From Flavobacteriales bacterium (GTDB taxonomy: Bacteria; Bacteroidota; Bacteroidia; CAIKAF01), in the NCBI GenBank assembly GCA_025451235.1, contig JANWKT010000007.1, positions 313,511-377,510 on the forward strand: a stretch of DNA of 64,000 bases, in the 5' to 3' direction. Numbering within the stretch: the first letter of the stretch is position 1; each line of letters opens with the position of its first letter. Under the pieces are notes generated by a model. It did no database searches, was not told the DNA's origin, and saw only the letters and a program-made list of their open reading frames with translations. Below are positions 1-64,000 of this stretch, in pieces. The position numbers were made by a program, and so were the translations under genes.

Positions 1-264
1 GGATCAATGCAAGAGGAGGAATGGAAACGCCTGGGTGTAAATAAATATGTGGCACATAAAAGTCAGGTAAGTGCATCTCCTTTGTTCTACTTTTATTTTT
101 TACGTCGCTATTGTAATGGTTATCCATTGGAAAAGGCGGTGAATGAATCCAACCAACAAATGCATACCAGGTTGTGCAGACTAAAAATGATCACCCTAGG
201 TTATGCTATCATGGATCCGGTGGTTGAGAGAGAATCAGAAGGAAAGATTTTATTTAAGCAATAA
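1..264 (+). CDS. Hypothetical protein, 3' part (runs off left edge)
   Basis: The reading frame is open to the first base, so this is probably the C-terminal part of a longer protein; the first Met in the window is at base 7. The visible 87 residues are charged and soluble, with an aromatic stretch (LFYFYFLRR) in the first half and no membrane segment or known motif. The stop lies 2 bases before the ATG of the next gene, so the two are probably co-transcribed and may be translationally coupled. I do not recognise the family. Confidence 0.5.
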   Translation, partial: GSMQEEEWKRLGVNKYVAHKSQVSASPLFYFYFLRRYCNGYPLEKAVNESNQQMHTRLCRLKMITLGYAIMDPVVERESEGKILFKQ

Positions 265-266
265 GG

Positions 267-599
267 ATGAAAATAAAGGCGTTTATTTGGAAGCATGGTT
301 ATCTACTTCTGAGTTGGTTGATCCTCTCGAGTATGGTAGCTGTATTATGGCTCCTCAGTACCATGTCCTATACCTCTTATGCTATTATTCGGGAAACTAA
401 CATTGTACCTTATTCCATAGGCATCCTGTTGGTATGTGGTATATCTGCACTTCTTTTTTCTGCCTTGTCGTCCTATCGAACACTTAGGCGTACCAAATTG
501 GTCTATGGATTGATCCAATTAATTTTTCTCCACTTTCCATGCATGTTTGCTTCGGCGATTTGCATGTATGGTGCATTCATCTTCCTCACGTGGGTATAG
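267..599 (+). CDS. Small integral membrane protein, unknown function
   Basis: The 110-residue product is very hydrophobic, with about three predicted membrane segments (near residues 12-34, 44-67 and 82-107) joined by short loops, one carrying a basic patch (SSYRTLRRTK, about residues 67-76). The ATG follows the previous stop by two bases, which supports a small operon of cytoplasmic and membrane partners. No known motif is visible. A different-frame ORF overlaps its start but has no comparable hydrophobic pattern or upstream coupling. Confidence 0.6.
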   Translation: MKIKAFIWKHGYLLLSWLILSSMVAVLWLLSTMSYTSYAIIRETNIVPYSIGILLVCGISALLFSALSSYRTLRRTKLVYGLIQLIFLHFPCMFASAICMYGAFIFLTWV

Positions 600-606
600 A
601 TGAATT

Positions 607-640
607 GTATTATTTTGGATATATTTATCTAAAATAATAC
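607..640. repeat. 15-bp inverted repeat just before a start codon
   Basis: Arms at 607-621 and 626-640 are complementary at 14 of 15 positions with a 4-base loop. The dyad is AT-rich, begins 8 bases after the stop of the membrane protein gene and ends 3 bases before the ATG at 643. It could end the first transcript or act as an operator or translation-blocking hairpin for the next gene. Confidence 0.6.
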
Positions 641-642
641 GG

Positions 643-1716
643 ATGTTCCGACTCATCTTAATCATAGCGCTGGTACTGTTCATCACCTATCTTTTCCTTC
701 TTCCCACTATTAAACGCGGAAAGACCGAGGCTCTATTTATCATCCCGGATGGTGAAAATATCTTCCTACTGGTGTTGATGAATATCGAAACCTTTATCAT
801 GAGTAAACGCGGGGCTATCATCATCAGCCGTTATCGTCTAAAAAAAATGAACCTGCAAACCCAGGAAGTTAGTTTCAATATTCCGTACAAGCGTATCACC
901 GCCGGATTGCTTCAAAGTTATGCAAACGTTCTGGGTTGCTCAAGTAAGTATATATATCTTACTTCCTTAAAAAAGGACCTTACCATTTTTGATATTCAAC
1001 TTGGAAAACGGGTAGCCACTAAAGGATCCCTTGAATCTGCTGCAGGTGTCGAGATCTCTGATCAGGATTGGAAATTTGATCCCGCTAGCGGAGCTTTGCT
1101 GGTGGTGGATATGAAGGGAAATCACCTGGCCATTCAAGGTACCATTATATCAGCTACAAGCATCCCTTCAACAAACCTGTCGCAGGTTTTTGATGTTTTG
1201 AGCGCTCCAAAATTTGAAGAATACAGTCCCATATTTGAGATCAAGTGGAGACTCAATGATCAGGATCCATTGGGCCCCTGCATAAAAATGGTGGAAGTGC
1301 CCGGTAGTAAACGTTCTTATCTGTTTGTAGGAGATTTTTTTACCCAACCAACGGAAAATAGCCACGTAGGGAAAGATTCATTCCTGAAACCCAGATTTAT
1401 AAAACTGGATGAAGAAATGCTCATCTGCCACCAGGCTACCATGGATGATACGACGGATGAAATCTTTATTTCGAAGGTAAGTTTTGATAGCAAGGAAATA
1501 TGGAAACTCAACAAACAACAATTGGTCTCGAAGAAACTGTTCCATCAACCTCTTCAGTTTTATATTACGCAGGAAAAGGACCGGTTGTTCTTTACCTGGA
1601 CCAAGTTGCATGCAACCGCTTTTAGTTTGGCTGTTGTATCAGCGAGTACAGGAGAAATTCTCGTGCCACCTACCTATTTCAAAAACAAAAAAATAAGTAA
1701 GCAGGTCAAGCAATAA
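643..1716 (+). CDS. N-terminally anchored hypothetical protein, possible beta-propeller
   Basis: The 357-residue protein starts with one strongly hydrophobic segment (about residues 2-22) followed by positive charges, typical of a signal anchor or uncleaved signal peptide. The rest is rich in beta-type sequence. The pattern of short strands with phrases such as YIYLTSLKKDLTIFDI resembles PQQ/YVTN-type propeller blades, but no repeat is clear enough to assign a family. It is probably exported and membrane-tethered. It ends 43 bases before a hairpin that separates it from a convergent gene. Confidence 0.6.
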   Translation: MFRLILIIALVLFITYLFLLPTIKRGKTEALFIIPDGENIFLLVLMNIETFIMSKRGAIIISRYRLKKMNLQTQEVSFNIPYKRITAGLLQSYANVLGCSSKYIYLTSLKKDLTIFDIQLGKRVATKGSLESAAGVEISDQDWKFDPASGALLVVDMKGNHLAIQGTIISATSIPSTNLSQVFDVLSAPKFEEYSPIFEIKWRLNDQDPLGPCIKMVEVPGSKRSYLFVGDFFTQPTENSHVGKDSFLKPRFIKLDEEMLICHQATMDDTTDEIFISKVSFDSKEIWKLNKQQLVSKKLFHQPLQFYITQEKDRLFFTWTKLHATAFSLAVVSASTGEILVPPTYFKNKKISKQVKQ

Positions 1717-1758
1717 GACCAGATTCATCACATCCGAGACAGGTAAAGTGTTGTTTTA

Positions 1759-1786
1759 ATATTTCGTCCCTTTAGGGACGAAATAT
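1759..1786. terminator. Bidirectional terminator-like hairpin
   Basis: A perfect 12-bp stem (1759-1770 and 1775-1786) with a TTTA loop sits between two convergent genes. The outer stem is A/T-rich, so in either direction the RNA stem ends beside A/U residues. The position fits a shared terminator. Confidence 0.6.
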
Positions 1787-1802
1787 CCTCATCAAATTCC
1801 AA

Positions 1803-2213
1803 CTACCCCAACGTAGCTTCCAGCGAAATGCTCGTATTCAGTAATTTCGAAACCGGACAGTTGTCTTTTGCATTGGCAGCACACTCATCGAATTTATCTT
1901 TGCTGATACCAGGTATCGATGCTTTCAATATTAAATGCGACTTGGTAATGGCTCCATTGGCCAAGGTAATTTCGCATTTGGTTTCCAATTTATCTGCTGT
2001 AAAACCGGCTTCGCCTAATATAAAAGAAAGCTTCATGGTAAAGCAGCCTGCATGCGCTGCAGCTATGAGTTCTTCCGGATTGGTGCCTGCACCTTCTTCG
2101 AAACGGGATGAAAATGAATATTGGGTATTATTTAATACTCCACTTTGGGTAGTGAGGTTTCCTTTACCTTCTTTGCCGGATCCTTGCCAAACGGCGATTG
2201 CATGTCGTGCCAT
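1803..2213 (-). CDS. OsmC family peroxiredoxin-like protein
   Basis: OsmC/Ohr proteins reduce organic hydroperoxides in the cytoplasm with a pair of reactive cysteines. The 136-residue length is standard. Both cysteine motifs are present: HAGCFTM (about residue 57) and DNCPVSKLL (about residue 119). The N-terminus (ARHAIAVWQG) and the EEGAGTNPEELIAAAHAGC stretch match the OsmC rather than the Ohr branch. It is a single gene, convergent with the upstream plus-strand gene. A second, more distant OsmC-type protein is at 38165-38572. Confidence 0.9.
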   Translation of the reverse strand: MARHAIAVWQGSGKEGKGNLTTQSGVLNNTQYSFSSRFEEGAGTNPEELIAAAHAGCFTMKLSFILGEAGFTADKLETKCEITLANGAITKSHLILKASIPGISKDKFDECAANAKDNCPVSKLLNTSISLEATLG

Positions 2214-2406
2214 AATGTTTTATTTAATTGAGGGATAAATATATAAAATCCGGGAATGATCACATCCTTCTGCCCGTTAAATTACCCTCATCTTATTATG
2301 ATTGATAAAAAGCCGCATGGCGCCAGGGATTGCAGCAAGTACCCCACAGCCAACTGGAAGGAGGCGAGGAGTACTGCGGAAAGCCCACCCGGGCGCCCAA
2401 AAAAAG

Positions 2407-2817
2407 CTAACCCACCAAATGCCTCACAGCAAACAGATAAGAATTCTTACCGAAGCCGGCAATTACGCCCTTGGCTCCGGCCGCCATCATGGAAGTATGT
2501 CGATAATCTTCGCGGGCATATACATTGGAAATATGTACCTCTATATAAGGTTTGGCCACGGCCCTTAGTGCATCGGCAATAGCCACGGAGGTATGGGTAT
2601 AGCCCCCGGCATTGATCACCATGGCATCACCTTTAAACGCCTGGATGGCATTGATCAACTCTCCTTCCACATTTGATTGGTAAAACTCAAATTCCTCTTG
2701 CGGGAATGTATTTATCAATTCCTGCTCCAACTCGGCCAACGTGAAATTTCCGTAAATATCGTTCTCCCTCTTTCCCAATAAATTTAAATTCGGACCGTTG
2801 ATAACTAAAATCTTCAT
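2407..2817 (-). CDS. aroQ: 3-dehydroquinate dehydratase, type II
   Basis: This enzyme converts 3-dehydroquinate to 3-dehydroshikimate in the cytoplasm, the third step of the shikimate pathway. The 136-residue product has all type II motifs: GPNLNLLGKRE (residues 8-18, with Arg17), catalytic Tyr22 in IYG, NAGGYTHTS (69-77), EVHISN (93-98, His95) and Arg106 in YRHTS. The length fits this small dodecameric family. It is divergent from the recombinase gene with 50 bp between, and a TAACTTTG -7 box lies upstream. The stop is followed by a GC-rich, gene-free 190-bp stretch. Confidence 0.95.
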   Translation of the reverse strand: MKILVINGPNLNLLGKRENDIYGNFTLAELEQELINTFPQEEFEFYQSNVEGELINAIQAFKGDAMVINAGGYTHTSVAIADALRAVAKPYIEVHISNVYAREDYRHTSMMAAGAKGVIAGFGKNSYLFAVRHLVG

Positions 2818-2834
2818 GCCGGTTAATTTTTTGC

Positions 2835-2842
2835 CAAAGTTA
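2835..2842 (-). promoter_or_regulatory. -7 box for aroQ
   Basis: Read on the minus strand this is TAACTTTG, matching the Bacteroidota TAnnTTTG consensus, 17 bases before the aroQ ATG. No clear upstream TTG was seen at the usual spacing. Confidence 0.45.
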
Positions 2843-2867
2843 TACTTTTACTCTAAATAATACAGCA

Positions 2868-3761
2868 TTGAATTTTACCCATTACCATAATGGTTTTAAA
2901 GCTTACCTGCAATTGGAGAAATCTTTATCTGCCAACTCCATTCATGCTTACCTGGAAGATATTACCAAATTGTTCCATTTCCTGGAAGAAAATTCAAAAG
3001 ATCCACTCAGAGCCGACTTAGATGATCTTTCCTCTTTTGTGCATTATTTATACGACCTTGGATTAGCAGCCTCTTCGCAAGCCCGGATCATTTCAGGCAT
3101 ACGGGCCTTTTATAAGTACTTAAAACTGGAAAATGAGATCAAAGATGATCCCTCCTCCCTACTCGAATTACCCAAGCTGGCCCGTAAACTTCCCGAAGTT
3201 TTATCCATTGAAGAGATCAATCAGTTGATCGATCAAATTGATGCCAGCAAACCTGAAGGTCAACGTAACAAGGCTATACTCGAAACTTTATATTCATGCG
3301 GACTGCGCGTAAGCGAACTCACCGAACTGAAAATATCTAACCTTTTTCTGCAAGACCAGTTTATTAAAGTAATTGGGAAAGGTAATAAAGAGAGGCTAGT
3401 TCCTATTGGTTCTGTAGCGGTTAAACAGTTGCAGCTATATATGAACCATATAAGGATCCATGTATCCATAAAAAAGGGATTTGAGGATATTGTATTTCTG
3501 AATAAGTTCGGGAAAACCTTGTCACGCCAAATGGTATTCCTGATCATCAAAGAACTGGCTAGCAAAGCCGGGATCAAAAAACCCATTAGTCCGCATACCT
3601 TCCGCCATTCTTTTGCTACACATTTGATTGATGGAGGGGCTGACCTCCGGGCCATACAGGAAATGCTGGGTCATGCCTCCATTACCACCACCGAAATTTA
3701 TACCCATCTGGATCGAGGCTATTTAAGAGATATTATGATTCAATATCACCCCAGAAGCTAA
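2868..3761 (+). CDS. xerD: Tyrosine recombinase XerC/XerD type
   Basis: Site-specific recombinase that, with a partner, resolves chromosome dimers at dif. The 297-residue length is typical. An N-terminal SAM-like core-binding domain (about 5-90) precedes the catalytic domain with all active-site residues: Arg147 (CGLRVSEL), Lys171 (GKGNKER), His243 and Arg246 (HTFRHSFATH), His269 (LGHAS) and Tyr278 (EIYTH). The only plausible start is TTG at 2868; the first internal Met is near residue 192. XerC and XerD cannot be separated with certainty by eye. There is no integron-integrase insertion, so it is not IntI. Confidence 0.9.
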   Translation: MNFTHYHNGFKAYLQLEKSLSANSIHAYLEDITKLFHFLEENSKDPLRADLDDLSSFVHYLYDLGLAASSQARIISGIRAFYKYLKLENEIKDDPSSLLELPKLARKLPEVLSIEEINQLIDQIDASKPEGQRNKAILETLYSCGLRVSELTELKISNLFLQDQFIKVIGKGNKERLVPIGSVAVKQLQLYMNHIRIHVSIKKGFEDIVFLNKFGKTLSRQMVFLIIKELASKAGIKKPISPHTFRHSFATHLIDGGADLRAIQEMLGHASITTTEIYTHLDRGYLRDIMIQYHPRS

Positions 3762-3815
3762 AATAATCCACGACCCCTTTCGTTTTTTTCTCAGTTTAAA
3801 ATCCAAGTTTAAGAT

Positions 3816-4511
3816 ATGAAGAGAATCATGATCGTGGCTATTGTATTGCATAGTTTCTATGCACTTCTTGCCCAAAAAACAACCGTTTATAGGTTAGATA
3901 CTTTCAAGGTCGGTCATTTAATGGATACGGCTTTACAAAAGAATCATATCTATACCGAATTCAGTTTGGATCTCCTTCGAAAAAAATTTTTCGTCCAACC
4001 GATGTCGGGTATAGATGATGGAAGAGATTTAAGCATGATGCTTGTGCCCAGTTTCAAGGTAGGTTTTTTCCCTGTGAAGCGATTATTGATCGGTTGGGAT
4101 TTTACACCTCAAATAGCTATTTCCAATCTTGGTGTAGAAGGTTTCCGTTGGTCAACAGGTCCATTTATTAAGTATTATTTCCCCTTTTATCGAATAAATA
4201 AACATAAAGAATTAAAATCCCCTTTTGCGCTCTACGTTTTCTTTAATTATAACTTCGGGCAATATAATCCCATTGTGCTCGACAGATCTTTTGATACAAG
4301 ATTTACAACCGGTTTTGCCATTGGTATTGGCTTTCAATTTAAGCTCAGCAAGAATTTATGCCTGATCGTTGAGTTTGGACCCCGGTATGATTTTTTCGCC
4401 GATGAATTTGAATCTGCTAGATTCACTCAATTGTTTAAGATAGGCTTGAATTACAGCTTTCCATCTAAACTGGACAAGGCTCAAAGGAAGTATAAAAGAA
4501 TACATAGGTAG
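3816..4511 (+). CDS. Outer-membrane beta-barrel protein, hypothetical
   Basis: The 231-residue product has a short signal peptide (about residues 1-19, ending LLAQ). The rest alternates hydrophobic and polar residues in strand-like segments such as PFALYVFFNYNFG and GFAIGIGFQFKL, with a late strand (FKIGLNYSF) before a basic tail. This is typical of small Bacteroidota outer-membrane barrels. No specific family or ligand can be named. It stands alone between the recombinase and the HD/cyclase gene. Confidence 0.55.
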   Translation: MKRIMIVAIVLHSFYALLAQKTTVYRLDTFKVGHLMDTALQKNHIYTEFSLDLLRKKFFVQPMSGIDDGRDLSMMLVPSFKVGFFPVKRLLIGWDFTPQIAISNLGVEGFRWSTGPFIKYYFPFYRINKHKELKSPFALYVFFNYNFGQYNPIVLDRSFDTRFTTGFAIGIGFQFKLSKNLCLIVEFGPRYDFFADEFESARFTQLFKIGLNYSFPSKLDKAQRKYKRIHR

Positions 4512-4565
4512 GACTTCTGCGGTGAGTTTTCCACTATATTTTTTCCAATAAGCAATAAACAATGG

Positions 4566-4615
4566 GCAATTAGCAAATAGGCATACGCCTTAAAACGTTG
4601 CCTATTGCTAATTGC
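4566..4615. repeat. Inverted repeat, 17-18 bp arms
   Basis: Left arm 4566-4583 and right arm 4599-4615 are complementary except for one unpaired T, with a 15-base loop. The flanks continue the symmetry loosely. It lies in the 159-bp gap between two plus-strand genes and could be a terminator for the first or a dispersed repeat; no U-run follows. Confidence 0.6.
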
Positions 4616-4670
4616 AGGTTGTCAATTGGAAAAGGGTACAACTCCTACCTGGGTACAATTCTGATTATAA

Positions 4671-6389
4671 TTGACAATTTCTTACCTTTACCCTGTGCAA
4701 TCCGAATTCATTAACAAGACGAGGGTATATGTAGAAAAACTTTTCAGCGAAAAGCTGCCGAAAGATCTATATTTTCATGACCTGGGTCATACAAAAGAAA
4801 TCGTGGATGCGGCGGTAGAGATCGGAAAAGGTGAAGGGCTTTCGAATAATGAATTAGAAATTGTTGTACTGGCCGCCTGGCTGCATGACATTGGTTATAC
4901 AGAACAATATATTGGTCATGAAGAAGAAAGCCAGGCCATGGCTGAAGAGTTTCTTAAGTCCATAGATTATCCTGAAGAGAAAATATCCATCATTAAGAAC
5001 TGTATCATTGCTACCAAATACAGGCATAGTTTGGGGAATATCCTGGAGGCTATTGTGATTGATGCCGATAGGGTTTCGATGGGCCGTCCGAATTTTGATA
5101 AAAGAGGAGACTTGTTAAGAAAAGAATGGGCCGTTTACCTCAATAAAGAATATTCGGATAAAGAATGGAGTGATATTCAGTTGCAATATCTTTCTGAATC
5201 GAGTTTCAACACCAAGTATGCAAAAGAAAACCTCGAACCACAAAAACTCGTCAACTATAAATTACAAAAAGAAAATAGTTTACGATTGCAACAGGAAGAA
5301 TTGGCCTCTTTTACAGTACAATCAAAATCTTATCTTAAAAGGGTAAGAGATCTTATCCGGTTGATGTCATTATCGATGATCCTAGGACTATTTATTGGGA
5401 TTTCTTTAAGTATCAATGTATGGGGAGTTGTTAGCTATTCATTGATCATCGGGGCCATTTCCGGTTTTATCATTGGATTGTTCCTTCAATTCGGCAACGA
5501 TTTCTTCGAGTATAAGGTGTTGCGAAAGTACAGTTTCCCCACCGCCTTGCTTATAGGGACATTTATCCTCATCATTCTATTCAAACTATCGGAGTATATA
5601 GCAGTTGGTGCTTATAATTTATTCTTTACAGATCTACCGGTGAATAAGATATTTGAAAGTGAAGTTTTTCAAGATGTTTTTAGATGGCATACATTTTTAA
5701 ATATGCTATGGACCAGTTTCATGATCAGCATTATTATGAATTTTGTAAAACTCACCAGCCGTATCATTGGTCCACGATTGATGTACAATTATATTTTCGG
5801 TAAATATCATAAGCCGGTGAAGGAAGAAAGAATATTCATGTTCATTGATATCAATTCATCCACCACCTTGGCAGAAAAGATGAGTACGGAAAAATACCAT
5901 AGTTTTTTGAACAAGTTCTTTCATGACATTGCAACACCCATCAGCAGGTATGATGGTGAAATTTATCAATATGTAGGTGACGAAGTGGTAGTAACGTGGA
6001 AAATGAAAGATGGTTTGAAAAATTCGAATTGTATTAAATCATATTTCCGTATAGTAAAAGTAATGGACCGGTTAAAGGAAAGTTATATTAAGGATTACGG
6101 AATAGCTCCTGAATTTAAAGTAGGTCTTCATGGAGGAACAGTAATTACTGGAGAAGTAGGAAAGATCAAGACGGAGATCGTATTTCATGGAGATGTGATC
6201 AATACCACCGAACGGATCCTGAACCAATGTATTACCTTGAAACGTCAGATCCTGATTAGTGAGAATTTATTAAGAAGGATAGATCTTTTGCCCGAGATAA
6301 AAGCTGAATATGTTACCACGAAAACTTTCAGGGGCAAGGAAAATGAAACTTCGTTGTACACCCTTGCCGACTTAAGAAGTAAAAAATAA
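4671..6389 (+). CDS. HD hydrolase / transmembrane / class III nucleotide cyclase fusion
   Basis: The N-terminus is a metal-dependent HD phosphohydrolase (His40, LHD at 71-73, His83, Asp133). A central region of about four membrane helices follows (about 232-270, 290-310 and 338-358). The C-terminus (about 385-560) is a class III cyclase domain with metal aspartates Asp393 (FIDI) and Asp437 (GDEV) and transition-state Asn511 and Arg515. The positions that normally recognise adenine appear to be Gln433 and Val504 rather than Lys and Asp, so the product nucleotide is uncertain. The start is TTG at 4671 or GTG at 4695. The downstream gene begins 5 bases after the stop. Confidence 0.8.
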   Translation: MTISYLYPVQSEFINKTRVYVEKLFSEKLPKDLYFHDLGHTKEIVDAAVEIGKGEGLSNNELEIVVLAAWLHDIGYTEQYIGHEEESQAMAEEFLKSIDYPEEKISIIKNCIIATKYRHSLGNILEAIVIDADRVSMGRPNFDKRGDLLRKEWAVYLNKEYSDKEWSDIQLQYLSESSFNTKYAKENLEPQKLVNYKLQKENSLRLQQEELASFTVQSKSYLKRVRDLIRLMSLSMILGLFIGISLSINVWGVVSYSLIIGAISGFIIGLFLQFGNDFFEYKVLRKYSFPTALLIGTFILIILFKLSEYIAVGAYNLFFTDLPVNKIFESEVFQDVFRWHTFLNMLWTSFMISIIMNFVKLTSRIIGPRLMYNYIFGKYHKPVKEERIFMFIDINSSTTLAEKMSTEKYHSFLNKFFHDIATPISRYDGEIYQYVGDEVVVTWKMKDGLKNSNCIKSYFRIVKVMDRLKESYIKDYGIAPEFKVGLHGGTVITGEVGKIKTEIVFHGDVINTTERILNQCITLKRQILISENLLRRIDLLPEIKAEYVTTKTFRGKENETSLYTLADLRSKK

Positions 6390-6394
6390 CCCAT

Positions 6395-8122
6395 TTGAAT
6401 ACAGCCTTAAATAGAACAGGTATTTTAAATTCGACTTTATTCTATCTTCTATTATTTGGAATTATTGCCAAATTTTCGCTTCAACAATCTCTTAACTATC
6501 ACAAAACTTATAGGGAAACTATATGGAGAGGTGAAAACTATGCGGATGCCGGAGGTTATTATGCTCATTTGATCATGTGGTTCGACCTGGGTTATAAGAG
6601 CAAAAATTATCCCCCCAACTATCAATATGAAAGAGGCTCCGGAGTGACTACTGATCAAACATCCATTGTTAAGACCAAGTATACCTGTGGCGTGGCATAT
6701 TTACAAACCCCTTTTTACCTGGCCAACCGTTTATTGGGAAACTTGTTGAACTATGAAACAGATGCCAATAGCTTAAGTAATAAAAAAATGATCGATATAG
6801 CGGCTTCATTTTATCTATGGGCCGGGGCGGTATTCTTGTTCCTTTTCATTTCCAGGTTTACAAAAAAGCTATATGCCTTTATTTCGGTAGCCTTCATTGT
6901 TTGCGGCACCAACGTGATCTATTATTCGGCATATCATACCGGCATGTCACATATATATTCATTTTTTTTAAGTGCCCTTTACCTTTATGCCGGATGGAAT
7001 TTTTTACAATCGAAAAAAAATACCTGGTTTGTTCTATTGGCAATCGCAGGTTCTATCATTGTTCTCATACGGCCTACCAATATATTATTTCTTCCCCTGT
7101 TATTCTTTATCCCTGGTGGTAACAAAGATGTGTTATCCATTTTTAAACCCAAATGGATCGGTATTGCTTTGTTATGCCTAGCCGTGGTTTGGCTACCTCA
7201 AAGTATATATTGGTATCAATTGCATGGGAGTATTATATATTATTCGTATACAGGGGAAGGTTTTACCAATTGGGCCCATCCAAAACTGGCTCAGGTATTA
7301 TTTTCTCCCATTAATGGACTCGTGCTTTATAATCCTATTACGCTGGTCATTCTTGGAATTACGGTTATATCTGCTCTTCAAAAGAACTGGTTTTCGGTTT
7401 ATTATTTGTTCCTGTTATTGGTGATGATCTATTTAACCGCCAGTTGGCATGCTCCTACATTCGGATGTGGCTATGGCCAGAGAAATTTTGTAGAATTATT
7501 TGGTGCAGCAGCGTTGCCGCTTGCCATCAGCTTGCAGCAACTGGAACTCAAAAGAAAGTTTATTCTGTTCTCCTTACTATTGATCCTGGGTCTCAGCACA
7601 ACCGCATTTAATCTGAAACTGGTAAGTAAGTATAACCATTGCTCCATGGCCACCGGGTACTGGAATTTCGACAATTTCTGGTATAACCTGAGTTTTAAGA
7701 AAGTTGTGATCAAAGATGATTTCAACCATTACTTTGATAAAACCAGGACCATTACCTCCAACAACATTACCTACCTACGTATACCCAGCACCGATGAAAT
7801 TACACATTTACTATCGATCAGTTATTATAAAGTACCACCCAACGTAAGGAAGGGATTTTTTTCTATGAAGGTAAGAACCGCCAAGGCCCAACCAGGTTTT
7901 AATATGGAGTTATGGGTAACTCATCAAGATTCTATATACTTTAGTACTACCATGGTATATATAGATAAGAAAATGACCCCAGGAAAATGGAACAGGGTAA
8001 CTGGAATATTTTATATCCATATTCCACCTGAAACTCCCAGGGAATGTGGGTTATTTATATACGTATACAATAAAGATCGGGAGGAAATAGAAATTGATCA
8101 GGCTCGAATTGAGATAGAATAA
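6395..8122 (+). CDS. GT-C-like polytopic membrane protein, probable glycosyltransferase (copy 1)
   Basis: The 575-residue protein has an N-terminal helix, then an extracytoplasmic loop with an acidic motif (ENYADAGGYYAHLIMW, about 48-63), about ten further hydrophobic helices, and a soluble C-terminal region of about 140 residues. An acidic motif in the first outer loop is typical of lipid-linked GT-C glycosyltransferases (ArnT/GT39/GT83-like). Other visible motifs are KYTCGVAYL and FGCGYGQRNFVE. It starts with TTG; the first internal Met is near residue 60, too late for the first helix. It is followed 2 bases later by a clear paralogue. The sugar donor and acceptor are unknown. Confidence 0.65.
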   Translation: MNTALNRTGILNSTLFYLLLFGIIAKFSLQQSLNYHKTYRETIWRGENYADAGGYYAHLIMWFDLGYKSKNYPPNYQYERGSGVTTDQTSIVKTKYTCGVAYLQTPFYLANRLLGNLLNYETDANSLSNKKMIDIAASFYLWAGAVFLFLFISRFTKKLYAFISVAFIVCGTNVIYYSAYHTGMSHIYSFFLSALYLYAGWNFLQSKKNTWFVLLAIAGSIIVLIRPTNILFLPLLFFIPGGNKDVLSIFKPKWIGIALLCLAVVWLPQSIYWYQLHGSIIYYSYTGEGFTNWAHPKLAQVLFSPINGLVLYNPITLVILGITVISALQKNWFSVYYLFLLLVMIYLTASWHAPTFGCGYGQRNFVELFGAAALPLAISLQQLELKRKFILFSLLLILGLSTTAFNLKLVSKYNHCSMATGYWNFDNFWYNLSFKKVVIKDDFNHYFDKTRTITSNNITYLRIPSTDEITHLLSISYYKVPPNVRKGFFSMKVRTAKAQPGFNMELWVTHQDSIYFSTTMVYIDKKMTPGKWNRVTGIFYIHIPPETPRECGLFIYVYNKDREEIEIDQARIEIE

Positions 8123-8124
8123 AC

Positions 8125-9855
8125 ATGAGCATGCCCCAAAATATCTGGCGAAAAAATTATATATACGTCATCCTATTTACGGTGTTGGCCTTAGGCATGC
8201 TTTACCAATCCTTTTATTACCATAAAAGAAATGACCATACCATCTGGAAAAAGGAAAACCATGCGGATGCTGCCGGTTACTATGCGTATTTAATGATGTG
8301 GTACGATTATGGTTATCAATCAAAAGATTTTCCGAAGGATCTGGACAGTGCATTGGGCAAAGGATTCAGACTGAACGGCCCAATAGTAAAAGATAAATAT
8401 ACCTGCGGGGAAGCTTACCTGTTGAGCCCATTTTATCTTACACATAAGGCCATGTCACATATTAAACATGGCAAAAACCTTCCGGATAGCATCGACGCCC
8501 GAAGGACCATTGATATAGCTGCCATATTCTATGTATGGGCAGCTGCCTTGTGCTTGTTCTTTTTCCTGATCCGGTTTTTTAAAAAACCCTATGTCTTCAT
8601 TTCCATTATTATGATCGTGGCTGGAACGAATGTGTTCTTTTATGCCGTATACGCTCCGGGCATGTCGCATATATATTCTTTCTTTTTGTTCAGTGCCTAT
8701 TTATTGTTGGGGCATACTTTTCTTTTAAAACGAAAACGCATTTACCTGTTCTTGGTGGCAGCAACGGGGGCTACTATTGTACTCACCAGACCCACCGATA
8801 TTTTATTTTTGCCCATCCTGTTTTTTCTTACACAGAACATCCGGGAAAATTTCAGGATCCTATTTAAACCAGTGCATTTGATGATTATATTGGTAGCATC
8901 TATACTCGTTTTTACCCCTCAGATGTATTATTGGTATATCTCCTCTGGAAAGATCATTTATTATTCTTATACCAAGGAAGGTTTTTCCAATATCCTGCAT
9001 CCAAAAATCCTACAGGTTCTATTTGCCCCCTACAATGGTTTGGTGCCCTATAGTCTTCTATTCATTGTTCTCGTGCCTGTTAATATTTATGCGATTATAA
9101 AAAAACAAACCTATGCCATTTATTTCTTCGTCTACCAGTTATTGGCCATTTATCTGATCGCCAGCTGGTGGGCACCCTCCTTTGGAGATGGATATGGCCA
9201 GCGGAATTATGTACAAATATTTGCTGGTTATGCTTTTATTTTAGCCTTTGCCCTGGAACAAATGATGCAACAAAAAAGAAAGGTATTGCTCATTTTATTT
9301 TCGCTCATTTCACTATCAGCCATTCTACTCAACCAAAAGATCATTTATAAATTTGATCACATGTTTGGAGGACGTACAACCTGGAATTGGAAGGAATATA
9401 GGTACTATATCAACAATAATTCCTTCACCGTAAAATTGGATTTCGAGAACCTGACCCAAGTTGAAAACGTTGAACCATTTATGAATCCCAGGAGTGGAAG
9501 CAACGTATTATCAATAAAAGACAGCGTAGACCAATATGCCATCTATGCATTTAAAAAGAAGGACATTCCCTACTATGCAAGGATCATCAAGTGCTATATA
9601 TATATATATACGGAAAAAGAAGATATTAATTACGATGTATTTTTGTTCCTGGTGGAAGGTGAGTCAAAAACACAGGTGGCATATGCCGGAAAGGCACATT
9701 ATCGTTTTCCAGTACATCAATGGAAAAAAAGTACTACTACACTTTATTATCAAATCCCTGATGAATATGGGCCGGAAACTACCTACGTGATCTGCTTAAA
9801 AAATTGGAAAAAGCAGAATTTTAAAATAGATGATATACAGTTGGTCTTTCGCTAG
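8125..9855 (+). CDS. GT-C-like polytopic membrane protein, probable glycosyltransferase (copy 2)
   Basis: This 576-residue paralogue of the preceding gene has the same layout: acidic outer-loop motif (ENHADAAGYYAYLMMW), KYTCGEAYLLSPFYL, HIYSFFLFSAYL, an RPTDILFLPILFF helix and FGDGYGQRNYVQIF, then an extracytoplasmic C-terminal domain. The ATG is 2 bases after the previous stop, so the two are one transcript. The C-terminal domains differ more than the membrane parts, which suggests different acceptors. Its end abuts the convergent VWA-like gene with no gap. Confidence 0.65.
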   Translation: MSMPQNIWRKNYIYVILFTVLALGMLYQSFYYHKRNDHTIWKKENHADAAGYYAYLMMWYDYGYQSKDFPKDLDSALGKGFRLNGPIVKDKYTCGEAYLLSPFYLTHKAMSHIKHGKNLPDSIDARRTIDIAAIFYVWAAALCLFFFLIRFFKKPYVFISIIMIVAGTNVFFYAVYAPGMSHIYSFFLFSAYLLLGHTFLLKRKRIYLFLVAATGATIVLTRPTDILFLPILFFLTQNIRENFRILFKPVHLMIILVASILVFTPQMYYWYISSGKIIYYSYTKEGFSNILHPKILQVLFAPYNGLVPYSLLFIVLVPVNIYAIIKKQTYAIYFFVYQLLAIYLIASWWAPSFGDGYGQRNYVQIFAGYAFILAFALEQMMQQKRKVLLILFSLISLSAILLNQKIIYKFDHMFGGRTTWNWKEYRYYINNNSFTVKLDFENLTQVENVEPFMNPRSGSNVLSIKDSVDQYAIYAFKKKDIPYYARIIKCYIYIYTEKEDINYDVFLFLVEGESKTQVAYAGKAHYRFPVHQWKKSTTTLYYQIPDEYGPETTYVICLKNWKKQNFKIDDIQLVFR

Positions 9856-11934
9856 CTAGGCCAATCCTTCACGTTTCCTTACAAACCATTCGAAAGCCAG
9901 CAGGAAGAGCAAGAGGAAAAATATCCATCGGTAGTTGATCAGGTCTTTTAACTGTTTTTGCTTAAACGCTACTGAAGTAATACTTTTCCTGGACTCCAGT
10001 TCCTTCCTCAATTCATCCAGTTGTTGAGGATAATACATTTTACCATCAGTAGTTTTGCTGAGCTTCATCAACATATCATGATTGGCACTGGTGTTCAATG
10101 CTTCCAACTGTATAGGTTTAACAATGAATTTACCCGATTTGGTAAGGGTTTTTCCCTTGTATTGAACGGAAGCTGTATAGCTATATTCACCTACGGGTAA
10201 TATCCCAATCCCCAATCGATACGATTTGCCGGAGGGGCTGAAATTTTTGGGTTCATCAATACCCGATATTTTGATGGTTACTTTAGGTTCATTGATCAAC
10301 TCATAGCTTTCATTGTATAGTTCAGCAAATAAAACAATGGGCTCATTTTCGTAAAACTGCTGAGCACTGCTCACTCTGAAAAAACTCTTGTCTTCTTTGA
10401 CCGCTACGTACTGGATCATTTTATTCATTACTTCAAAAAAGATCTCGTTGTTCTGGTGAGCCTCATAATCGTAATTCCTCCATCTATAAATGCCCTCTCC
10501 GGCAATTACACCGATCTTATGCTTATTGAGATTGGTGAAGCATATCAAGGGGAAGCTAGTAGATACATTCCCTACTTTCCTGTAAGCAAGTATTTCGGTG
10601 GTAGGAGAAACTTCAAAGCTGCTACCATAAGGTCCACTGAGCGGTGGTAATTTCCCGAAATATTTTGCAACATTATCGCTTAAACTAAAAAGGGTAAAAT
10701 TGGTGTTGAGACTTCCTTGAACATCATCCAGGTTATTTTTATTACCTATGATCCTTACCCCTGCGTTGATGGCATTAAAACTTGGCACATTTGTACTGTT
10801 ACCGATGGTATAGATAACCGGGATCTGCTGAGTGGTAATTTGTTGGATATAATTGGAAGCATTACTGGAACTGGTGGGTAGTTGATGCATGATCACCAGA
10901 CTATAGTCCTTCAGGTTTTTATTAAATCCTGGCACAATTCCAATTTCGCTTTGATAGTTTTTGTTTTGATTGATGGCTTGGTTCCAGGCTGCTATATCAG
11001 GATGCGGAAATTCGGTGAGAATAAGAATTTTCTGCCGGCTATCAATAACATCGATAAATATATCGTAATAATTATTCAATACCGTTGCTTCTCCTTCTAT
11101 TTTGCTGATGGCGATTCGATAACGCTGCGTACCCGGTGCATCTGCCGTTAGCACACATGAGCTGAAAGAACTGTATTTATTCCCGTTGATGGAAAGGCCT
11201 TTTGTAAATACGGTTGATCCATTATGGCTAACCGTTAGCGTAGTATTGGTTCCCTGGAGCTTATTGGCAACTACCGAAATATCGATGGGAAACTGATTGC
11301 CTAAAAATACTACCTTGTTATAAGCAACCTCCTTTACCAGGGCGTCTTTTTTTATCGTTGTATCCCCCAAAGCCACCGTAAATACGGGTGCTTTTAAAGA
11401 AGCCGCATCATATACGGGATTCATTCCCTGATTGTATAGTCCATCGGTCGCCAAAACAATAGCTCCCAGGTTCCTATTGAGATATCTTAATTTAAGATCA
11501 TCCAATGCCGCGGAGATATTGGTTATTTTCTCAGTATAATTGAGCTTGTCTTTGGATTTCAGTCCATTCCCGAAATTATATTCTATCACCTCATATTCAT
11601 CACCCAGGCCGGAAGCAAACTCATCCATTTGTTTGGGGAAAATATTCAGATAATACGCAGAATCATTGTTCAGTGGAACGGACAATGAGTTATCCCTGAT
11701 CACCACAATAATGGGTTTTTCAACTTTTCTAAAAATATTTTTAATGAGAGGTGATAACAGGAAAAAACAAATAATGGTAACCGTAACGAACCGGACAATG
11801 GCCAATACCTTCGTTAAAGTAGGATTGATCCCTTGGTTCTTTTTGCTTCTATAATATAAGATAGCAGCATATCCTGCTCCTGCTGCTAAGCAGAACAATA
11901 AAAACCACCAGGGATATGATAAAACGATTGACAA
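9856..11934 (-). CDS. Membrane protein with VWA-like domain
   Basis: The 692-residue protein has two N-terminal helices (about 7-28 and 42-65), a long extracytoplasmic part and a single C-terminal helix (about 667-685). After the second helix, IVVIRDNSLSV keeps a DxSxS metal-site motif, and LATDGLYNQG looks like the third MIDAS element, so a von Willebrand A-like fold is likely. The topology resembles BatA/BatB-type proteins, but no MoxR ATPase or DUF58 neighbour is seen. A later region (about 540-640) looks like Ig/MG-type beta domains. Function is unknown. Confidence 0.6.
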   Translation of the reverse strand: MSIVLSYPWWFLLFCLAAGAGYAAILYYRSKKNQGINPTLTKVLAIVRFVTVTIICFFLLSPLIKNIFRKVEKPIIVVIRDNSLSVPLNNDSAYYLNIFPKQMDEFASGLGDEYEVIEYNFGNGLKSKDKLNYTEKITNISAALDDLKLRYLNRNLGAIVLATDGLYNQGMNPVYDAASLKAPVFTVALGDTTIKKDALVKEVAYNKVVFLGNQFPIDISVVANKLQGTNTTLTVSHNGSTVFTKGLSINGNKYSSFSSCVLTADAPGTQRYRIAISKIEGEATVLNNYYDIFIDVIDSRQKILILTEFPHPDIAAWNQAINQNKNYQSEIGIVPGFNKNLKDYSLVIMHQLPTSSSNASNYIQQITTQQIPVIYTIGNSTNVPSFNAINAGVRIIGNKNNLDDVQGSLNTNFTLFSLSDNVAKYFGKLPPLSGPYGSSFEVSPTTEILAYRKVGNVSTSFPLICFTNLNKHKIGVIAGEGIYRWRNYDYEAHQNNEIFFEVMNKMIQYVAVKEDKSFFRVSSAQQFYENEPIVLFAELYNESYELINEPKVTIKISGIDEPKNFSPSGKSYRLGIGILPVGEYSYTASVQYKGKTLTKSGKFIVKPIQLEALNTSANHDMLMKLSKTTDGKMYYPQQLDELRKELESRKSITSVAFKQKQLKDLINYRWIFFLLLFLLAFEWFVRKREGLA

Positions 11935-11939
11935 TTTCA

Positions 11940-11963
11940 GATTTACGATTTACGATTTACGAT
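11940..11963. repeat. Short tandem repeat, 7 bp x 3.4
   Basis: Three consecutive copies of GATTTAC plus a partial fourth lie just upstream of the VWA-like gene start on the minus strand. Such slippage-prone tracts near a start can alter promoter spacing. Confidence 0.7.
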
Positions 11964-12034
11964 TGCTTGGATCATGGAGAACGTGTAATAGTTTAGTTTA
12001 TTTCGAGGAACAAGTTTTGGATATACATAGAAGT

Positions 12035-12052
12035 GACGGACAATTGTCCGTC
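12035..12052. repeat. 18-bp perfect palindrome
   Basis: GACGGACAATTGTCCGTC is a complete dyad, 18 bases downstream of the fabG stop and about 100 bases upstream of the VWA-like gene on the same strand. No U-run follows on the minus strand, so it fits an operator site or repeat at least as well as a terminator. Confidence 0.65.
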
Positions 12053-12070
12053 GTTACCAACATATAGAAT

Positions 12071-12817
12071 TTATGTTTGCATTCCACCACATACGTTGAT
12101 CACCTGTCCGGTAATATAAGTGCTCATATCGCTGGCCAGGAATACAACCAGGTTAGCCACATCCTGGGGACTTCCGGCTCTTTTTAAGGGTATATTTTCA
12201 AGCCAGAGTTTTTTCTGTTCTTCTGTTAATCCATGGGTCATCTCAGTTTCTATAAAACCTGGGGCCACCGAATTACAGCGAATACCGCGGGAACCCAATT
12301 CTTTGGCAATTGATTTCGTAAGTCCATTCATTCCTGCCTTAGAGGCTGCATAATTTGCCTGACCAGGATTGCCGCTCTTTCCCACCACTGAACTAATATT
12401 GATAATGGAACCACTTCTTTGCTTTAATAGTTGGCGCTGGGCAGCTTTCACCACATTGAAAACCGATTTAAGATTTGTATCTATCACTTCATCCCATGCC
12501 TCCTCATTCATTCTCATCAATAAATTGTCTTTGGTGATACCTGCATTGTTGACCACGATATCAAGTCCACCGAAAGTGGCAATTACATCATCCACGATGG
12601 TTTGCGTCTGAGTAAAATCAGCGGCATTGCTTTGATATGCTTTGGCTTTGACACCTAATGCCGATAACTCCTTCTCAATGGCTTCGGCCTCTGTTTGACT
12701 GTTTCTATAGGTAAAAGCCACATGTGCTCCATGTTTGGCCAATTCCAGGGCAATTCCCTTCCCTATTCCACGTGATGCACCTGAAACAAATGCCACTTTA
12801 TTTTCTAATAGTTTCAT
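12071..12817 (-). CDS. fabG: 3-oxoacyl-[acyl-carrier-protein] reductase
   Basis: Short-chain dehydrogenase that reduces 3-oxoacyl-ACP with NADPH in the fatty-acid elongation cycle. The 248-residue product has the cofactor motif SGASRGIG (12-19), NNAG (90-93) and the catalytic tetrad Asn115, Ser143, Tyr156 and Lys160 (YAASK). The C-terminal stretch MSTYITGQVINVCGG is typical of FabG. An upstream in-frame ATG at 12865 would add 16 odd hydrophobic residues. The promoter at 12845-12872 lies across that start, so 12817 is preferred. It is not in a fab operon here. Confidence 0.92.
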   Translation of the reverse strand: MKLLENKVAFVSGASRGIGKGIALELAKHGAHVAFTYRNSQTEAEAIEKELSALGVKAKAYQSNAADFTQTQTIVDDVIATFGGLDIVVNNAGITKDNLLMRMNEEAWDEVIDTNLKSVFNVVKAAQRQLLKQRSGSIINISSVVGKSGNPGQANYAASKAGMNGLTKSIAKELGSRGIRCNSVAPGFIETEMTHGLTEEQKKLWLENIPLKRAGSPQDVANLVVFLASDMSTYITGQVINVCGGMQT

Positions 12818-12844
12818 AGTTATTTGCTTACCCCCCAAAAGTAT

Positions 12845-12872
12845 CAAAAATAATAGAGATACCATGTATCAA
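12845..12872 (-). promoter_or_regulatory. Promoter of fabG
   Basis: On the minus strand a TTG (12870-12872), a 17-base spacer and TATTTTTG (12845-12852) match the Bacteroidota TTG-N17-23-TAnnTTTG pattern. Transcription would start a little before the ATG at 12817, giving a short leader. Confidence 0.6.
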
Positions 12873-13026
12873 AACTATTGTTGGTTATTCACTCTATAAC
12901 CCTGACCATACACTATAGTTGGCCTAAAATGAAAGATGAATACAACCATTCGTCTGCTCCAAACCGGTTCGACGGTAGCCCATCGAATTAGGGTACTCCT
13001 CCTATTCTAACCATCCAATTTTAAAT

Positions 13027-13034
13027 TATATTTG
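13027..13034 (+). promoter_or_regulatory. -7 box very close to a start codon
   Basis: TATATTTG matches the Bacteroidota -7 consensus and ends 5 bases before the ATG at 13040. If used, the mRNA would be leaderless or nearly so. Confidence 0.45.
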
Positions 13035-13039
13035 GTGTC

Positions 13040-13759
13040 ATGGACATATTGGACAATAATTCCCAGGGAGAAAGTCTGTCAAGAAGAAAGCGCTTCTATT
13101 ATGTTGCCTTATTGGTTTTTCAGATTTTGGTGGTTTTCTGGCCTATGATGACGGTTGAATTAATTGTTCAGGGAAGGACTTCCATGAACTTCGATACCAT
13201 GGGGATGATCGAAAATGTTTTGGTACTGGTGCTCATCATCGTTAATATTCTTTTTTTAAAACAGTTTGTTGGCAATAAATGGGTATTCCTGGTCATTTGC
13301 CTCATCTATGCAGTGAGTTTTATTGTTTCAACCGTTGCACATATTAGTCCAACCATTAGGGCAGATGCCAGCTTATTAAGAAAGATGAACCTGTTTTCGT
13401 TTTTTACCATTTTCTGGTGTCTCTGCTATACTTTTTACGTGGCGGTAAAGGATATATTCAGGTATAAACACGACCTGGTATATTCATTGGTGGGTGCCGC
13501 CAATATATTTTTATTGATTGGATCCATCTTTGGGTTTATCATTAATATAGTTGGGTCTGTTTTTCCAGGCATGGTGGTTCCTGTCGACCAGGTCATGGTC
13601 CTGGACACCCATTCCAATACCCTGGCCTATTATACCCTGGCCAGTATCGATCTTCCCTTTGATAATGTGAATCCCTTTATCCGCAACATCCTGGTGATAG
13701 AATCCATCTTTTCTCACCTGTTCGTAGTAATGATTATTGGAAGGCTTTTATCCAAATAA
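13040..13759 (+). CDS. Polytopic membrane protein, unknown
   Basis: The 239-residue protein has a short polar N-terminus with a basic cluster (SRRKR), then about six hydrophobic helices (near 23-45, 55-73, 78-98, 115-135, 150-175 and 215-236). A more polar outer loop between the fifth and sixth (about 180-210) contains VMVLDTHSNTLAYYTLASID. There are no family motifs I recognise. It is the only gene between fabG and the porin and appears to have its own promoter. There is no internal Met before the first helix, so this ATG is the likely start. Confidence 0.6.
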   Translation: MDILDNNSQGESLSRRKRFYYVALLVFQILVVFWPMMTVELIVQGRTSMNFDTMGMIENVLVLVLIIVNILFLKQFVGNKWVFLVICLIYAVSFIVSTVAHISPTIRADASLLRKMNLFSFFTIFWCLCYTFYVAVKDIFRYKHDLVYSLVGAANIFLLIGSIFGFIINIVGSVFPGMVVPVDQVMVLDTHSNTLAYYTLASIDLPFDNVNPFIRNILVIESIFSHLFVVMIIGRLLSK

Positions 13760-13867
13760 ATGGATACACCATTCAAGTTCAATCAATTGATCATCTTTAA
13801 TAGTCCGCATTCATCTGGTTATTAACAAGTTATTAGTCCTCTTTATTATTTATTCGGTAAGCTAGGC

Positions 13868-13901
13868 TTAACATTGGCTTAATATTGGGCAATTACATTT
13901 G
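13868..13901 (+). promoter_or_regulatory. Porin promoter with Pho-box-like element
   Basis: TTG (13874-13876), a 17-base spacer and TACATTTG (13894-13901) form a full Bacteroidota promoter. Overlapping the TTG is TTAACAT-TGGC-TTAATAT (13868-13885), two 7-bp half-sites 4 bp apart. The 19 bases 13869-13887 recur exactly at 15202-15220 before the Pit gene, at the same distance (6 bases) from its -7 box. This supports common control of the two genes, plausibly by a PhoB-type regulator. Confidence 0.65.
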
Positions 13902-13921
13902 TGCAACTTACTCGCAATAAG

Positions 13922-15133
13922 ATGACAATAATTACTCGAATTGCCACCATGGTGGTAATGTTTCTCATAGTTTCATTCAACTATGGACAAGATTCCCTCA
14001 AAACATCCAAGAATAAAATTCCCTATTTCAACTACAAAAATGGTTTGGGTATTACTACTCCGGATAGTACATTTTCCCTCAACTTCCGGTTCAGGATCCA
14101 AAGCAGGGTTGGGTACATCTCAGAAAGTGACACCAACCTAACACCGGAAGAATTTGACTTTAGGGTAAGAAGAATGAGGCTTCGAATTGGTGGCTTTCTG
14201 TTTACACCCAGACTAAAATACAACGTACAGTTGTCGTTCAGCAGGGCCGACCAGGATTGGGATGTATCTCAGGTACCTAATATTTTACGGGATGCCATGA
14301 TATCCTATGAAACCAAGAGCGGATTTACTTTTGCGATAGGTCAAGGTAAGTTGCCAGGGAACCGTCAAAGAGTTATTTCTTCCGGAGAGCAGCAATTTAC
14401 TGATAGATCAGTCGTGAACAATGCACTAACCCTGGACAGGGACTTTGGGGTCTTTGTTAATTATGCAGGTCGTATTAAAAATTTTCATTTCATTATTAAA
14501 ACGGCTATTAGCTCGGGAGAAGGAAGAAATATTCTGTCCTCCGATAAAGGCCTTGCATATACAGGTCGTTTAGAGATATTGCCATTTGGAAAATTTACAG
14601 ATGATGGGGATTATTACGAAGGCGATCTGGCAAGAGAACCTAAACCAAAACTGGCGATTGGTGGAACAGCACATTTTAACCACCTTGCCCAGAGAACAGG
14701 AGGCCAATTAGGCAAATATTTATATGAGCAAAGAAGTTTGTTTTCGGTGCATGCTGATATGATTTTTAAATTCAAAGGTTTTGCACTTAGCAGTGAATAT
14801 TTGTTTCGAACCACCAATTCAGCCTATACAGCTGATACGTTGGGCAATTCCCGCTATGTATATGTTGGTCATGGGGTGAACTCCCAGGCAAGTTATTGTT
14901 TCAAAAAAATGTATGAGATCGCATTCCGCCACAGCGTTCTGATCCCGGATAACCAAATCATAGCAGATGAAAATTTAAAAAGTGAATATGCATTATGTTT
15001 CTCCAAATATTTTAAAAAACATAGACTGAAAATACAGACCGATCTCACCTATCATAGAGAACGAAACCTGGTCTCGAATAGAAATGAAGGCAATTATTTC
15101 CAGTGGAAGTTTCAGATTGAATTAGGTATTTAA
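13922..15133 (+). CDS. OprP-like phosphate-selective porin
   Basis: Outer-membrane porin of the OprO/OprP family, expected to let phosphate or polyphosphate enter the periplasm. The 403-residue product has a signal peptide (about 1-22, ending FNYGQ), then NFRFRIQSRVGY and DFRVRRMRLRIGGFLF, the start typical of this family. Strand-like segments follow to the end, finishing in an aromatic-rich strand (NYFQWKFQIELGI). A GTG seven codons upstream (13901) overlaps the -7 box, so ATG 13922 is preferred. The next gene is a phosphate permease, which fits the proposed substrate. Confidence 0.8.
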   Translation: MTIITRIATMVVMFLIVSFNYGQDSLKTSKNKIPYFNYKNGLGITTPDSTFSLNFRFRIQSRVGYISESDTNLTPEEFDFRVRRMRLRIGGFLFTPRLKYNVQLSFSRADQDWDVSQVPNILRDAMISYETKSGFTFAIGQGKLPGNRQRVISSGEQQFTDRSVVNNALTLDRDFGVFVNYAGRIKNFHFIIKTAISSGEGRNILSSDKGLAYTGRLEILPFGKFTDDGDYYEGDLAREPKPKLAIGGTAHFNHLAQRTGGQLGKYLYEQRSLFSVHADMIFKFKGFALSSEYLFRTTNSAYTADTLGNSRYVYVGHGVNSQASYCFKKMYEIAFRHSVLIPDNQIIADENLKSEYALCFSKYFKKHRLKIQTDLTYHRERNLVSNRNEGNYFQWKFQIELGI

Positions 15134-15201
15134 TATAAGTAATTGATAATAAGATATTTAAAAAAATAAACAAAAAAATTATTAGGATTAATCTTAACTG
15201 A

Positions 15202-15234
15202 TAACATTGGCTTAATATTGTAAATGTAAGTTTG
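15202..15234 (+). promoter_or_regulatory. Pit promoter with the same Pho-box-like element
   Basis: The 19 bases at 15202-15220 are identical to 13869-13887. TTG (15207-15209), a 17-base spacer and TAAGTTTG (15227-15234) reproduce the geometry of the porin promoter exactly. The ATG of the Pit gene is 42 bases downstream of the -7 box. Confidence 0.65.
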
Positions 15235-15276
15235 CTGACCACTATATTGACCTAAATCAGGATAATTGTAGAAATT

Positions 15277-16695
15277 ATGTTCGGACTTGATACCACGATG
15301 ACCCTCTTGCTCATACTATGTTTGGTATGTGCTTTGTTTTTTGAATTTATCAATGGATTTCATGATACGGCGAATGCAGTGGCAACGGTTATATATACCA
15401 ATTCGCTTAAACCCGCCTATGCAGTTATGTGGTCGGGGTTATGGAATGCTATTGGGGTATTTGGGTTTCTCGCTATTGCAACAAAGCTTGGGGTAGCAAA
15501 TAAGATCATAGGAATACTTCCATCTTCGGTGATCATGTCAAATGATCTTTCGGTCAGTCTTTCGATCGTCCTGGCTATTTTAATTACGGCCATTGCATGG
15601 AACTTAGGTACCTGGTATTTTGGAATCCCATGCAGTAGTTCGCATACGTTGATCGGTTCTATTATAGGAGCAGGAATTGGATTTTCTATTGTTAACCATA
15701 TCGATATTTCTCAAGGTGTAAAATGGAGTGAAGCTTATAAGATCGGTCTTTCTCTTCTCATTTCTCCTATGGTAGGATTTTCCATGACCATCCTTACTAT
15801 GTATATATTCAAGGCGGTCATCAAGAGTAAACGGTTCTTCAAGGAAGCCGAAGGTGGTAAAAAACCTCCATTCTTCGTGAGACTTACTTTGATATCTACT
15901 TGTACACTGGTAAGCTATGCGCATGGAAACAATGATGGGCAAAAAGGAATGGGTTTGATCATGCTCATCCTGATAGGATTTGCTCCTGCTTATTTTTCCA
16001 TTAATAGCGAGATCAATTCCGATCATATGAAAACGGCTGTTGTTAATTACAGCGTTCTGTCGGAATCATTCACTAAAAGTGGGTTAAATGAAGCGGATGG
16101 AGGCCTGGTTAAAAAACTGGATAAAGATTTCGCCAAACTTGACAGCATGATAAGATTGGATGGGGCTACCGCAGTTATGAGCATTGCACATCGCTTTGAA
16201 GCCAGGAAAATAATCATGGGCATCAACAAGAACATCGATAAACTGTCGAAGTCAGAAACTGCCCCCATTTCTAAAGAATCAAGGGATAAATTATCGAATA
16301 CCAAATCCCTGCTCGACGAATATGTAGGTAGAGTTCCATGGTGGGTAAAATTATTGGTCTCCCTTGCGTTGGGTTTAGGAACAATGATAGGTTGGAAAAG
16401 AATTGTTATCACTATCGGAGAAAAAATAGGCAAACAACATCTATCCTATGCTCAGGGAGCAAGTGCCGAATTAGTGGCAGCTGCTACGATCCAGGCGGCT
16501 ACCTCGCTTAGTTTGCCGGTAAGCACCACCCAGGTATTGTCTTCTGGCATTGCCGGAAGTATGGTGGCCAGCAAGGGGATCAAAAACCTACAGAAAAAAA
16601 CAATCAAGTCCATTGCATTCGCCTGGTTGCTTACTTTCCCTGTAACTGTATTGTTATCCGGACTCCTATACCTTATATTCAAAGCTATTTTGTAA
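15277..16695 (+). CDS. pit: Inorganic phosphate transporter, Pit family
   Basis: Inner-membrane low-affinity phosphate (metal-phosphate) symporter. Both family signatures are present: GFHDTANAVATVIYT (about 27-41) in the N-terminal half, and AHGNNDGQKGMGL in the middle. About ten hydrophobic helices surround a hydrophilic cytoplasmic loop (about 245-355) rich in charged residues, as in other bacterial Pit proteins. The C-terminal half repeats the fold (QGASAELVAA, PVSTTQVLSSGIAGS). The 472-residue length is normal. The shared upstream element links it to the porin gene. Confidence 0.93.
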   Translation: MFGLDTTMTLLLILCLVCALFFEFINGFHDTANAVATVIYTNSLKPAYAVMWSGLWNAIGVFGFLAIATKLGVANKIIGILPSSVIMSNDLSVSLSIVLAILITAIAWNLGTWYFGIPCSSSHTLIGSIIGAGIGFSIVNHIDISQGVKWSEAYKIGLSLLISPMVGFSMTILTMYIFKAVIKSKRFFKEAEGGKKPPFFVRLTLISTCTLVSYAHGNNDGQKGMGLIMLILIGFAPAYFSINSEINSDHMKTAVVNYSVLSESFTKSGLNEADGGLVKKLDKDFAKLDSMIRLDGATAVMSIAHRFEARKIIMGINKNIDKLSKSETAPISKESRDKLSNTKSLLDEYVGRVPWWVKLLVSLALGLGTMIGWKRIVITIGEKIGKQHLSYAQGASAELVAAATIQAATSLSLPVSTTQVLSSGIAGSMVASKGIKNLQKKTIKSIAFAWLLTFPVTVLLSGLLYLIFKAIL

Positions 16696-16775
16696 GGAAG
16701 ATAAAATTGGGCCAATATTGTTAAAATGGCTCCGTAACTGCGTTATTTTGCCGATTTTAGCGCCTTTATTCCCCC

Positions 16776-18974
16776 TTGAAAAAGCTGTATACCACCATAT
16801 TGGGTTTTATGCTGATCAGTTTATCCTTTTCACAAGAGATAAGTGTGAAGTCATACCATATTCAACAAACCAATGAATTCATTACCATCGATGGGAAATT
16901 AAATGAGACCATTTGGTCAACTGTTGAGGTGGCCAATGATTTCCAGCAGCAATTTCCTTTTGATACATCTAAAGCAAAAAACAAAACGGATGTAAGGGTT
17001 ACGTATGATAATAAAGCCATTTATATCAGTGCTGTATGCTACGAAAAACCAGGCAAGAAATATATTGTGGAATCCCTTCGAAGAGATTTCGGCTTTAAAA
17101 GAAGTGATTGCTTCAATGTATATATAGATCCCTATAATGATAAGGTAAATGGATTTTTATTCGGCGTCAATCCATTCGGATCACAGCGTGAAGGACTCAT
17201 CGAAACCGGAGGAAATTTCGATGCCAATTATCTTTGGGACAATAAATGGGTTTCGGCTGTTACCCGCGAAACAGATAAGTGGACAGTTGAAATGAAAATT
17301 CCATTTAAAACCATCCGGTATAAATCTGGCAACAGCTTGTGGAGGATCAATTTTATGAGAAGCACTCCAGGTGATAACGAAATATCTGTTTGGAACAAAG
17401 TCCCCTTTAATTTCAGCAATATGTCGCTGGCCTATACCGGTGAAATGTTATGGGATACCCCTCCTCCCAAACCCAGCTTCAATATTTCTATTATTCCTTA
17501 TGCGATAGGAGGTTTCAATATGTCGGCAGGAAATAATGTTAAATGGAACTATAATTTTGGTGGAGATATAAAAATAGGTGTAACCCCTTCACTCAATCTC
17601 GACCTTACCTTTAATCCTGATTTTTCACAGGTGGATGTTGACCAGCAGGTAACCAACCTAACCAGGTTCAGCTTATTTTTTCCTGAACGAAGGCAATTTT
17701 TTCTTGAAAATTCTGACTTGTTTTCAAGGTTTGGCTTTACGAAGATCAGGCCGTTCTTTTCACGAAGAGTGGGATTATATAACGGAGAACAGGTACCCAT
17801 TATAGCCGGGGCAAGACTGAGTGGAAAACTCAGCAAGAAAGTGAGAATTGGGGCCATGAATATTCAAACAGCTGGAAACGGACTGCTGGGTCTGGAAGCA
17901 CAGAATTATTCTGTAGCTGCTCTTCAATGGCAGGCTTTTGGAAGATCGAGCATAGGATTGATCTTTGTAAACAGGCAGGGGTTCAAAGGAGATACCATAT
18001 CAGCCAACGACTATAACCGTATCATTGGAATTGATTATGACCTTCAATCGAGAGATAATAAATGGCTTGGGAAATTTTTCTTCCATCATAGCATTTCACC
18101 TAAAAACAATGAAAATGCATTTGCACATGCTTCTTTCTTTGCCTACAATACCCGTAAATTAACGCTGGTATGGAACCATGAATATGTAGGAAAGAATTAT
18201 AATGCTGAAACAGGTTTTGTTCCACGTCAGTTTTTTTACGACCAGGAAAGAGATACCACCATCAAACTTACTTATTGGAGATTAGAGCCATCCGCTGAAT
18301 ACAGTATTTTCCCAAAATCAAAAAAATTATACAGGATCTCTCTTGGTTTATATAATAGTACTTACGCTGATTCATCATTTCGGGTAAACGATATGATGGT
18401 GAGGTTTTATACGGAATTTGAATTTTATAATACCACCGCACTTAATTTTAATTATTCAGAATATTATACTTACCTTCTCTTTCCTATCGATGTTTCTGGA
18501 AGTACACTTACTCCCCTACCCGCCGGTCCGTATAATTACCGGGATGCAACGGTGAACTTCTCGGGGAATGCCCGTAAGAAGTTTACTTATTTTGGTGAAG
18601 TTACCTTTGGAAGCTTTTTCAATGGACATAAATTATCCTATACGGCCGGCTTAAATTACAGGATCCAGCCTTTCGGTAACATTGGTCTTAATTTTACCCG
18701 GAACGAGATCTGGCTACCGGAACCTTATGGGGAAGCACATTTAATGTTAATAAGCCCTAAATTTGAATTCACTTTTCGCAAGAATATTTTCTGGACCACG
18801 TTCGTACAAATAAATACACAAGTGAACAATATCAATTTCTACAGCCGTTTTCAATGGAGGTTTGCTCCCATGAGTGATATTTTTCTGGTATATTCAGAAA
18901 ATATCGGTTATGACCCTGCCATAGAAAAGACAAGAGGGATCCAGCTAAAAATCGTATATTGGTTTACTCCATAA
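16776..18974 (+). CDS. DUF5916 outer-membrane protein with CBM9-like N-domain
   Basis: After a signal peptide (about 1-20, ending SLSFSQ), residues 30-230 form a carbohydrate-binding family 9-like domain (IDGKLNETIWSTVE, VTYDNKAIYISAVCYE, FNVYIDPYNDKVNGFLF, EMKIPFKTIRY). The rest (about 230-732) is a beta barrel of the DUF5916 type, with the typical NPDFSQVDVDQQV and FFPERRQFFLE motifs. The family is common in Bacteroidota and of unknown function. The start is TTG; using the next Met would cut the signal peptide. It begins 80 bases after pit and is followed closely by the TraB gene. Confidence 0.78.
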   Translation: MKKLYTTILGFMLISLSFSQEISVKSYHIQQTNEFITIDGKLNETIWSTVEVANDFQQQFPFDTSKAKNKTDVRVTYDNKAIYISAVCYEKPGKKYIVESLRRDFGFKRSDCFNVYIDPYNDKVNGFLFGVNPFGSQREGLIETGGNFDANYLWDNKWVSAVTRETDKWTVEMKIPFKTIRYKSGNSLWRINFMRSTPGDNEISVWNKVPFNFSNMSLAYTGEMLWDTPPPKPSFNISIIPYAIGGFNMSAGNNVKWNYNFGGDIKIGVTPSLNLDLTFNPDFSQVDVDQQVTNLTRFSLFFPERRQFFLENSDLFSRFGFTKIRPFFSRRVGLYNGEQVPIIAGARLSGKLSKKVRIGAMNIQTAGNGLLGLEAQNYSVAALQWQAFGRSSIGLIFVNRQGFKGDTISANDYNRIIGIDYDLQSRDNKWLGKFFFHHSISPKNNENAFAHASFFAYNTRKLTLVWNHEYVGKNYNAETGFVPRQFFYDQERDTTIKLTYWRLEPSAEYSIFPKSKKLYRISLGLYNSTYADSSFRVNDMMVRFYTEFEFYNTTALNFNYSEYYTYLLFPIDVSGSTLTPLPAGPYNYRDATVNFSGNARKKFTYFGEVTFGSFFNGHKLSYTAGLNYRIQPFGNIGLNFTRNEIWLPEPYGEAHLMLISPKFEFTFRKNIFWTTFVQINTQVNNINFYSRFQWRFAPMSDIFLVYSENIGYDPAIEKTRGIQLKIVYWFTP

Positions 18975-18984
18975 TTCCAAAAAA

Positions 18985-19860
18985 ATGAAAATAAAGATTG
19001 CTTCCCTGTTGTTGTTCTTCATTGCTCATCATTTCGACGGATTTTCTCAGGAGAATATTTCGCTCGGAAAAGGCTTACTATGGGAAATAAGCGGGAACGG
19101 TTTAAAAAAGAAATCTTATATATTGGGTACCATTCATATTATCCCGGCCCAGGATTATTATTTCCCTAAGTTTTATGAGAAGGCATTAAAATCAGCCGAA
19201 AACCTGGTGATGGAAATAAATATGATGGACTTCGTTGGGCAAATGCAAGTAGTTCAGATGACGAAGATGAAAGACCATGAGTTAAAAGATTTTTATGATG
19301 AAACTACATACCTGGAAATTACCAAGGTAATGCGTGATTCGTTTAATATGGACATCGAAGAATTTAAAAAAGTGAAACCTCTTTTTGTTCAGCAACAACT
19401 TTCTGCTACCGGTTTTTTAAGCGGTGCCACCAAAAGTTATGAGGTTGAATTAACCAAGCTTGGGTTTAATATGGATAAAGATTTCGGAGGGCTTGAAACC
19501 GCCAAAGAGCAAATGATGATCTTAGACAGCATTCCCTTACAGGAGCAAGCGGATATGTTACTCGAAAGCATCAGGAACATCCACAAAGAAAACAAAGAAA
19601 TTGAAAACCTGGTGAAGTTTTACAAGGAACAAAACCTGGACAGCCTGAATGCACTCTTCGAAAAAGAAGATAACCAAATGAATAACCATGAGAACAGTTT
19701 ATTGGGGAATCGGAACCGGAAATGGATCCCGAAGATCGAAGAATATATGAGATCGGGGGCAACATTCTTTGCCGTAGGAGCCGGCCATTTAGGGGGAGAA
19801 CAGGGAGTGATCAACTTATTGAGGAAAAAAGGATATACATTAAAAGCTGTGTTGAAATAA
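18985..19860 (+). CDS. TraB/GumN family protein
   Basis: The 291-residue product has a signal peptide (about 1-21, ending DGFSQ), then the family hallmarks: LLWEISGNG and YILGTIHI (GTIH about residues 48-51), NLVMEINM, and near the end FFAVGAGHLGGEQGVINLL. TraB/GumN proteins are Tiki-like putative metalloproteases; the two conserved histidine sites (GTIH, GAGHL) are kept here. It lies 10 bases downstream of the DUF5916 gene, and its stop overlaps the gpsA start by one base (TAATG), so the three probably form an operon. Confidence 0.88.
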   Translation: MKIKIASLLLFFIAHHFDGFSQENISLGKGLLWEISGNGLKKKSYILGTIHIIPAQDYYFPKFYEKALKSAENLVMEINMMDFVGQMQVVQMTKMKDHELKDFYDETTYLEITKVMRDSFNMDIEEFKKVKPLFVQQQLSATGFLSGATKSYEVELTKLGFNMDKDFGGLETAKEQMMILDSIPLQEQADMLLESIRNIHKENKEIENLVKFYKEQNLDSLNALFEKEDNQMNNHENSLLGNRNRKWIPKIEEYMRSGATFFAVGAGHLGGEQGVINLLRKKGYTLKAVLK

Positions 19861-20888
19861 TGATCAATACTGAATACGTAGGTGTAATAGGCGCCGGCAG
19901 TTTTGGAACTGCAGTTGCAAATCTTTTATCAGAAAATTCAAAGGTGATCTTGGTGGCTCATGATGAAACTACCGCCAGGCTGATCCATTCCACCCGAAAA
20001 ACTGCCAACCAAGACCTACATGCAAATATTGAAGTGACGCATCGTTTAGATGAAATGGCTTCGAAATGCCAGGTGATATTTCCCATTATCCCGAGCCATG
20101 ATTTTTATGCCTGTATGCAGGATATTCAATCATTCATCACTCCGGCACATATTCTCATTCATGGGACCAAAGGATTGCATTTAACCACTGAAATCTCCGC
20201 TTCCATCCGAAAAGAAGACTTGCTGACCATGACCCAGGTGATGGAAAAAGTAACCGGTAATAAAAATACCGGATGTTTAGCCGGACCCAACCTGGCCCGT
20301 GAAATAGCTGAAGGTAAACCGGCCGCTACGGTAGTGGCCAGTTCGTCGCAGGAAGTATTGGACATAGGTCAGCATTTGTTACGTTCATCCAATTTCCAGG
20401 TATTGTGGAGTGATGATGTATATGGAGTGGAACTTTGTGGGGTCATTAAAAATATCATGGCCATTGCCTCCGGAGCCCTTAGCGGATTTGAGTTAGGCGA
20501 AAATGCCAAGGCTTTATTGGTCAACCGGGCGATGGTAGAAATGATCCATATTGGAACCCATATGGGGGCTGGTTTAAAAGCATTTTTAGGAGTGGCAGGT
20601 ATTGGTGACCTCATGGCCACCTGTAACAGTCCTACCAGCCGAAATTATACTGTCGGCTACCGGCTGGCTAAAGGTGAGTCACCTCAACATATTTTCAAGA
20701 ATATGGATGAAACCGCAGAGGGAGTGAATACCACTCGTTTGATCTATCATTTGAGTGAGCATTATGGATGGAAAACACCTATCACTAAACTGGTATATAA
20801 GGTATTGTTCGAAGATTTTCCGGTGCAAAATGCCATCGGCTTACTCATGAAGCTCCCGGTGAGGGAAGATATTGACTTTATTGATTGA
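19860..20888 (+). CDS. gpsA: Glycerol-3-phosphate dehydrogenase [NAD(P)+]
   Basis: Cytoplasmic enzyme that reduces dihydroxyacetone phosphate to sn-glycerol 3-phosphate for phospholipid synthesis. The 342-residue product has the Rossmann motif GAGSFG (11-16), HGTKGL, LAGPNLAREIAEGKP, the lysine-containing CGVIKNIMAIASG active-site segment, and GIGDLMATCNSPTSRNY. The frame is open further upstream (to 19722), but that part overlaps TraB in another frame. ATG 19860, in a TAATG overlap with the TraB stop, gives the standard N-terminus. Confidence 0.95.
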   Translation: MINTEYVGVIGAGSFGTAVANLLSENSKVILVAHDETTARLIHSTRKTANQDLHANIEVTHRLDEMASKCQVIFPIIPSHDFYACMQDIQSFITPAHILIHGTKGLHLTTEISASIRKEDLLTMTQVMEKVTGNKNTGCLAGPNLAREIAEGKPAATVVASSSQEVLDIGQHLLRSSNFQVLWSDDVYGVELCGVIKNIMAIASGALSGFELGENAKALLVNRAMVEMIHIGTHMGAGLKAFLGVAGIGDLMATCNSPTSRNYTVGYRLAKGESPQHIFKNMDETAEGVNTTRLIYHLSEHYGWKTPITKLVYKVLFEDFPVQNAIGLLMKLPVREDIDFID

Positions 20889-20967
20889 TGCATTGGATGG
20901 CATTATCAATACTTGTAAGGAAGATAATTAGGTAACTTATTCATATATTGGTCATAAATATGCAAGC

Positions 20968-21381
20968 ATGAATAAATCAATATATATCCTTCTCTTACTT
21001 CTTCCTCTTTTTACTCAATGTATAACCCAAAAAACAAATTCATCTAAAATGGCAGGCTATGAATATATAGATGGGAGTGGAAATAAATATACCATTACCT
21101 CTACCACCATTACTTACGACCCTATGACCCCCGAACGAAGTTCATCCGGGACCTATAGTGGCGGTGAGCCTTATACTGTAAATATTGAAGAAAAGAATTT
21201 CAATGATTTGAAATTGGTCTTTAAAAAATGTATCGACAATAAAACCGGGCAAACCTCCGAACGAAACAAGGGTACAGGAATGCTGATCGTTCTGCCCGAA
21301 AGAATTACCTATATCTTCGAAATGAATTCTCCGCAGAAGAAGGAGATCGAAGATGCCATTTACCTGGCTTCGCATAGATAA
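20968..21381 (+). CDS. Small lipoprotein, unknown
   Basis: The 137-residue product starts with a lipoprotein signal: a hydrophobic run and the lipobox LFTQC (Cys18). The mature part has beta-like sequence with Ser/Thr/Gly-rich stretches, and two further cysteines are not obvious. No known family was recognised. It is followed immediately by a perfect inverted repeat separating it from the convergent WD40 gene. Confidence 0.65.
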   Translation: MNKSIYILLLLLPLFTQCITQKTNSSKMAGYEYIDGSGNKYTITSTTITYDPMTPERSSSGTYSGGEPYTVNIEEKNFNDLKLVFKKCIDNKTGQTSERNKGTGMLIVLPERITYIFEMNSPQKKEIEDAIYLASHR

Positions 21382-21385
21382 AAAG

Positions 21386-21436
21386 ATTCAAGATTCGAAA
21401 TTCAAGATTTTGAATCTTGAATTTCGAATCTTGAAT
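21386..21436. terminator. 24-bp perfect inverted repeat between convergent genes
   Basis: Arms 21386-21409 and 21413-21436 are exactly complementary with a 3-base loop. Each arm itself contains ATTCAAGATT twice, so the dyad is also internally repetitive. It fills almost the whole 63-bp gap between two convergent genes and would form a strong stem in either transcript. Confidence 0.75.
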
Positions 21437-21444
21437 AAAATTTC

Positions 21445-23412
21445 TTATTGTATAAAATCGTCGTAGTTAAAGAAACCAACTACCCCGGCATCATCAGAGA
21501 TCACAATGCTCTTTTTGTCCTTTGTGAACTTAATCGCATTGATCGTACTGGTGGAAGCAAATACCGTTTTTTTCAAAACACCATTGGAGGCATCGTATAC
21601 GAATACGTTCCCATAATTATCACCAGCAAATACATATTTATTGTCAGGAGAAATTCCAACCGCATACGCCCAGGTATTGCTGGAAGTATTGGCGATCCAT
21701 TTGCTTTTTCCTTTGGCATCGTATAAGCCTACCATTCCATCCCAACTGGCAGCCACTATGTATTTTCCATCCGTGCTATAGCCACAATCAAATATAGTAC
21801 CCGTCATTCCGGTGAGCTTGGTTTTTAACTTACCTGATTTAATATCCCATAAGTACAATTCACCGCCACTGGCACAACTTAATACCATCTTATTTTTGGG
21901 GTCCACATCCACTTCCCAGATCCATTCAGTATGTCCGCTCATCGTCTTTAATTCTGTTCCTTTATTGGCATCCCATACTTTTATGGTATTATCGGTAGCT
22001 CCACTTATAATTTTATTGTCAGAGGTCCATTTCAATCCATATACACTAGCGGTATGCCCTCTTAAGGTATTTAATGTATTACCACTTTGGGCATCATAAA
22101 TGGTGATCACCATTTCCTCGCCGGCATAAGCCACTTTATTTCCTTTGGGTTCAAAAGCTACGCAAGTGATCACATTGTTCTGCTGATTGGTGCTAATGCT
22201 AATATATGTTGCATCCTGGGTATTATATACACTCGAGGTATAATTGTTTTCGGCAGTGGCAAACTTGGTTCCATCCGAACAAAAATCAAAATCATCCACG
22301 GCTCCGCTATATCCATACATACTATACGCAGGATACAAGGTCACCCCATCCACTACCGGATTGTAGTTATAGGTATCGTCATAATAAGGATCATCATAGT
22401 AAGGATCTTCATACACAGCCAATACATCTTCCGTAGGCGTTTTTAATGAATCGTAATTCAGCACTTTCATATATCCATCCGAACCGGATGTAATAACATA
22501 TTTCATATCCGGACTAAAACGGATATCTTCAATGCTACTGGTATGGGCCTGGTAAGCACTGTTCAGCTTTCCATCAGAGGCATTCCACAAACGTAAAACC
22601 CCACCTTCATCTCCTGATAAAATATACTTTCCATCAGGCGACCATTTTACACTGTATACCCATTTATCTCCATTTTTAATATCCAACCTCATATAACCAC
22701 AACCGAACTCGTACACTTTTACCGTATTATCCCAACAACCGATCGCAAATTCTTTGCTATCCGGTGAAGCATCTGCACTCCATACGGTACTGGTAAATCC
22801 ATTTATTTTTTTATAAAAATTTCCTTTTGAATCATACATTTCTGTTTTACCATCCGAACCACCGGCCACAAAATAGCTCAGGGTTTTATCGAAGGTAAGT
22901 GCCCATATCCAGATATCCGAAGGGCCTTTGAATTTCTTTTCCAATGTTCCTGTAGAGGCATTAAAAACATAGATCATGGTATCCAGGTTAGCAGCCACCA
23001 CTTTTTTCCCATCTGCGCTAAAGCGTGCAACATAGAAATAATCAATGCTACCACTTTTTAAAGCCAGCTTTTCTTTTTTGGTATTCAGGTCCATGATCGA
23101 TAGTCCTCCATCCTTACCACCTATCAATAATAAGTTCCCCTGCGGGTCGATATCCATGGTTTTAACTTCGGAGAACGGAGCCTCAAACTGATCAACCACA
23201 TCGAATGAAGTAAGATCAAACATACGGATGGTGGAATAATTATCGGCGGCAAAGAACTTGGTCCCTGATTTAGAAGAAACCGCTTCAGCAACTCCATTGC
23301 TTGAAACATAATAACTGTTTACTTCCAGCTGTGCATGAAGAGCGGCATGAGCTCCCCATAAAACCGCAATGGCGATAGCGGATGTTTTAAAGATTTGGTT
23401 CATGTTGAACAT
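21445..23412 (-). CDS. Secreted WD40-repeat protein
   Basis: The 655-residue protein has a signal peptide (about 4-30, ending ALHAQ) followed by WD40-type blades over its whole length. Recognisable blades include VKWSPDGKYILSGDEGGVLRLWNA, split by acidic loops, and TLRGHTASVYGLKW. There are probably two seven-bladed propellers. Between them (about residues 335-350) is an unusual linker rich in Tyr and Asp (EDPYYDDPYYDD). The start could be ATG 23412 or ATG 23403 (MNQIF), which gives a cleaner signal. Such proteins are scaffolds; the partner is unknown. Confidence 0.82.
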   Translation of the reverse strand: MFNMNQIFKTSAIAIAVLWGAHAALHAQLEVNSYYVSSNGVAEAVSSKSGTKFFAADNYSTIRMFDLTSFDVVDQFEAPFSEVKTMDIDPQGNLLLIGGKDGGLSIMDLNTKKEKLALKSGSIDYFYVARFSADGKKVVAANLDTMIYVFNASTGTLEKKFKGPSDIWIWALTFDKTLSYFVAGGSDGKTEMYDSKGNFYKKINGFTSTVWSADASPDSKEFAIGCWDNTVKVYEFGCGYMRLDIKNGDKWVYSVKWSPDGKYILSGDEGGVLRLWNASDGKLNSAYQAHTSSIEDIRFSPDMKYVITSGSDGYMKVLNYDSLKTPTEDVLAVYEDPYYDDPYYDDTYNYNPVVDGVTLYPAYSMYGYSGAVDDFDFCSDGTKFATAENNYTSSVYNTQDATYISISTNQQNNVITCVAFEPKGNKVAYAGEEMVITIYDAQSGNTLNTLRGHTASVYGLKWTSDNKIISGATDNTIKVWDANKGTELKTMSGHTEWIWEVDVDPKNKMVLSCASGGELYLWDIKSGKLKTKLTGMTGTIFDCGYSTDGKYIVAASWDGMVGLYDAKGKSKWIANTSSNTWAYAVGISPDNKYVFAGDNYGNVFVYDASNGVLKKTVFASTSTINAIKFTKDKKSIVISDDAGVVGFFNYDDFIQ

Positions 23413-23514
23413 GTTGTTGGATTTATTTAGGTATAAAATTTAAAAATGTACAAATAAAAGTTCAATCCGGTGAATTTAATAAGTTCTTGTTTAGCAAGTA
23501 AATCAACATACAAC

Positions 23515-24384
23515 TTATTTTACGATCCGTTCAATCTTTTCATATAATCCCTCTGATATATTCACCAAAGGTAATCTCATATTATCCCCACATAATCCCT
23601 TGATCTTCATCACTGCTTTTATTCCACCTGGATTACCTTCCAAAAATAATTGTTCAATCACTTTTAAGAGGGGGTAATGCAATTCCCGGGCATCCGCAAA
23701 TTTACCCGCCAGAGCAAATTTTACCATATTCGAGAATTCCCTTGGATGTGAATTGGCAACTACGGAGATAACCCCATCGGCACCACAAGCCAATAAAGGC
23801 AATGTAATGGCATCATCTCCACTTAATACGTTGAAACCATTCGGTTTTTCAGCAATGATTTGCATGATCTGCTCCATATTACCGCTGGCTTCTTTTACCG
23901 CCACTATATTTTCCACTTCATGGGCCAGCTTTAAAGTAGTTGACGGTAATACGTTGGAGCCCGTTCGCCCCGGTACATTGTACAAAATGATAGGCAAGGG
24001 ACATTCAGCAGCAAAAGCCGAATAATGTGCATATATACCCTCCTGTGTAGGTTTATTATAGTAAGGACTTACAGATAAGATCCCTTGAGCCATTGATAAA
24101 TCGAAATGACCCAAGGATTCAATAATTTCTTTGGTGTTGTTACCTCCTATTCCCAATACAACGGGCACCCTACCCTTCACCTGGGTAGCCACAAATTCAA
24201 ATACTTCTTTCTTCTCTTGCTTATCAAGGGTGGCCGATTCGCCGGTGGTTCCCAAAACTACCAGGAAATCAACACCTCCAGTGATCCAGTATTCAACCAA
24301 TGAACCCAGGGCCTTGTAATCCACTTCACCTTTGGAGGTAAAAGGAGTAATAATGGCTGGGGCAGTACCTTTAAAATTCATCAT
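23515..24384 (-). CDS. dapA: 4-hydroxy-tetrahydrodipicolinate synthase
   Basis: Cytoplasmic aldolase that condenses pyruvate with aspartate semialdehyde, the first committed step of lysine and diaminopimelate synthesis. The 289-residue product has the TTGES motif (46-50), YYNKPTQEGIYAHY (108-121), catalytic Tyr135 in YNVPGRTGSN and the Schiff-base Lys164 in VAVKEASG. The length is typical. It may start at the first or second Met. It stands alone, with twin hairpins in the gap upstream. Confidence 0.95.
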   Translation of the reverse strand: MMNFKGTAPAIITPFTSKGEVDYKALGSLVEYWITGGVDFLVVLGTTGESATLDKQEKKEVFEFVATQVKGRVPVVLGIGGNNTKEIIESLGHFDLSMAQGILSVSPYYNKPTQEGIYAHYSAFAAECPLPIILYNVPGRTGSNVLPSTTLKLAHEVENIVAVKEASGNMEQIMQIIAEKPNGFNVLSGDDAITLPLLACGADGVISVVANSHPREFSNMVKFALAGKFADARELHYPLLKVIEQLFLEGNPGGIKAVMKIKGLCGDNMRLPLVNISEGLYEKIERIVK

Positions 24385-24516
24385 AGACGGCTGTACAAAT
24401 AAAAGGGAAAAGGGTTTATTTATTGCTTGCGGCAGCGAAAATACATAAAAATAGGTATAGGGATATAGGATAAAAGCCGAAATAATTTAAAAGTCGTTTG
24501 TTCTTGCCTTTTGGCT

Positions 24517-24554
24517 TGGGATCTTATCCCAGCTTCGGCTGGGATAAGATCTTA
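24517..24554. repeat. Hairpin with TTCG tetraloop
   Basis: A 14-bp perfect stem (24520-24533 with 24538-24551) closes a TTCG loop, extended by G-T and T-A pairs to about 24517-24554. TTCG-capped stems are very stable in RNA. It lies in the 287-bp gap between dapA and the anti-sigma gene (both minus strand) and may terminate the latter's transcript. Confidence 0.65.
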
Positions 24555-24560
24555 CGCTCA

Positions 24561-24604
24561 TATCTGTTCTCCGATCTCGCCAAAGGCGGATCGGAGAACA
24601 GATA
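24561..24604. repeat. Second hairpin, 16-bp outer and 4-bp inner stem
   Basis: Arms 24561-24576 and 24589-24604 are perfectly complementary. Inside, CGCC/GGCG pairs across an AAA loop with one bulged T. It directly follows the TTCG hairpin, making a paired-hairpin element of about 90 bp, GC-richer than its surroundings. Confidence 0.65.
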
Positions 24605-24671
24605 TACTCTTTGTGGTTCCCAATCTTTGGATAGGACCCATTGGTGCGAATGAAAGAATACGCTTCACCTT

Positions 24672-26210
24672 TTAATGTAAAATATCGAAAGTGTCATTTT
24701 TCTTATCTGGAGTGTTTAGCTTCTTGAGTTCAAACTCCAGCGATTCCAAGGAGGTTTTTTGCAGATCGATCCACTCAATATGATCGGTTGTCATCGTTAT
24801 TTTCTGTTTGCCAAAATAAGGTTGACCATCTATGGTAGTAAAAGCTACAATATGCATTTCCATGCCCACTGGAATGTTCCAAAAGATCGAATGATCTTCG
24901 GCATTCTCGTTGGTGGAAACAGTGGAATTGATTTTGGTAAAAACCAATCTTATGATGGGTGCATAGCCCTTATTAAATTTCACCGTTAAGGTAGATCTGT
25001 TGGTATAATTACAAAACTTATCACAATTGATCCATCCCAATTTACCAGTTTCAAGGACAATGTCGCCAAATCCCGGATTTATTGTGGTTATTGTTGTATC
25101 ATTTGTTTTTCTTGTATGCTTTTTCGTACCTCCCCTATAAATTCCAGCGCCTTTCAGCTTTTTGGGCTTATTCCAATAAATGGTATCATAGGTGGTGTAA
25201 TATAATTTATTCAATGACCAATCCACGCCTTCCGCATATGCCTCTCCATCAAATATCAACATGCTGTCTTTTTCGGTTTTGCCTTTAAATTTAATTGACA
25301 TGGTCTTACCATCCTTCAATTGGATGCTCTCCCGGCCATCCTGTGACACATTTACGTGGATCATTCCTCCAGATTCTAATAATTGGCCGTCGGCCATGGT
25401 ATGGAGATTGCCCAATATGATATCTGATTTTTGATAATATTCCTTTAGTTCAACAGATACCGGGCCCTTGATCGGGTGGCCTCTTTCATCTACCAATGAC
25501 TCTGCAGGAATATCAATCACGGTTCCCTCGGCTCCGGTAATATGTATTTTTTTATCAGCACTTACATTAAATATTTGTGGATCTGTTTGGAATTGTTCAA
25601 ATATTCCAGATGCATTCACTTTACCTAAAGGCTTCTCTGCTACACTATCCTTTGGAACTTCTACAAAGGTCGTCGTTACATTTTCTTTTATCTCATTCGT
25701 TTTAACCGCAGTTAGGATATAGAATCCCGAATCACTCACCGCCATCGATTTTTTCTCAAGCTCGGTAACCATAGGAATGGTATTCACAAAGTCGCTCATC
25801 TGCCTGTTTGAATAAACCTCCACAGTCGAATCAGCTACTATTGGATCCGACATTTCTGGTTGCCCCTCAGAAACAATAGGGTTCTTGATATTTATTTCCA
25901 CTTGCTGTTTTGGCTGATCCTTTATATAATCATAAATGGCAAAAACCCCTGTAACCAATACTATTACCGCCAATATGGCTGCTCCTGCCACCAATCTCCT
26001 GGTCCTTCTATATTTAATGCCTGCAGAAACCGCCAGATCCTTTATGTATGATTTTTCCATTGCCTTCATTAAGTTTTTCTGTTGTTCAACTGCATGCCTT
26101 AATTCGAGATTCAATTCCATTTCCTTTTCAAATATCCTTCTCTCCACATCACTCATATTATTGGTGAGATAGAATTCAATCTGTTTGGTAGTTTCAAGAT
26201 CGGATCTCAT
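24672..26210 (-). CDS. Putative anti-sigma factor with periplasmic ZU5-like domain
   Basis: A cytoplasmic N-terminus (about 1-72) with charged helices is followed by one membrane helix (about 73-92) and a periplasmic part of 420 residues. In it, about 190-300 contains GAEGTVIDIPAESLVDERG and KEYYQKSDIILGN, resembling the ZU5-like domain seen in Bacteroidota surface proteins. It lies 3 bases downstream of an ECF sigma gene, the usual place of its anti-sigma factor. No zinc-binding HxxxCxxC motif is visible, so the sigma-binding mode would be different. The signal sensed is unknown. Confidence 0.65.
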   Translation of the reverse strand: MRSDLETTKQIEFYLTNNMSDVERRIFEKEMELNLELRHAVEQQKNLMKAMEKSYIKDLAVSAGIKYRRTRRLVAGAAILAVIVLVTGVFAIYDYIKDQPKQQVEINIKNPIVSEGQPEMSDPIVADSTVEVYSNRQMSDFVNTIPMVTELEKKSMAVSDSGFYILTAVKTNEIKENVTTTFVEVPKDSVAEKPLGKVNASGIFEQFQTDPQIFNVSADKKIHITGAEGTVIDIPAESLVDERGHPIKGPVSVELKEYYQKSDIILGNLHTMADGQLLESGGMIHVNVSQDGRESIQLKDGKTMSIKFKGKTEKDSMLIFDGEAYAEGVDWSLNKLYYTTYDTIYWNKPKKLKGAGIYRGGTKKHTRKTNDTTITTINPGFGDIVLETGKLGWINCDKFCNYTNRSTLTVKFNKGYAPIIRLVFTKINSTVSTNENAEDHSIFWNIPVGMEMHIVAFTTIDGQPYFGKQKITMTTDHIEWIDLQKTSLESLEFELKKLNTPDKKNDTFDILH

Positions 26211-26213
26211 ACT

Positions 26214-26762
26214 CTAGTTATTAGGAATATTTTTTAATATCTCGTTATAATTCTTTCTTGCCGCTTCCAGGCATTTATACTTTTGGGTTTTAGCTGCATT
26301 TTCTGAACTATAGGAAAATTCTTTCGCAATCTCCTGCATACTTTTCTTACCTATATAAAAGCTAATCAATATTTCTCTGCATTTCTGTCCTATCAACTGC
26401 AAAGCAGTTTCCGCTTGCTGGATCTTTTTATCCTCCAATAAAATGCTTTCTATATCCATTTCTTCCTGCACCAATTCGGTTAACTCATCCATAGAACGAG
26501 CATCCTTTTGGATTTTAAAATACATATACTTGCAGGTATTCGTTATATACGATTCGATAGAAGTTTGAATAGCAAAATCGTTTCTCTGTAATTTCTGATA
26601 TAGTGAAACCAGTGCATCCTGAAAAATATCATTCATCTGGTCCTTGGTAGCTCCATATTTTTTTAAAATCGATCTTACTTTTGGATATATCTTGTAAAGC
26701 TTCACAAAAGCTTTCTCGATTTTACCCGATCCAAGGAGTTCGATGATTTCTTTTTCTTTCAT
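26214..26762 (-). CDS. ECF-type RNA polymerase sigma factor
   Basis: The 182-residue protein has region 2 (DQMNDIFQDALVSLYQKL, about 39-56, contacting core enzyme and the -10 region) and a C-terminal region 4 helix-turn-helix (KSMQEIAKEFSYSSENAAKTQKYKCL, two stretches at about 138-163). An upstream ATG at 26810 would add 16 hydrophobic residues that are not part of the family, so ATG 26762 (MKEKEI) is preferred. The adjoining membrane protein is its probable anti-sigma factor. The target promoters cannot be told from here. Confidence 0.85.
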   Translation of the reverse strand: MKEKEIIELLGSGKIEKAFVKLYKIYPKVRSILKKYGATKDQMNDIFQDALVSLYQKLQRNDFAIQTSIESYITNTCKYMYFKIQKDARSMDELTELVQEEMDIESILLEDKKIQQAETALQLIGQKCREILISFYIGKKSMQEIAKEFSYSSENAAKTQKYKCLEAARKNYNEILKNIPNN

Positions 26763-26913
26763 AACAGCCTGTCTGCTAATAAGTAGCTCTATATAGAAAA
26801 GGTAACCCAAAATAGGAATAAAAAGTGTAAGCTGAATTGTAATAGACTGAAATACAGAGTAATATTTATTTAGCAGAAAAGGAGGACAAGACTCATTTCC
26901 TGGGACCTACTCC

Positions 26914-27780
26914 TTATATGGATGGAGGTTGTTGCTGCCAATGAGGGGGTTCTTCAGGTTGTTTTTCATCCTCCGGAAAGCCAACTGCATCCTTATAAAG
27001 ATGATAAACCCCAATCCATAAAAACCCTATGGTAACAATTACTCCGATGCAACAGGCCACAAGTCCGCATATAGATAATAAATAAGAGAGGAACATAAAC
27101 CCAACTATAGGGAAAAACTTATTCATACAAAGTTTCACGCTTAAGCTAAAAGCATCTTGAATACTTGCGTTGCCAAAAATGATCAGCGGAATAACAAAAA
27201 TAAACAGAAAATAAAAAACAAGGGTGAAAAATATATTGATGAAAGACCCGAAAATCGGAATAAAACTAAGTAGAAATGCACACAATGAATTCAAGAACAC
27301 CGTAATTAATCCTGCAATAATTAATTTCCCTGTATAAGGGCTGCGAAAATACGAGAAAAGAGATCCAATATTCACTTCTCCCTTATCTCCTTCCCTGCAC
27401 ATCTTCAAAAATCCCGCCTGTAAAGGGGCTGATAAAAAAACCGTAAGAATACCCGTAACCAATCCCAATACATGCACCATGGGCGAACTTTGCATCTTGA
27501 TAATGAAATTGAATAATTCCTCCCAGTCAATAGATGAGCCATTCATAAAATTCTTCGGATCATAATCAACTGATCCCATAAATAATGGATTGAGAACATT
27601 GGAGATAATAGTGGTGGCCGCTGTGATCATAATATAACCTATCATGATCTGCCACCAGGTTTTTTTAAACAGTTCATAAGACCTGCCAAAGAAATCTTCA
27701 AAACTAATTTTTATCCCTTCGTCGAGGCGCTTGTTAACCCTTTCGACAATGTTGATTTCGGTATTTTCCTCCATGGTCAT
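26914..27780 (-). CDS. Polytopic membrane protein with WQQQPP tail (copy 1)
   Basis: The 288-residue protein has a soluble charged N-terminus (about 1-38), about six hydrophobic helices, and a short C-terminal tail (GFPEDEKQPEEPPHWQQQPP). The layout resembles the glycerophosphoryl-diester-phosphodiesterase membrane-region / DUF975-like family, but no assignment is secure. It follows its paralogue by 4 bases on the same strand, and both end with the same unusual proline/glutamine tail. It may start at Met1 or Met3. Confidence 0.6.
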   Translation of the reverse strand: MTMEENTEINIVERVNKRLDEGIKISFEDFFGRSYELFKKTWWQIMIGYIMITAATTIISNVLNPLFMGSVDYDPKNFMNGSSIDWEELFNFIIKMQSSPMVHVLGLVTGILTVFLSAPLQAGFLKMCREGDKGEVNIGSLFSYFRSPYTGKLIIAGLITVFLNSLCAFLLSFIPIFGSFINIFFTLVFYFLFIFVIPLIIFGNASIQDAFSLSVKLCMNKFFPIVGFMFLSYLLSICGLVACCIGVIVTIGFLWIGVYHLYKDAVGFPEDEKQPEEPPHWQQQPPSI

Positions 27781-27784
27781 CTAC

Positions 27785-28624
27785 TTACATTGTTGGTGGT
27801 TGTTGCTGCCAGCTGCCTGGCTCTTCAATAGCAGCTTCATCTTCAGGAAATCCAACAACATATTTATACAAAAGATATTGGTTTACGTAAACAAATGCAA
27901 TGCTAAAAAATATACCTATACAACAGGCAATGATACCAGCACCGGCAAGAAGGCCGAATAAAAGTGAATAGGCCAGAATTGCCCAGAAATTTTTAGACGC
28001 CAGTTTAAAACTGAGTGAAATTGCCTGACTGATGGAAGCATCCGCAAATATGACCAAAGTGATGGAAAAAGCAAAGAGGATATACATAAGCACAGCAGCT
28101 CCCAAATACATAAAGCTCCCCAACACCGGAATAAAACCAAAAGCCAGATTTGCAGCTTGCTGGGCAAATGACATGATTAAAGTAATCACCACTACTTTCA
28201 TAAAATATCTTCCCTTGAAATAATAAAAAGCGGCTCCAAAACTAGTACTGCCATCTTTATCCACATCCCGGCACATTTTAATCAGGCCTGCTGTTATGGG
28301 TGCCGAAACAAGTGATATGGCAAGGACAAAAATAGACTGTGTCACTAAGTAACGAGGTGCACGGGATATCCTTTGGAAATAATAAGGATCATGTTTGGCT
28401 ATATCAAGATATTGTTCAAAAGAAGTAATACCCAACATTGAAAAAAACATAAGAAAATAAACAATAACAATAGGAATGGCCAATAAAAATGTAACTCCGG
28501 CTATCATGTAGGTAACCTGTTTGAAGATCCTCCAGCCATCCGCAAAATATCGATCGAAATTGAGATCTACACGTTTTGCCATCCTGGCTTCTATTCTTTC
28601 TTCGAGTGATGGATTGTTTTCCAT
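27785..28624 (-). CDS. Polytopic membrane protein with WQQQPP tail (copy 2)
   Basis: This 279-residue paralogue shares with the downstream gene the N-terminal pattern (EERIEARMAKRVDLNFDRYF), the helix order, the LIKMCRDVDKD loop, and the ending GFPEDE...WQQQPP. The in-frame ATG at 28672 would add 16 residues of poor coding appearance; ATG 28624 (MENNPSLEER) matches the paralogue's start. The pair probably makes related membrane subunits. Function is unknown. Confidence 0.6.
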   Translation of the reverse strand: MENNPSLEERIEARMAKRVDLNFDRYFADGWRIFKQVTYMIAGVTFLLAIPIVIVYFLMFFSMLGITSFEQYLDIAKHDPYYFQRISRAPRYLVTQSIFVLAISLVSAPITAGLIKMCRDVDKDGSTSFGAAFYYFKGRYFMKVVVITLIMSFAQQAANLAFGFIPVLGSFMYLGAAVLMYILFAFSITLVIFADASISQAISLSFKLASKNFWAILAYSLLFGLLAGAGIIACCIGIFFSIAFVYVNQYLLYKYVVGFPEDEAAIEEPGSWQQQPPTM

Positions 28625-28705
28625 AGTGGTAAAATTGGTTCCATAAAAGTAAAGGATTTTTTTAGAAAACAAATGATCTTATCTACGAACCAAGATATCT
28701 CCGAA

Positions 28706-28728
28706 GAAGTATGAACTTTTACGAACCT
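28706..28728 (+). repeat. Half copy of a dispersed repeat
   Basis: These 23 bases differ at one position from 57360-57382, the left half of a full inverted-repeat element. A related full copy is at 45941-46014. Here the right half is missing. Confidence 0.6.
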
Positions 28729-28742
28729 TGTTGAAAAAAATA

Positions 28743-29120
28743 CTAATTCCGTTTACCAATATTCGACCTGGAAGTACCTCCGCCTAAACCTCCGCTATGT
28801 TCACTCATAAAGATACTGTCGTTCCTAAAGGTTACGTTAAAGCCAAAGGATGATCCGCCGCCTAAGGAACCAGTGCCATCACTATTGATGGTTACTTCGT
28901 ATCCCTTAATGATAACCGCATTGCTCGTATTACCCGAACTAACTGTAATATCTTCTTGACCGGTGCTATAACAGGGAGGCAGCGCTCCCCAGCAGTTTTG
29001 GACATAGGTGGTAGTATAAGTACCTATGTATTTATCGTTAGCTTGCTCTGGCGAACAACTAAAGCAAAGTAAACAGATCAACAGCGCCGGTTTAATGAGA
29101 TTTCGTAAAGAATAGATCAT
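28743..29120 (-). CDS. Small lipoprotein, unknown
   Basis: The 125-residue product starts with a lipoprotein signal and lipobox LCFSC (about Cys22). The mature part is rich in Gly, Ser and Thr with two cysteines (QNCWGALPPCYS) that could form a disulfide. The C-terminal half reads like a small beta domain of the kind often found in Bacteroidota lipoproteins (NSDGTGSLGG, FRNDSIFMSEH). No family is recognised. Confidence 0.6.
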   Translation of the reverse strand: MIYSLRNLIKPALLICLLCFSCSPEQANDKYIGTYTTTYVQNCWGALPPCYSTGQEDITVSSGNTSNAVIIKGYEVTINSDGTGSLGGGSSFGFNVTFRNDSIFMSEHSGGLGGGTSRSNIGKRN

Positions 29121-29205
29121 ACGGAAATACCATTAAATGATTTGATATATTAAAGATAACGATAAAAGTCAATATTCAATATAACCCCAAAAATAAGTCT
29201 TGATA

Positions 29206-30027
29206 TTAAGGTATCTTATACCCTGTCGAAACCTGTGATGCAATGGATATTTTATAGGTTTTCCCATCATTTCCTTTAATAAAGACCAGTTTTCTTCGGC
29301 ATAGGGTTAAATATACATCACTGGTCTGTTTGGGTAATTTCTCATAAATATGATATAGCATCAATGATCCTATATCATCTGTAATATAATCAAACGACTC
29401 GATGATTTTTTCTTGTTGATAGCAGGTAACATCCACTTCAATTCCATCTCTGTTGCTGGTATCCTTGTTCCATTTGATAATCTCGCTGTATCGCATATAT
29501 TTATCGTAGCTAACGATCTCCGGACTAAGGAGATTCAATTCATCATACGCTTTAATTGGTGTTGAAAATATAGTGTCCTTATGTTTGAGCAAGGTAAACC
29601 AGGTGGTAGTATTGAACATGGATCTTATCAACGCTACACCATTTGAATCGGAAGATGAAATATAAAAAGGGAAATAGGTGTTCTCAGTCTTGCGGTAAGG
29701 CACGGAATAATTGGTAATTACCAGTTCTCCCAATAAATAATCAAAATCGGTTAATGTATTACCTGTCATGGAGTATCTGATCTTTTCCCCGGCCAAAGCA
29801 TGTAATTCTGAACTATAGGATCTTTCAAACCAAAAGTTAGCCTCCTTAAAGTCCAACCTATTTTTTAAAATGCTGGTAGCTGCCAACTTTCGGTCTACAG
29901 GATCCAACGTAGCCGGTCTCAAGCGATGGTAACCTGATCTAAAATGCCTGATCTCATATGGTACCTTGCAGGAAAACATGATCACTGTAAGGAGTAGGAA
30001 TAGGTATGTAGATCGTTGCCTCATCAA
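29206..30027 (-). CDS. Lipoprotein, unknown
   Basis: The 273-residue protein has a lipoprotein signal (IMFSC, about Cys20) followed by [13 protein letters not shown]. The rest is mixed alpha/beta with no motif I can name. Its first codons overlap the prfC stop by 4 bases (ATGA), so it is co-transcribed and probably coupled with RF3, although there is no obvious functional link. Confidence 0.65.
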
Positions 30028-31616
30028 CTCAATACCTCCTTGAAATCAGAGGTAGTATGAAAGACCACATCCGGATAATCCTGCCTAGCTGTATTTAACA
30101 ACCATTCAGAAGGTGCCAGGAATACAGGATTTTGGTCTTTGTCCCATCCGATATTATTTGCCTTGCGCTTTACAAATTCATCCAGTTTGGTTTTATCTTT
30201 GCTAGTGATCCAGCAGGCTTTATAATAGGTCATGGATTGGAACATACAGGAAGCCTTATATTCATGCTCCAACCTGTACTGGATCACATCAAACTGGAGC
30301 TCGCCTACCACACCTACTATTTTCCGGTTCCCAGGTTGCAAATAAAATAATTGTGCTACCCCTTCATCCGTAAGTTGTTCTATTCCTTTATCCAGCTGTT
30401 TACTTTTCATGGGATCCTTATTCACCAACTCACGGAATATTTCAGGTGAAAAAGAAGGAATTCCTTTATAGAAAAAATCTTCTCCTTCGGTTAATGTATC
30501 TCCTATTTTAAAATTACCGGCATCATATAAACCTATCACATCTCCCGGATAAGCCTCATCGATCACCGATTTATCCTGTGCCATAAAGCTGGTAGGATTG
30601 CTAAATCGCAGGTCTTTATCTAACCTAACATGGTGATAAAATTTATTCCTTTCAAACTCACCGCTTACAATGCGTAAAAAAGCAATGCGGTCACGGTGTT
30701 TTGGGTCTAAGTTGGCATGGATCTTAAATACAAAGCCGGAAAATTTTGTTTCTTTGGGCTCAATAAATCTTACCGTAGTATCTCTTCCCAGTGGATTGGG
30801 AGAAATACGAATAAACGTGTCCAGCATTTCCTTTACACCGAAATTGTTCACTGCTGAGCCGAAAAATACAGGAGCTACCTCTCCACTTAAATATTTGTTT
30901 ACATCAAAAGGATCATACACTCCTTCTATCAAATGTATATCATGTCTCAATGTAGCTGCATCATCTTCTATGATCTCATCCAACTGAGGATCATCCAGGC
31001 TATCGAACGAAATAATATCATCCGAGATCTTGGTTTTATTGGCCGAAAATAAATTCAGGCGTTTGTTATAGATATCGTATACCCCTTTAAAACGGGCACC
31101 CATATTTATGGGCCAACTAAGAGGACGTGTTTTAATATCCAATTTAGCTTCCAACTCATCCAGCAGATCGAACGGGTCCTTCCCTTCCCGATCCATTTTA
31201 TTGATAAAAATAATAACAGGAGTATCTCTCATCCGGCAAACCTCCATGAGTTTTTCGGTCTGACTCTCTACCCCATTTGCGCAATCGATCACCAGGATCA
31301 CGCTATCCACAGCTGTTAAGGTTCTATAAGTGTCCTCGGCAAAATCTTTGTGACCGGGGGTATCCAGCAAATTGATCTTGATCCCGCTATATTCAAAACC
31401 CATCACCGAAGTAGCCACCGAAATACCTCTCTGCCGTTCGATCTCCATAAAATCAGAGGTGGCGGTTTTTTTGATCTTGTTGCTTTTAACTGCACCCGCA
31501 GTTTGAATAGCCCCTCCGAATAGAAGGAGTTTCTCGGTTAAAGTAGTTTTTCCGGCATCCGGGTGACTGATAATGGCAAAGGTCCTGCGCTTCTTTATTT
31601 CCTGTTCTAATGACAT
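30024..31616 (-). CDS. prfC: Peptide chain release factor 3
   Basis: Translational GTPase that recycles RF1/RF2 from the ribosome after peptide release. The 530-residue length fits. GTPase motifs are G1 SHPDAGKTT (17-25), G2 within [17 protein letters not shown]3 [15 protein letters not shown] and G4 [13 protein letters not shown], all diagnostic of RF3 rather than EF-G. Domain II and the C-terminal region ([12 protein letters not shown]-like, [17 protein letters not shown]) follow. A TACCTTTG box lies just upstream. The stop overlaps the next gene by 4 bases. Confidence 0.95.
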
Positions 31617-31623
31617 AAGGTTG

Positions 31624-31631
31624 CAAAGGTA
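31624..31631 (-). promoter_or_regulatory. -7 box for prfC
   Basis: On the minus strand this reads TACCTTTG, a match to TAnnTTTG, 7 bases before the ATG at 31616. The leader would be very short. No TTG at the usual spacing was found. Confidence 0.4.
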
Positions 31632-31811
31632 ATCATTTATTCCCTGGTAAGAATGATGTTATTGGGTTGTTTAAGAGTCAATGGAGATTTTTCGATGGTT
31701 ATATTGCTATAATCCAACCCAAATTCTTTTTCATCAGGTAAACTTAACTACCATAATACAAAATAAATTATTAGATAAAAAACAAAAATCTACAAAATCT
31801 TTATACTTTTA

Positions 31812-31825
31812 ATGATAGTTATCAT
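31812..31825. promoter_or_regulatory. Short dyad, possible operator
   Basis: ATGATA-GT-TATCAT lies 51 bases upstream of the porin ATG in the 259-bp divergent gap with prfC. Its AT-rich dyad resembles Fur-family operator half-sites, but the match is short. The rest of this gap shows only AT-rich sequence. Confidence 0.3.
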
Positions 31826-31875
31826 AAATCCTTTATCAAATTCCAACTTGTTTTGCACCTAATAATTTATTTTTT

Positions 31876-33312
31876 ATGAAAAGACTGCTACTCATCGCAT
31901 TACTATTTTTTCAGGCGACCTCCTCCCTATTTTCTCAGATCGTATTAAGCGAAGATGATAAAAGAGCATTGATTGATCAAATGAAAAAAGAAATCATGGA
32001 TTCATTAAGAAAAGATCCAGAGATCAAGGCACTTTTATTAGATGAAAATAAAAATGTGTATAAAAAGCCCGAAAAAAGCACACCCTTTGCATGGGGCGAT
32101 TTTAGCTGGACACAGGGGAATGACCGTCGTTCAACGAGGTTCTTGCACTCCAAATATTTTACAGGAGATGTAACCATTGACTGTAATTATAATTTGAACT
32201 TTAATTTTCCCATTGATCATACAAACGTAGGATCTACGGCCACCTTCAGGGCCAATGAATTCAATATTTCTTATATCGAGGCAGGAGGAGATTTTCATTA
32301 TAAAGGGGTTAGAGGCCGGCTCATGCTACAATATGGCACCAGGGCAACGGGCGTTCCCCGGAATGACAACACACCCTTAAAAGGGCAATTTGACCTGTAC
32401 ACAGCTTTGCGGTTTGTAACAGAAGCTTATGCCGGTTATCATTTCAATGCCATGCATGGAATTAATATTGATGTAGGCATGTTTAAGTCATATGTTGGTT
32501 TACTTTCCTACAACAATTTTGAAAATTGGAACTATCAACCCTCCTATACTTCCGACAATACACCATGGTTTTTTACAGGAATAAGAATGCAGATGCATCC
32601 AACCGATAGAATGAAATTTGAGCTCTGGTTGATCAATGGCTGGCAAACCTATGCCATGTTCAATGAGGCTCCTGGTGTGGGGATTCAATGGGACTATAGG
32701 CCCAAAGAATGGGTCAAAATCCTGGCCAGCGTGTATGGTGGATTTGATACACCCAATACCCCAGGCAGGTTTCGTTTCCACAGCGATAACAGTGTATTGA
32801 TCCGTTATTTTAACAATCCTAACAAGGGATTTTTCAATAAAGGGGCATTTACCTTTACCGCTGATGTTGGCTTTGAACAAGGAGGTGGGGTGGTTGCTTT
32901 CGGTGGTGACTCTATCACACCTTCACAAAACTTTTTAAGTCTCATGTTTTCGCATCGACTCTGGTTCGGCAAAAAAGGAAAATTTGCCTGGACCTTCGGA
33001 GGAGGGGTGATTGATAATCCTGGCCGTTACCTGGCTCTGTTACCCACCGGAAATGGAATACTGACCCAAAATCCTGGCGACCAATTCCAGGCATGGGATG
33101 CTTCCACCGGGATCCAGTGGATGCCCAACGAAAATACAACGATCGGTATAGAGTTTGTGACCCGTCATAGTTCAGTTCCTTATTTTGCAGGTCGTGGTGG
33201 AGTCACCTCCCCTAACGGCTGGAATGCCCCCATTGGAAATCCAACTGGCTATGTTGCTGACTTGGTTACCAGTGAAAACCGTCTGATCTTTTCAAGTATA
33301 TTCCGGTTCTGA
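31876..33312 (+). CDS. Outer-membrane porin, OmpL-like (bbp2-type)
   Basis: After a signal peptide (about 1-20, ending SSLFSQ), a short charged coiled-coil-like segment (about 25-55) precedes a long beta barrel. Motifs such as DVGMFKSYVGLLSYNNFENWNYQPSY... (shown in part) and MKFELWLINGWQTY resemble the bbp2/OmpL-like porin family of Bacteroidota. The barrel ends with a terminal aromatic strand (RLIFSSIFRF). The 478-residue length fits. The substrate is unknown. A short dyad in the upstream region may control it. Confidence 0.6.
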   Translation: MKRLLLIALLFFQATSSLFSQIVLSEDDKRALIDQMKKEIMDSLRKDPEIKALLLDENKNVYKKPEKSTPFAWGDFSWTQGNDRRSTRFLHSKYFTGDVTIDCNYNLNFNFPIDHTNVGSTATFRANEFNISYIEAGGDFHYKGVRGRLMLQYGTRATGVPRNDNTPLKGQFDLYTALRFVTEAYAGYHFNAMHGINIDVGMFKSYVGLLSYNNFENWNYQPSYTSDNTPWFFTGIRMQMHPTDRMKFELWLINGWQTYAMFNEAPGVGIQWDYRPKEWVKILASVYGGFDTPNTPGRFRFHSDNSVLIRYFNNPNKGFFNKGAFTFTADVGFEQGGGVVAFGGDSITPSQNFLSLMFSHRLWFGKKGKFAWTFGGGVIDNPGRYLALLPTGNGILTQNPGDQFQAWDASTGIQWMPNENTTIGIEFVTRHSSVPYFAGRGGVTSPNGWNAPIGNPTGYVADLVTSENRLIFSSIFRF

Positions 33313-33373
33313 TTCATCATATTATGTGATGATAAAAAAGCTATCTTTGGTTCATTCAATTAATCAAAGTATT

Positions 33374-35251
33374 ATGAAAAGGTATTTCACATCCACCCTC
33401 CTTGGGGTTGTTTTATTCTCAGCACATTCCATTTCCGCTCAAACCTGCATGCCTTGCCTTATCAATTCACCCTGGCAATATGCAAAAGCCATTGTAATCG
33501 ATAACAGCACCAATCCTTCTCCATTATCGAATTACCAGGTGTTGTTAACTATCAATACACAAACTCCTATTTCAAATACCGAAATGAATTCGGATGGAAG
33601 TGATATACGTTTTACTTCTCAATGTACCGATAATATTCATTATTGGATAGAAAGCGGGATCAATACCCCATCCACCCAAATATGGGTAAAAGTTCCATCC
33701 ATCGCAGCGAATACGATCGATACCATTTATATGTATTATGGAAATCCTGCTGCTGCTATTGCCAGTAATCCTGATAGTACTTTTGATCTTTACGATGGTT
33801 TCGATGGATCTTCACTGGATCTTTCCAAATGGGAAGTAAGAGGTGTTCCAACATATAGTGTAAGCGGTGGTCAACTTACGTTTGCCGGGAACAACAATTG
33901 GGAATATATCCGCAGTTATACCAACTTTACTCAGCCGGTGATCATTGAAGAAAATCATGCCAATGGAGGTACATCCTTTGGTTTGGTATTGGGTTATACA
34001 GGAACCGATAACCGCTATACTTTCAGAGACAATGGAGGCATGTTGGGATGCACTGAGGATCCTGATGTTTCCGGAGGGAATGCATGGTTCAACACATCCT
34101 ATCCTTCTGTTCCTTCTTCTACTTCAGGAGCACAGTATTATAATTATAAACTCACCGCTGGAATAAGTGGGGCCAATATACTTGCACAGGAATATTGTAA
34201 TGTAAGTACCAGCAATTGCAATACCACACCTACTTTGCTCAACTCTTATTCAGGAAGTAGTTTTTATGTAGGATTTTCATCCTATAGTGGCAGTTATACT
34301 GGTTATGTTGATTTTATTAGGGTAAGAAAATACAGCGCCATTGTACCTACAGCCTCCTTACAAAATACTTTCATGCTACCAACCGTTGATCTTGGAAATG
34401 ATACTTCATTTTGTAATGGTGGCTCAATTATTCTGGATGCAGGCAATATTGGGTCAACCTATGTTTGGAGTGATCTATCTACCAACCAAACCCTTAATGT
34501 AAACAGTATTGGCACTTATTCGGTAACAGTTACCGATCCTAATTCCTGTACAGCTTCCGATATTATCATGATAACGGCCAACCCGAGTCCTACTGTAAAC
34601 CTGGGGAACGATACCACCTTATGTGCTGGCGATTATTCCTTGGTGCTGGATGCACAAAACCCGGGGGCCAGCTATTTCTGGAATGACGGCACAACAACAC
34701 AAACGCTCAACGTTTCCACTCCTGGAGTGTATTATGTAAATATAACTAACGGCTTTGGTTGTCAGGGTACTGATACCATTGATGTGAGTGTTTATACGAT
34801 CGACAATACCACCAATACAGTTTCACTCACCATTACAGCAAATGCCGTATTTGCCACCTATCAATGGATAGATTGCAACAACAGTAATCTTCCGATAGCC
34901 GGAGAAACCAATCAGAGTTATACAGCCACTGCGAACGGGAGTTATGCTGTGATCATTTACCAGTTAAATTGTGCAGATACTTCAGCTTGCATAACTATCA
35001 ATGGAGTGGGTATTGAAAACCAAGAGAATGCATCCTTCCATCTATATCCAAATCCAAACAACGGAACTTTCTATGTGGAAGTGGAAACAGATGGGATATA
35101 TACTATTATTGATTTACTTGGTCAAACGGTAGCTACCTTCAAACTATATGCTGGTACTAAAAACCTGGTGGATATTACTCAACTCGTTTCAGGAATATAT
35201 TTAATGAACACACCCCTAGGTGGGCAGCAAAAGATCATAATAGCTAAGTAG
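33374..35251 (+). CDS. T9SS-exported protein with DUF2341 and PKD/Ig-like domains
   Basis: The signal peptide (about 1-23, ending ISAQ) is followed by a DUF2341-type domain (about 30-130: LINSPWQYAKAIVI, WIESGINTPSTQIWVKVP, IDTIYMYYGNP). Then comes a lectin-like beta domain to about 330, and two or three short Ig-like domains with the VDLGNDTSFCNGG pattern. The C-terminus is a T9SS type A sorting domain (FHLYPNPNNGTFYV, LVSGIYLM). The in-frame ATG at 33326 precedes a non-signal sequence; ATG 33374 starts a clean signal. It is likely displayed on the surface or secreted. Confidence 0.8.
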   Translation: MKRYFTSTLLGVVLFSAHSISAQTCMPCLINSPWQYAKAIVIDNSTNPSPLSNYQVLLTINTQTPISNTEMNSDGSDIRFTSQCTDNIHYWIESGINTPSTQIWVKVPSIAANTIDTIYMYYGNPAAAIASNPDSTFDLYDGFDGSSLDLSKWEVRGVPTYSVSGGQLTFAGNNNWEYIRSYTNFTQPVIIEENHANGGTSFGLVLGYTGTDNRYTFRDNGGMLGCTEDPDVSGGNAWFNTSYPSVPSSTSGAQYYNYKLTAGISGANILAQEYCNVSTSNCNTTPTLLNSYSGSSFYVGFSSYSGSYTGYVDFIRVRKYSAIVPTASLQNTFMLPTVDLGNDTSFCNGGSIILDAGNIGSTYVWSDLSTNQTLNVNSIGTYSVTVTDPNSCTASDIIMITANPSPTVNLGNDTTLCAGDYSLVLDAQNPGASYFWNDGTTTQTLNVSTPGVYYVNITNGFGCQGTDTIDVSVYTIDNTTNTVSLTITANAVFATYQWIDCNNSNLPIAGETNQSYTATANGSYAVIIYQLNCADTSACITINGVGIENQENASFHLYPNPNNGTFYVEVETDGIYTIIDLLGQTVATFKLYAGTKNLVDITQLVSGIYLMNTPLGGQQKIIIAK

Positions 35252-35288
35252 TTTTAGTTTAGTTCTATCATCATTCAAAATCATCATT

Positions 35289-36821
35289 ATGAAAAACCTT
35301 TTCATACTACTTTTTGGCCTCCTTCCATTGATGTGTATTTGTCAAAGTGCCGAGCATTTTACTTTACATCATGGAAATGATCAATTGCAGCCAATAAATA
35401 GTTGCCATTTGGATAACGGTCTTTATGCAGTGTTTTTACAAATAAATAATGATTCTGACTACACCCAAAAAAATGTATTGGTTTGTTTCAATGAAGACAA
35501 TCATATTGTTTGGCAAAAGGAAATCAAAACATCCGCTATAGACTCTCTGAATTACTCATACAACTTGTTTATGGCTGGCAATGGCACTGATATAGTTCTT
35601 GGATGGAGAAACCTAACTGGTGACTTTACACTTTGCAAAATCAATTCATCAGGTAATGAAGTATGGTCCAAAAAAATATCCCCCGATCCTACACACGTCA
35701 TTACAGACATTCAATTTAACCTTCAGGATAATTCCATATACCTTACGTTTACGCTTGTTCTTTCGGGGTCCGACCAGTATCACGCGATATATAAGATAAA
35801 TGGATCTGGCAATCTGGTGTGGGGAAGCACATTAAGTTATGGATTGCAAAAAAATCCAATATACGATCTGAGTGTTTTGAGCGATGGTTCTATGATAGGA
35901 AGTGGTAAAGTAAATAACGACATGCTTATTTTTTGTATAAATCCGGATGGGAGCAAAAGATGGTTAAAGACCTTTATCGAGTACGATAACACCTACATCA
36001 GACTGATGAAAATTGCTCCTTTAAGCAATAGTCAGAAATTTATTGGGACCGGAACCCGATACGAAGAAAGTACAATGGAATCCTATTATGTCTACACAAT
36101 TATAGATGCTGATGGAAACATTGAATCGTTATATAAAATAGATCCAGCCTATGGTTCACCCTATGACATTATAAGTGATGGAACTAATACTTTCTTAGTA
36201 ACAGTGATGGCGAATGTTATTCATATTCATACGCTTAATTCACTGGGCGAAATTACCCATACCATCTCAAAACAAGGATCTAATGTACTTTATCCGAATC
36301 CTACTTTATCCAATGCCGCCGGCACTTTTGCTTTTTGCACATTTGACCAATCATGGAATTACAATCAATGTGAGATCATTAGGGACTCACCTGCACTGAA
36401 CACATGTGCTGGTTTTATGGAGACCTTCCCCACTTTTATTGACCTGGATTATTACCAGGGTTCCACAACTGATTTAAGTGTATTTGGAATTGCGAGCCTG
36501 AATCCTACAACCACTTCCATCATTGTTCAGCCCTTCGATCTCACCAAACAATCCATTTGTATATCCGAAGCGGGTATTGAAAATAACCATGATATCGAAA
36601 TCAACGTGTATCCTAATCCATGTACCCACTTCCTTACCATTGAAGCCGATCTAAAGATAGAAGGAGCAGAGATTTACAGTGCTGATGGTAAATTAATTTT
36701 GAGTCAGAACTTTCAATCCTACCTTCCCTCGATTGATGTTTCACCATATGCTTCTGGCTTCTACACTATTCAGGTAAGAACTGAAGCTGGTATAACCTTT
36801 GAAACGTTTATCAAGCAATAG
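35289..36821 (+). CDS. T9SS-exported protein, possible propeller
   Basis: The 510-residue protein has a signal peptide (about 1-18, ending MCICQ) and a long region (about 20-420) of repeated units such as GNEVWSKKISPD and GNLVWGSTLSYG. These resemble the blades of Bacteroidota beta-propellers that read 'asp-box/PQQ'-like in sequence. The last 75 residues are a T9SS sorting domain (INVYPNPCTHFLTI to FETFIKQ). It lies 37 bases after the previous T9SS gene, so the two are probably one transcript. Confidence 0.72.
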   Translation: MKNLFILLFGLLPLMCICQSAEHFTLHHGNDQLQPINSCHLDNGLYAVFLQINNDSDYTQKNVLVCFNEDNHIVWQKEIKTSAIDSLNYSYNLFMAGNGTDIVLGWRNLTGDFTLCKINSSGNEVWSKKISPDPTHVITDIQFNLQDNSIYLTFTLVLSGSDQYHAIYKINGSGNLVWGSTLSYGLQKNPIYDLSVLSDGSMIGSGKVNNDMLIFCINPDGSKRWLKTFIEYDNTYIRLMKIAPLSNSQKFIGTGTRYEESTMESYYVYTIIDADGNIESLYKIDPAYGSPYDIISDGTNTFLVTVMANVIHIHTLNSLGEITHTISKQGSNVLYPNPTLSNAAGTFAFCTFDQSWNYNQCEIIRDSPALNTCAGFMETFPTFIDLDYYQGSTTDLSVFGIASLNPTTTSIIVQPFDLTKQSICISEAGIENNHDIEINVYPNPCTHFLTIEADLKIEGAEIYSADGKLILSQNFQSYLPSIDVSPYASGFYTIQVRTEAGITFETFIKQ

Positions 36822-36899
36822 AACCCTTATGCTGTATTGCTGTGATTGTATAGGCTAATCACGGTAATTGATCTTTCGAAGAAGGTATAAGAGGTGCTT

Positions 36900-37694
36900 C
36901 TAGCTAACGGTTTTCCAGAATATGGTCAACCCTGCCGTTACGGTTGCTACGATCCCATAAGGCTGGTTATAGCCTGTTTGATACACAAAATTATCTCCTA
37001 CCCAATGTTCTGTTTTTAAGAAAACTTTGGCCGGATACTGAAATACTTTTCCCCTGTATTTTACATAATCACGAGGGTATTTATTGCAATGGTTATGTAA
37101 GTATTCATAAAATACATTCATGGGTATCATGATGCTTTTATATTCCTCGAATTTATTTTGTGGGGTGCCGTTGGGTGATCTTAATCCCCAGGCCAGGAAA
37201 TCTGTCCCATCCCAGAAAGTAGCACCCAAAGTAGGATCTGGCCTGCCTAGTAGAACATCTATCACTGCTGCACGGGTATTGTTCGATCCATCATCAATCG
37301 AACTGGTCTTCATTTCTTTTTTAAGGGAGGATGGAACCGAAGAATAACCGGTCATCAATAGGCTATAAATATCAGCCCCTATCTCTTTGGCCCTATTATG
37401 GACTGTATGAGATATATACAGAACTTCTAACCGGTTACCATCCACACTTTCATGACGAATGATATTGGCAGCTACTTTGAACTGATAATGTGTAATATTC
37501 AGGTCTTTATGCAGGGTAAATCGGTCGGGACCTTTTTTACTGGTATCAATTCCAGTGGCCACGTACACCTTTCCATCCTCCAGGCTGTCAATGCCTAGAT
37601 GCCTTCCATTTAGGTCATAATAATCGCCTGCATAAGAAAGTCCAACCGATAAAAATAAAAACAACGAAGTAACAATCCCAAGTCTTAGCATCAA
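36900..37694 (-). CDS. Exported hypothetical protein
   Basis: The 264-residue product has a signal peptide (about 1-22, ending LSYAG). The mature protein is mixed alpha/beta with several conserved-looking segments (ANIIRHESVDGNRLEVLYIS, TFWDGTDFLAWG) but no known motif. The WDGTDFLAWGLRSPNGTPQNKF stretch (in part) hints at an enzymatic or phage-related fold that I cannot name. It is convergent with the T9SS gene upstream. Confidence is in the gene, not in a function. Confidence 0.6.
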   Translation of the reverse strand: MMLRLGIVTSLFLFLSVGLSYAGDYYDLNGRHLGIDSLEDGKVYVATGIDTSKKGPDRFTLHKDLNITHYQFKVAANIIRHESVDGNRLEVLYISHTVHNRAKEIGADIYSLLMTGYSSVPSSLKKEMKTSSIDDGSNNTRAAVIDVLLGRPDPTLGATFWDGTDFLAWGLRSPNGTPQNKFEEYKSIMIPMNVFYEYLHNHCNKYPRDYVKYRGKVFQYPAKVFLKTEHWVGDNFVYQTGYNQPYGIVATVTAGLTIFWKTVS

Positions 37695-37808
37695 TCAAGT
37701 GGTTTTGATGTGTTTTCAAAGTTAACAAAATTTACGTTTTTACAAAATTTTTGTCTTGTTAAATTTTTCTTATCGTTCTTCAACGCACTGAATCTACCGG
37801 GTTTTAAT

Positions 37809-37816
37809 TAAATTTG
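37809..37816 (+). promoter_or_regulatory. -7 box for the small acetyltransferase
   Basis: TAAATTTG matches TAnnTTTG and lies 22 bases before the ATG at 37839. No TTG sits at the usual upstream spacing. Confidence 0.4.
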
Positions 37817-37838
37817 AATTAAATGAAACGATTGCATA

Positions 37839-38141
37839 ATGGAGTTAGCTATTGTACAAAATACCGATAAAAGAAGATTTGAAACAACGGTGAATGGTAT
37901 CACCGCTTTTGTTGAATATAATTTATTTAACAATGGGATCAACTATACACATACTGAAGTTCCGGGTGAATTGGAAGGAAAAGGGATAGGATCCGCCCTT
38001 GCTAAACATGTGTTGGAATATGCAAAAGAAAATCATCTGAAGGTAATGCCCTTATGTCCATTCATAAAAAAGTACATCGACCGGCATCCTGAATATGCCT
38101 CTATTTCTATGTTACATGGGATCAAGAAAAATGAGTGGTGA
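37839..38141 (+). CDS. Small GCN5-related N-acetyltransferase
   Basis: The 100-residue protein belongs to the compact GNAT group (Acetyltransf_CG type, like yeast YJL-type/YidJ proteins). It has the acetyl-CoA-binding loop PGELEGKGIGSALAKH (about 46-61) and the late motif MPLCPFIKKYIDRHPEY. This is shorter than full GNAT enzymes but normal for the group. The substrate is unknown. It is convergent with an OsmC-type gene 23 bases downstream. Confidence 0.85.
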   Translation: MELAIVQNTDKRRFETTVNGITAFVEYNLFNNGINYTHTEVPGELEGKGIGSALAKHVLEYAKENHLKVMPLCPFIKKYIDRHPEYASISMLHGIKKNEW

Positions 38142-38151
38142 TTCGCTCTGG

Positions 38152-38179
38152 TAACGGATAACGATTAACGGATAACGAT
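38152..38179. repeat. 14-bp perfect tandem duplication across a stop codon
   Basis: TAACGGATAACGAT occurs twice in direct succession. The junction lies at the stop codon (38165-38167) of the minus-strand OsmC-type gene, so the second copy encodes its last codons and the first lies just beyond the stop. Confidence 0.75.
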
Positions 38180-38572
38180 CTCATACGAGACATCGGCAAA
38201 CTTTCTGAACATCATTAGAACACCGCACTGCTCCTCAACCGATAACCTAACAGCCTCTTCAATTTTATCTTTTTCGAGTTCATTTCCTTCAAACTGGTAT
38301 ATCAGGTGAACTTTTGTATAGGTCTGTGGCTTTTCACGGCTCAATTCTCCGGATACATAAATATGGAATGCTTTGAACTTCATTTTCATTTCCTTCAAAA
38401 TGCTTACCACATCCATGGCAGTGCATCCAGCAAGGGAAGCCAGCATCAAAGGTTTAGGACATAGACCCTCATGCTCATCCACTCCATCTAAAACAATCAG
38501 ATGTTCATCCACTCCTATATTAAAGGAGAGATCTCTTTTCCATTCCAGTTCAACCTCGTGTTTTTTCATCAA
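38165..38572 (-). CDS. OsmC family protein (second type)
   Basis: This 135-residue protein has the two OsmC-type reactive cysteines: LAGCTAMDVV (about Cys50) and EEQCGVLMMF (about Cys114). Its N-terminus (EVELEWKRDLSF) resembles the YhfA-like branch rather than the classic OsmC at 1803-2213. It is cytoplasmic by lack of a signal. Its start overlaps the stop of the rhodanese lipoprotein gene by 4 bases (ATGA), indicating a sulfur/redox operon. Confidence 0.85.
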   Translation of the reverse strand: MMKKHEVELEWKRDLSFNIGVDEHLIVLDGVDEHEGLCPKPLMLASLAGCTAMDVVSILKEMKMKFKAFHIYVSGELSREKPQTYTKVHLIYQFEGNELEKDKIEEAVRLSVEEQCGVLMMFRKFADVSYEIVIR

Positions 38573-39009
38573 TTGCCGCTTTGTTCAACGGGTTTTTTAT
38601 AATGTATCCAGCTACTTATACCATCTTCCAATTCATACAATTCTTTAAACCCCTGATTGGCCATATAATTGCACGACTCTGAACTTCTGCCGCCTGAACG
38701 GCAATAAACAAAAGTAGGTTTGGTCTTATCCAACTTGGCGACCTCCTCCATAAATGTAGATCCCTGATAATTAATATTGAGTGCTCCTTTAATATAACCC
38801 GCATTGAATTCTTCCGGTGTTCTTACATCAATTAACTGGGCATTGGGCATAGCAGCAAGTTTCGATTCAAACTCATTGGCAGATAAAAGTGTACTCTTTA
38901 CCTGAGTTTCCTGATCCTTGCCATGGCTGTTTTTTGTTTTTGCAGAAGAACTGCATTGAAAACAAATAAGGCTGGTTAATATCAATACGATATTGGACAA
39001 TCTTCGCAT
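38569..39009 (-). CDS. Rhodanese-domain lipoprotein
   Basis: The 146-residue product starts with a lipoprotein signal and lipobox ICFQC (about Cys19). A rhodanese domain follows (about 42-140), with LIDVRTPEEFNAGYIKGALNIN (in part) and the catalytic loop FVYCRSGGRSSESC (Cys about 102). Rhodaneses move sulfane sulfur; here the enzyme would be tethered outside the cytoplasm. Its partner in the operon is an OsmC-type thiol protein. Confidence 0.85.
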   Translation of the reverse strand: MRRLSNIVLILTSLICFQCSSSAKTKNSHGKDQETQVKSTLLSANEFESKLAAMPNAQLIDVRTPEEFNAGYIKGALNINYQGSTFMEEVAKLDKTKPTFVYCRSGGRSSESCNYMANQGFKELYELEDGISSWIHYKKPVEQSGN

Positions 39010-39151
39010 TAAGTGTCAGTAGTGTTTTAACAAAGGTATGCATAATGATCAAAAATCAATGAAAATAGGCGACAACTATGGGTCAATGGCCTCCATTTCA
39101 ATGATTTGACCTTTATTTACCGGCCCCCTTTCCCCCACCTGCCCTATCCTT

Positions 39152-39237
39152 TCAGATGCCAGAGACCGCAATTCAGATGTCAGAAAAGAAATAGGCGAAA
39201 AAAGGCCGACTTCCGAATTCTGACCTCTGGCATCTGA
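39152..39237. repeat. 86-bp element with 13-bp perfect terminal inverted repeats
   Basis: TCAGATGCCAGAG (39152-39164) and its exact complement (39225-39237) bound a stretch with a second, imperfect inner pairing. It lies in the 286-bp gap between divergent genes, where I see no other structure. It may be a small repeat element or a long hairpin. Confidence 0.55.
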
Positions 39238-39295
39238 TAAATTCTATGGCAAATAATTTTTTTATGTGTAATTTAGTTTCCTAACTTAATAGCTC

Positions 39296-40276
39296 TTGAA
39301 AAACAAAAAGAATATTTGGATCGCTCTGCTCCTTATCGTCCCTCTACAACTTATTTCTCAAACGGATAAACTGATCTTAAAAGGGCATACCGGTTTGGTA
39401 ACAGGAGCCTGCTTCAATGCAGATGGAACATTGGTAGGAACTGCCGGTGATGATGACTATACGGCAAAAGTATGGGATGCCAAGACTGGAACAGAATTAC
39501 AGTCATTCAAATTTGATGAACCGCAGATCTCCTGTATATTTAACAAAGATGCCAGTCTTTTCATCACATCCGGTGGCGACGGAAAAATATCCTTCTTTAA
39601 CACAAAGAATTGGAAACTGGAAAAAGAATTTATCATACCCAATAGCACCGAAGCATGGCATGTGGATCTTTCGCCTGATGGAAAAAAATTAGCCATTGCT
39701 TCATGGGACTTACATGTTTATATACTCGATCTTTCCACTTTTAAATTGGTCAAGCTCGAAGGACATACCCAACGTATTTGTGCAGTAAGTTTTAGTCCCA
39801 ATGGCAAATACCTCGCCTCTGCCGCCGACGATAATACCGTTATCCTTTGGGATGCGGAGGAACATGTAAAAAAACAGGTATTTACCGGGCATACAAGTGC
39901 TACATCCATCGTTCGCTTTAGTCCAGATGGTGGGTGGTTGGTGAGCGGAGGTGACGATAATAAGCTCATTGTTTGGGAAACGGGCCTGGCTAGCGGGAAT
40001 ATGGAAGGCTATATGATCAAGGAAATTCCAATGAATGATCTGGTAAGGGCTATTGCCTTTACACCAAATGGAAAATATTTTGCTGCCGGGGGTGCTTCTA
40101 CCGATGGAAATATTTACGTATTCAACAGTGCTACTTTCGAGAAAGTGGCCACACTTAAGCACCATACTTCCTTTGTAAACAGTCTAAATTTCAATGCCAA
40201 CGGCACACAATTGGTAAGTGGCTCTTCGGATAATGATGTGGTTATTTGGAATATGGAAAGCTTCGGAATTAAATAG
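39296..40276 (+). CDS. Exported WD40-repeat protein
   Basis: The 326-residue protein has an N-terminal signal (about 1-22, ending QLISQ) and seven WD40 blades. Visible blade cores include GHTGLVTGACFNADG, DYTAKVWDAKTG, VILWDAEEHV, GGDDNKLIVWE and DNDVVIWNMESFG. One seven-bladed propeller fills the whole length. It starts at TTG 39296; no Met occurs near the start, and the signal peptide would be lost with a later one. It likely acts as a periplasmic or outer-membrane scaffold. Confidence 0.82.
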   Translation: MKNKKNIWIALLLIVPLQLISQTDKLILKGHTGLVTGACFNADGTLVGTAGDDDYTAKVWDAKTGTELQSFKFDEPQISCIFNKDASLFITSGGDGKISFFNTKNWKLEKEFIIPNSTEAWHVDLSPDGKKLAIASWDLHVYILDLSTFKLVKLEGHTQRICAVSFSPNGKYLASAADDNTVILWDAEEHVKKQVFTGHTSATSIVRFSPDGGWLVSGGDDNKLIVWETGLASGNMEGYMIKEIPMNDLVRAIAFTPNGKYFAAGGASTDGNIYVFNSATFEKVATLKHHTSFVNSLNFNANGTQLVSGSSDNDVVIWNMESFGIK

Positions 40277-40277
40277 A

Positions 40278-41006
40278 TCATTTTTTGATCTTACCGAAAT
40301 TCATCAACATAGCAAAACCTACGTTGCCGAATAAAGTGGGTCCTTCATCACTGAAGCTGCTGATAGATGCATCTGAAGTTAAACCCGTTTCCTTTAGTTT
40401 GAACTCATGGGTATTAAAGCTCAATCCTAATACCAGTCCCACTGCGATCTTGCGGTTCTGGGTAACATAATAATAAAAGCTTTGGTTGGTTTGGGCAGCA
40501 AATCCCCATTCATACCAGGTATTCCTGCCGGTATCATCAACTCCTTTTGGTGGCAGGCTGATATTGTTGTATTGAACATATCCAAAACCCAGGAATACCG
40601 ATGGAGTATAGGTAAACCTATCTCCTAATTTCACCTCATAGCTCATTTGTAAACCACTACTGATATGGGTAACCAATGGATTCGAAAGATTTACCCGGCC
40701 GGCATAATATTCAAAGCCGGTATACCTTACATAAGGTCCCATATAAAAGTTCTTATGCACTTTTAAGCTATACCAAAGGTTCGCTTGAATAATGCCGTTA
40801 AATGCTTGTGCATTAGCAGGATTGTAAAAATAATGGGGAGCACTCACCTCTATATTGAACTGGCTTCTATAACCATGCAGGGGGGGTGGACCATCGCCTT
40901 CATAATCTACCAACAAATCAGTGCCATCCTCCGTGGTTTTGGTGCTTTGGGCATTTGCAAAACCCATCGAAATTAAGAGAAGAATAATGGCAAACAAAGA
41001 CTTCAT
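40278..41006 (-). CDS. Outer-membrane beta-barrel protein, hypothetical
   Basis: The 242-residue protein has a signal peptide (about 1-20, ending FANAQ). Amphipathic strands follow, such as GIIQANLWYSLKVH, MGPYVRYTGFEYYAGR and VFLGFGYVQY, ending with a late strand (LFGNVGFAMLMNFG). This is typical of a small outer-membrane barrel. It meets the WD40 gene tail-to-tail with one base between them. No family or function is assigned. Confidence 0.55.
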   Translation of the reverse strand: MKSLFAIILLLISMGFANAQSTKTTEDGTDLLVDYEGDGPPPLHGYRSQFNIEVSAPHYFYNPANAQAFNGIIQANLWYSLKVHKNFYMGPYVRYTGFEYYAGRVNLSNPLVTHISSGLQMSYEVKLGDRFTYTPSVFLGFGYVQYNNISLPPKGVDDTGRNTWYEWGFAAQTNQSFYYYVTQNRKIAVGLVLGLSFNTHEFKLKETGLTSDASISSFSDEGPTLFGNVGFAMLMNFGKIKK

Positions 41007-41056
41007 GCTGGTGATTTAACTTATAGACTACATAGTTAACGAAAAAGTTGCAAGGA

Positions 41057-41977
41057 TCAGGCTGCCCTGACGAACAAATTTTTCACATTGTTCCTGTATA
41101 CGAGCACCAAAATGAGGGTAAAAATCAAAAACATCAGTCCAAATTCCAATAATATCCTATCGGAGGAGGGTTTAGGAATGGTATACAAGGTGGGCCCGTC
41201 GAGTGAACTTCCTTTGAAATTGGTAATGAGCGAAAGATAAAGATTGTTAACAAGGTGGAAGCCCCATCCGAATTCAATGCCTTTGCTGAACATCACTGAG
41301 AGGCCTATCATGAGGCCGGAACCAATGTAGACGATCCCCATTTTCCAGAAGCTGATATCCATTTCTACATTTCCAAAATGGAACAATCCGAAAACAATAC
41401 CTGAAGCCAGCCAAGCCAGCCATTTATTATGGCCCACTAAACCAAATGCCTGGTATAAATATCCGCGAAAAAAAAGTTCTTCCGATAAGGTTTGTAAGGG
41501 AATGAAAACAAGGGCCAATGGAACGAATAAATAATACACCGCAGGATCAAACACCCATTTATGATCGGCTGGTGAAAGGAAATGGGTCAAAAGATCGGTA
41601 CCAACAAACAATAAGATAGAAATAAACAAGCCCAGCAAAAAATCCTTTTTTCTGAACCTGTCCTGATCGCTCCAAAGGGTGGAAAACTTACGGCGATGAA
41701 AAAGCTTCATGCAGATCCAAAGACATATGATCAATACCACAAAACCGGTCATGAGTAAACCAAAGCTTACCGGAAAAGGAAAGTAGCCAATAAGTTTAGC
41801 AGTTGTATCGATGTTGGAAATATCCTCACCTTTCATACCGGCTTTGATGAACGCTGCCAAAAAAATAGGGATCGATTGACCAACAAATAAACCTCCTACA
41901 CAGATCAGGATGGTGGCTATAAAAGAAAGAGCAGAACGGTTTCCCTGTTCTGCCCTTTTTATATAAGATAAACTCAT
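41057..41977 (-). CDS. CPBP family intramembrane protease
   Basis: The 306-residue polytopic protein has the CPBP (CAAX protease and bacteriocin-processing) motifs. These are the EExxxR box in LSEELFFRGYLYQAFG (about 163-178), an FxxxH box in FGLFHFGN, and the last motif WGFHLVNN. About eight hydrophobic helices surround these active-site glutamates and histidines. It is 4 bases downstream of the T9SS sugar dehydrogenase gene on the same strand. The substrate is unknown. Confidence 0.88.
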   Translation of the reverse strand: MSLSYIKRAEQGNRSALSFIATILICVGGLFVGQSIPIFLAAFIKAGMKGEDISNIDTTAKLIGYFPFPVSFGLLMTGFVVLIICLWICMKLFHRRKFSTLWSDQDRFRKKDFLLGLFISILLFVGTDLLTHFLSPADHKWVFDPAVYYLFVPLALVFIPLQTLSEELFFRGYLYQAFGLVGHNKWLAWLASGIVFGLFHFGNVEMDISFWKMGIVYIGSGLMIGLSVMFSKGIEFGWGFHLVNNLYLSLITNFKGSSLDGPTLYTIPKPSSDRILLEFGLMFLIFTLILVLVYRNNVKNLFVRAA

Positions 41978-41981
41978 GTAG

Positions 41982-44138
41982 TTATTGGATCACAATTTTC
42001 TTGACAAAGTAATGAATTCCATCGTTCATTTGCACAAAATAAATTCCAGAAGCAAAAGCAGTGGTTTGGATCGTAAAGTTGTTGTTCCCAACCCCCACTT
42101 GTATGTTTCTTTGTTGGATCAGTTTTCCATCCACATTTACAATAGCAAGGTCAAACTGCGCATTTATATTAGATGAAATACTCAGGTTCACCTGATCATC
42201 TGCAGGATTGGGATACAATAAAATATCGTTGAACGACATATCATCCAATCCCAGACATCCGCTTACCAATAAATTATCGGTATCCTGGTTGGTACATCCT
42301 TGCCCATCCGTATAGGTATAAGTAATTACATAGTTCCCCACTCCAATCCCCGGATCAAAACTTGTACCTGTAACTCCTGTTCCGCTATACGTACCACCAG
42401 CCGGAGTACCTCCACTCAGCGTAACAATACCCGCTGAAGAACAAACAGAATCAATAGCAAAATTGAAATTAACCGCCGGTCCATTATTTACCGTAATGGT
42501 AAGGGTATCATAGCCTGTACAACCACCGGCTCCTTCATATCGGTATACCACTTGATGATTGCCCAAACCAGCTACCTGAACATAAAAAACGCCTCCAGCA
42601 TCCACATATGGACTCAGGTAATCTCCACCCGACGGGGTTCCGGTAAGAACAACGGTAGTTAGCGATATACATGCAGTATCTGCTGTAGCGTTTAAAGATA
42701 CCGTGGGGGTAGTAGAGGATCCTAGTACCAAAATGGAAGAGGTATCCGTTGGATTAACACCACAGGATGGTTTATTTACGATCAATTGATAATTTCCTGG
42801 AGCACTTGCCAGATAGGTGGAGTCAATTGCCCCACCGATCGGTGAACCGTTGAATAACCACTGATAGTTCAAACCGGTTCCTGGAGCGGATACCAATTGG
42901 ATTGGATTTCCATCACAGGTCACTATTTGATTCAACGGGGTTTCAATAACCGCCGCAGGAGTACAATTACTGCTATTTACACGGTATATGGTCCCATTAG
43001 AAATATCCGCGGCATAAATATATCCACGGGTATCCTGGTTCATAGCAACTATAAAATGGCTGCCTGATAAGTTGTTGTGACGTGTGGTATCATATACTCC
43101 TCCACCAGCAGTATCCCAGGTCAATGTCCAGAAATAATCATTGCAATAGTCGCTGAAAAATAATTTTTTATACAGGTCATTCCACATGGCGCCACGGTAC
43201 ACTTCACCTGCTGTAATGCTGCACATAGGTCCGGTTGATTGAGGAACGTCTGCAACAGGTGAGTTATAGGTATTTTGTGGCTGGCAACCGCTGGTATTAT
43301 AAGGGAACAATCCTTCGTAACATCTCCATCCATAATTTTCACCGCCAGTGCTCGAAGCCAATTGATGGTCAATTTCTTCATGGGCATCCTGGCCCACATC
43401 TCCTATCCACATATCGCCGGTGATCCGATCAAAACTAAACTTCCATGGATTTCTTAATCCTTTTGCCCAGGTGGAGCCTATATATCCAGCCACTCCATAA
43501 AAAGGGTTCGAAACCGGATCGGTATAACCAGGTGCATCCACATTGATCCGAAGCATCTTTCCCATTTTGGTGAGGTTATTTTGAGCATTGTTAGGGATAT
43601 CACCTGCTCCTCCTCCATCACCCATTCCCACATATAAGTATCCATCAGGGCCAAATTGAATACATCCACCATTGTGGTTGCTGGCATTATCCGGCACTGT
43701 AAATAAAACTACTTCAGAATTTGGGTCAGCTACCAAAGGGTTTCCAGTACTCCTTGAAAACCTGGATACCCGGTTATCCCCATCCGCAGAACTTCCCGCT
43801 GAATCGATGGTATAATAAACATAGAAATAACCCGTGGTTTGGTAATCATCAGGAAAAGCCAGCCCCAGCAGGCCTTGCTCATTTCCATTGTCGTAAACCC
43901 TGGATTGAATATCCAACCAATCCCCAGCTACGGCGGTCCCATTTGTATTAATGATCCGAATAGTCCCTGGTTGTTCTACAATATATAGCCGGTCATCACC
44001 AGGAGCCTGTGCCATGGTGATAGGGCTGCTAAAGCCTGTACAATAAGAGGATAAGGTATAAGTCTGCGCAAAGAGGTTTGAGGTAAGGGTAACGAAGAGA
44101 ATGAGTGTTAGTTTTTTCATGAGAGATTTGTTTTTCAT
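41982..44138 (-). CDS. T9SS-exported PQQ-type sugar dehydrogenase
   Basis: The signal peptide ends SNLFAQ (about residue 25). Residues about 30-390 are a soluble glucose/sorbosone dehydrogenase six-bladed propeller (YIVEQPGTIRII, NEQGLLGLAFPDDY, HNGGCIQFGPDGYLYVGMGD). Family members bind PQQ and oxidise aldose sugars. About 390-640 are short Ig-like domains with cysteine pairs. The last about 75 residues are a T9SS sorting domain (LLYPNPADDQVNLSI to VKKIVIQ). It may start at Met1 or Met7 (44120). The downstream gene follows by 4 bases. Confidence 0.85.
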   Translation of the reverse strand: MKNKSLMKKLTLILFVTLTSNLFAQTYTLSSYCTGFSSPITMAQAPGDDRLYIVEQPGTIRIINTNGTAVAGDWLDIQSRVYDNGNEQGLLGLAFPDDYQTTGYFYVYYTIDSAGSSADGDNRVSRFSRSTGNPLVADPNSEVVLFTVPDNASNHNGGCIQFGPDGYLYVGMGDGGGAGDIPNNAQNNLTKMGKMLRINVDAPGYTDPVSNPFYGVAGYIGSTWAKGLRNPWKFSFDRITGDMWIGDVGQDAHEEIDHQLASSTGGENYGWRCYEGLFPYNTSGCQPQNTYNSPVADVPQSTGPMCSITAGEVYRGAMWNDLYKKLFFSDYCNDYFWTLTWDTAGGGVYDTTRHNNLSGSHFIVAMNQDTRGYIYAADISNGTIYRVNSSNCTPAAVIETPLNQIVTCDGNPIQLVSAPGTGLNYQWLFNGSPIGGAIDSTYLASAPGNYQLIVNKPSCGVNPTDTSSILVLGSSTTPTVSLNATADTACISLTTVVLTGTPSGGDYLSPYVDAGGVFYVQVAGLGNHQVVYRYEGAGGCTGYDTLTITVNNGPAVNFNFAIDSVCSSAGIVTLSGGTPAGGTYSGTGVTGTSFDPGIGVGNYVITYTYTDGQGCTNQDTDNLLVSGCLGLDDMSFNDILLYPNPADDQVNLSISSNINAQFDLAIVNVDGKLIQQRNIQVGVGNNNFTIQTTAFASGIYFVQMNDGIHYFVKKIVIQ

Positions 44139-44183
44139 AACAAACTTAAGGATTTATTTACTTTTATGGCATAAACCAATTGC

Positions 44184-45932
44184 ATGAACAAAGAAAAAGC
44201 TAAACTTCTCAAATCCTTCGGACTCAGCATGGCCATTGTGTTAGTGGTGAGTAATATCATCGGATCTGGTGTCTTTAAAAAGGTGGCTCCCATGTCAGAA
44301 GGTCTCTTATCTCCTAACCTGGTGATACTTGCCTGGGTGTTGGCAGGATTGGTCACCTTGTTCGGTGTGCTAAGTGTGGCCGAAGCAGGTACCATGTTCC
44401 CACATTCAGGAGGAGCATATTCATGGCTAGAGAAAATGTATGGTAAAACCATTTCCTTCTTTTATGGATGGTCGTGTTTTACAGTGATCCAAACGGCCGC
44501 CATTGCCAGTATAGCTTTCGTATTTGCCGGGGCATTAGGTGGATTTGTTGATCTTCCGGGATTATCGAATGGAAGTGAAAAAATAAAATCAAGTAAAGTT
44601 TTTGTGGTAAATGATTCATTGTTTGCAGAAGTAGATTGCGGTCATCGGGTGTTTGTCACTAACTCAAGAGATACGATTCAAAAACTTGCAGCCAATAATA
44701 CGCTTATGCAAGGAGGTCTTGCTCCTGAGATGAATCAACCCGACACCTCCTATTTTAAAAATGATTCATTGGTCATGGTTATTCCATCACAAGTGTATAC
44801 TCAGCCTGGAGATGGACAATTACCCGCCAATCCTATTTCAATGACCATTAGAGCGCAACATTCACCTCATGGTATAGCTGCAAAAACAATCTTATGGGGA
44901 GAGATCAAGCCATTTGATAATTTAGGTGCAAAGGCTATTGCTGCCTTACTCATCATTATCCTAACCATTGTAAATGTACGTGGGGCTAAACACGGAGGTC
45001 GTGTAAGCCAGATCTTCACCTGGATCATTGTATTCTGTATCCTCATCATTATTTGTGTTGGTTTAAGTTGGGCAGGAGGATCGTTCAAAAATGTATCCAC
45101 TAATTCGGTCGGTTACCCTTCTCCAAAATTCAGTGAGTTTTGGGGACTTGGTATCGTTATGGTAATGGTGATCGCCATGCGAAATGCCTTCTGGGGGTAT
45201 GAAGGATGGATCAGTCTGGGTTATGTAGGTGCAGAAATAAAAGAACCTGGAAAAAATATTCCTAGAGCCTTGATCATTGGGATCCTTATTGTAATAGCAG
45301 CATACGTCTCCTTAAATCTTACCTATTTGTATGTAATGCCGATCGATCAATTACTCGCAGAAGTAAATGCGGATCAAAATGCGATTGCAGCCGTCATTGT
45401 CATGAAAAAGATATTCGGGGAATGGGGTGGATATATCATTAGTGGAATGATATTGATCTCTACTTTTGGATGCACCAATACAACGATTCTAACAGCATCC
45501 AGAATTTATTATGCAATGGCTAAGAAAGGTTGGTTCTTTCAAAAAGCTGCGACGGTTCACCCGAAAAACAATACACCCTCGAAATCTTTGATCTATCAAT
45601 GTATCTGGGCTTGTATCCTGGTATTCTCAGGCTCGTTCGATTTGTTAACGGATCTCCTTATTTTTGCGGCATTTATTTTCTATGGCATGATCGTTTTCGG
45701 AGTGATCGTTTTAAGAAGAAAAATGAAAGATACTCCCCGTCCATATAAAACCATTGGTTATCCGGTTGTACCTATCCTATTTGTGATCTTCTGTGTATTA
45801 CTGGTGGTGATTTCGTTCAATGAAAACGTAGTAAAATCATTGATCGGAATTGGGTTGATCCTATCTGGATTACCCTTTTATTTTTTATGGAGAAAAAGAG
45901 CCAATCAGATCACCACTACTGACGAAGATTAA
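44184..45932 (+). CDS. APC-family amino-acid permease with large periplasmic insert
   Basis: The core has the APC-superfamily start (VVSNIIGSGVFKKVAP, about 22-37) and AEAGTMFPHSGGAYSWLEKMYG (in part) in helix 2-3, with twelve helices in all. At 582 residues it is longer than the usual 430-500 because of about 120 hydrophilic residues (about 125-245) between helices 3 and 4, on the periplasmic side. The inserted part has beta-like stretches and looks like a small domain, not a helix. The substrate cannot be told. Confidence 0.82.
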   Translation: MNKEKAKLLKSFGLSMAIVLVVSNIIGSGVFKKVAPMSEGLLSPNLVILAWVLAGLVTLFGVLSVAEAGTMFPHSGGAYSWLEKMYGKTISFFYGWSCFTVIQTAAIASIAFVFAGALGGFVDLPGLSNGSEKIKSSKVFVVNDSLFAEVDCGHRVFVTNSRDTIQKLAANNTLMQGGLAPEMNQPDTSYFKNDSLVMVIPSQVYTQPGDGQLPANPISMTIRAQHSPHGIAAKTILWGEIKPFDNLGAKAIAALLIIILTIVNVRGAKHGGRVSQIFTWIIVFCILIIICVGLSWAGGSFKNVSTNSVGYPSPKFSEFWGLGIVMVMVIAMRNAFWGYEGWISLGYVGAEIKEPGKNIPRALIIGILIVIAAYVSLNLTYLYVMPIDQLLAEVNADQNAIAAVIVMKKIFGEWGGYIISGMILISTFGCTNTTILTASRIYYAMAKKGWFFQKAATVHPKNNTPSKSLIYQCIWACILVFSGSFDLLTDLLIFAAFIFYGMIVFGVIVLRRKMKDTPRPYKTIGYPVVPILFVIFCVLLVVISFNENVVKSLIGIGLILSGLPFYFLWRKRANQITTTDED

Positions 45933-45940
45933 AATATACT

Positions 45941-46014
45941 CGAAGTACTAAACAATACGAACCTACGAACTTGCCTTTATAAGGGTTCGTAGGTTCGTAA
46001 AAATTCGTACTTCG
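45941..46014. repeat. Full copy of a dispersed inverted-repeat element
   Basis: The inner arms are a perfect 15-bp pair (TACGAACCTACGAAC at 45956-45970 with 45985-45999). The outer arms are CGAAGTAC (45941-45948) with 46007-46014. Related copies lie at 57360-57443 and half at 28706-28728. It lies between convergent genes and could also end transcripts. Confidence 0.7.
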
Positions 46015-46047
46015 TTGAAAATTTTCTTTTTATTTCAAATAGTATCT

Positions 46048-47901
46048 TTATTTCTTTATGAATCTCCTGGTAGAAGATCCCCCTGTGCTGTTCTGGATCT
46101 TTATTAAATAAGTTCCGGAAGTGAAAGTGGAAATATTGATCGGCTCTGTATGATCAGCAGAGCCTATATGGATCTCTTTTGCCAATAATAATTTTCCTTC
46201 AATGGTATATATCTCTAATTTCCAATTCATGTTTGCCTCAACAGAAGTAAAATGAACCGAAATAAATTCATCCGCAGGATTTGGGTATAATTGAACATTG
46301 TTGCTAAATACGTCTTCTATTCCGGCACAACCATTCACCATAATGGTTACTGTTGCAGTATCGCTGCAGCCATTTCCATCGGTATATGAATATGAAACCG
46401 GATGTGAACCTACACCCGCAGTAGTGGGATTGAATAAATTACCCGTAAGGGCTGCACTTCCAAAATAAGTTCCTCCAGCAGGAGTACCCGTGAGGGTTAC
46501 TGCTCCATGATTTACACAGGGTGAAAGATCAGATGAAGATAAACCTGCTGTAGGTGCTGCATTCACCGTGAAGGTTTGTACATCATTATCAGAACAACCA
46601 TTTGCATCCGTATAGGTATAAGTAATCGTTTGCGTTCCAAAGGATGGATCAAACTGCCCTCCACTTACTCCGCTTCCTGAATAAACACCCCCTGCTGGAC
46701 TTCCACCGCTTAAAGTAACCGGAGATGCATAGGAGCAAACCGGATTAAAAGGTTGCTGGTTAACCGTTGGAGCCGTATTTACGGTAATCATACCGCTAGT
46801 GCTCTGTGGACAACCAAAGGCATCTGTAATATTATAGAAAATGGTTTGTGTACCTGATGACGGATCAAATTGCCCAGCTGTTACGCCGGTTCCTGAATAA
46901 GTTCCACCCGCAGGTGTACCTTCCACCAAGGTATAAAGAGGGCCATTCGAACATTGTTGCGGAAAGGATGATAAGTTGGCGCCTCCAATAGGGCAATCAA
47001 TCGTAATACTATACGCTTGCGAACCTGAACATCCACTGGCATCCATTACTGTAACTGTAAAATTAAACGTTCCGGTAGCAGTGGGTGTTCCTGAAACAAC
47101 ACCAGCGCCTGATAAACTTAAACCTGGAGGTAACGCACCTGCGGTAACAGAATAAGCAGGTGCACCTAACGCTCCTGTTTGACTAAGATTTTGGTTATAG
47201 GCTACTCCTCCGGTACCATTTGGTAAAGAACTGGGTGAAACTGTTAATGTAGGACAGACATAAGGTGTATATTGAAATGCATCAATACCAATATAATCAG
47301 AATTGCTCCCTGACAAACCTGCGCCGGTTACAAAATAACGAAAGGCTAAACGGCCTGAAGTAGGTGCCGGCAATCCTGAAATAGTGATGGTATATTGTGT
47401 CCACACTACAGGATAAACTCCCAATACCAGCGATGGGTTGATACTTAAAAGAAGGTTTGTAAAATCCCCAACATCGGTTGCGATGGTACCAACATTTGTA
47501 CTAGCTCCATTTGTGCTCATGCGTACTTCCAATCTATCGGCATAAGAATCAGGGCTTACCTTTCTGGTATAAAAGGTAAATACATCACCATTCTTTAAAG
47601 TAACATTGGGAGTTTCCAGCCAGTTACTAATGGTACCTGTGGTACCTGTATTGTTATAATTAGCACCTATATATGAATTGGCTGCCCCATTAAAAGAATC
47701 GAAAGGTCCTCCTGCCCCAACATTGGTTCCTTGAAACCATGCGGTGGAACCAACAGGGGTGCTGTTGTTTTGAAGAAACCACCCATTGCCCGCAAGAAGG
47801 GTAATGTTGTCAAAATTTTCGGTGATTTGAGCAGAAATACAGGTTCCTGTAAAAAATAAACTGCATAGCACAATGGCTACTTGGTGTAGTCGTTTATTCA
47901 T
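46048..47901 (-). CDS. T9SS-exported choice-of-anchor/Ig protein (short paralogue)
   Basis: The signal peptide (about 1-25) is followed by a choice-of-anchor J-type domain (about 27-215), one He_PIG repeat (about 216-300: PPGLSLSGAGVVSGTP), three Ig-like repeats with the GGTYSGTGV pattern, and a T9SS sorting domain (about 540-617, LYPNPADEFISVHF). It is a clear paralogue of the gene at 48136-50811. The two share a near-identical C-terminal 180 residues and the same promoter layout. It is probably surface-displayed. Confidence 0.82.
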   Translation of the reverse strand: MNKRLHQVAIVLCSLFFTGTCISAQITENFDNITLLAGNGWFLQNNSTPVGSTAWFQGTNVGAGGPFDSFNGAANSYIGANYNNTGTTGTISNWLETPNVTLKNGDVFTFYTRKVSPDSYADRLEVRMSTNGASTNVGTIATDVGDFTNLLLSINPSLVLGVYPVVWTQYTITISGLPAPTSGRLAFRYFVTGAGLSGSNSDYIGIDAFQYTPYVCPTLTVSPSSLPNGTGGVAYNQNLSQTGALGAPAYSVTAGALPPGLSLSGAGVVSGTPTATGTFNFTVTVMDASGCSGSQAYSITIDCPIGGANLSSFPQQCSNGPLYTLVEGTPAGGTYSGTGVTAGQFDPSSGTQTIFYNITDAFGCPQSTSGMITVNTAPTVNQQPFNPVCSYASPVTLSGGSPAGGVYSGSGVSGGQFDPSFGTQTITYTYTDANGCSDNDVQTFTVNAAPTAGLSSSDLSPCVNHGAVTLTGTPAGGTYFGSAALTGNLFNPTTAGVGSHPVSYSYTDGNGCSDTATVTIMVNGCAGIEDVFSNNVQLYPNPADEFISVHFTSVEANMNWKLEIYTIEGKLLLAKEIHIGSADHTEPINISTFTSGTYLIKIQNSTGGSSTRRFIKK

Positions 47902-47931
47902 AAAACTGAGTTTACATTTTGGTTATTCTCA

Positions 47932-47962
47932 CAAATATAAACCAAGCTGGTATACCAAGCAA
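47932..47962 (-). promoter_or_regulatory. Promoter of the short T9SS paralogue
   Basis: On the minus strand TTG (47960-47962), a 20-base spacer and TATATTTG (47932-47939) form a full Bacteroidota promoter, 30 bases before the ATG. The long paralogue's promoter has the same spacing and the same -7 box. Confidence 0.6.
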
Positions 47963-48096
47963 TAACCCCTTTGGCTCTTTTTTTATAGCAACCTGCTAAT
48001 GTATTGGAACAAAGAACAATGAAGTTGACATAAATTGAAAATGTGTAAAAAAATTATCCTGTACAGAATATTTACCCTTCTACTTCAATAAAAAAA

Positions 48097-48111
48097 GGGG
48101 CTGATAGCCCC
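48097..48111 (-). terminator. Terminator of the long T9SS gene
   Basis: AGGGGCT-atc-AGCCCCT in the minus-strand RNA forms a GC-rich stem followed by seven U residues, 25 bases after the stop of the gene at 48136. This is a classic intrinsic terminator. Confidence 0.8.
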
Positions 48112-48135
48112 TCTTCTTATTGCTTAAAAATAGAA

Positions 48136-50811
48136 TTATTTCTTGATGAATCTCCTGGTGGAAGATCCTCCTTTGTTGTTCTGGATCTTGATCAGATATG
48201 TTCCGGAAGTGAAAGTAGAAATATTGATCGGCTCCACATGATCAGCTGATCCTATATTGATCTCTTTTGCCAATAATAATTTTCCTTCAATGGTATATAT
48301 CTCTAATTTCCAATTCATGTTTGCCTCAACTGAAGTAAAATGAACCGAAATAAATTCATCTGCAGGATTTGGATATAATTGAACATTATTACCAAATGCA
48401 TCTTCTATTCCTGCACAACCATTCACCACAATGGTTACTGTTGCTGTATCGCTGCAACCATTTCCATCGGTATATGAATATGAAACCGGATGTGAACCTA
48501 CACCCGCTGTGGTGGGATTGAACAAATTACCGGTAAGTGCTGCACTTCCAAAATAAGTTCCTCCCGAAGGTCCGCCCGTTAAGGTAACCGCTCCATCATT
48601 TACACAGGGTGAAGGATCAGAAGGAGATAAAGTAACATTCGGAGCAGCATTCACGGTGAAAGCTTGGGCATCATTATCTGAACAACCTTGTCCATCCGTT
48701 AAACTATAGGTGATGATCTGCGAACCTACGCTTGGATTAAAGAATCCTCCGCTAACACCTGTTCCACTATAGGTACCGCCAGCAGGAGACCCTCCGGTAA
48801 GAGGTATTAATCCATCATTGCTACAAACCGCTGTGAAAGGTGCAAGTGTAACAAATGAACTGGCACAGGTAATGGTAATCGTATAGGCAATTGTTTGAGA
48901 ACATCCACCTGCATCAGTAGTGGTAATAGAAAAATTAAATGTTCCCAAAGCATTGGGTGTACCAGAGAGGACACCACCAGTGGTTAAGGTTAATCCACCT
49001 GGCAATGAACCTGCGGTGACGCTATAATTGTAAGGACCGGTACCACCCGAAGATGACATCGATTGGTTATATGCTACACTGGAATTTCCACTCGGTAATG
49101 AGGGTGGCGTTAATGTAATAGCCGGACAGCCTATATTGATCACATAGGAACTAACTACACTGCATCCCAAAGCATCCGTGCTGGTAACACTAAAGTTATA
49201 GTTACCTGCCAATGTAGGTGTTCCTGAAACCAATCCACTGGTGGATAACGTTAATCCGGGAGGTAAAGTTCCACTGGTAACTGCATACGTGTATGGGCCT
49301 GATCCTCCAGAGGTGGTTATATTCTGGCTATAGGCCACCGCAACTGTACCCGTGGGCATGGCCGCAGGTAACATGGTTAAGCCCGGACAAGTAACATTTC
49401 CATTGTAAGAAGCAGAAGTGGTACATCCATAAGCATCCGTAGAAGTAACGGTAAAATTATATGCACCCGCAGAGGATGGCGTACCAGAAATTAAACCACC
49501 AGGAGATAAGGTTAATCCTGCGGGCAAGGTTCCACTGGTTAATGTATAGGTATATGCAGCGGTGCCACCTGCTGTACTGAGCGATTGGTTAAAAGGAACT
49601 CCTAAGCTTATGGTTGGAAGTACAGCTGGGGAAATAGACATGGAAGGACAATTGACATTCCCATTATAAGTAGCTAAAACCTGGCATCCATAAGCATCTG
49701 TTGCGGTAACTGTAAAACCAAAAGGACCTGATGTTGTAGGCGTACCCGAAAGTACTCCACCCACCGTTAGACCTAAACCCACAGGCAACGAACCAGCAGT
49801 AACTGCAAATGTATATGGACCAGTACCACCCGAACCACTGAAGTTGGTGCTATAAAATGTTCCAACTGTTGGATTGGAAATAACACCCGGTAAAATGGTA
49901 AGTGCTGGACAAGAGATCACAATGGTATAAGCCTGACTTCCGGTACATCCACTGTTATCTGCTACCTGAACGGTAAAATTATAAGTTCCTGCGGCAGTTG
50001 GCGTTCCGGAAATAGTTCCACCTGCTGATAAAGTGAGGCCCGTAGGTAAACTTCCAGAAATTACGGTATAGGTAGGTGATCCCAAGGCTCCGGTCTGACC
50101 CAATACCTGGTTATATGCAACTCCTGTTGTACCATTGGAAACGGAACCTGGCGTAACGGTTAAAGTAGGACAAACATATGCAGTATACACTACATTATCG
50201 ATACCGATATAATCCGAATTAGCTCCAGCAGGACCTGCATTCGTTACATAATATTTTAGTGCAAATCTACCCGATACCGGTGCACCCAAACCAGAAATGG
50301 TAACTGAATATTGGGTCCATACTTGTGGATATATACCTAATACTAATGCCGGATTTACACTGGTTAAGAGTATACCGAAATCACCCAGTGCACCTGGATT
50401 TCCTAAAGGGCCTACATTCGTGCTTGCTCCATTGGTGCTCATCCGGAGTTCAAGACGATCCGGATAGGTCTCCGGAGAGAAAGTACGTGTACGAAAACTG
50501 ATCACATCCCCATTTTTTATGGTAACATTGGGCATGACCAACCAATTGCCAATGGTATTGGCACCGGTGGTATTGTTGTAGTTGGCTCCAATATAATCAT
50601 CCGTAGCTCCATTGTATGCAGCAAACACGGTTGCATTACCCTGGAACCAATTGGTCGATCCAACGGTTGTGCTGTTGTTCTGCATATACCAACCTGAGCC
50701 AACCAGCGTAGTGATATCATTGAAATCTTCGGTAAACTGTGCATGTGAGCTATGGCTGGTTGCAAGTAATGCAAACGTGAACGCAGCCACCATCAGTAAC
50801 TTTCTCTTCAT
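48136..50811 (-). CDS. T9SS-exported choice-of-anchor/Ig protein with five He_PIG repeats
   Basis: The 891-residue protein (from ATG 50811, whose signal ends SSHAQ) has a choice-of-anchor J-type domain (about 25-213), five tandem He_PIG repeats of about 87 residues (about 214-650), two Ig-like GGTYSGTGV repeats, and a T9SS sorting domain at the end. Each repeat begins at CP and carries a PxGLxLxxxGxxSGTP core. An ATG at 50886 would add 25 residues before the signal and is rejected because the promoter lies there. Likely a large surface adhesin-like protein. Confidence 0.84.
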   Translation of the reverse strand: MKRKLLMVAAFTFALLATSHSSHAQFTEDFNDITTLVGSGWYMQNNSTTVGSTNWFQGNATVFAAYNGATDDYIGANYNNTTGANTIGNWLVMPNVTIKNGDVISFRTRTFSPETYPDRLELRMSTNGASTNVGPLGNPGALGDFGILLTSVNPALVLGIYPQVWTQYSVTISGLGAPVSGRFALKYYVTNAGPAGANSDYIGIDNVVYTAYVCPTLTVTPGSVSNGTTGVAYNQVLGQTGALGSPTYTVISGSLPTGLTLSAGGTISGTPTAAGTYNFTVQVADNSGCTGSQAYTIVISCPALTILPGVISNPTVGTFYSTNFSGSGGTGPYTFAVTAGSLPVGLGLTVGGVLSGTPTTSGPFGFTVTATDAYGCQVLATYNGNVNCPSMSISPAVLPTISLGVPFNQSLSTAGGTAAYTYTLTSGTLPAGLTLSPGGLISGTPSSAGAYNFTVTSTDAYGCTTSASYNGNVTCPGLTMLPAAMPTGTVAVAYSQNITTSGGSGPYTYAVTSGTLPPGLTLSTSGLVSGTPTLAGNYNFSVTSTDALGCSVVSSYVINIGCPAITLTPPSLPSGNSSVAYNQSMSSSGGTGPYNYSVTAGSLPGGLTLTTGGVLSGTPNALGTFNFSITTTDAGGCSQTIAYTITITCASSFVTLAPFTAVCSNDGLIPLTGGSPAGGTYSGTGVSGGFFNPSVGSQIITYSLTDGQGCSDNDAQAFTVNAAPNVTLSPSDPSPCVNDGAVTLTGGPSGGTYFGSAALTGNLFNPTTAGVGSHPVSYSYTDGNGCSDTATVTIVVNGCAGIEDAFGNNVQLYPNPADEFISVHFTSVEANMNWKLEIYTIEGKLLLAKEINIGSADHVEPINISTFTSGTYLIKIQNNKGGSSTRRFIKK
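48870..50172 (-). repeat. Five tandem repeats of about 260 bp
   Basis: These encode the He_PIG units of the long T9SS protein. The units are similar but not identical at DNA level. The neighbouring paralogue has only one unit, so copy number has changed by duplication. Confidence 0.65.
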
Positions 50812-50837
50812 AAGACTTGATTTAAATTTGAGTTGTG

Positions 50838-50868
50838 CAAATATAATCCAACTGCATGAAAGCCACAA
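50838..50868 (-). promoter_or_regulatory. Promoter of the long T9SS gene
   Basis: On the minus strand TTG (50866-50868), a 20-base spacer and TATATTTG (50838-50845) match the Bacteroidota pattern, 26 bases before the ATG at 50811. Confidence 0.65.
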
Positions 50869-51066
50869 GCAAAAATCCCTAACCATAGCCTATTCAGCGG
50901 GTTGAATTTAAATGAAGGTTCTGCCCCGGGGCGCAGCGATAGCTTGCTGGCGGCGATCATTAGCGGTTATTGATGGCCACGAGTTAACAGGGGCCAACCA
51001 GTGGATATGTATAACCGCTTATGGGAACCGGCTGCAACTAAAGCGAAGGCCAGACAGGCAGCCATA
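50869..51066. other. Gene-free stretch upstream of the long T9SS gene
   Basis: This is the core of the 318-bp gap between the T9SS gene and the LolA-like gene. It is more GC-rich than its flanks, has no open frame of note and shows no clear repeat. It ends at a terminator. Confidence 0.5.
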
Positions 51067-51100
51067 AAAAAAACCGTCACATAACATGGACGGCTTTTTT
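51066..51100 (-). terminator. Terminator of the LolA-like gene
   Basis: The minus-strand RNA folds CCGTC/GACGG with a bulged extension around a short loop (51074-51093), followed by a run of eight U residues. It lies just after the stop at 51130. Confidence 0.7.
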
Positions 51101-51129
51101 CAATTGATTTTGGTGAATCAACAAAAATT

Positions 51130-51786
51130 TTAACGGATCACCTTTACACCTTTGTATTTTGTTTTATCGAAAATAAAAATATTGTCATCCATTTCTATAT
51201 TGGGTGTCATATCGGTAATCGTATAATAATAATAGGATCCGTTCTTCCCTAAAATAGTGGCCTTGATAAATTCTATTTTGTCTTTATCCACATCCAACCT
51301 TACCATGGTATAATCCTTTTCAGTAGGTTTTAAAGGATATAGATCAATGGTCATTACATTGCGGCCTTGTTTATCTTTTTGCTCTGATTTTACCTTGGTC
51401 TTAAAACCTTGTTCGTAAATGGTGAACATATTTTTAGGACTCATTCCATCCTGATCCAGCTCATCTACACCGATCACCTGTGCCTCATTGGTTTCTTTTG
51501 AATAAGTAGTAACTTCTTTACCATCGCAGAAAATTTCTTTATCATCCAGTTTGAGATAATATTTTTCTCCCTTCATTTTCAAGGTACCTGTTTGGGTTTG
51601 ATCGATGTTCTGGTCTTTATTGGTGATGTTGAAGCTGAACTTTACTTCAACGGTTTTATAAGCTTTGGTTTTTGCGCTCAGTTTATCGAGCATGTCTTTG
51701 CTTTTTGCATCATGCTGAGCAACTAGGCTGCCAGCAGTGAAAAGAGCAATTGCGGTAAGGGTATATAAGCGTCTCATGGCCTTCAT
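51130..51786 (-). CDS. LolA-like outer-membrane lipoprotein carrier
   Basis: LolA carries lipoproteins through the periplasm to the outer membrane. The 218-residue product has a signal peptide (about 1-25, ending GSLVAQ) and the LolA pattern: TVEVKFSFNITNKDQ, QTGTLKMKGEKYYLKLDDKEIFCDGKEVTTY (two stretches) and a late NIFIFDKTKYKGVKV. The length fits. The GTG at 51801 lies inside the -7 box, so ATG 51786 is preferred (51777 is also possible). It lies downstream of ftsK, as is common in Bacteroidota. Confidence 0.82.
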   Translation of the reverse strand: MKAMRRLYTLTAIALFTAGSLVAQHDAKSKDMLDKLSAKTKAYKTVEVKFSFNITNKDQNIDQTQTGTLKMKGEKYYLKLDDKEIFCDGKEVTTYSKETNEAQVIGVDELDQDGMSPKNMFTIYEQGFKTKVKSEQKDKQGRNVMTIDLYPLKPTEKDYTMVRLDVDKDKIEFIKATILGKNGSYYYYTITDMTPNIEMDDNIFIFDKTKYKGVKVIR

Positions 51787-51800
51787 AATAATTAAGTACA

Positions 51801-51808
51801 CAAATTTA
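51801..51808 (-). promoter_or_regulatory. -7 box for the LolA-like gene
   Basis: On the minus strand this reads TAAATTTG, 14 bases before the ATG at 51786. It overlaps the upstream in-frame GTG and so argues against that start. Confidence 0.45.
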
Positions 51809-51897
51809 CTACATCTATTTTCAAAAACTGAGCCGTTTTTGTTTTAATAACTCCACTAACAAATATTTAACGTTCAGCGGTGTGCAAAGAATTATTT

Positions 51898-54543
51898 CTA
51901 TTTTAAAGTTTTTAAGAACTCCATCAACGCCATTTCATCAGCAATCAATACTTGTCTTGCTTTGGAACCCTGGTTAGGGCCTACAATGCCTACCGCTTCC
52001 ATCTGATCAATAAGCCGGCCTGCACGGTTATATCCTAAATTCAACCTCCGTTGCAACAAGGATGCGGAACCTTGCTGATGGATCACCACAATTTTTGCAG
52101 CTTCTTCAAACAGGTCATCCAACTGGCTTATATCCATATCTCCTTTATCCTTTCCATCTTCACTCACAAATTCAGGCAAACGCAATGCATCCGGATATCC
52201 CTGCTGGTCACCGATGAATTCCGTTATATTATCCACTTCTGGTGTATCTACAAAGGGACATTGTAAACGGATCAGATCAGATCCCAAACTCAACAACATA
52301 TCTCCTCTTCCAATCAATTGTTCGGCCCCTCCTGTATCTAAAATGGTACGGCTATCTATTTTACTGGATACCCTGAAAGCGATCCGTGCAGGAAAATTGG
52401 CTTTGATCGTTCCTGTAATAATGTTCACCGAAGGTCGCTGTGTAGCAATGATCAAATGGATCCCAATCGCACGGGCCAGCTGTGCTAACCTGGCAATAGG
52501 CATTTCCACTTCTTTACCTGCTGTCATGATCAGGTCGGCAAACTCATCGATCACTAACACGATATAGGGTAAATACCGATGACCATCATGAGGATTCAAC
52601 CTGCGGTTGGTGAACTTATCGTTGTATTCTTTAATGGTACGTACTTGTGCAATTTTCAGCAACTCATACCTGGTATCCATTTCAATACATAATGAATTAA
52701 GCGTATGGATCACTTTTTTTACATCCGTAATGATTGCATCTTCTTCGCCTGGAAGTTTTGCCAGGTAATGTTTTTCGATCTTATTATATAAAGTAAGCTC
52801 CACTTTTTTCGGATCCACCATCACGAATTTGATCTGGCTTGGATGCTTTTTATACAGCAACGAAACCAAGATCGCATTCAACCCAACGGATTTTCCTTGC
52901 CCCGTAGCACCTGCCATGAGCAAGTGAGGCATTTTAGCCAGATCGGCAATATATACTTCGTTGCTGATGGTTTTACCTAAACCTATCGGCAGATCATATT
53001 TACTATTGATGAATTTCTCATGCTTTAAAATAGAATGCATGGAAACTATTTCAGGACTTTGATTGGGTACCTCGATCCCGATGGTACCTTTACCAGGTAT
53101 AGGTGCGATGATACGGATCCCCAATGCAGCCAGGTTCAAGGCGATATCATCTTCCAGGTTTTTGATCTTAGAGATACGTACACCCGGAGCAGGAACTATT
53201 TCGTATAAAGTAACCGTAGGACCTACCGTTGCCTTGATCTTTGCAATGTCGATATTATAATTGCGAAGTGTATCAACGATCCGGTTCTTGTTATCTTCCA
53301 GCTCTTCTTTATTGATCTTGATCTCCTGGTCACCATAATCCACCAGCAATTTTAACTCTGGCATTTTAAATTTTGGAAGATCAATCGTAGAATCGTATAG
53401 ACCAAACTTACTCACCAGGTCCTCGGCTTCCGTTTTTGTGACCGGCTCCGGCTCTGCATCTGGATTTACAATTGAGAATCCATTGTCGTCTACATTCTCC
53501 AGGGAGAATTCCACTTCCGGCATCTCCAAATTTTTGTCTTCAAGCGTAGGTTCAACAATATCAAATTCATCATCCACTTCTTTTTGTGGAAATAAAATTC
53601 CTTTGTCGACATTTACAAAATCATCTTCTATGGGACCGTTGATCTCCAGCTCAGGTAATTCGTCAATGGGAATATTGTCCTCCTCTTCTTTTACAATTTC
53701 ATCCCGGTGTGAATAGACATTGCTTACGGATGATAAAGAAGTATCTTCTTCATCCAGGTTCAATTTGGCCAGTTCGGGCTCCGTTCGTGGGGATCTTTTT
53801 TTGAAAAGATTGAGTCCGGGTATTTTTAAGGATGAATTATAGGCAACGATCAAAAAGATCAAAAAACTTACGGCATAAATGAGCAAAGTACCTGCTGCAC
53901 CGGCAAAGGCACTCATCCAGGCACTTAGTTTGAATCCGAAGCTCCCTCCCAAGATCCCCCCTCCTACTTTTGGCAGCAATAAAGCAAGGGTTCCTGAACT
54001 CCATATGGTGAGAAAAAATAAAATACTGATACTGCGATTGAGTTTTACCAGGTTGCGCTTATAGAGTAGTCGTACCCCCAATAAAAAGAAAACAGGCACC
54101 AACAGAAAGCTGGGCATGCCAAACCAGTTATATAAAAACAAATGGGCCATCTTAGCACCAATAAGTCCCATTACATTCCCGGGCTTTTCGGCAGTAGTAA
54201 ATCCTGAACCATCGGCCAGACTTTGATCGGTTTTCCAGCTAAAGAAATAAGAAATAAAGGAAACCAGGAGGAAAACAGAAAAGCCTATTAACAGGAGACC
54301 TGTGATCTTAACCGTTCTTTCATCGGTGATAAACCGGCGTACCTTTGAAAAGAAGCCTGTACCATCGTCTTCTTTTGCTACCTTCTCCTTTTTCTCTTTT
54401 TTGGGTTTAACTTCCTCTTTCCCATTGCTCACAGGTTTTTGTTTGAGCTTTTTGGCAGGCAGTTCATCCTCTTCTACCTCCTTGTTTTTAAAGGTGTTGC
54501 GTGGAGGTGTTATGATATCTTCTGTATTTTTCTTCTTGGCCAT
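51898..54543 (-). CDS. ftsK: DNA translocase FtsK/SpoIIIE
   Basis: Septal ATPase that pumps chromosome ends and activates Xer recombination at dif. The 881-residue protein has a basic cytoplasmic start, four or five N-terminal membrane helices (about 80-105, 140-165, 170-195 and 215-240), an acidic linker (about 260-390), the motor domain with Walker A GATGQGKS (about 545-552) and Walker B VIDEFADL (about 664-671), and a C-terminal winged-helix gamma domain (RRLNLGYNRAGRLIDQME). The ATG at 54543 (MAKKKN) is preferred over 54561. The gene works with the recombinase at 2868 but lies far from it. Confidence 0.95.
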   Translation of the reverse strand: MAKKKNTEDIITPPRNTFKNKEVEEDELPAKKLKQKPVSNGKEEVKPKKEKKEKVAKEDDGTGFFSKVRRFITDERTVKITGLLLIGFSVFLLVSFISYFFSWKTDQSLADGSGFTTAEKPGNVMGLIGAKMAHLFLYNWFGMPSFLLVPVFFLLGVRLLYKRNLVKLNRSISILFFLTIWSSGTLALLLPKVGGGILGGSFGFKLSAWMSAFAGAAGTLLIYAVSFLIFLIVAYNSSLKIPGLNLFKKRSPRTEPELAKLNLDEEDTSLSSVSNVYSHRDEIVKEEEDNIPIDELPELEINGPIEDDFVNVDKGILFPQKEVDDEFDIVEPTLEDKNLEMPEVEFSLENVDDNGFSIVNPDAEPEPVTKTEAEDLVSKFGLYDSTIDLPKFKMPELKLLVDYGDQEIKINKEELEDNKNRIVDTLRNYNIDIAKIKATVGPTVTLYEIVPAPGVRISKIKNLEDDIALNLAALGIRIIAPIPGKGTIGIEVPNQSPEIVSMHSILKHEKFINSKYDLPIGLGKTISNEVYIADLAKMPHLLMAGATGQGKSVGLNAILVSLLYKKHPSQIKFVMVDPKKVELTLYNKIEKHYLAKLPGEEDAIITDVKKVIHTLNSLCIEMDTRYELLKIAQVRTIKEYNDKFTNRRLNPHDGHRYLPYIVLVIDEFADLIMTAGKEVEMPIARLAQLARAIGIHLIIATQRPSVNIITGTIKANFPARIAFRVSSKIDSRTILDTGGAEQLIGRGDMLLSLGSDLIRLQCPFVDTPEVDNITEFIGDQQGYPDALRLPEFVSEDGKDKGDMDISQLDDLFEEAAKIVVIHQQGSASLLQRRLNLGYNRAGRLIDQMEAVGIVGPNQGSKARQVLIADEMALMEFLKTLK

Positions 54544-54795
54544 AGGGCAACCCACATACAATAACGTATGTAATGAACAAAACTAATATGGATGACCCTA
54601 TGTTTTTAGGGTTTTTGAATTGGATTTCAAGAAAGCAATGTTAATAAGGTTGGGGAGGAAATGGGTTGTTTTAGAAGGGTTATCTAGGTTCTCGACTCCA
54701 ATCGCTATCAGGGTTGTAGGTTTTATTGTTGGATCTTCGAGCTTTGAGTTCTTCAGTTATCCCCAGCTTCTTAGCCCCCCGTCAAGGCAGCAAAC

Positions 54796-54836
54796 GGTGT
54801 CGAGCGCTACCGTATCCGCTCGGCTGGTCCAACACC
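54796..54836. repeat. Nested inverted repeat
   Basis: GGTGT (54796-54800) pairs with ACACC (54832-54836), and the adjoining CGAGCG (54801-54806) pairs with CGCTCG (54817-54822). It is part of the structured noncoding stretch. Confidence 0.6.
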
Positions 54837-54873
54837 TTTACTCGCTTTAGCTTTATTTTTAAAAGGTGCTCGT

Positions 54874-54894
54874 GAGCTCGCCTCTTCGCGGCTC
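54874..54894. repeat. Short GC-rich hairpin
   Basis: GAGC-t-CGC pairs with GCG-GCTC around a 6-base loop with one bulged T. Confidence 0.55.
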
Positions 54895-55135
54895 GGTTCA
54901 CCCACCATTTCTTTGCCAGCCATCCGGCCGATTTCTTCTCTGCTTTTCTATGAGCAAAAAACCAAAAAAAAATTAACGAAGTAATATGGTTGATTAACCC
55001 ACTTATTTAGCCAGTTGTGTAGCCTGCGGGTGGCGAAACCCGAAATGGTGCGAACTTTGGGTTTTGCGGCTTAGGCGGCATTGGGCAAAGGTGAAAAGCA
55101 AAAGCCCAAAGTTAGCATTTCGGGGCTCCTTTCTT

Positions 55136-55155
55136 CCTGCCTGCCGGCAGGCAGG
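55136..55155. repeat. 20-bp perfect GC-rich palindrome
   Basis: CCTGCCTGCCGGCAGGCAGG is a complete palindrome of direct CCTG/GCAGG units. It is likely a member of a dispersed palindromic repeat. Confidence 0.75.
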
Positions 55156-55160
55156 TTGTT

Positions 55161-55190
55161 TACTTTTCTTTGGAGAAGCAAAGAAAAGTA
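55161..55190. repeat. 12-bp inverted repeat next to the palindrome
   Basis: TACTTTTCTTTG (55161-55172) and CAAAGAAAAGTA (55179-55190) are exact complements around a 6-base loop. Confidence 0.7.
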
Positions 55191-55272
55191 AAACCCTCGC
55201 GGTAGCGAATCCGAGCAAAAGAAAAGAAGGCCCGGTAAAGTGAAAAAAAGGAAAATTGAATAGTAAAAACCC

Positions 55273-55280
55273 TATATTTG
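55273..55280 (+). promoter_or_regulatory. -7 box of a T9SS gene
   Basis: TATATTTG matches TAnnTTTG, 27 bases before the ATG at 55308. A TTG at 55256-55258 lies closer than usual (14-base spacer). Confidence 0.5.
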
Positions 55281-55307
55281 TTTACCAAGCATTAATACAG
55301 AGCCCAA

Positions 55308-57347
55308 ATGAAAAAAATCATTTTTCTATTCGTACTCCTATGTACCTCCCTTTCATCCTTTTCTCAAGTACTCTATACCAACAACTTCTCTGGCGGCAGT
55401 GCTGGCTGGATCCTTGGTTATGGAGGTAACTTCGATGTATGGATCGTGAACAATGTTTACAACTGCGCATCCACCACCCCCAACCAGGGCGGAGGAAATT
55501 ATATGCATATCTACGATGATCTTTGGTATGACTATTGTGCCCATTCGGCATTTCTTGGTTTCGGCGCAGGTGGTACCGTATATGCAACCCAAAATTCTGA
55601 TATCTCTACGATTGGATATCCCAATATCGCTATCTCATTCGATTGGTTATGCCAGGGCCAGACAGGACCAGTCCTTGCCTCCTACGGATTTATTGATTAT
55701 AGCACCAATTCAGGTGCCAGCTGGACAAATATTACCTCACCCTTTGCACAATACAATGGGCAACCTAACTGGACCAACGTAGTGATCAACAGCGCCGCCA
55801 TGGGAAACCAGGCTACCCTAAGGATCCGATTTGGTTTTACTAATTCAGGTTATGGGACCAACCCTGCTTTTGCAGTGGATAATGTATCTATTTCTGTAGG
55901 TGGCCCTCCTTGTGCCAATGTAGGTGGTACCGCCAATGCATCTCCCTCCTCTATTTGCGGTGGAAATACTTCGGTAGTTACCGTTACTGCTTCCAATGGT
56001 ACTATACAATGGGAACAAAGTCCGAATGGAGTAAATAGCTGGACCAATGTAGTGGGTGGAAGCGGAGCGACCTCTGCCAACTATACAACCGCAGCCTTAT
56101 CTTCTACCCTTTATTATAGAGCAAAACTTTCAGAACCCAGTTGTCCGGATGTATATTCAACGGTTACTTCTGTTAGCGTTAGTCCTGTAGTAACTGCAGG
56201 GGTGAGTATTGCTGCCAATCCTGCCGGAGCTGTTTGTGAAGGTACAAGTGTTACCTTTACCGCTACTCCTTCCAATGGAGGAGCATCCCCTACTTATGCA
56301 TGGACCCTGAACGGAAGTCCAGTGGCTACCGGTCCGGTATACATATCCAGTACATTGACCACCGGTGATCAATTGGTTTGTACCATGACCTCCAATGCAG
56401 CATGTGTTAGCGGAAGTCCTGCAACATCTAATACAATTACGATGACCGTGAATCCAAATCCGGTGGCAACGATCACGCCTCCAGGACCCATTTCAACTTG
56501 TTCCGACAGCGCAGTCATCTTATACTGCGGACCTATAGGTACCTATCAATGGTCTACCGGTTCAACTGCCCCTGCCGAAACCCCTACGCAAACAGGAAAT
56601 TATTGTGTAACCGTAACAGATGCGAATGGTTGTACAGATACAGCCTGTGTATTTGTTACCGTCAATCCAAATCCTATCGTGAACATCAGCGGTGATAATT
56701 CTATTTGTGAAGGAGATAATTCGGTGCTGACCGCAGCAGGTGCCAGTACCTATGTTTGGAGTACCAGCCAAACCATCAATCCTATCACTGTTACACCCGC
56801 TTCCAATGCTACCTATACAGTAACCGGTACCGATGGTTTCGGATGTACAGGTACATCCACCATCACCGTTGCAGTTACTACCAACAATATTGACAATTCC
56901 CTTACTTCTATCAGTCCGATCACTATCCAGGCTAACCAGGGATCTGCCACTTATCAATGGGTAGATTGTAACAATGGAAATGCACCTATTGCCGGAGCCA
57001 CCAACCAAAGTTTTACAGCCACTTCAAATGGATCTTATGCAGTGATCATTACGCAAGATCCTTGCAGTACGTTGAGTTCGTGTGTTACGATTAACAGTGT
57101 AGGTGTGGAGGAGGAAAATGGGCTTGCCGAAATTTCTATTTATCCGAATCCATCCAATGGAACCTTTACGATCAGTTCAACCATCCAAGGAAATTATACC
57201 CTCATCAATGAATTGGGTCAAACTCTTATGACCATTCAACTCAACGCAGGTAATAATTATGCTGCTAGAATAGAGAGCCTGGTGAACGGGATCTATTTTA
57301 TTGTCGGAAAAGATTCGGTGAGGAAGAAGATCCTTGTAGCGAAATAA
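55308..57347 (+). CDS. T9SS-exported multi-domain protein
   Basis: The 679-residue protein has a signal peptide (about 1-19, ending SSFSQ). An N-terminal choice-of-anchor or jelly-roll domain (about 22-195) reads LYTNNFSGGSAGW, FDWLCQGQTGP and FAVDNVSISVGG. Four or five Ig-like domains with internal cysteine pairs follow (about 200-590), then a T9SS type A sorting domain (about 605-679, ISIYPNPSNGTFTI, LVNGIYFIV). It has its own promoter and is followed by a repeat element. Probably surface-exposed or secreted. Confidence 0.84.
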   Translation: MKKIIFLFVLLCTSLSSFSQVLYTNNFSGGSAGWILGYGGNFDVWIVNNVYNCASTTPNQGGGNYMHIYDDLWYDYCAHSAFLGFGAGGTVYATQNSDISTIGYPNIAISFDWLCQGQTGPVLASYGFIDYSTNSGASWTNITSPFAQYNGQPNWTNVVINSAAMGNQATLRIRFGFTNSGYGTNPAFAVDNVSISVGGPPCANVGGTANASPSSICGGNTSVVTVTASNGTIQWEQSPNGVNSWTNVVGGSGATSANYTTAALSSTLYYRAKLSEPSCPDVYSTVTSVSVSPVVTAGVSIAANPAGAVCEGTSVTFTATPSNGGASPTYAWTLNGSPVATGPVYISSTLTTGDQLVCTMTSNAACVSGSPATSNTITMTVNPNPVATITPPGPISTCSDSAVILYCGPIGTYQWSTGSTAPAETPTQTGNYCVTVTDANGCTDTACVFVTVNPNPIVNISGDNSICEGDNSVLTAAGASTYVWSTSQTINPITVTPASNATYTVTGTDGFGCTGTSTITVAVTTNNIDNSLTSISPITIQANQGSATYQWVDCNNGNAPIAGATNQSFTATSNGSYAVIITQDPCSTLSSCVTINSVGVEEENGLAEISIYPNPSNGTFTISSTIQGNYTLINELGQTLMTIQLNAGNNYAARIESLVNGIYFIVGKDSVRKKILVAK

Positions 57348-57359
57348 TTTATTTCCAGT

Positions 57360-57443
57360 GAAGTACGAACTTTTACGAACCTACGAACCCTATAGTATTG
57401 GTTCGTAGTTCGTAACCTGCCAATAGGCTGGTGTTCGTACTTC
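57360..57443. repeat. Full copy of a dispersed inverted-repeat element
   Basis: Outer arms GAAGTACGAAC (57360-57370 with 57433-57443) are perfect. Inner arms 57373-57389 and 57400-57415 pair with one unpaired base. The TACGAACCTACGAAC motif recurs at 45941-46014 and in a half copy at 28706-28728. Confidence 0.75.
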
Positions 57444-57545
57444 GGTGTTATCAAAAAGTTATGCACTCCCCTATTTTATCGTAGAACTACGACTTGGAAT
57501 TGTATCCAATAAATAATATGTTTATCCCACCAACTATTATAGAGC

Positions 57546-58271
57546 ATGCCCAAAAAAACCATACAGAAAGCCCATAAAATCATGCGGCTTGATTATAAGG
57601 AAAAGGACACCATCTGGTTAACCAATCAATATACTTTACGAAAACTCATCGGGATCCTGGGCATTATGTTGCCCGTTTTCCTATGGTTGGTGATTTACCT
57701 GGATACCGGACATCGTGCAGTATTACCCTCCGTCAGTCATTATTATTTTACAAGGGCCAGCGGAGTTTTTGTATTGATCCTGGGTCTCATGGGTATTTTC
57801 TTATTGGTGTATAAGGGACATGATCCCATCGACTTTTATCTCTCTTCCATCGCAGGTATTGCTGCCCTGTTCGTTATTATTCTTCCTACCGATAACTTAA
57901 GTCCTATTTGTTGTCCGGGTGATCCCGATAAACATACGGTTACCTTATTGAACGAAAATGCTGCCAGGGAAACGATCCATTTTATTGCGGCCGCTATTTT
58001 CCTTTTATGTTTGGCCATCATGTCGTATTTTCTGTTCACCAGATCAAATCTTCCCCGCCATAAAAGAACAAGAGAGAAAAAAATAAAAAATATTTTGTAC
58101 AGGGTATGTGCCTGCATCATGGTAGGGGCCATGCTGGTAGTGGTGGCCGGTATTCCAAGTATTGGTATCATTAACAGAGATTTTTATGAGGCCCACCACC
58201 TTACTTTCTGGATGGAGATCGCGGCGGTGGAGATGTTTGGGATCGCATGGTTGGTGAAGGGGAAAGGGTAA
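57546..58271 (+). CDS. Polytopic membrane protein, unknown
   Basis: The 241-residue protein has a charged N-terminus (about 1-30) and about six hydrophobic helices. Outer loops contain conserved-looking polar motifs (SVSHYYFTRASGVFV, CCPGDPDKHT, NENAARETIHFI), and a final EAHHLTFWMEIAAVEMFG helix follows. The layout recalls the DUF998-like / HdeD-type membrane families, but I cannot assign one. It may start at Met1 or Met13. A lone gene between a repeat element and a lipoprotein gene. Confidence 0.6.
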   Translation: MPKKTIQKAHKIMRLDYKEKDTIWLTNQYTLRKLIGILGIMLPVFLWLVIYLDTGHRAVLPSVSHYYFTRASGVFVLILGLMGIFLLVYKGHDPIDFYLSSIAGIAALFVIILPTDNLSPICCPGDPDKHTVTLLNENAARETIHFIAAAIFLLCLAIMSYFLFTRSNLPRHKRTREKKIKNILYRVCACIMVGAMLVVVAGIPSIGIINRDFYEAHHLTFWMEIAAVEMFGIAWLVKGKG

Positions 58272-58387
58272 TTGTTCAAAATGAACAATAGAACATTTGA
58301 TGAACGATGGAGGATTGAAGAACAAAAGAAACTGATGCGTCCTGGACCAAAACAAAAAAATCTTATCTTCCATCTCCATTTCTCCAC

Positions 58388-59362
58388 ATGAAAAAAGCAT
58401 GTTATATCTTCGCCGCCTTCCTTCTTTGCTTCCTCCTCTTTTCCTGTGGGAAAAAAGCATCACCCAATTATGTAACCAATCCTCCAACCAACGATACCCT
58501 TACAGTTGATAGCCTGGTAAAAGATACAGGAATCGTAAAAGTGCTCAATACTAAAAAAAACAAGACCTATTTACGCATCGTATTTTCCAACAAAGACTCT
58601 GTAGATTTTATAGCTGATAGAAATATTTATATGGATTGGGATACCAGTTCACGCAGGCAGGAATGTGAGGTATGGTCCCCTAAATATATATATCGTTACA
58701 AGGATGGGAATTTTCTGGTCCTGCTCCACTATGCACCTGATGGAACAGATGTGATCGATTCCTATGTGGGGGCTTATGATAAAAAGGGGAAATATCTATA
58801 CCATGTTTTACACGAGTTCACCGTTCCCAAAGATTTCGATGTCACCGTTTCGTCGGACGAAAAATATTTTTTATGTGGATTGGGCATCATGGGTAGAAAT
58901 GGTGATACCATTTATACTTTTCCCGAAAGCTGGATCGTACATGCCCGCTGGCTCGACAGCACCACCATCTTATCCTTATACGATCTCATCGACAGTGTAG
59001 GTGGACCACCCAATTACGAGTATTATTACGACAGCCTGAGCAAGAATTGTCTCATCACCGACCTGGATGGAAATATCCAACAAAGTTTTCGCATCAACTC
59101 GTACGTAAGCGAATTAAGCACTCAAGCCTGCATGGATGAAGATGAAGATCAACTCTGTTTCCTCCAAACCGAACCGGCCAAAATATTATTGATCTCCAAA
59201 AAACCTCCCTACAAAGGAAAATACATCAACACCATTAAATTCCTGAACTCACCCCTCTCCGAATTTTCGAAGAAATACACCATCTATAATTTCGATGGAC
59301 TCAACTATATTTATTTTGATGAGGCGGGGAAATTGTTGGGGATTTATGTGGAGGCTTATTAA
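58388..59362 (+). CDS. Lipoprotein, possible propeller
   Basis: The 324-residue product starts with a lipoprotein signal (lipobox LLFSC, about Cys20). The mature part has repeated beta-like units such as NFLVLLHYAPDGTDVIDSYVG (in part), GAYDKKGKYLYHVLHEF and DEAGKLLGIYVEAY, consistent with a propeller or repeat fold. No family is assigned. It is surface- or periplasm-facing by its signal. Confidence 0.6.
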   Translation: MKKACYIFAAFLLCFLLFSCGKKASPNYVTNPPTNDTLTVDSLVKDTGIVKVLNTKKNKTYLRIVFSNKDSVDFIADRNIYMDWDTSSRRQECEVWSPKYIYRYKDGNFLVLLHYAPDGTDVIDSYVGAYDKKGKYLYHVLHEFTVPKDFDVTVSSDEKYFLCGLGIMGRNGDTIYTFPESWIVHARWLDSTTILSLYDLIDSVGGPPNYEYYYDSLSKNCLITDLDGNIQQSFRINSYVSELSTQACMDEDEDQLCFLQTEPAKILLISKKPPYKGKYINTIKFLNSPLSEFSKKYTIYNFDGLNYIYFDEAGKLLGIYVEAY

Positions 59363-59430
59363 TTGTTCCAGGTCACATAAATTTAACAGATCACATAACC
59401 CAATAGCCATTAACTATTTACCAATAATCA

Positions 59431-59448
59431 CTCACCAGAATTGGTGAG
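59431..59448. repeat. Short inverted repeat
   Basis: CTCACCA (59431-59437) pairs with TGGTGAG (59442-59448) over a 4-base loop, in the 173-bp gap between a lipoprotein gene and a small membrane protein gene. No U-run follows. Confidence 0.4.
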
Positions 59449-59535
59449 AAGCATCCGGGAAAATACGGATGGCAGGAAATTGGAATTATGGTTTATTCAA
59501 TATAGGTTTACAGCGCCCTGAACTTATGTTGGCCT

Positions 59536-60003
59536 ATGGAAGATGATCCAGAGAATGAAATAAAGAAAACTATTATTACCCATCTTTCAGGTGAGATCTC
59601 ATCTCTAACCGCGATGAGAGCCAGTTGGAGAATACGAATCGTGTCCTTGATCTATGTAGGACCTTTTATCGTTTTGGGATCCATTTTCTTTGGTAAACAA
59701 CCATTGGATGATCTCAAGATCACATGCCCTGAAGTGATCCTATTTAGTATTTTAATGCTTTTATGGATAGCAATGGGTTTCCTGGCTGGACTCAACGAAG
59801 ATGCCATCAATAAAAAGTGTAATGAATGGAGGGATGTTATATTTAAGATAGCCACTAATAAGATCCAAATTACAGAACTAGAGCAAAGAAGTTTTATGCA
59901 CCATCATATAACTTCCATCAAGATCCAATACCTGGGGGTATACGCTCTGCAGGCTGTGATCCTGACTTTATCTATATGGTTGATTAATTTGGTGTTTTTT
60001 TGA
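59536..60003 (+). CDS. Small membrane protein, unknown
   Basis: The 155-residue product has a soluble N-terminus (about 1-35), two close hydrophobic helices (about 36-54 and 65-85), a charged middle (about 88-125) and a final helix (about 132-152). No motif is recognised. It lies just upstream of the cassette-like block and is not obviously part of it. Confidence 0.55.
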   Translation: MEDDPENEIKKTIITHLSGEISSLTAMRASWRIRIVSLIYVGPFIVLGSIFFGKQPLDDLKITCPEVILFSILMLLWIAMGFLAGLNEDAINKKCNEWRDVIFKIATNKIQITELEQRSFMHHHITSIKIQYLGVYALQAVILTLSIWLINLVFF

Positions 60004-60046
60004 AATGATGGTATGTTTATACCTTACCTGATACATATTTATAATG

Positions 60047-60117
60047 ACTTACAAATCCCTGCTTTCGTTTGTTGTCGTTTGTAAATAGAAAAGGTCCTAC
60101 AAATACTAGTTAGCCAC
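60047..60117. other. attC-like site alpha (incomplete)
   Basis: Inner arms ACTTACAAA (60047-60055) and TTTGTAA (60078-60084) match those of site beta. The right core GTTAGCCAC is at 60109-60117. The gap between inner arm and core is longer than at beta, and no left core is seen, so the first cassette boundary is the least certain. Confidence 0.3.
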
Positions 60118-60164
60118 AATTCAAGTCAACACCATATATCTTAACTTAATTAATAATCAATGTA

Positions 60165-60902
60165 ATGAATATAGATGATTTTTTTGAAGAAATTGATTCC
60201 AGATTAAAATTGGATAAATTTAAGGACTGTTCATCGCCAGTGTTTCGAGGACATTCAAAAGGAGGTCACGAGTTGTTGCCAACCTTAATCCGTGATTATT
60301 CTAAAACCGGAACAGATCTTTGGGATTTGGAAAATAATCTGTATTGCGATTTTAGATCACTAGTAGGACCAAGAGTAAAGTTTGACTCATCATGGGAAAC
60401 AGTGTTTGCCATGCGTCATGAAGGAATTCCAACAAGGTTATTGGACTGGACTGAGAATATAGGTACTGCACTATTTTTTGCTTTTGATTCCGGTAAGCTG
60501 GACAATCCACATATTTGGATATTGAATCCATTTAAATTAAATGATAGATATTCAGAATTAGGTGGCCTTGTAAGTCCGGAAGAGGATTTAGAGGAGTATC
60601 ACTCGACCTATGGTAATCGATGCAATGATTCTACAATTAAGATTAAAGAATATCCAATCGCAATTTATCCCAGAAGAAGTAATGATCGAATTTTTGCGCA
60701 ACGAGGCCTATTTACTATCCATGGCACAAACGAAGAAAAGATGGAAACTACTTGTAATGATTGTCTGGAAAAAGTAGAAATACCAATGGAGCTTGTTGAA
60801 AAACTAAGACGAGTTTTAAGGCAATTTGGAATAAATAAATATTCTGTATATCCAGATTTTAAGGGACTATCTGAGCACTTAAAGGGAATTTATGGATATT
60901 AA
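60165..60902 (+). CDS. FRG domain protein
   Basis: FRG-domain proteins are a poorly studied group, often found on mobile elements and in some antiphage systems. The 245-residue product has the name-giving FRG motif in SPVFRGHSKGGHELLPTLIR (about 23-42) and the second hallmark MRHEGIPTRLLDWTENIGTALFFAF (in two stretches, about 83-106). The C-terminal part includes a CNDCLEKVEIP segment. It opens a three-gene co-directional set with two membrane proteins, flanked by attC-like sites. Role unproven. Confidence 0.85.
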   Translation: MNIDDFFEEIDSRLKLDKFKDCSSPVFRGHSKGGHELLPTLIRDYSKTGTDLWDLENNLYCDFRSLVGPRVKFDSSWETVFAMRHEGIPTRLLDWTENIGTALFFAFDSGKLDNPHIWILNPFKLNDRYSELGGLVSPEEDLEEYHSTYGNRCNDSTIKIKEYPIAIYPRRSNDRIFAQRGLFTIHGTNEEKMETTCNDCLEKVEIPMELVEKLRRVLRQFGINKYSVYPDFKGLSEHLKGIYGY

Positions 60903-60914
60903 CGTATTAATTAA

Positions 60915-61457
60915 ATGACACAATCTATATTTGAATTCTACAACATGAATAATGATTTGATAAACATTATCATAGATAAAGTTTTGCTTGCGTTAATTCT
61001 TCTGGCATTTGGATATTACTTTAACAAACTTCTAGAAAAGCATAAAGGAAATCTTTCTTACCGGCAAAAGGTAATGGAGATGCGAATGAATTGCTACCAA
61101 GATATGGCTAGTAAAGCGATGCTCTACTTTATTGAAGTACGTGAATTTATTAAATTTTACAATCACAGAATGAAAACTCCAAATCCAAGTGATTTTAAGA
61201 ATGAAATTAACAAACTTAATGACTCTTATGACAATCTCAATCTGTCATTAAGTATGGGATATGTTTTCCTTTCTGGGGCAATGGCAGAGAAACTTACCGA
61301 ATTCAATAAAGCAAACGGAATACTAAATGATGGAGTGACAAATCCCGAAATATGGAAGGAACATTTTGGAGATAAAAAGCATGAATTATTTACCAAGAAC
61401 TTAGCGAACTTGGCATATGCAATGGCCAGTGAGATTCATAAGCCTCCTCACAAATAA
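60915..61457 (+). CDS. One-TM protein with cytoplasmic helical domain
   Basis: The 180-residue protein has one N-terminal membrane helix (about 18-36) and then a soluble, mostly helical domain of about 140 residues. The ATG at 60915 is 12 bases after the FRG stop. A second ATG at 60945 would follow a TATATTTG box at 60926-60933, so the true start is open. Its small size and position suggest a partner of the FRG protein. No family is recognised. Confidence 0.55.
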   Translation: MTQSIFEFYNMNNDLINIIIDKVLLALILLAFGYYFNKLLEKHKGNLSYRQKVMEMRMNCYQDMASKAMLYFIEVREFIKFYNHRMKTPNPSDFKNEINKLNDSYDNLNLSLSMGYVFLSGAMAEKLTEFNKANGILNDGVTNPEIWKEHFGDKKHELFTKNLANLAYAMASEIHKPPHK

Positions 61458-61499
61458 ATTGGGTCTTAACAAAAGTAATGTGCACAATTGTTAAACAAC

Positions 61500-62159
61500 A
61501 TGACAAGAAAGAAGACAACTAAATTAAATTGGAATCTGGTTTCACTTATTGCCGGAGTGGTGGCTTTGACGGTTTCTATTGTAATAGTTTGGAATCAAAA
61601 GAAAATTGACAATCTACAGGATAGTTTAAGTGAAATGCAGATAGAAAATAATAAGCTATTAAGTGAAATTGACCCTAGTTGGCATGTAAAATTTAATGAG
61701 CAACGAGAATTTTATAACAATCAGTTAAACGATGAACGGACATTGAGGCTTCAGGCAAACAGAAAAGTTGACAGCTTAATTTTATTAGAAAACAAACCCA
61801 AGAAAGGGAGGAACGGTGAAATAATTTTGAATCTTGAGCAGGCTAAAATAATTGCGATTCGTCTTATTGATGGGGAAAGAGACTCTGCACTCTTGGCTAT
61901 TTCAGAGGATATAATTAAAAATCAAGATACCACCATTGCTCTATATGATTCATCTATTTCAAATCTGCGACTTCAAATCAAAGGACTAATGGAAATTATA
62001 AAATTGAACGAGCAAATAATCGAAAATTATGATAAAATTGTGGTCTCACGAAAACAGGAAAATTTCGGCAATATATTTCTTGTTTTTCTTCTTGGTGCCA
62101 CTTCAGTCTTTGCTACCGTATTGTTCTTTTTCTCACTAAAGAAGCAAAAAAAACCGTAA
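61500..62159 (+). CDS. Two-TM protein with periplasmic coiled coil
   Basis: The 219-residue product (ATG 61500; a TTG at 61488 is also in frame) has an N-terminal helix (about 13-31), a long charged region with coiled-coil-like heptads (about 35-185) and a C-terminal helix (about 192-211) followed by KKQKKP. Both ends are in the cytoplasm, so the coiled coil would be periplasmic. It is the third gene of the FRG set and ends two bases before attC-like site beta. Function unknown. Confidence 0.55.
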   Translation: MTRKKTTKLNWNLVSLIAGVVALTVSIVIVWNQKKIDNLQDSLSEMQIENNKLLSEIDPSWHVKFNEQREFYNNQLNDERTLRLQANRKVDSLILLENKPKKGRNGEIILNLEQAKIIAIRLIDGERDSALLAISEDIIKNQDTTIALYDSSISNLRLQIKGLMEIIKLNEQIIENYDKIVVSRKQENFGNIFLVFLLGATSVFATVLFFFSLKKQKKP

Positions 62160-62162
62160 ACA

Positions 62163-62335
62163 GTGGCTAACTTACAACTTACAAAATTTTCTACATCCCC
62201 CTAAATTCAACGTTTTTAGCCCTTAACCCGCTTGGGCTTACTAAAATAATTTAAGCCCTGCTAGTCTTTTTTTATATGGTTAAAGTTTTGTACTTTTAAT
62301 ACCGCAACTTTGTAAGTTGTATATCCGTTAGCTAC
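62163..62335. other. attC-like site beta
   Basis: Left core GTGGCTAAC (62163-62171) and inner arm ACAACTTACAAA (62174-62185) face inner arm TTTGTAAGTTGT (62309-62320) and right core GTTAGCTAC (62327-62335). The left core is the exact complement of the right core of site alpha (GTTAGCCAC), which begins the upstream unit. Inside, GGGCTT/AAGCCC and TTTAGCCC/GGGCT stems give further structure. The length of 173 bp is above the common attC range. No coding frame lies inside. Confidence 0.4.
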
Positions 62336-62340
62336 AAGCA

Positions 62341-63216
62341 ATGAAAATTAAATCTCTCATATTTATTCTTGTTTTATTGACAAGTTGTCAATTCAATAAA
62401 TCTGTTCACAAAGACCTTATTTCTGGTGCATATACCAAGGAAGATGGGCTTAGTTGCGAAACCATAAAGATCAAAGTGAATGGTACTGAGGATAACCGTA
62501 GTTCGTATATCTACGGAGAAAAGGTTGAGTTTATTTTCAATAATATATCCGGATTTGAGAAAAAAGACGGAATGGTATATCCCGGGCTTTCAATATTGGT
62601 TATGAAAAATGCAAATGATACCATGGAGTATTCTCCGGATCTTTTCAGCGATAGAGGAGGAACTGATATATCGCCGCTTCAATTGCGGGCAAGATTTGTT
62701 TGTACATTTCCCTATGAAAATTCGGAAAAGTATAAAGTATATATCAAGATCTGGGATAAAAATGGAAAAGGTACATTTATCTATGAAATGCCGTTTAATG
62801 TGGAAGAAAATAAATTGCTCCGAGTTAAATCTGAAGGCATCGAATATTCTGAAATTTATTTGTGGAACAAAAGTTCAGAATACATGGTAGCGGATAAGCA
62901 TATAAACTTAAAAGATACCTTCCTATTAGTCCTAAAAGGTTTGAATGGGATAACTGAGGTGGAAGGACGATGTTATCCTGCTTTTTCAATAGATATTACA
63001 GAAAGCAAAGGCGAAAAAGCTCTTTCTAACCCTGATCTGTTTGAGGAATCTGAAGAAACTGGTTTGAGTGCCGGGGATTTTAAAAAAAATCCGCTGCGTA
63101 TTATCATCACATTTACTCCAGGAGAAATGTATAATCCATGCCGACTAAAGGCTTCATTAACGGATAGAAAATCAACCAAAAGAATTGATATAGAAGCCGA
63201 GTTGGAAATAGAGTAG
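62341..63216 (+). CDS. Lipoprotein with duplicated domain
   Basis: The 291-residue product starts with a lipoprotein signal (lipobox LLTSC, about Cys16). The mature part seems to hold two copies of one domain (about 60-165 and 190-291). Each has a PGLSI/PAFSI strand, an SPDLF/NPDLF motif followed by a Thr-Asp or Thr-Gly-Leu-Ser stretch, and a late TFPY/TFTP strand. No family was recognised. Its ATG is 6 bases after site beta, as first genes of integron cassettes often are. Confidence 0.65.
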   Translation: MKIKSLIFILVLLTSCQFNKSVHKDLISGAYTKEDGLSCETIKIKVNGTEDNRSSYIYGEKVEFIFNNISGFEKKDGMVYPGLSILVMKNANDTMEYSPDLFSDRGGTDISPLQLRARFVCTFPYENSEKYKVYIKIWDKNGKGTFIYEMPFNVEENKLLRVKSEGIEYSEIYLWNKSSEYMVADKHINLKDTFLLVLKGLNGITEVEGRCYPAFSIDITESKGEKALSNPDLFEESEETGLSAGDFKKNPLRIIITFTPGEMYNPCRLKASLTDRKSTKRIDIEAELEIE

Positions 63217-63254
63217 CAAGCCAATAGATCAACTAACCGAAATTATGTTTGCCA

Positions 63255-63312
63255 GTAGCTAACTCCTTTTTGCAAATATGGCCAGCTAACTTCTTTAATT
63301 GAAGTTAGTGGC
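63255..63312. other. attC-like site gamma
   Basis: Left core GTAGCTAAC (63255-63263) is the exact complement of the lipoprotein unit's own 5' end, GTTAGCTAC (62327-62335). An inner hairpin GCCA-gc-TAACTTC with GAAGTTA-g-TGGC (about 63281-63312) follows, ending in GTTAGTGGC (63304-63312). Compact, 58 bp. The next gene has its own promoter, so this may close the array. Confidence 0.35.
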
Positions 63313-63397
63313 TATTAAACCGCTTAGCACAATTCCCTACGTATTTCTACGTACTCATTTACGTAAAATTCATTTAAGCGCAGTATTCTCCATCCTC

Positions 63398-63405
63398 TAC
63401 ATTTG
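63398..63405 (+). promoter_or_regulatory. -7 box of the last gene
   Basis: TACATTTG matches TAnnTTTG, 24 bases before the ATG at 63430. No TTG at the usual spacing. Confidence 0.45.
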
Positions 63406-63429
63406 TTCCAACAAACTAAAGAATGAAAT

Positions 63430-64000
63430 ATGAAAAATTGTATTACTCTTTTTATCAGCGCTTATCTCCTCCTTTCATTGGCCAATGCTCAATGTATTTC
63501 CTCAGGTCCTACGGACGCTGCCCTGAGTTCCAATAATACGGATATAGGCACCGTGGCCTGGACCAATATGTCTGCTACACAAGTATCAGACGATAACAGG
63601 GCCTCTGTGAGTATATTGGTGGATACCAATACTACTATCACCTCTAATTATTTATATATACAAGGTTTTGGATTTAGTATTCCGGCTGGATCAACCATTT
63701 GTGGAATTGAGATCAATATTGAACTCAGACAAGTGGGTGCAGTATTCGGAAGCTCATCGGTAAGAGACAATTCGATCCTTTTGCTCGATAACAATGGTCT
63801 TATTGCAGGATCCAACCATGCATCCGGTACGGAATGGTCATCTTCGGATGAGAACAGGACCTATGGTAATAGTACCGATATGTGGGGTTTAACCTTAACT
63901 GAGGCTGATATCAATGATCCTGATTTTGGGGTGGCAATCTCCGTTAATCTGCAAGCATCTATTACTGCTATGGTATTGAGCGGTGAGATAGACCATGTTT
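63430..64000 (+). CDS. Exported protein, 5' part (cut by the window end)
   Basis: ATG 63430 opens a frame that runs to the end of the window (190 residues seen). The signal peptide (about 1-21, ending LANAQ) is clear. The next part is beta-like with Asn, Thr and Ser in abundance, as in the T9SS proteins of this window (NNTDIGTVAWTNMSATQ, GSSSVRDNSILLLDNNG-like). A T9SS tail beyond the edge is likely but not seen. It has its own -7 box at 63398. Confidence 0.7.
   Translation, partial: MKNCITLFISAYLLLSLANAQCISSGPTDAALSSNNTDIGTVAWTNMSATQVSDDNRASVSILVDTNTTITSNYLYIQGFGFSIPAGSTICGIEINIELRQVGAVFGSSSVRDNSILLLDNNGLIAGSNHASGTEWSSSDENRTYGNSTDMWGLTLTEADINDPDFGVAISVNLQASITAMVLSGEIDHV

Follow-up and report, generated by a model that had tools for sequence, protein, structure and literature searches.

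Two genes of phosphate uptake are encoded on the forward strand of the window, by which we mean the whole 64,000-nucleotide stretch of Flavobacteriales bacterium DNA that was analysed. The first (13922-15133) encodes a homologue of the phosphate-selective porins O and P (Pfam PF07396, E 3.1e-10), and the second (15277-16695) encodes a Pit-type inorganic phosphate permease (Pfam PF01384, PHO4, E 1.4e-82), whose match to the NCBIfam PitA model falls below the cut-off of that model. These Pfam assignments agree with the identities that an earlier, sequence-only reading had proposed for both genes. The longest open frame of the porin begins with GTG at 13901, but this codon overlaps the -7 box of its promoter, and ATG 13922 is the probable start.

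Comparison of the regions upstream of the two genes revealed a shared promoter module. The 19-mer TAACATTGGCTTAATATTG is present twice in the window, at 13869-13887 and 15202-15220, and the two copies are identical. In the porin promoter, the putative Pho box TTAACATTGGCTTAATATTG (13868-13887, forward strand) consists of two 11-bp direct repeats, TTAACATTGGC and TTAATATTG(G), and recurs in other genomes. The -33 TTG (13874-13876) lies within the first repeat unit and is followed by a 17-bp spacer (13877-13893) and by the eight-base -7 box TACATTTG (13894-13901). The Pit promoter, on the same strand, is built in the same way, with the box ATAACATTGGCTTAATATTG (15201-15220; units ATAACATTGGC and TTAATATTG), a TTG within the first unit (15207-15209), a 17-bp spacer (15210-15226) and the eight-base -7 box TAAGTTTG (15227-15234), and in both promoters the -7 box starts 6 bp past the end of the Pho box. 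The identical 19 bases, the overlap with the TTG, the 6-bp gap and the length of the spacer had all been reported in the sequence-only reading, and all are exact. The two 7-bp half-sites with a 4-bp gap that it had described are likewise confirmed, and are better written as 11-bp units (TTAACATTGGC/TTAATATTGG). The box thus has direct 7-bp half-sites, 4-bp linkers and an 11-bp period, which is the layout of a Pho box.

The recurrence of the 19-mer is not a product of chance. None of 60 first-order Markov randomisations of the window, which preserve its dinucleotide composition, contained a repeated 19-mer, and a second-order model predicts 1e-6 occurrences of this 19-mer per window strand and 1.4e-4 per genome. 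The copies stand 1333 bp from each other, and their identity ends at the box, as the flanks and the -7 boxes differ. No other site within two mismatches of TTAACAT-N4-TTAATAT was found elsewhere in the window. Repeats of other kinds were also noted in the window: a perfect palindrome, CCTGCCTGCCGGCAGGCAGG (55136-55155), which resembles a mobile or structural repeat, and exact direct repeats at 46171 and 48259 (>30 bp) and at 42305 and 46605 (22 bp).

Pattern searches of the host genome (4.28 Mb, 98% complete) identified six sites with at most three mismatches, versus none for the reversed control. Obvious phosphate genes were observed at two of the six, both in the window. Two of the other four are also kept in the only sister genome from the genus (L043, L047). 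One of these is a reverse-oriented box on contig C20 (L004, 1501-1520), 66 bp upstream of a MORN-repeat gene (1586-1978); the other is a reverse-oriented box on contig C8 (L005, 1501-1520), ~120 bp upstream of a TonB receptor gene (L037, 5200-8046). The remaining two sites, on contigs C13 and C24, are without an obvious phosphate gene. A looser pattern, with two mismatches, yielded 22 sites versus 9 in the control and was too noisy to extend the set.

Searches of further genomes revealed that the box is widespread. The pattern TTAAYATTNNCTTAAYATTG was found at nine sites in 100 relatives (one in the control), and a generalised box, TTAACATTNNCTTAAYATTG, at 31 sites in 395 genomes of the class (none in the control). 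Sixteen of these 31 sites precede DUF47-Pit operons, two precede Pit genes, one a PstS gene and at least two Pfam-confirmed porins; the others lie at outer-membrane-type genes with no or marginal Pfam match, MORN genes and unrelated genes. The near-exact form TAACATTGGCTTAAYATTG, searched for in 84,980 species genomes, was found at 63 loci, 60 of them intergenic. By record title, 57 of the 63 belong to Bacteroidota, four are Clostridia-type, one is Desulfotomaculum and one is a Deltaproteobacteria metagenome-assembled genome (MAG). Phosphate or polyphosphate families account for at least 26 of the 48 downstream genes of this set (by Pfam, DUF47 9, porin O/P 6, PHO4 5, VTC 3, PstS-like 2 and Na/Pi cotransporter 1), and about seven of the 48 encoded proteins are of the TonB-receptor type. 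DUF47, porin O/P and VTC are absent among the families listed for 60 genes farther away in these loci, where PHO4 appears six times, some of these being the second genes of the operons concerned. The sequence-only reading had predicted that matches would lie near pho/pst genes; this holds across the phylum, where most of them are found at genes for DUF47-Pit, Pit, porin O/P and PstS and at polyphosphate genes, and within the host genome it applies to only two of the six sites.

Polyphosphate metabolism was encountered in two further settings. VTC-domain polyphosphate polymerases of Clostridia-type MAGs (L082, L090, L111) also have the exact box upstream, which suggests that the half-site may be common to Bacteroidota and Firmicutes. 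In another genome (G099, L045), a box at 1501-1520 lies upstream of a histidine-phosphatase-family (SixA-like) gene that is followed by a polyphosphate kinase-like gene.

Because these loci had been found by means of the box itself, we also performed a box-blind test, in which genes were picked by protein similarity and the 250 bp upstream of each were scored with a threshold of at least 15 of 18 positions. The box was found upstream of 7/10 Pit orthologues, 11/16 DUF47 genes and 5/23 PstS-like genes, versus 0/7 genes for TonB-linked periplasmic-binding-type (PBP) proteins, 6/125 other genes and at most 1.3% in shuffled sequence. The box has been retained upstream of Pit orthologues from other genera, and only 5/19 distant porin homologues have one. 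The box is therefore located upstream of phosphate-acquisition genes more often than chance would place it there.

Additional information on promoter architecture was obtained from 75 non-redundant Bacteroidota sites. A -7 box was observed to start 6 bp (n = 14), 7 bp (n = 7) or 17 bp (n = 5) after the box, against a background of 0.55 per position further downstream. The box overlaps the -33 element at fixed distances (6/7 bp or 17 bp) from the -7 box. The two -7 registers are one 11-bp unit apart, which implies that the -33 element is provided by the TTG of one unit or of the other. A third half-site is weakly enriched at offsets -11, +22 and +33.

Reverse-oriented boxes were also observed 53-76 bp upstream of genes for small secreted proteins that resemble one another in type, at five loci (L004, L053, L070, L078, L176), with the host, its sister and other lineages represented. 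Pfam detects MORN_2 repeats in three of these five proteins, and several of the MORN-type upstream regions carry three to four tandem 11-bp half-sites, reversed. The small MORN-repeat protein is a candidate new member of the Pho regulon.

The host genome encodes five OmpR-family regulators, one of which (L048, contig C17) is PhoB-like and adjacent to a PhoR-like kinase. The best NCBIfam match of this regulator is PhoB (E 9e-66) and it also matches the Bacteroides PhoB model at E 2e-64, neither match reaching its cut-off, and the best families of the kinase are PnpS/PhoR, again below curated cut-offs; at that level of similarity, the pair is the regulator and kinase to be expected with a Pho box. 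The closest solved structure to the regulator, by sequence, is RegX3 of Mycobacterium tuberculosis, a phosphate-responsive regulator. Kinases and regulators located beside boxes or PstS in other genomes (L081, L085, L134, L181-L188) are 46-66% identical to the L048 pair, versus at most 33% to the host's four other pairs; the exceptions are L094, where the pair is of the L049 type, and L095, where there is a hybrid kinase. In a genome of another family (G170, L195), the order phoR and phoB, TonB receptor, box, porin-like gene, box, DUF47, Pit was observed, and its PhoB and PhoR are orthologues of the L048 pair. The twin-box order is also present in G109 (L194), and G240 (L193) has porin, box, Pit. 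The promoter of the L048 regulator itself has no box scoring at least 17/20.

No PhoU domain was found in the host genome, and the only PBP_like_2 match in it is a PstS-like protein encoded in an ExbB-ExbD-ExbD-TonB-PBP-TPR cluster (L200, 3323-9393, contig C14); the PhoU and PstSCAB operon of PhoBR-Pst-PhoU signalling were thus not found there. Because no PhoU was found and the sole PBP_like_2 protein is linked to TonB and ExbBD, the usual Pst-PhoU signal route seems to be absent. The host PstS-like gene was considered as a member of the regulon and rejected, because it is TonB/ExbBD-linked and genes of this type lack the box (0/7).

Since the exact switch recurs before phosphate-uptake genes across Bacteroidota, it is almost certainly the docking site of PhoB in this phylum, and the shared module is very probably a Pho box of Bacteroidota type, fused with the -33 element, that acts as a phosphate-starvation switch for the porin and the Pit permease. 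The evidence for this is the sequence, spacing and recurrence of the box, its gene neighbours, and the orthology and linkage of the regulator. That the box is of the PhoB type, as the sequence-only reading had suggested, is supported by matches that lie mainly at phosphate genes across the phylum and by linked regulators that are mostly orthologues of the L048 pair. From PhoB biology, we would expect this PhoB to bind the box, to activate rather than repress, to contact sigma and to respond to a phosphate signal. When phosphate is scarce, the PhoR-type kinase on contig C17 would phosphorylate its partner, the PhoB-type regulator, which as a head-to-tail dimer would bind the two 11-bp units TTAAYATTNNC TTAAYATTG. 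Because a half-site ends in the -33 TTG, the bound dimer would cover the -33 region beside the -7 box and recruit the housekeeping sigma factor there, and the outer-membrane porin and inner-membrane Pit permease would be switched on together.

The box could instead be recognised by another member of the OmpR/PhoB family, one that also reads TTAACA-like 11-bp repeats and has phosphate genes as only part of its set. The host has four other OmpR-family regulators, some boxes are located at TonB receptors and MORN-repeat genes, and a regulator named PhoP in Riemerella anatipestifer, also an OmpR-family regulator of Bacteroidota, has a DAP-seq motif with a conserved TTTAACA, and so a TTAACA core, whose reported direct targets are centred on stress and virulence genes and are not, for the most part, phosphate genes (PMC9603813). 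We consider this unlikely, as the predominant targets of the box are phosphate genes and the regulators linked to it are, with the exceptions of L094 and L095, orthologues of the L048 pair. It is less probable still, and indeed very improbable, that the box is an unusually strong constitutive promoter element that needs no regulator. Its overlap with the -33 TTG and the 17-bp spacer would fit such an element, but conservation extends upstream of the TTG as an 11-bp direct repeat, the box occurs mainly at phosphate genes, the -7 box can sit one repeat further, and reverse-oriented copies are also located upstream of promoters. The possibility that a single promoter was recently duplicated in place, with no significance for regulation, would explain two copies identical over 19 bp and only 1333 bp apart, but has next to no likelihood given that the identity is confined to the box, that the box is found, without the porin, at Pit orthologues from other genera, and that boxes recur across families, with twin boxes in another family at different transporter types.

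The PhoB docking site proposed here resembles known Pho boxes and differs from each of them. The PhoP box of Bacillus subtilis consists of TTAACA-type 11-bp repeats at phosphate genes, and shares its half-sites, period and type of target with the box described here; it belongs to another phylum and to promoters of another type, and in Bacteroidota the box is extended to TTAAYATTG and has a fixed -33/-7 geometry. The Escherichia coli box is likewise built from 7-bp half-sites with 4-bp linkers and an 11-bp period, and is found at the -35 position of phosphate genes; its consensus is CTGTCAT, whereas the half-site here is TTAAYAT, with the -33 TTG inside it and the -7 box 6-7 or 17 bp downstream. 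This difference excludes only the E. coli subtype, because Pho boxes in several phyla are 11-nt direct repeats whose consensus depends on the species (PMC4415409). Within Bacteroidota, two reports describe binding of PhoB to the pstC promoter of Bacteroides fragilis, where it is required for pstC expression at low phosphate (PMC3547664), and a phosphate regulon with phosphate-responsive TonB receptors in Flavobacterium johnsoniae (PMC8115612). As described there, these systems are PhoB-dependent phosphate regulons like the one proposed here; the host genome, unlike them, is without PhoU and without an evident pst operon. A literature search that covered few subscription journals found no published Bacteroidota Pho-box sequence. 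Pho boxes, PhoB-pstC binding in Bacteroidota and a phosphate regulon are thus already known, and the Bacteroidota form of the box appears to be a new variant that is well supported by sequence.

A wider reading, to which we give an even chance, is that throughout Bacteroidota the Pho box TTAAYATTNNCTTAAYATTG has merged with the -33 element of the phylum, so that recognition of the -33 element passes to PhoB, in two registers separated by one repeat unit, that the regulon includes the recurrent small MORN-repeat protein under reverse-oriented boxes, and that the host runs this regulon without PhoU or Pst, in which case it must sense phosphate by some other means. Guts, soils and seas all harbour abundant Bacteroidota, whose promoter type is unusual, and the box shows how an activator may meet a -33/-7 promoter. 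A defined Pho box would make the phosphate regulon predictable from sequence in thousands of species, and one switch would link an outer-membrane porin, a Pit permease, TonB receptors and polyphosphate genes.
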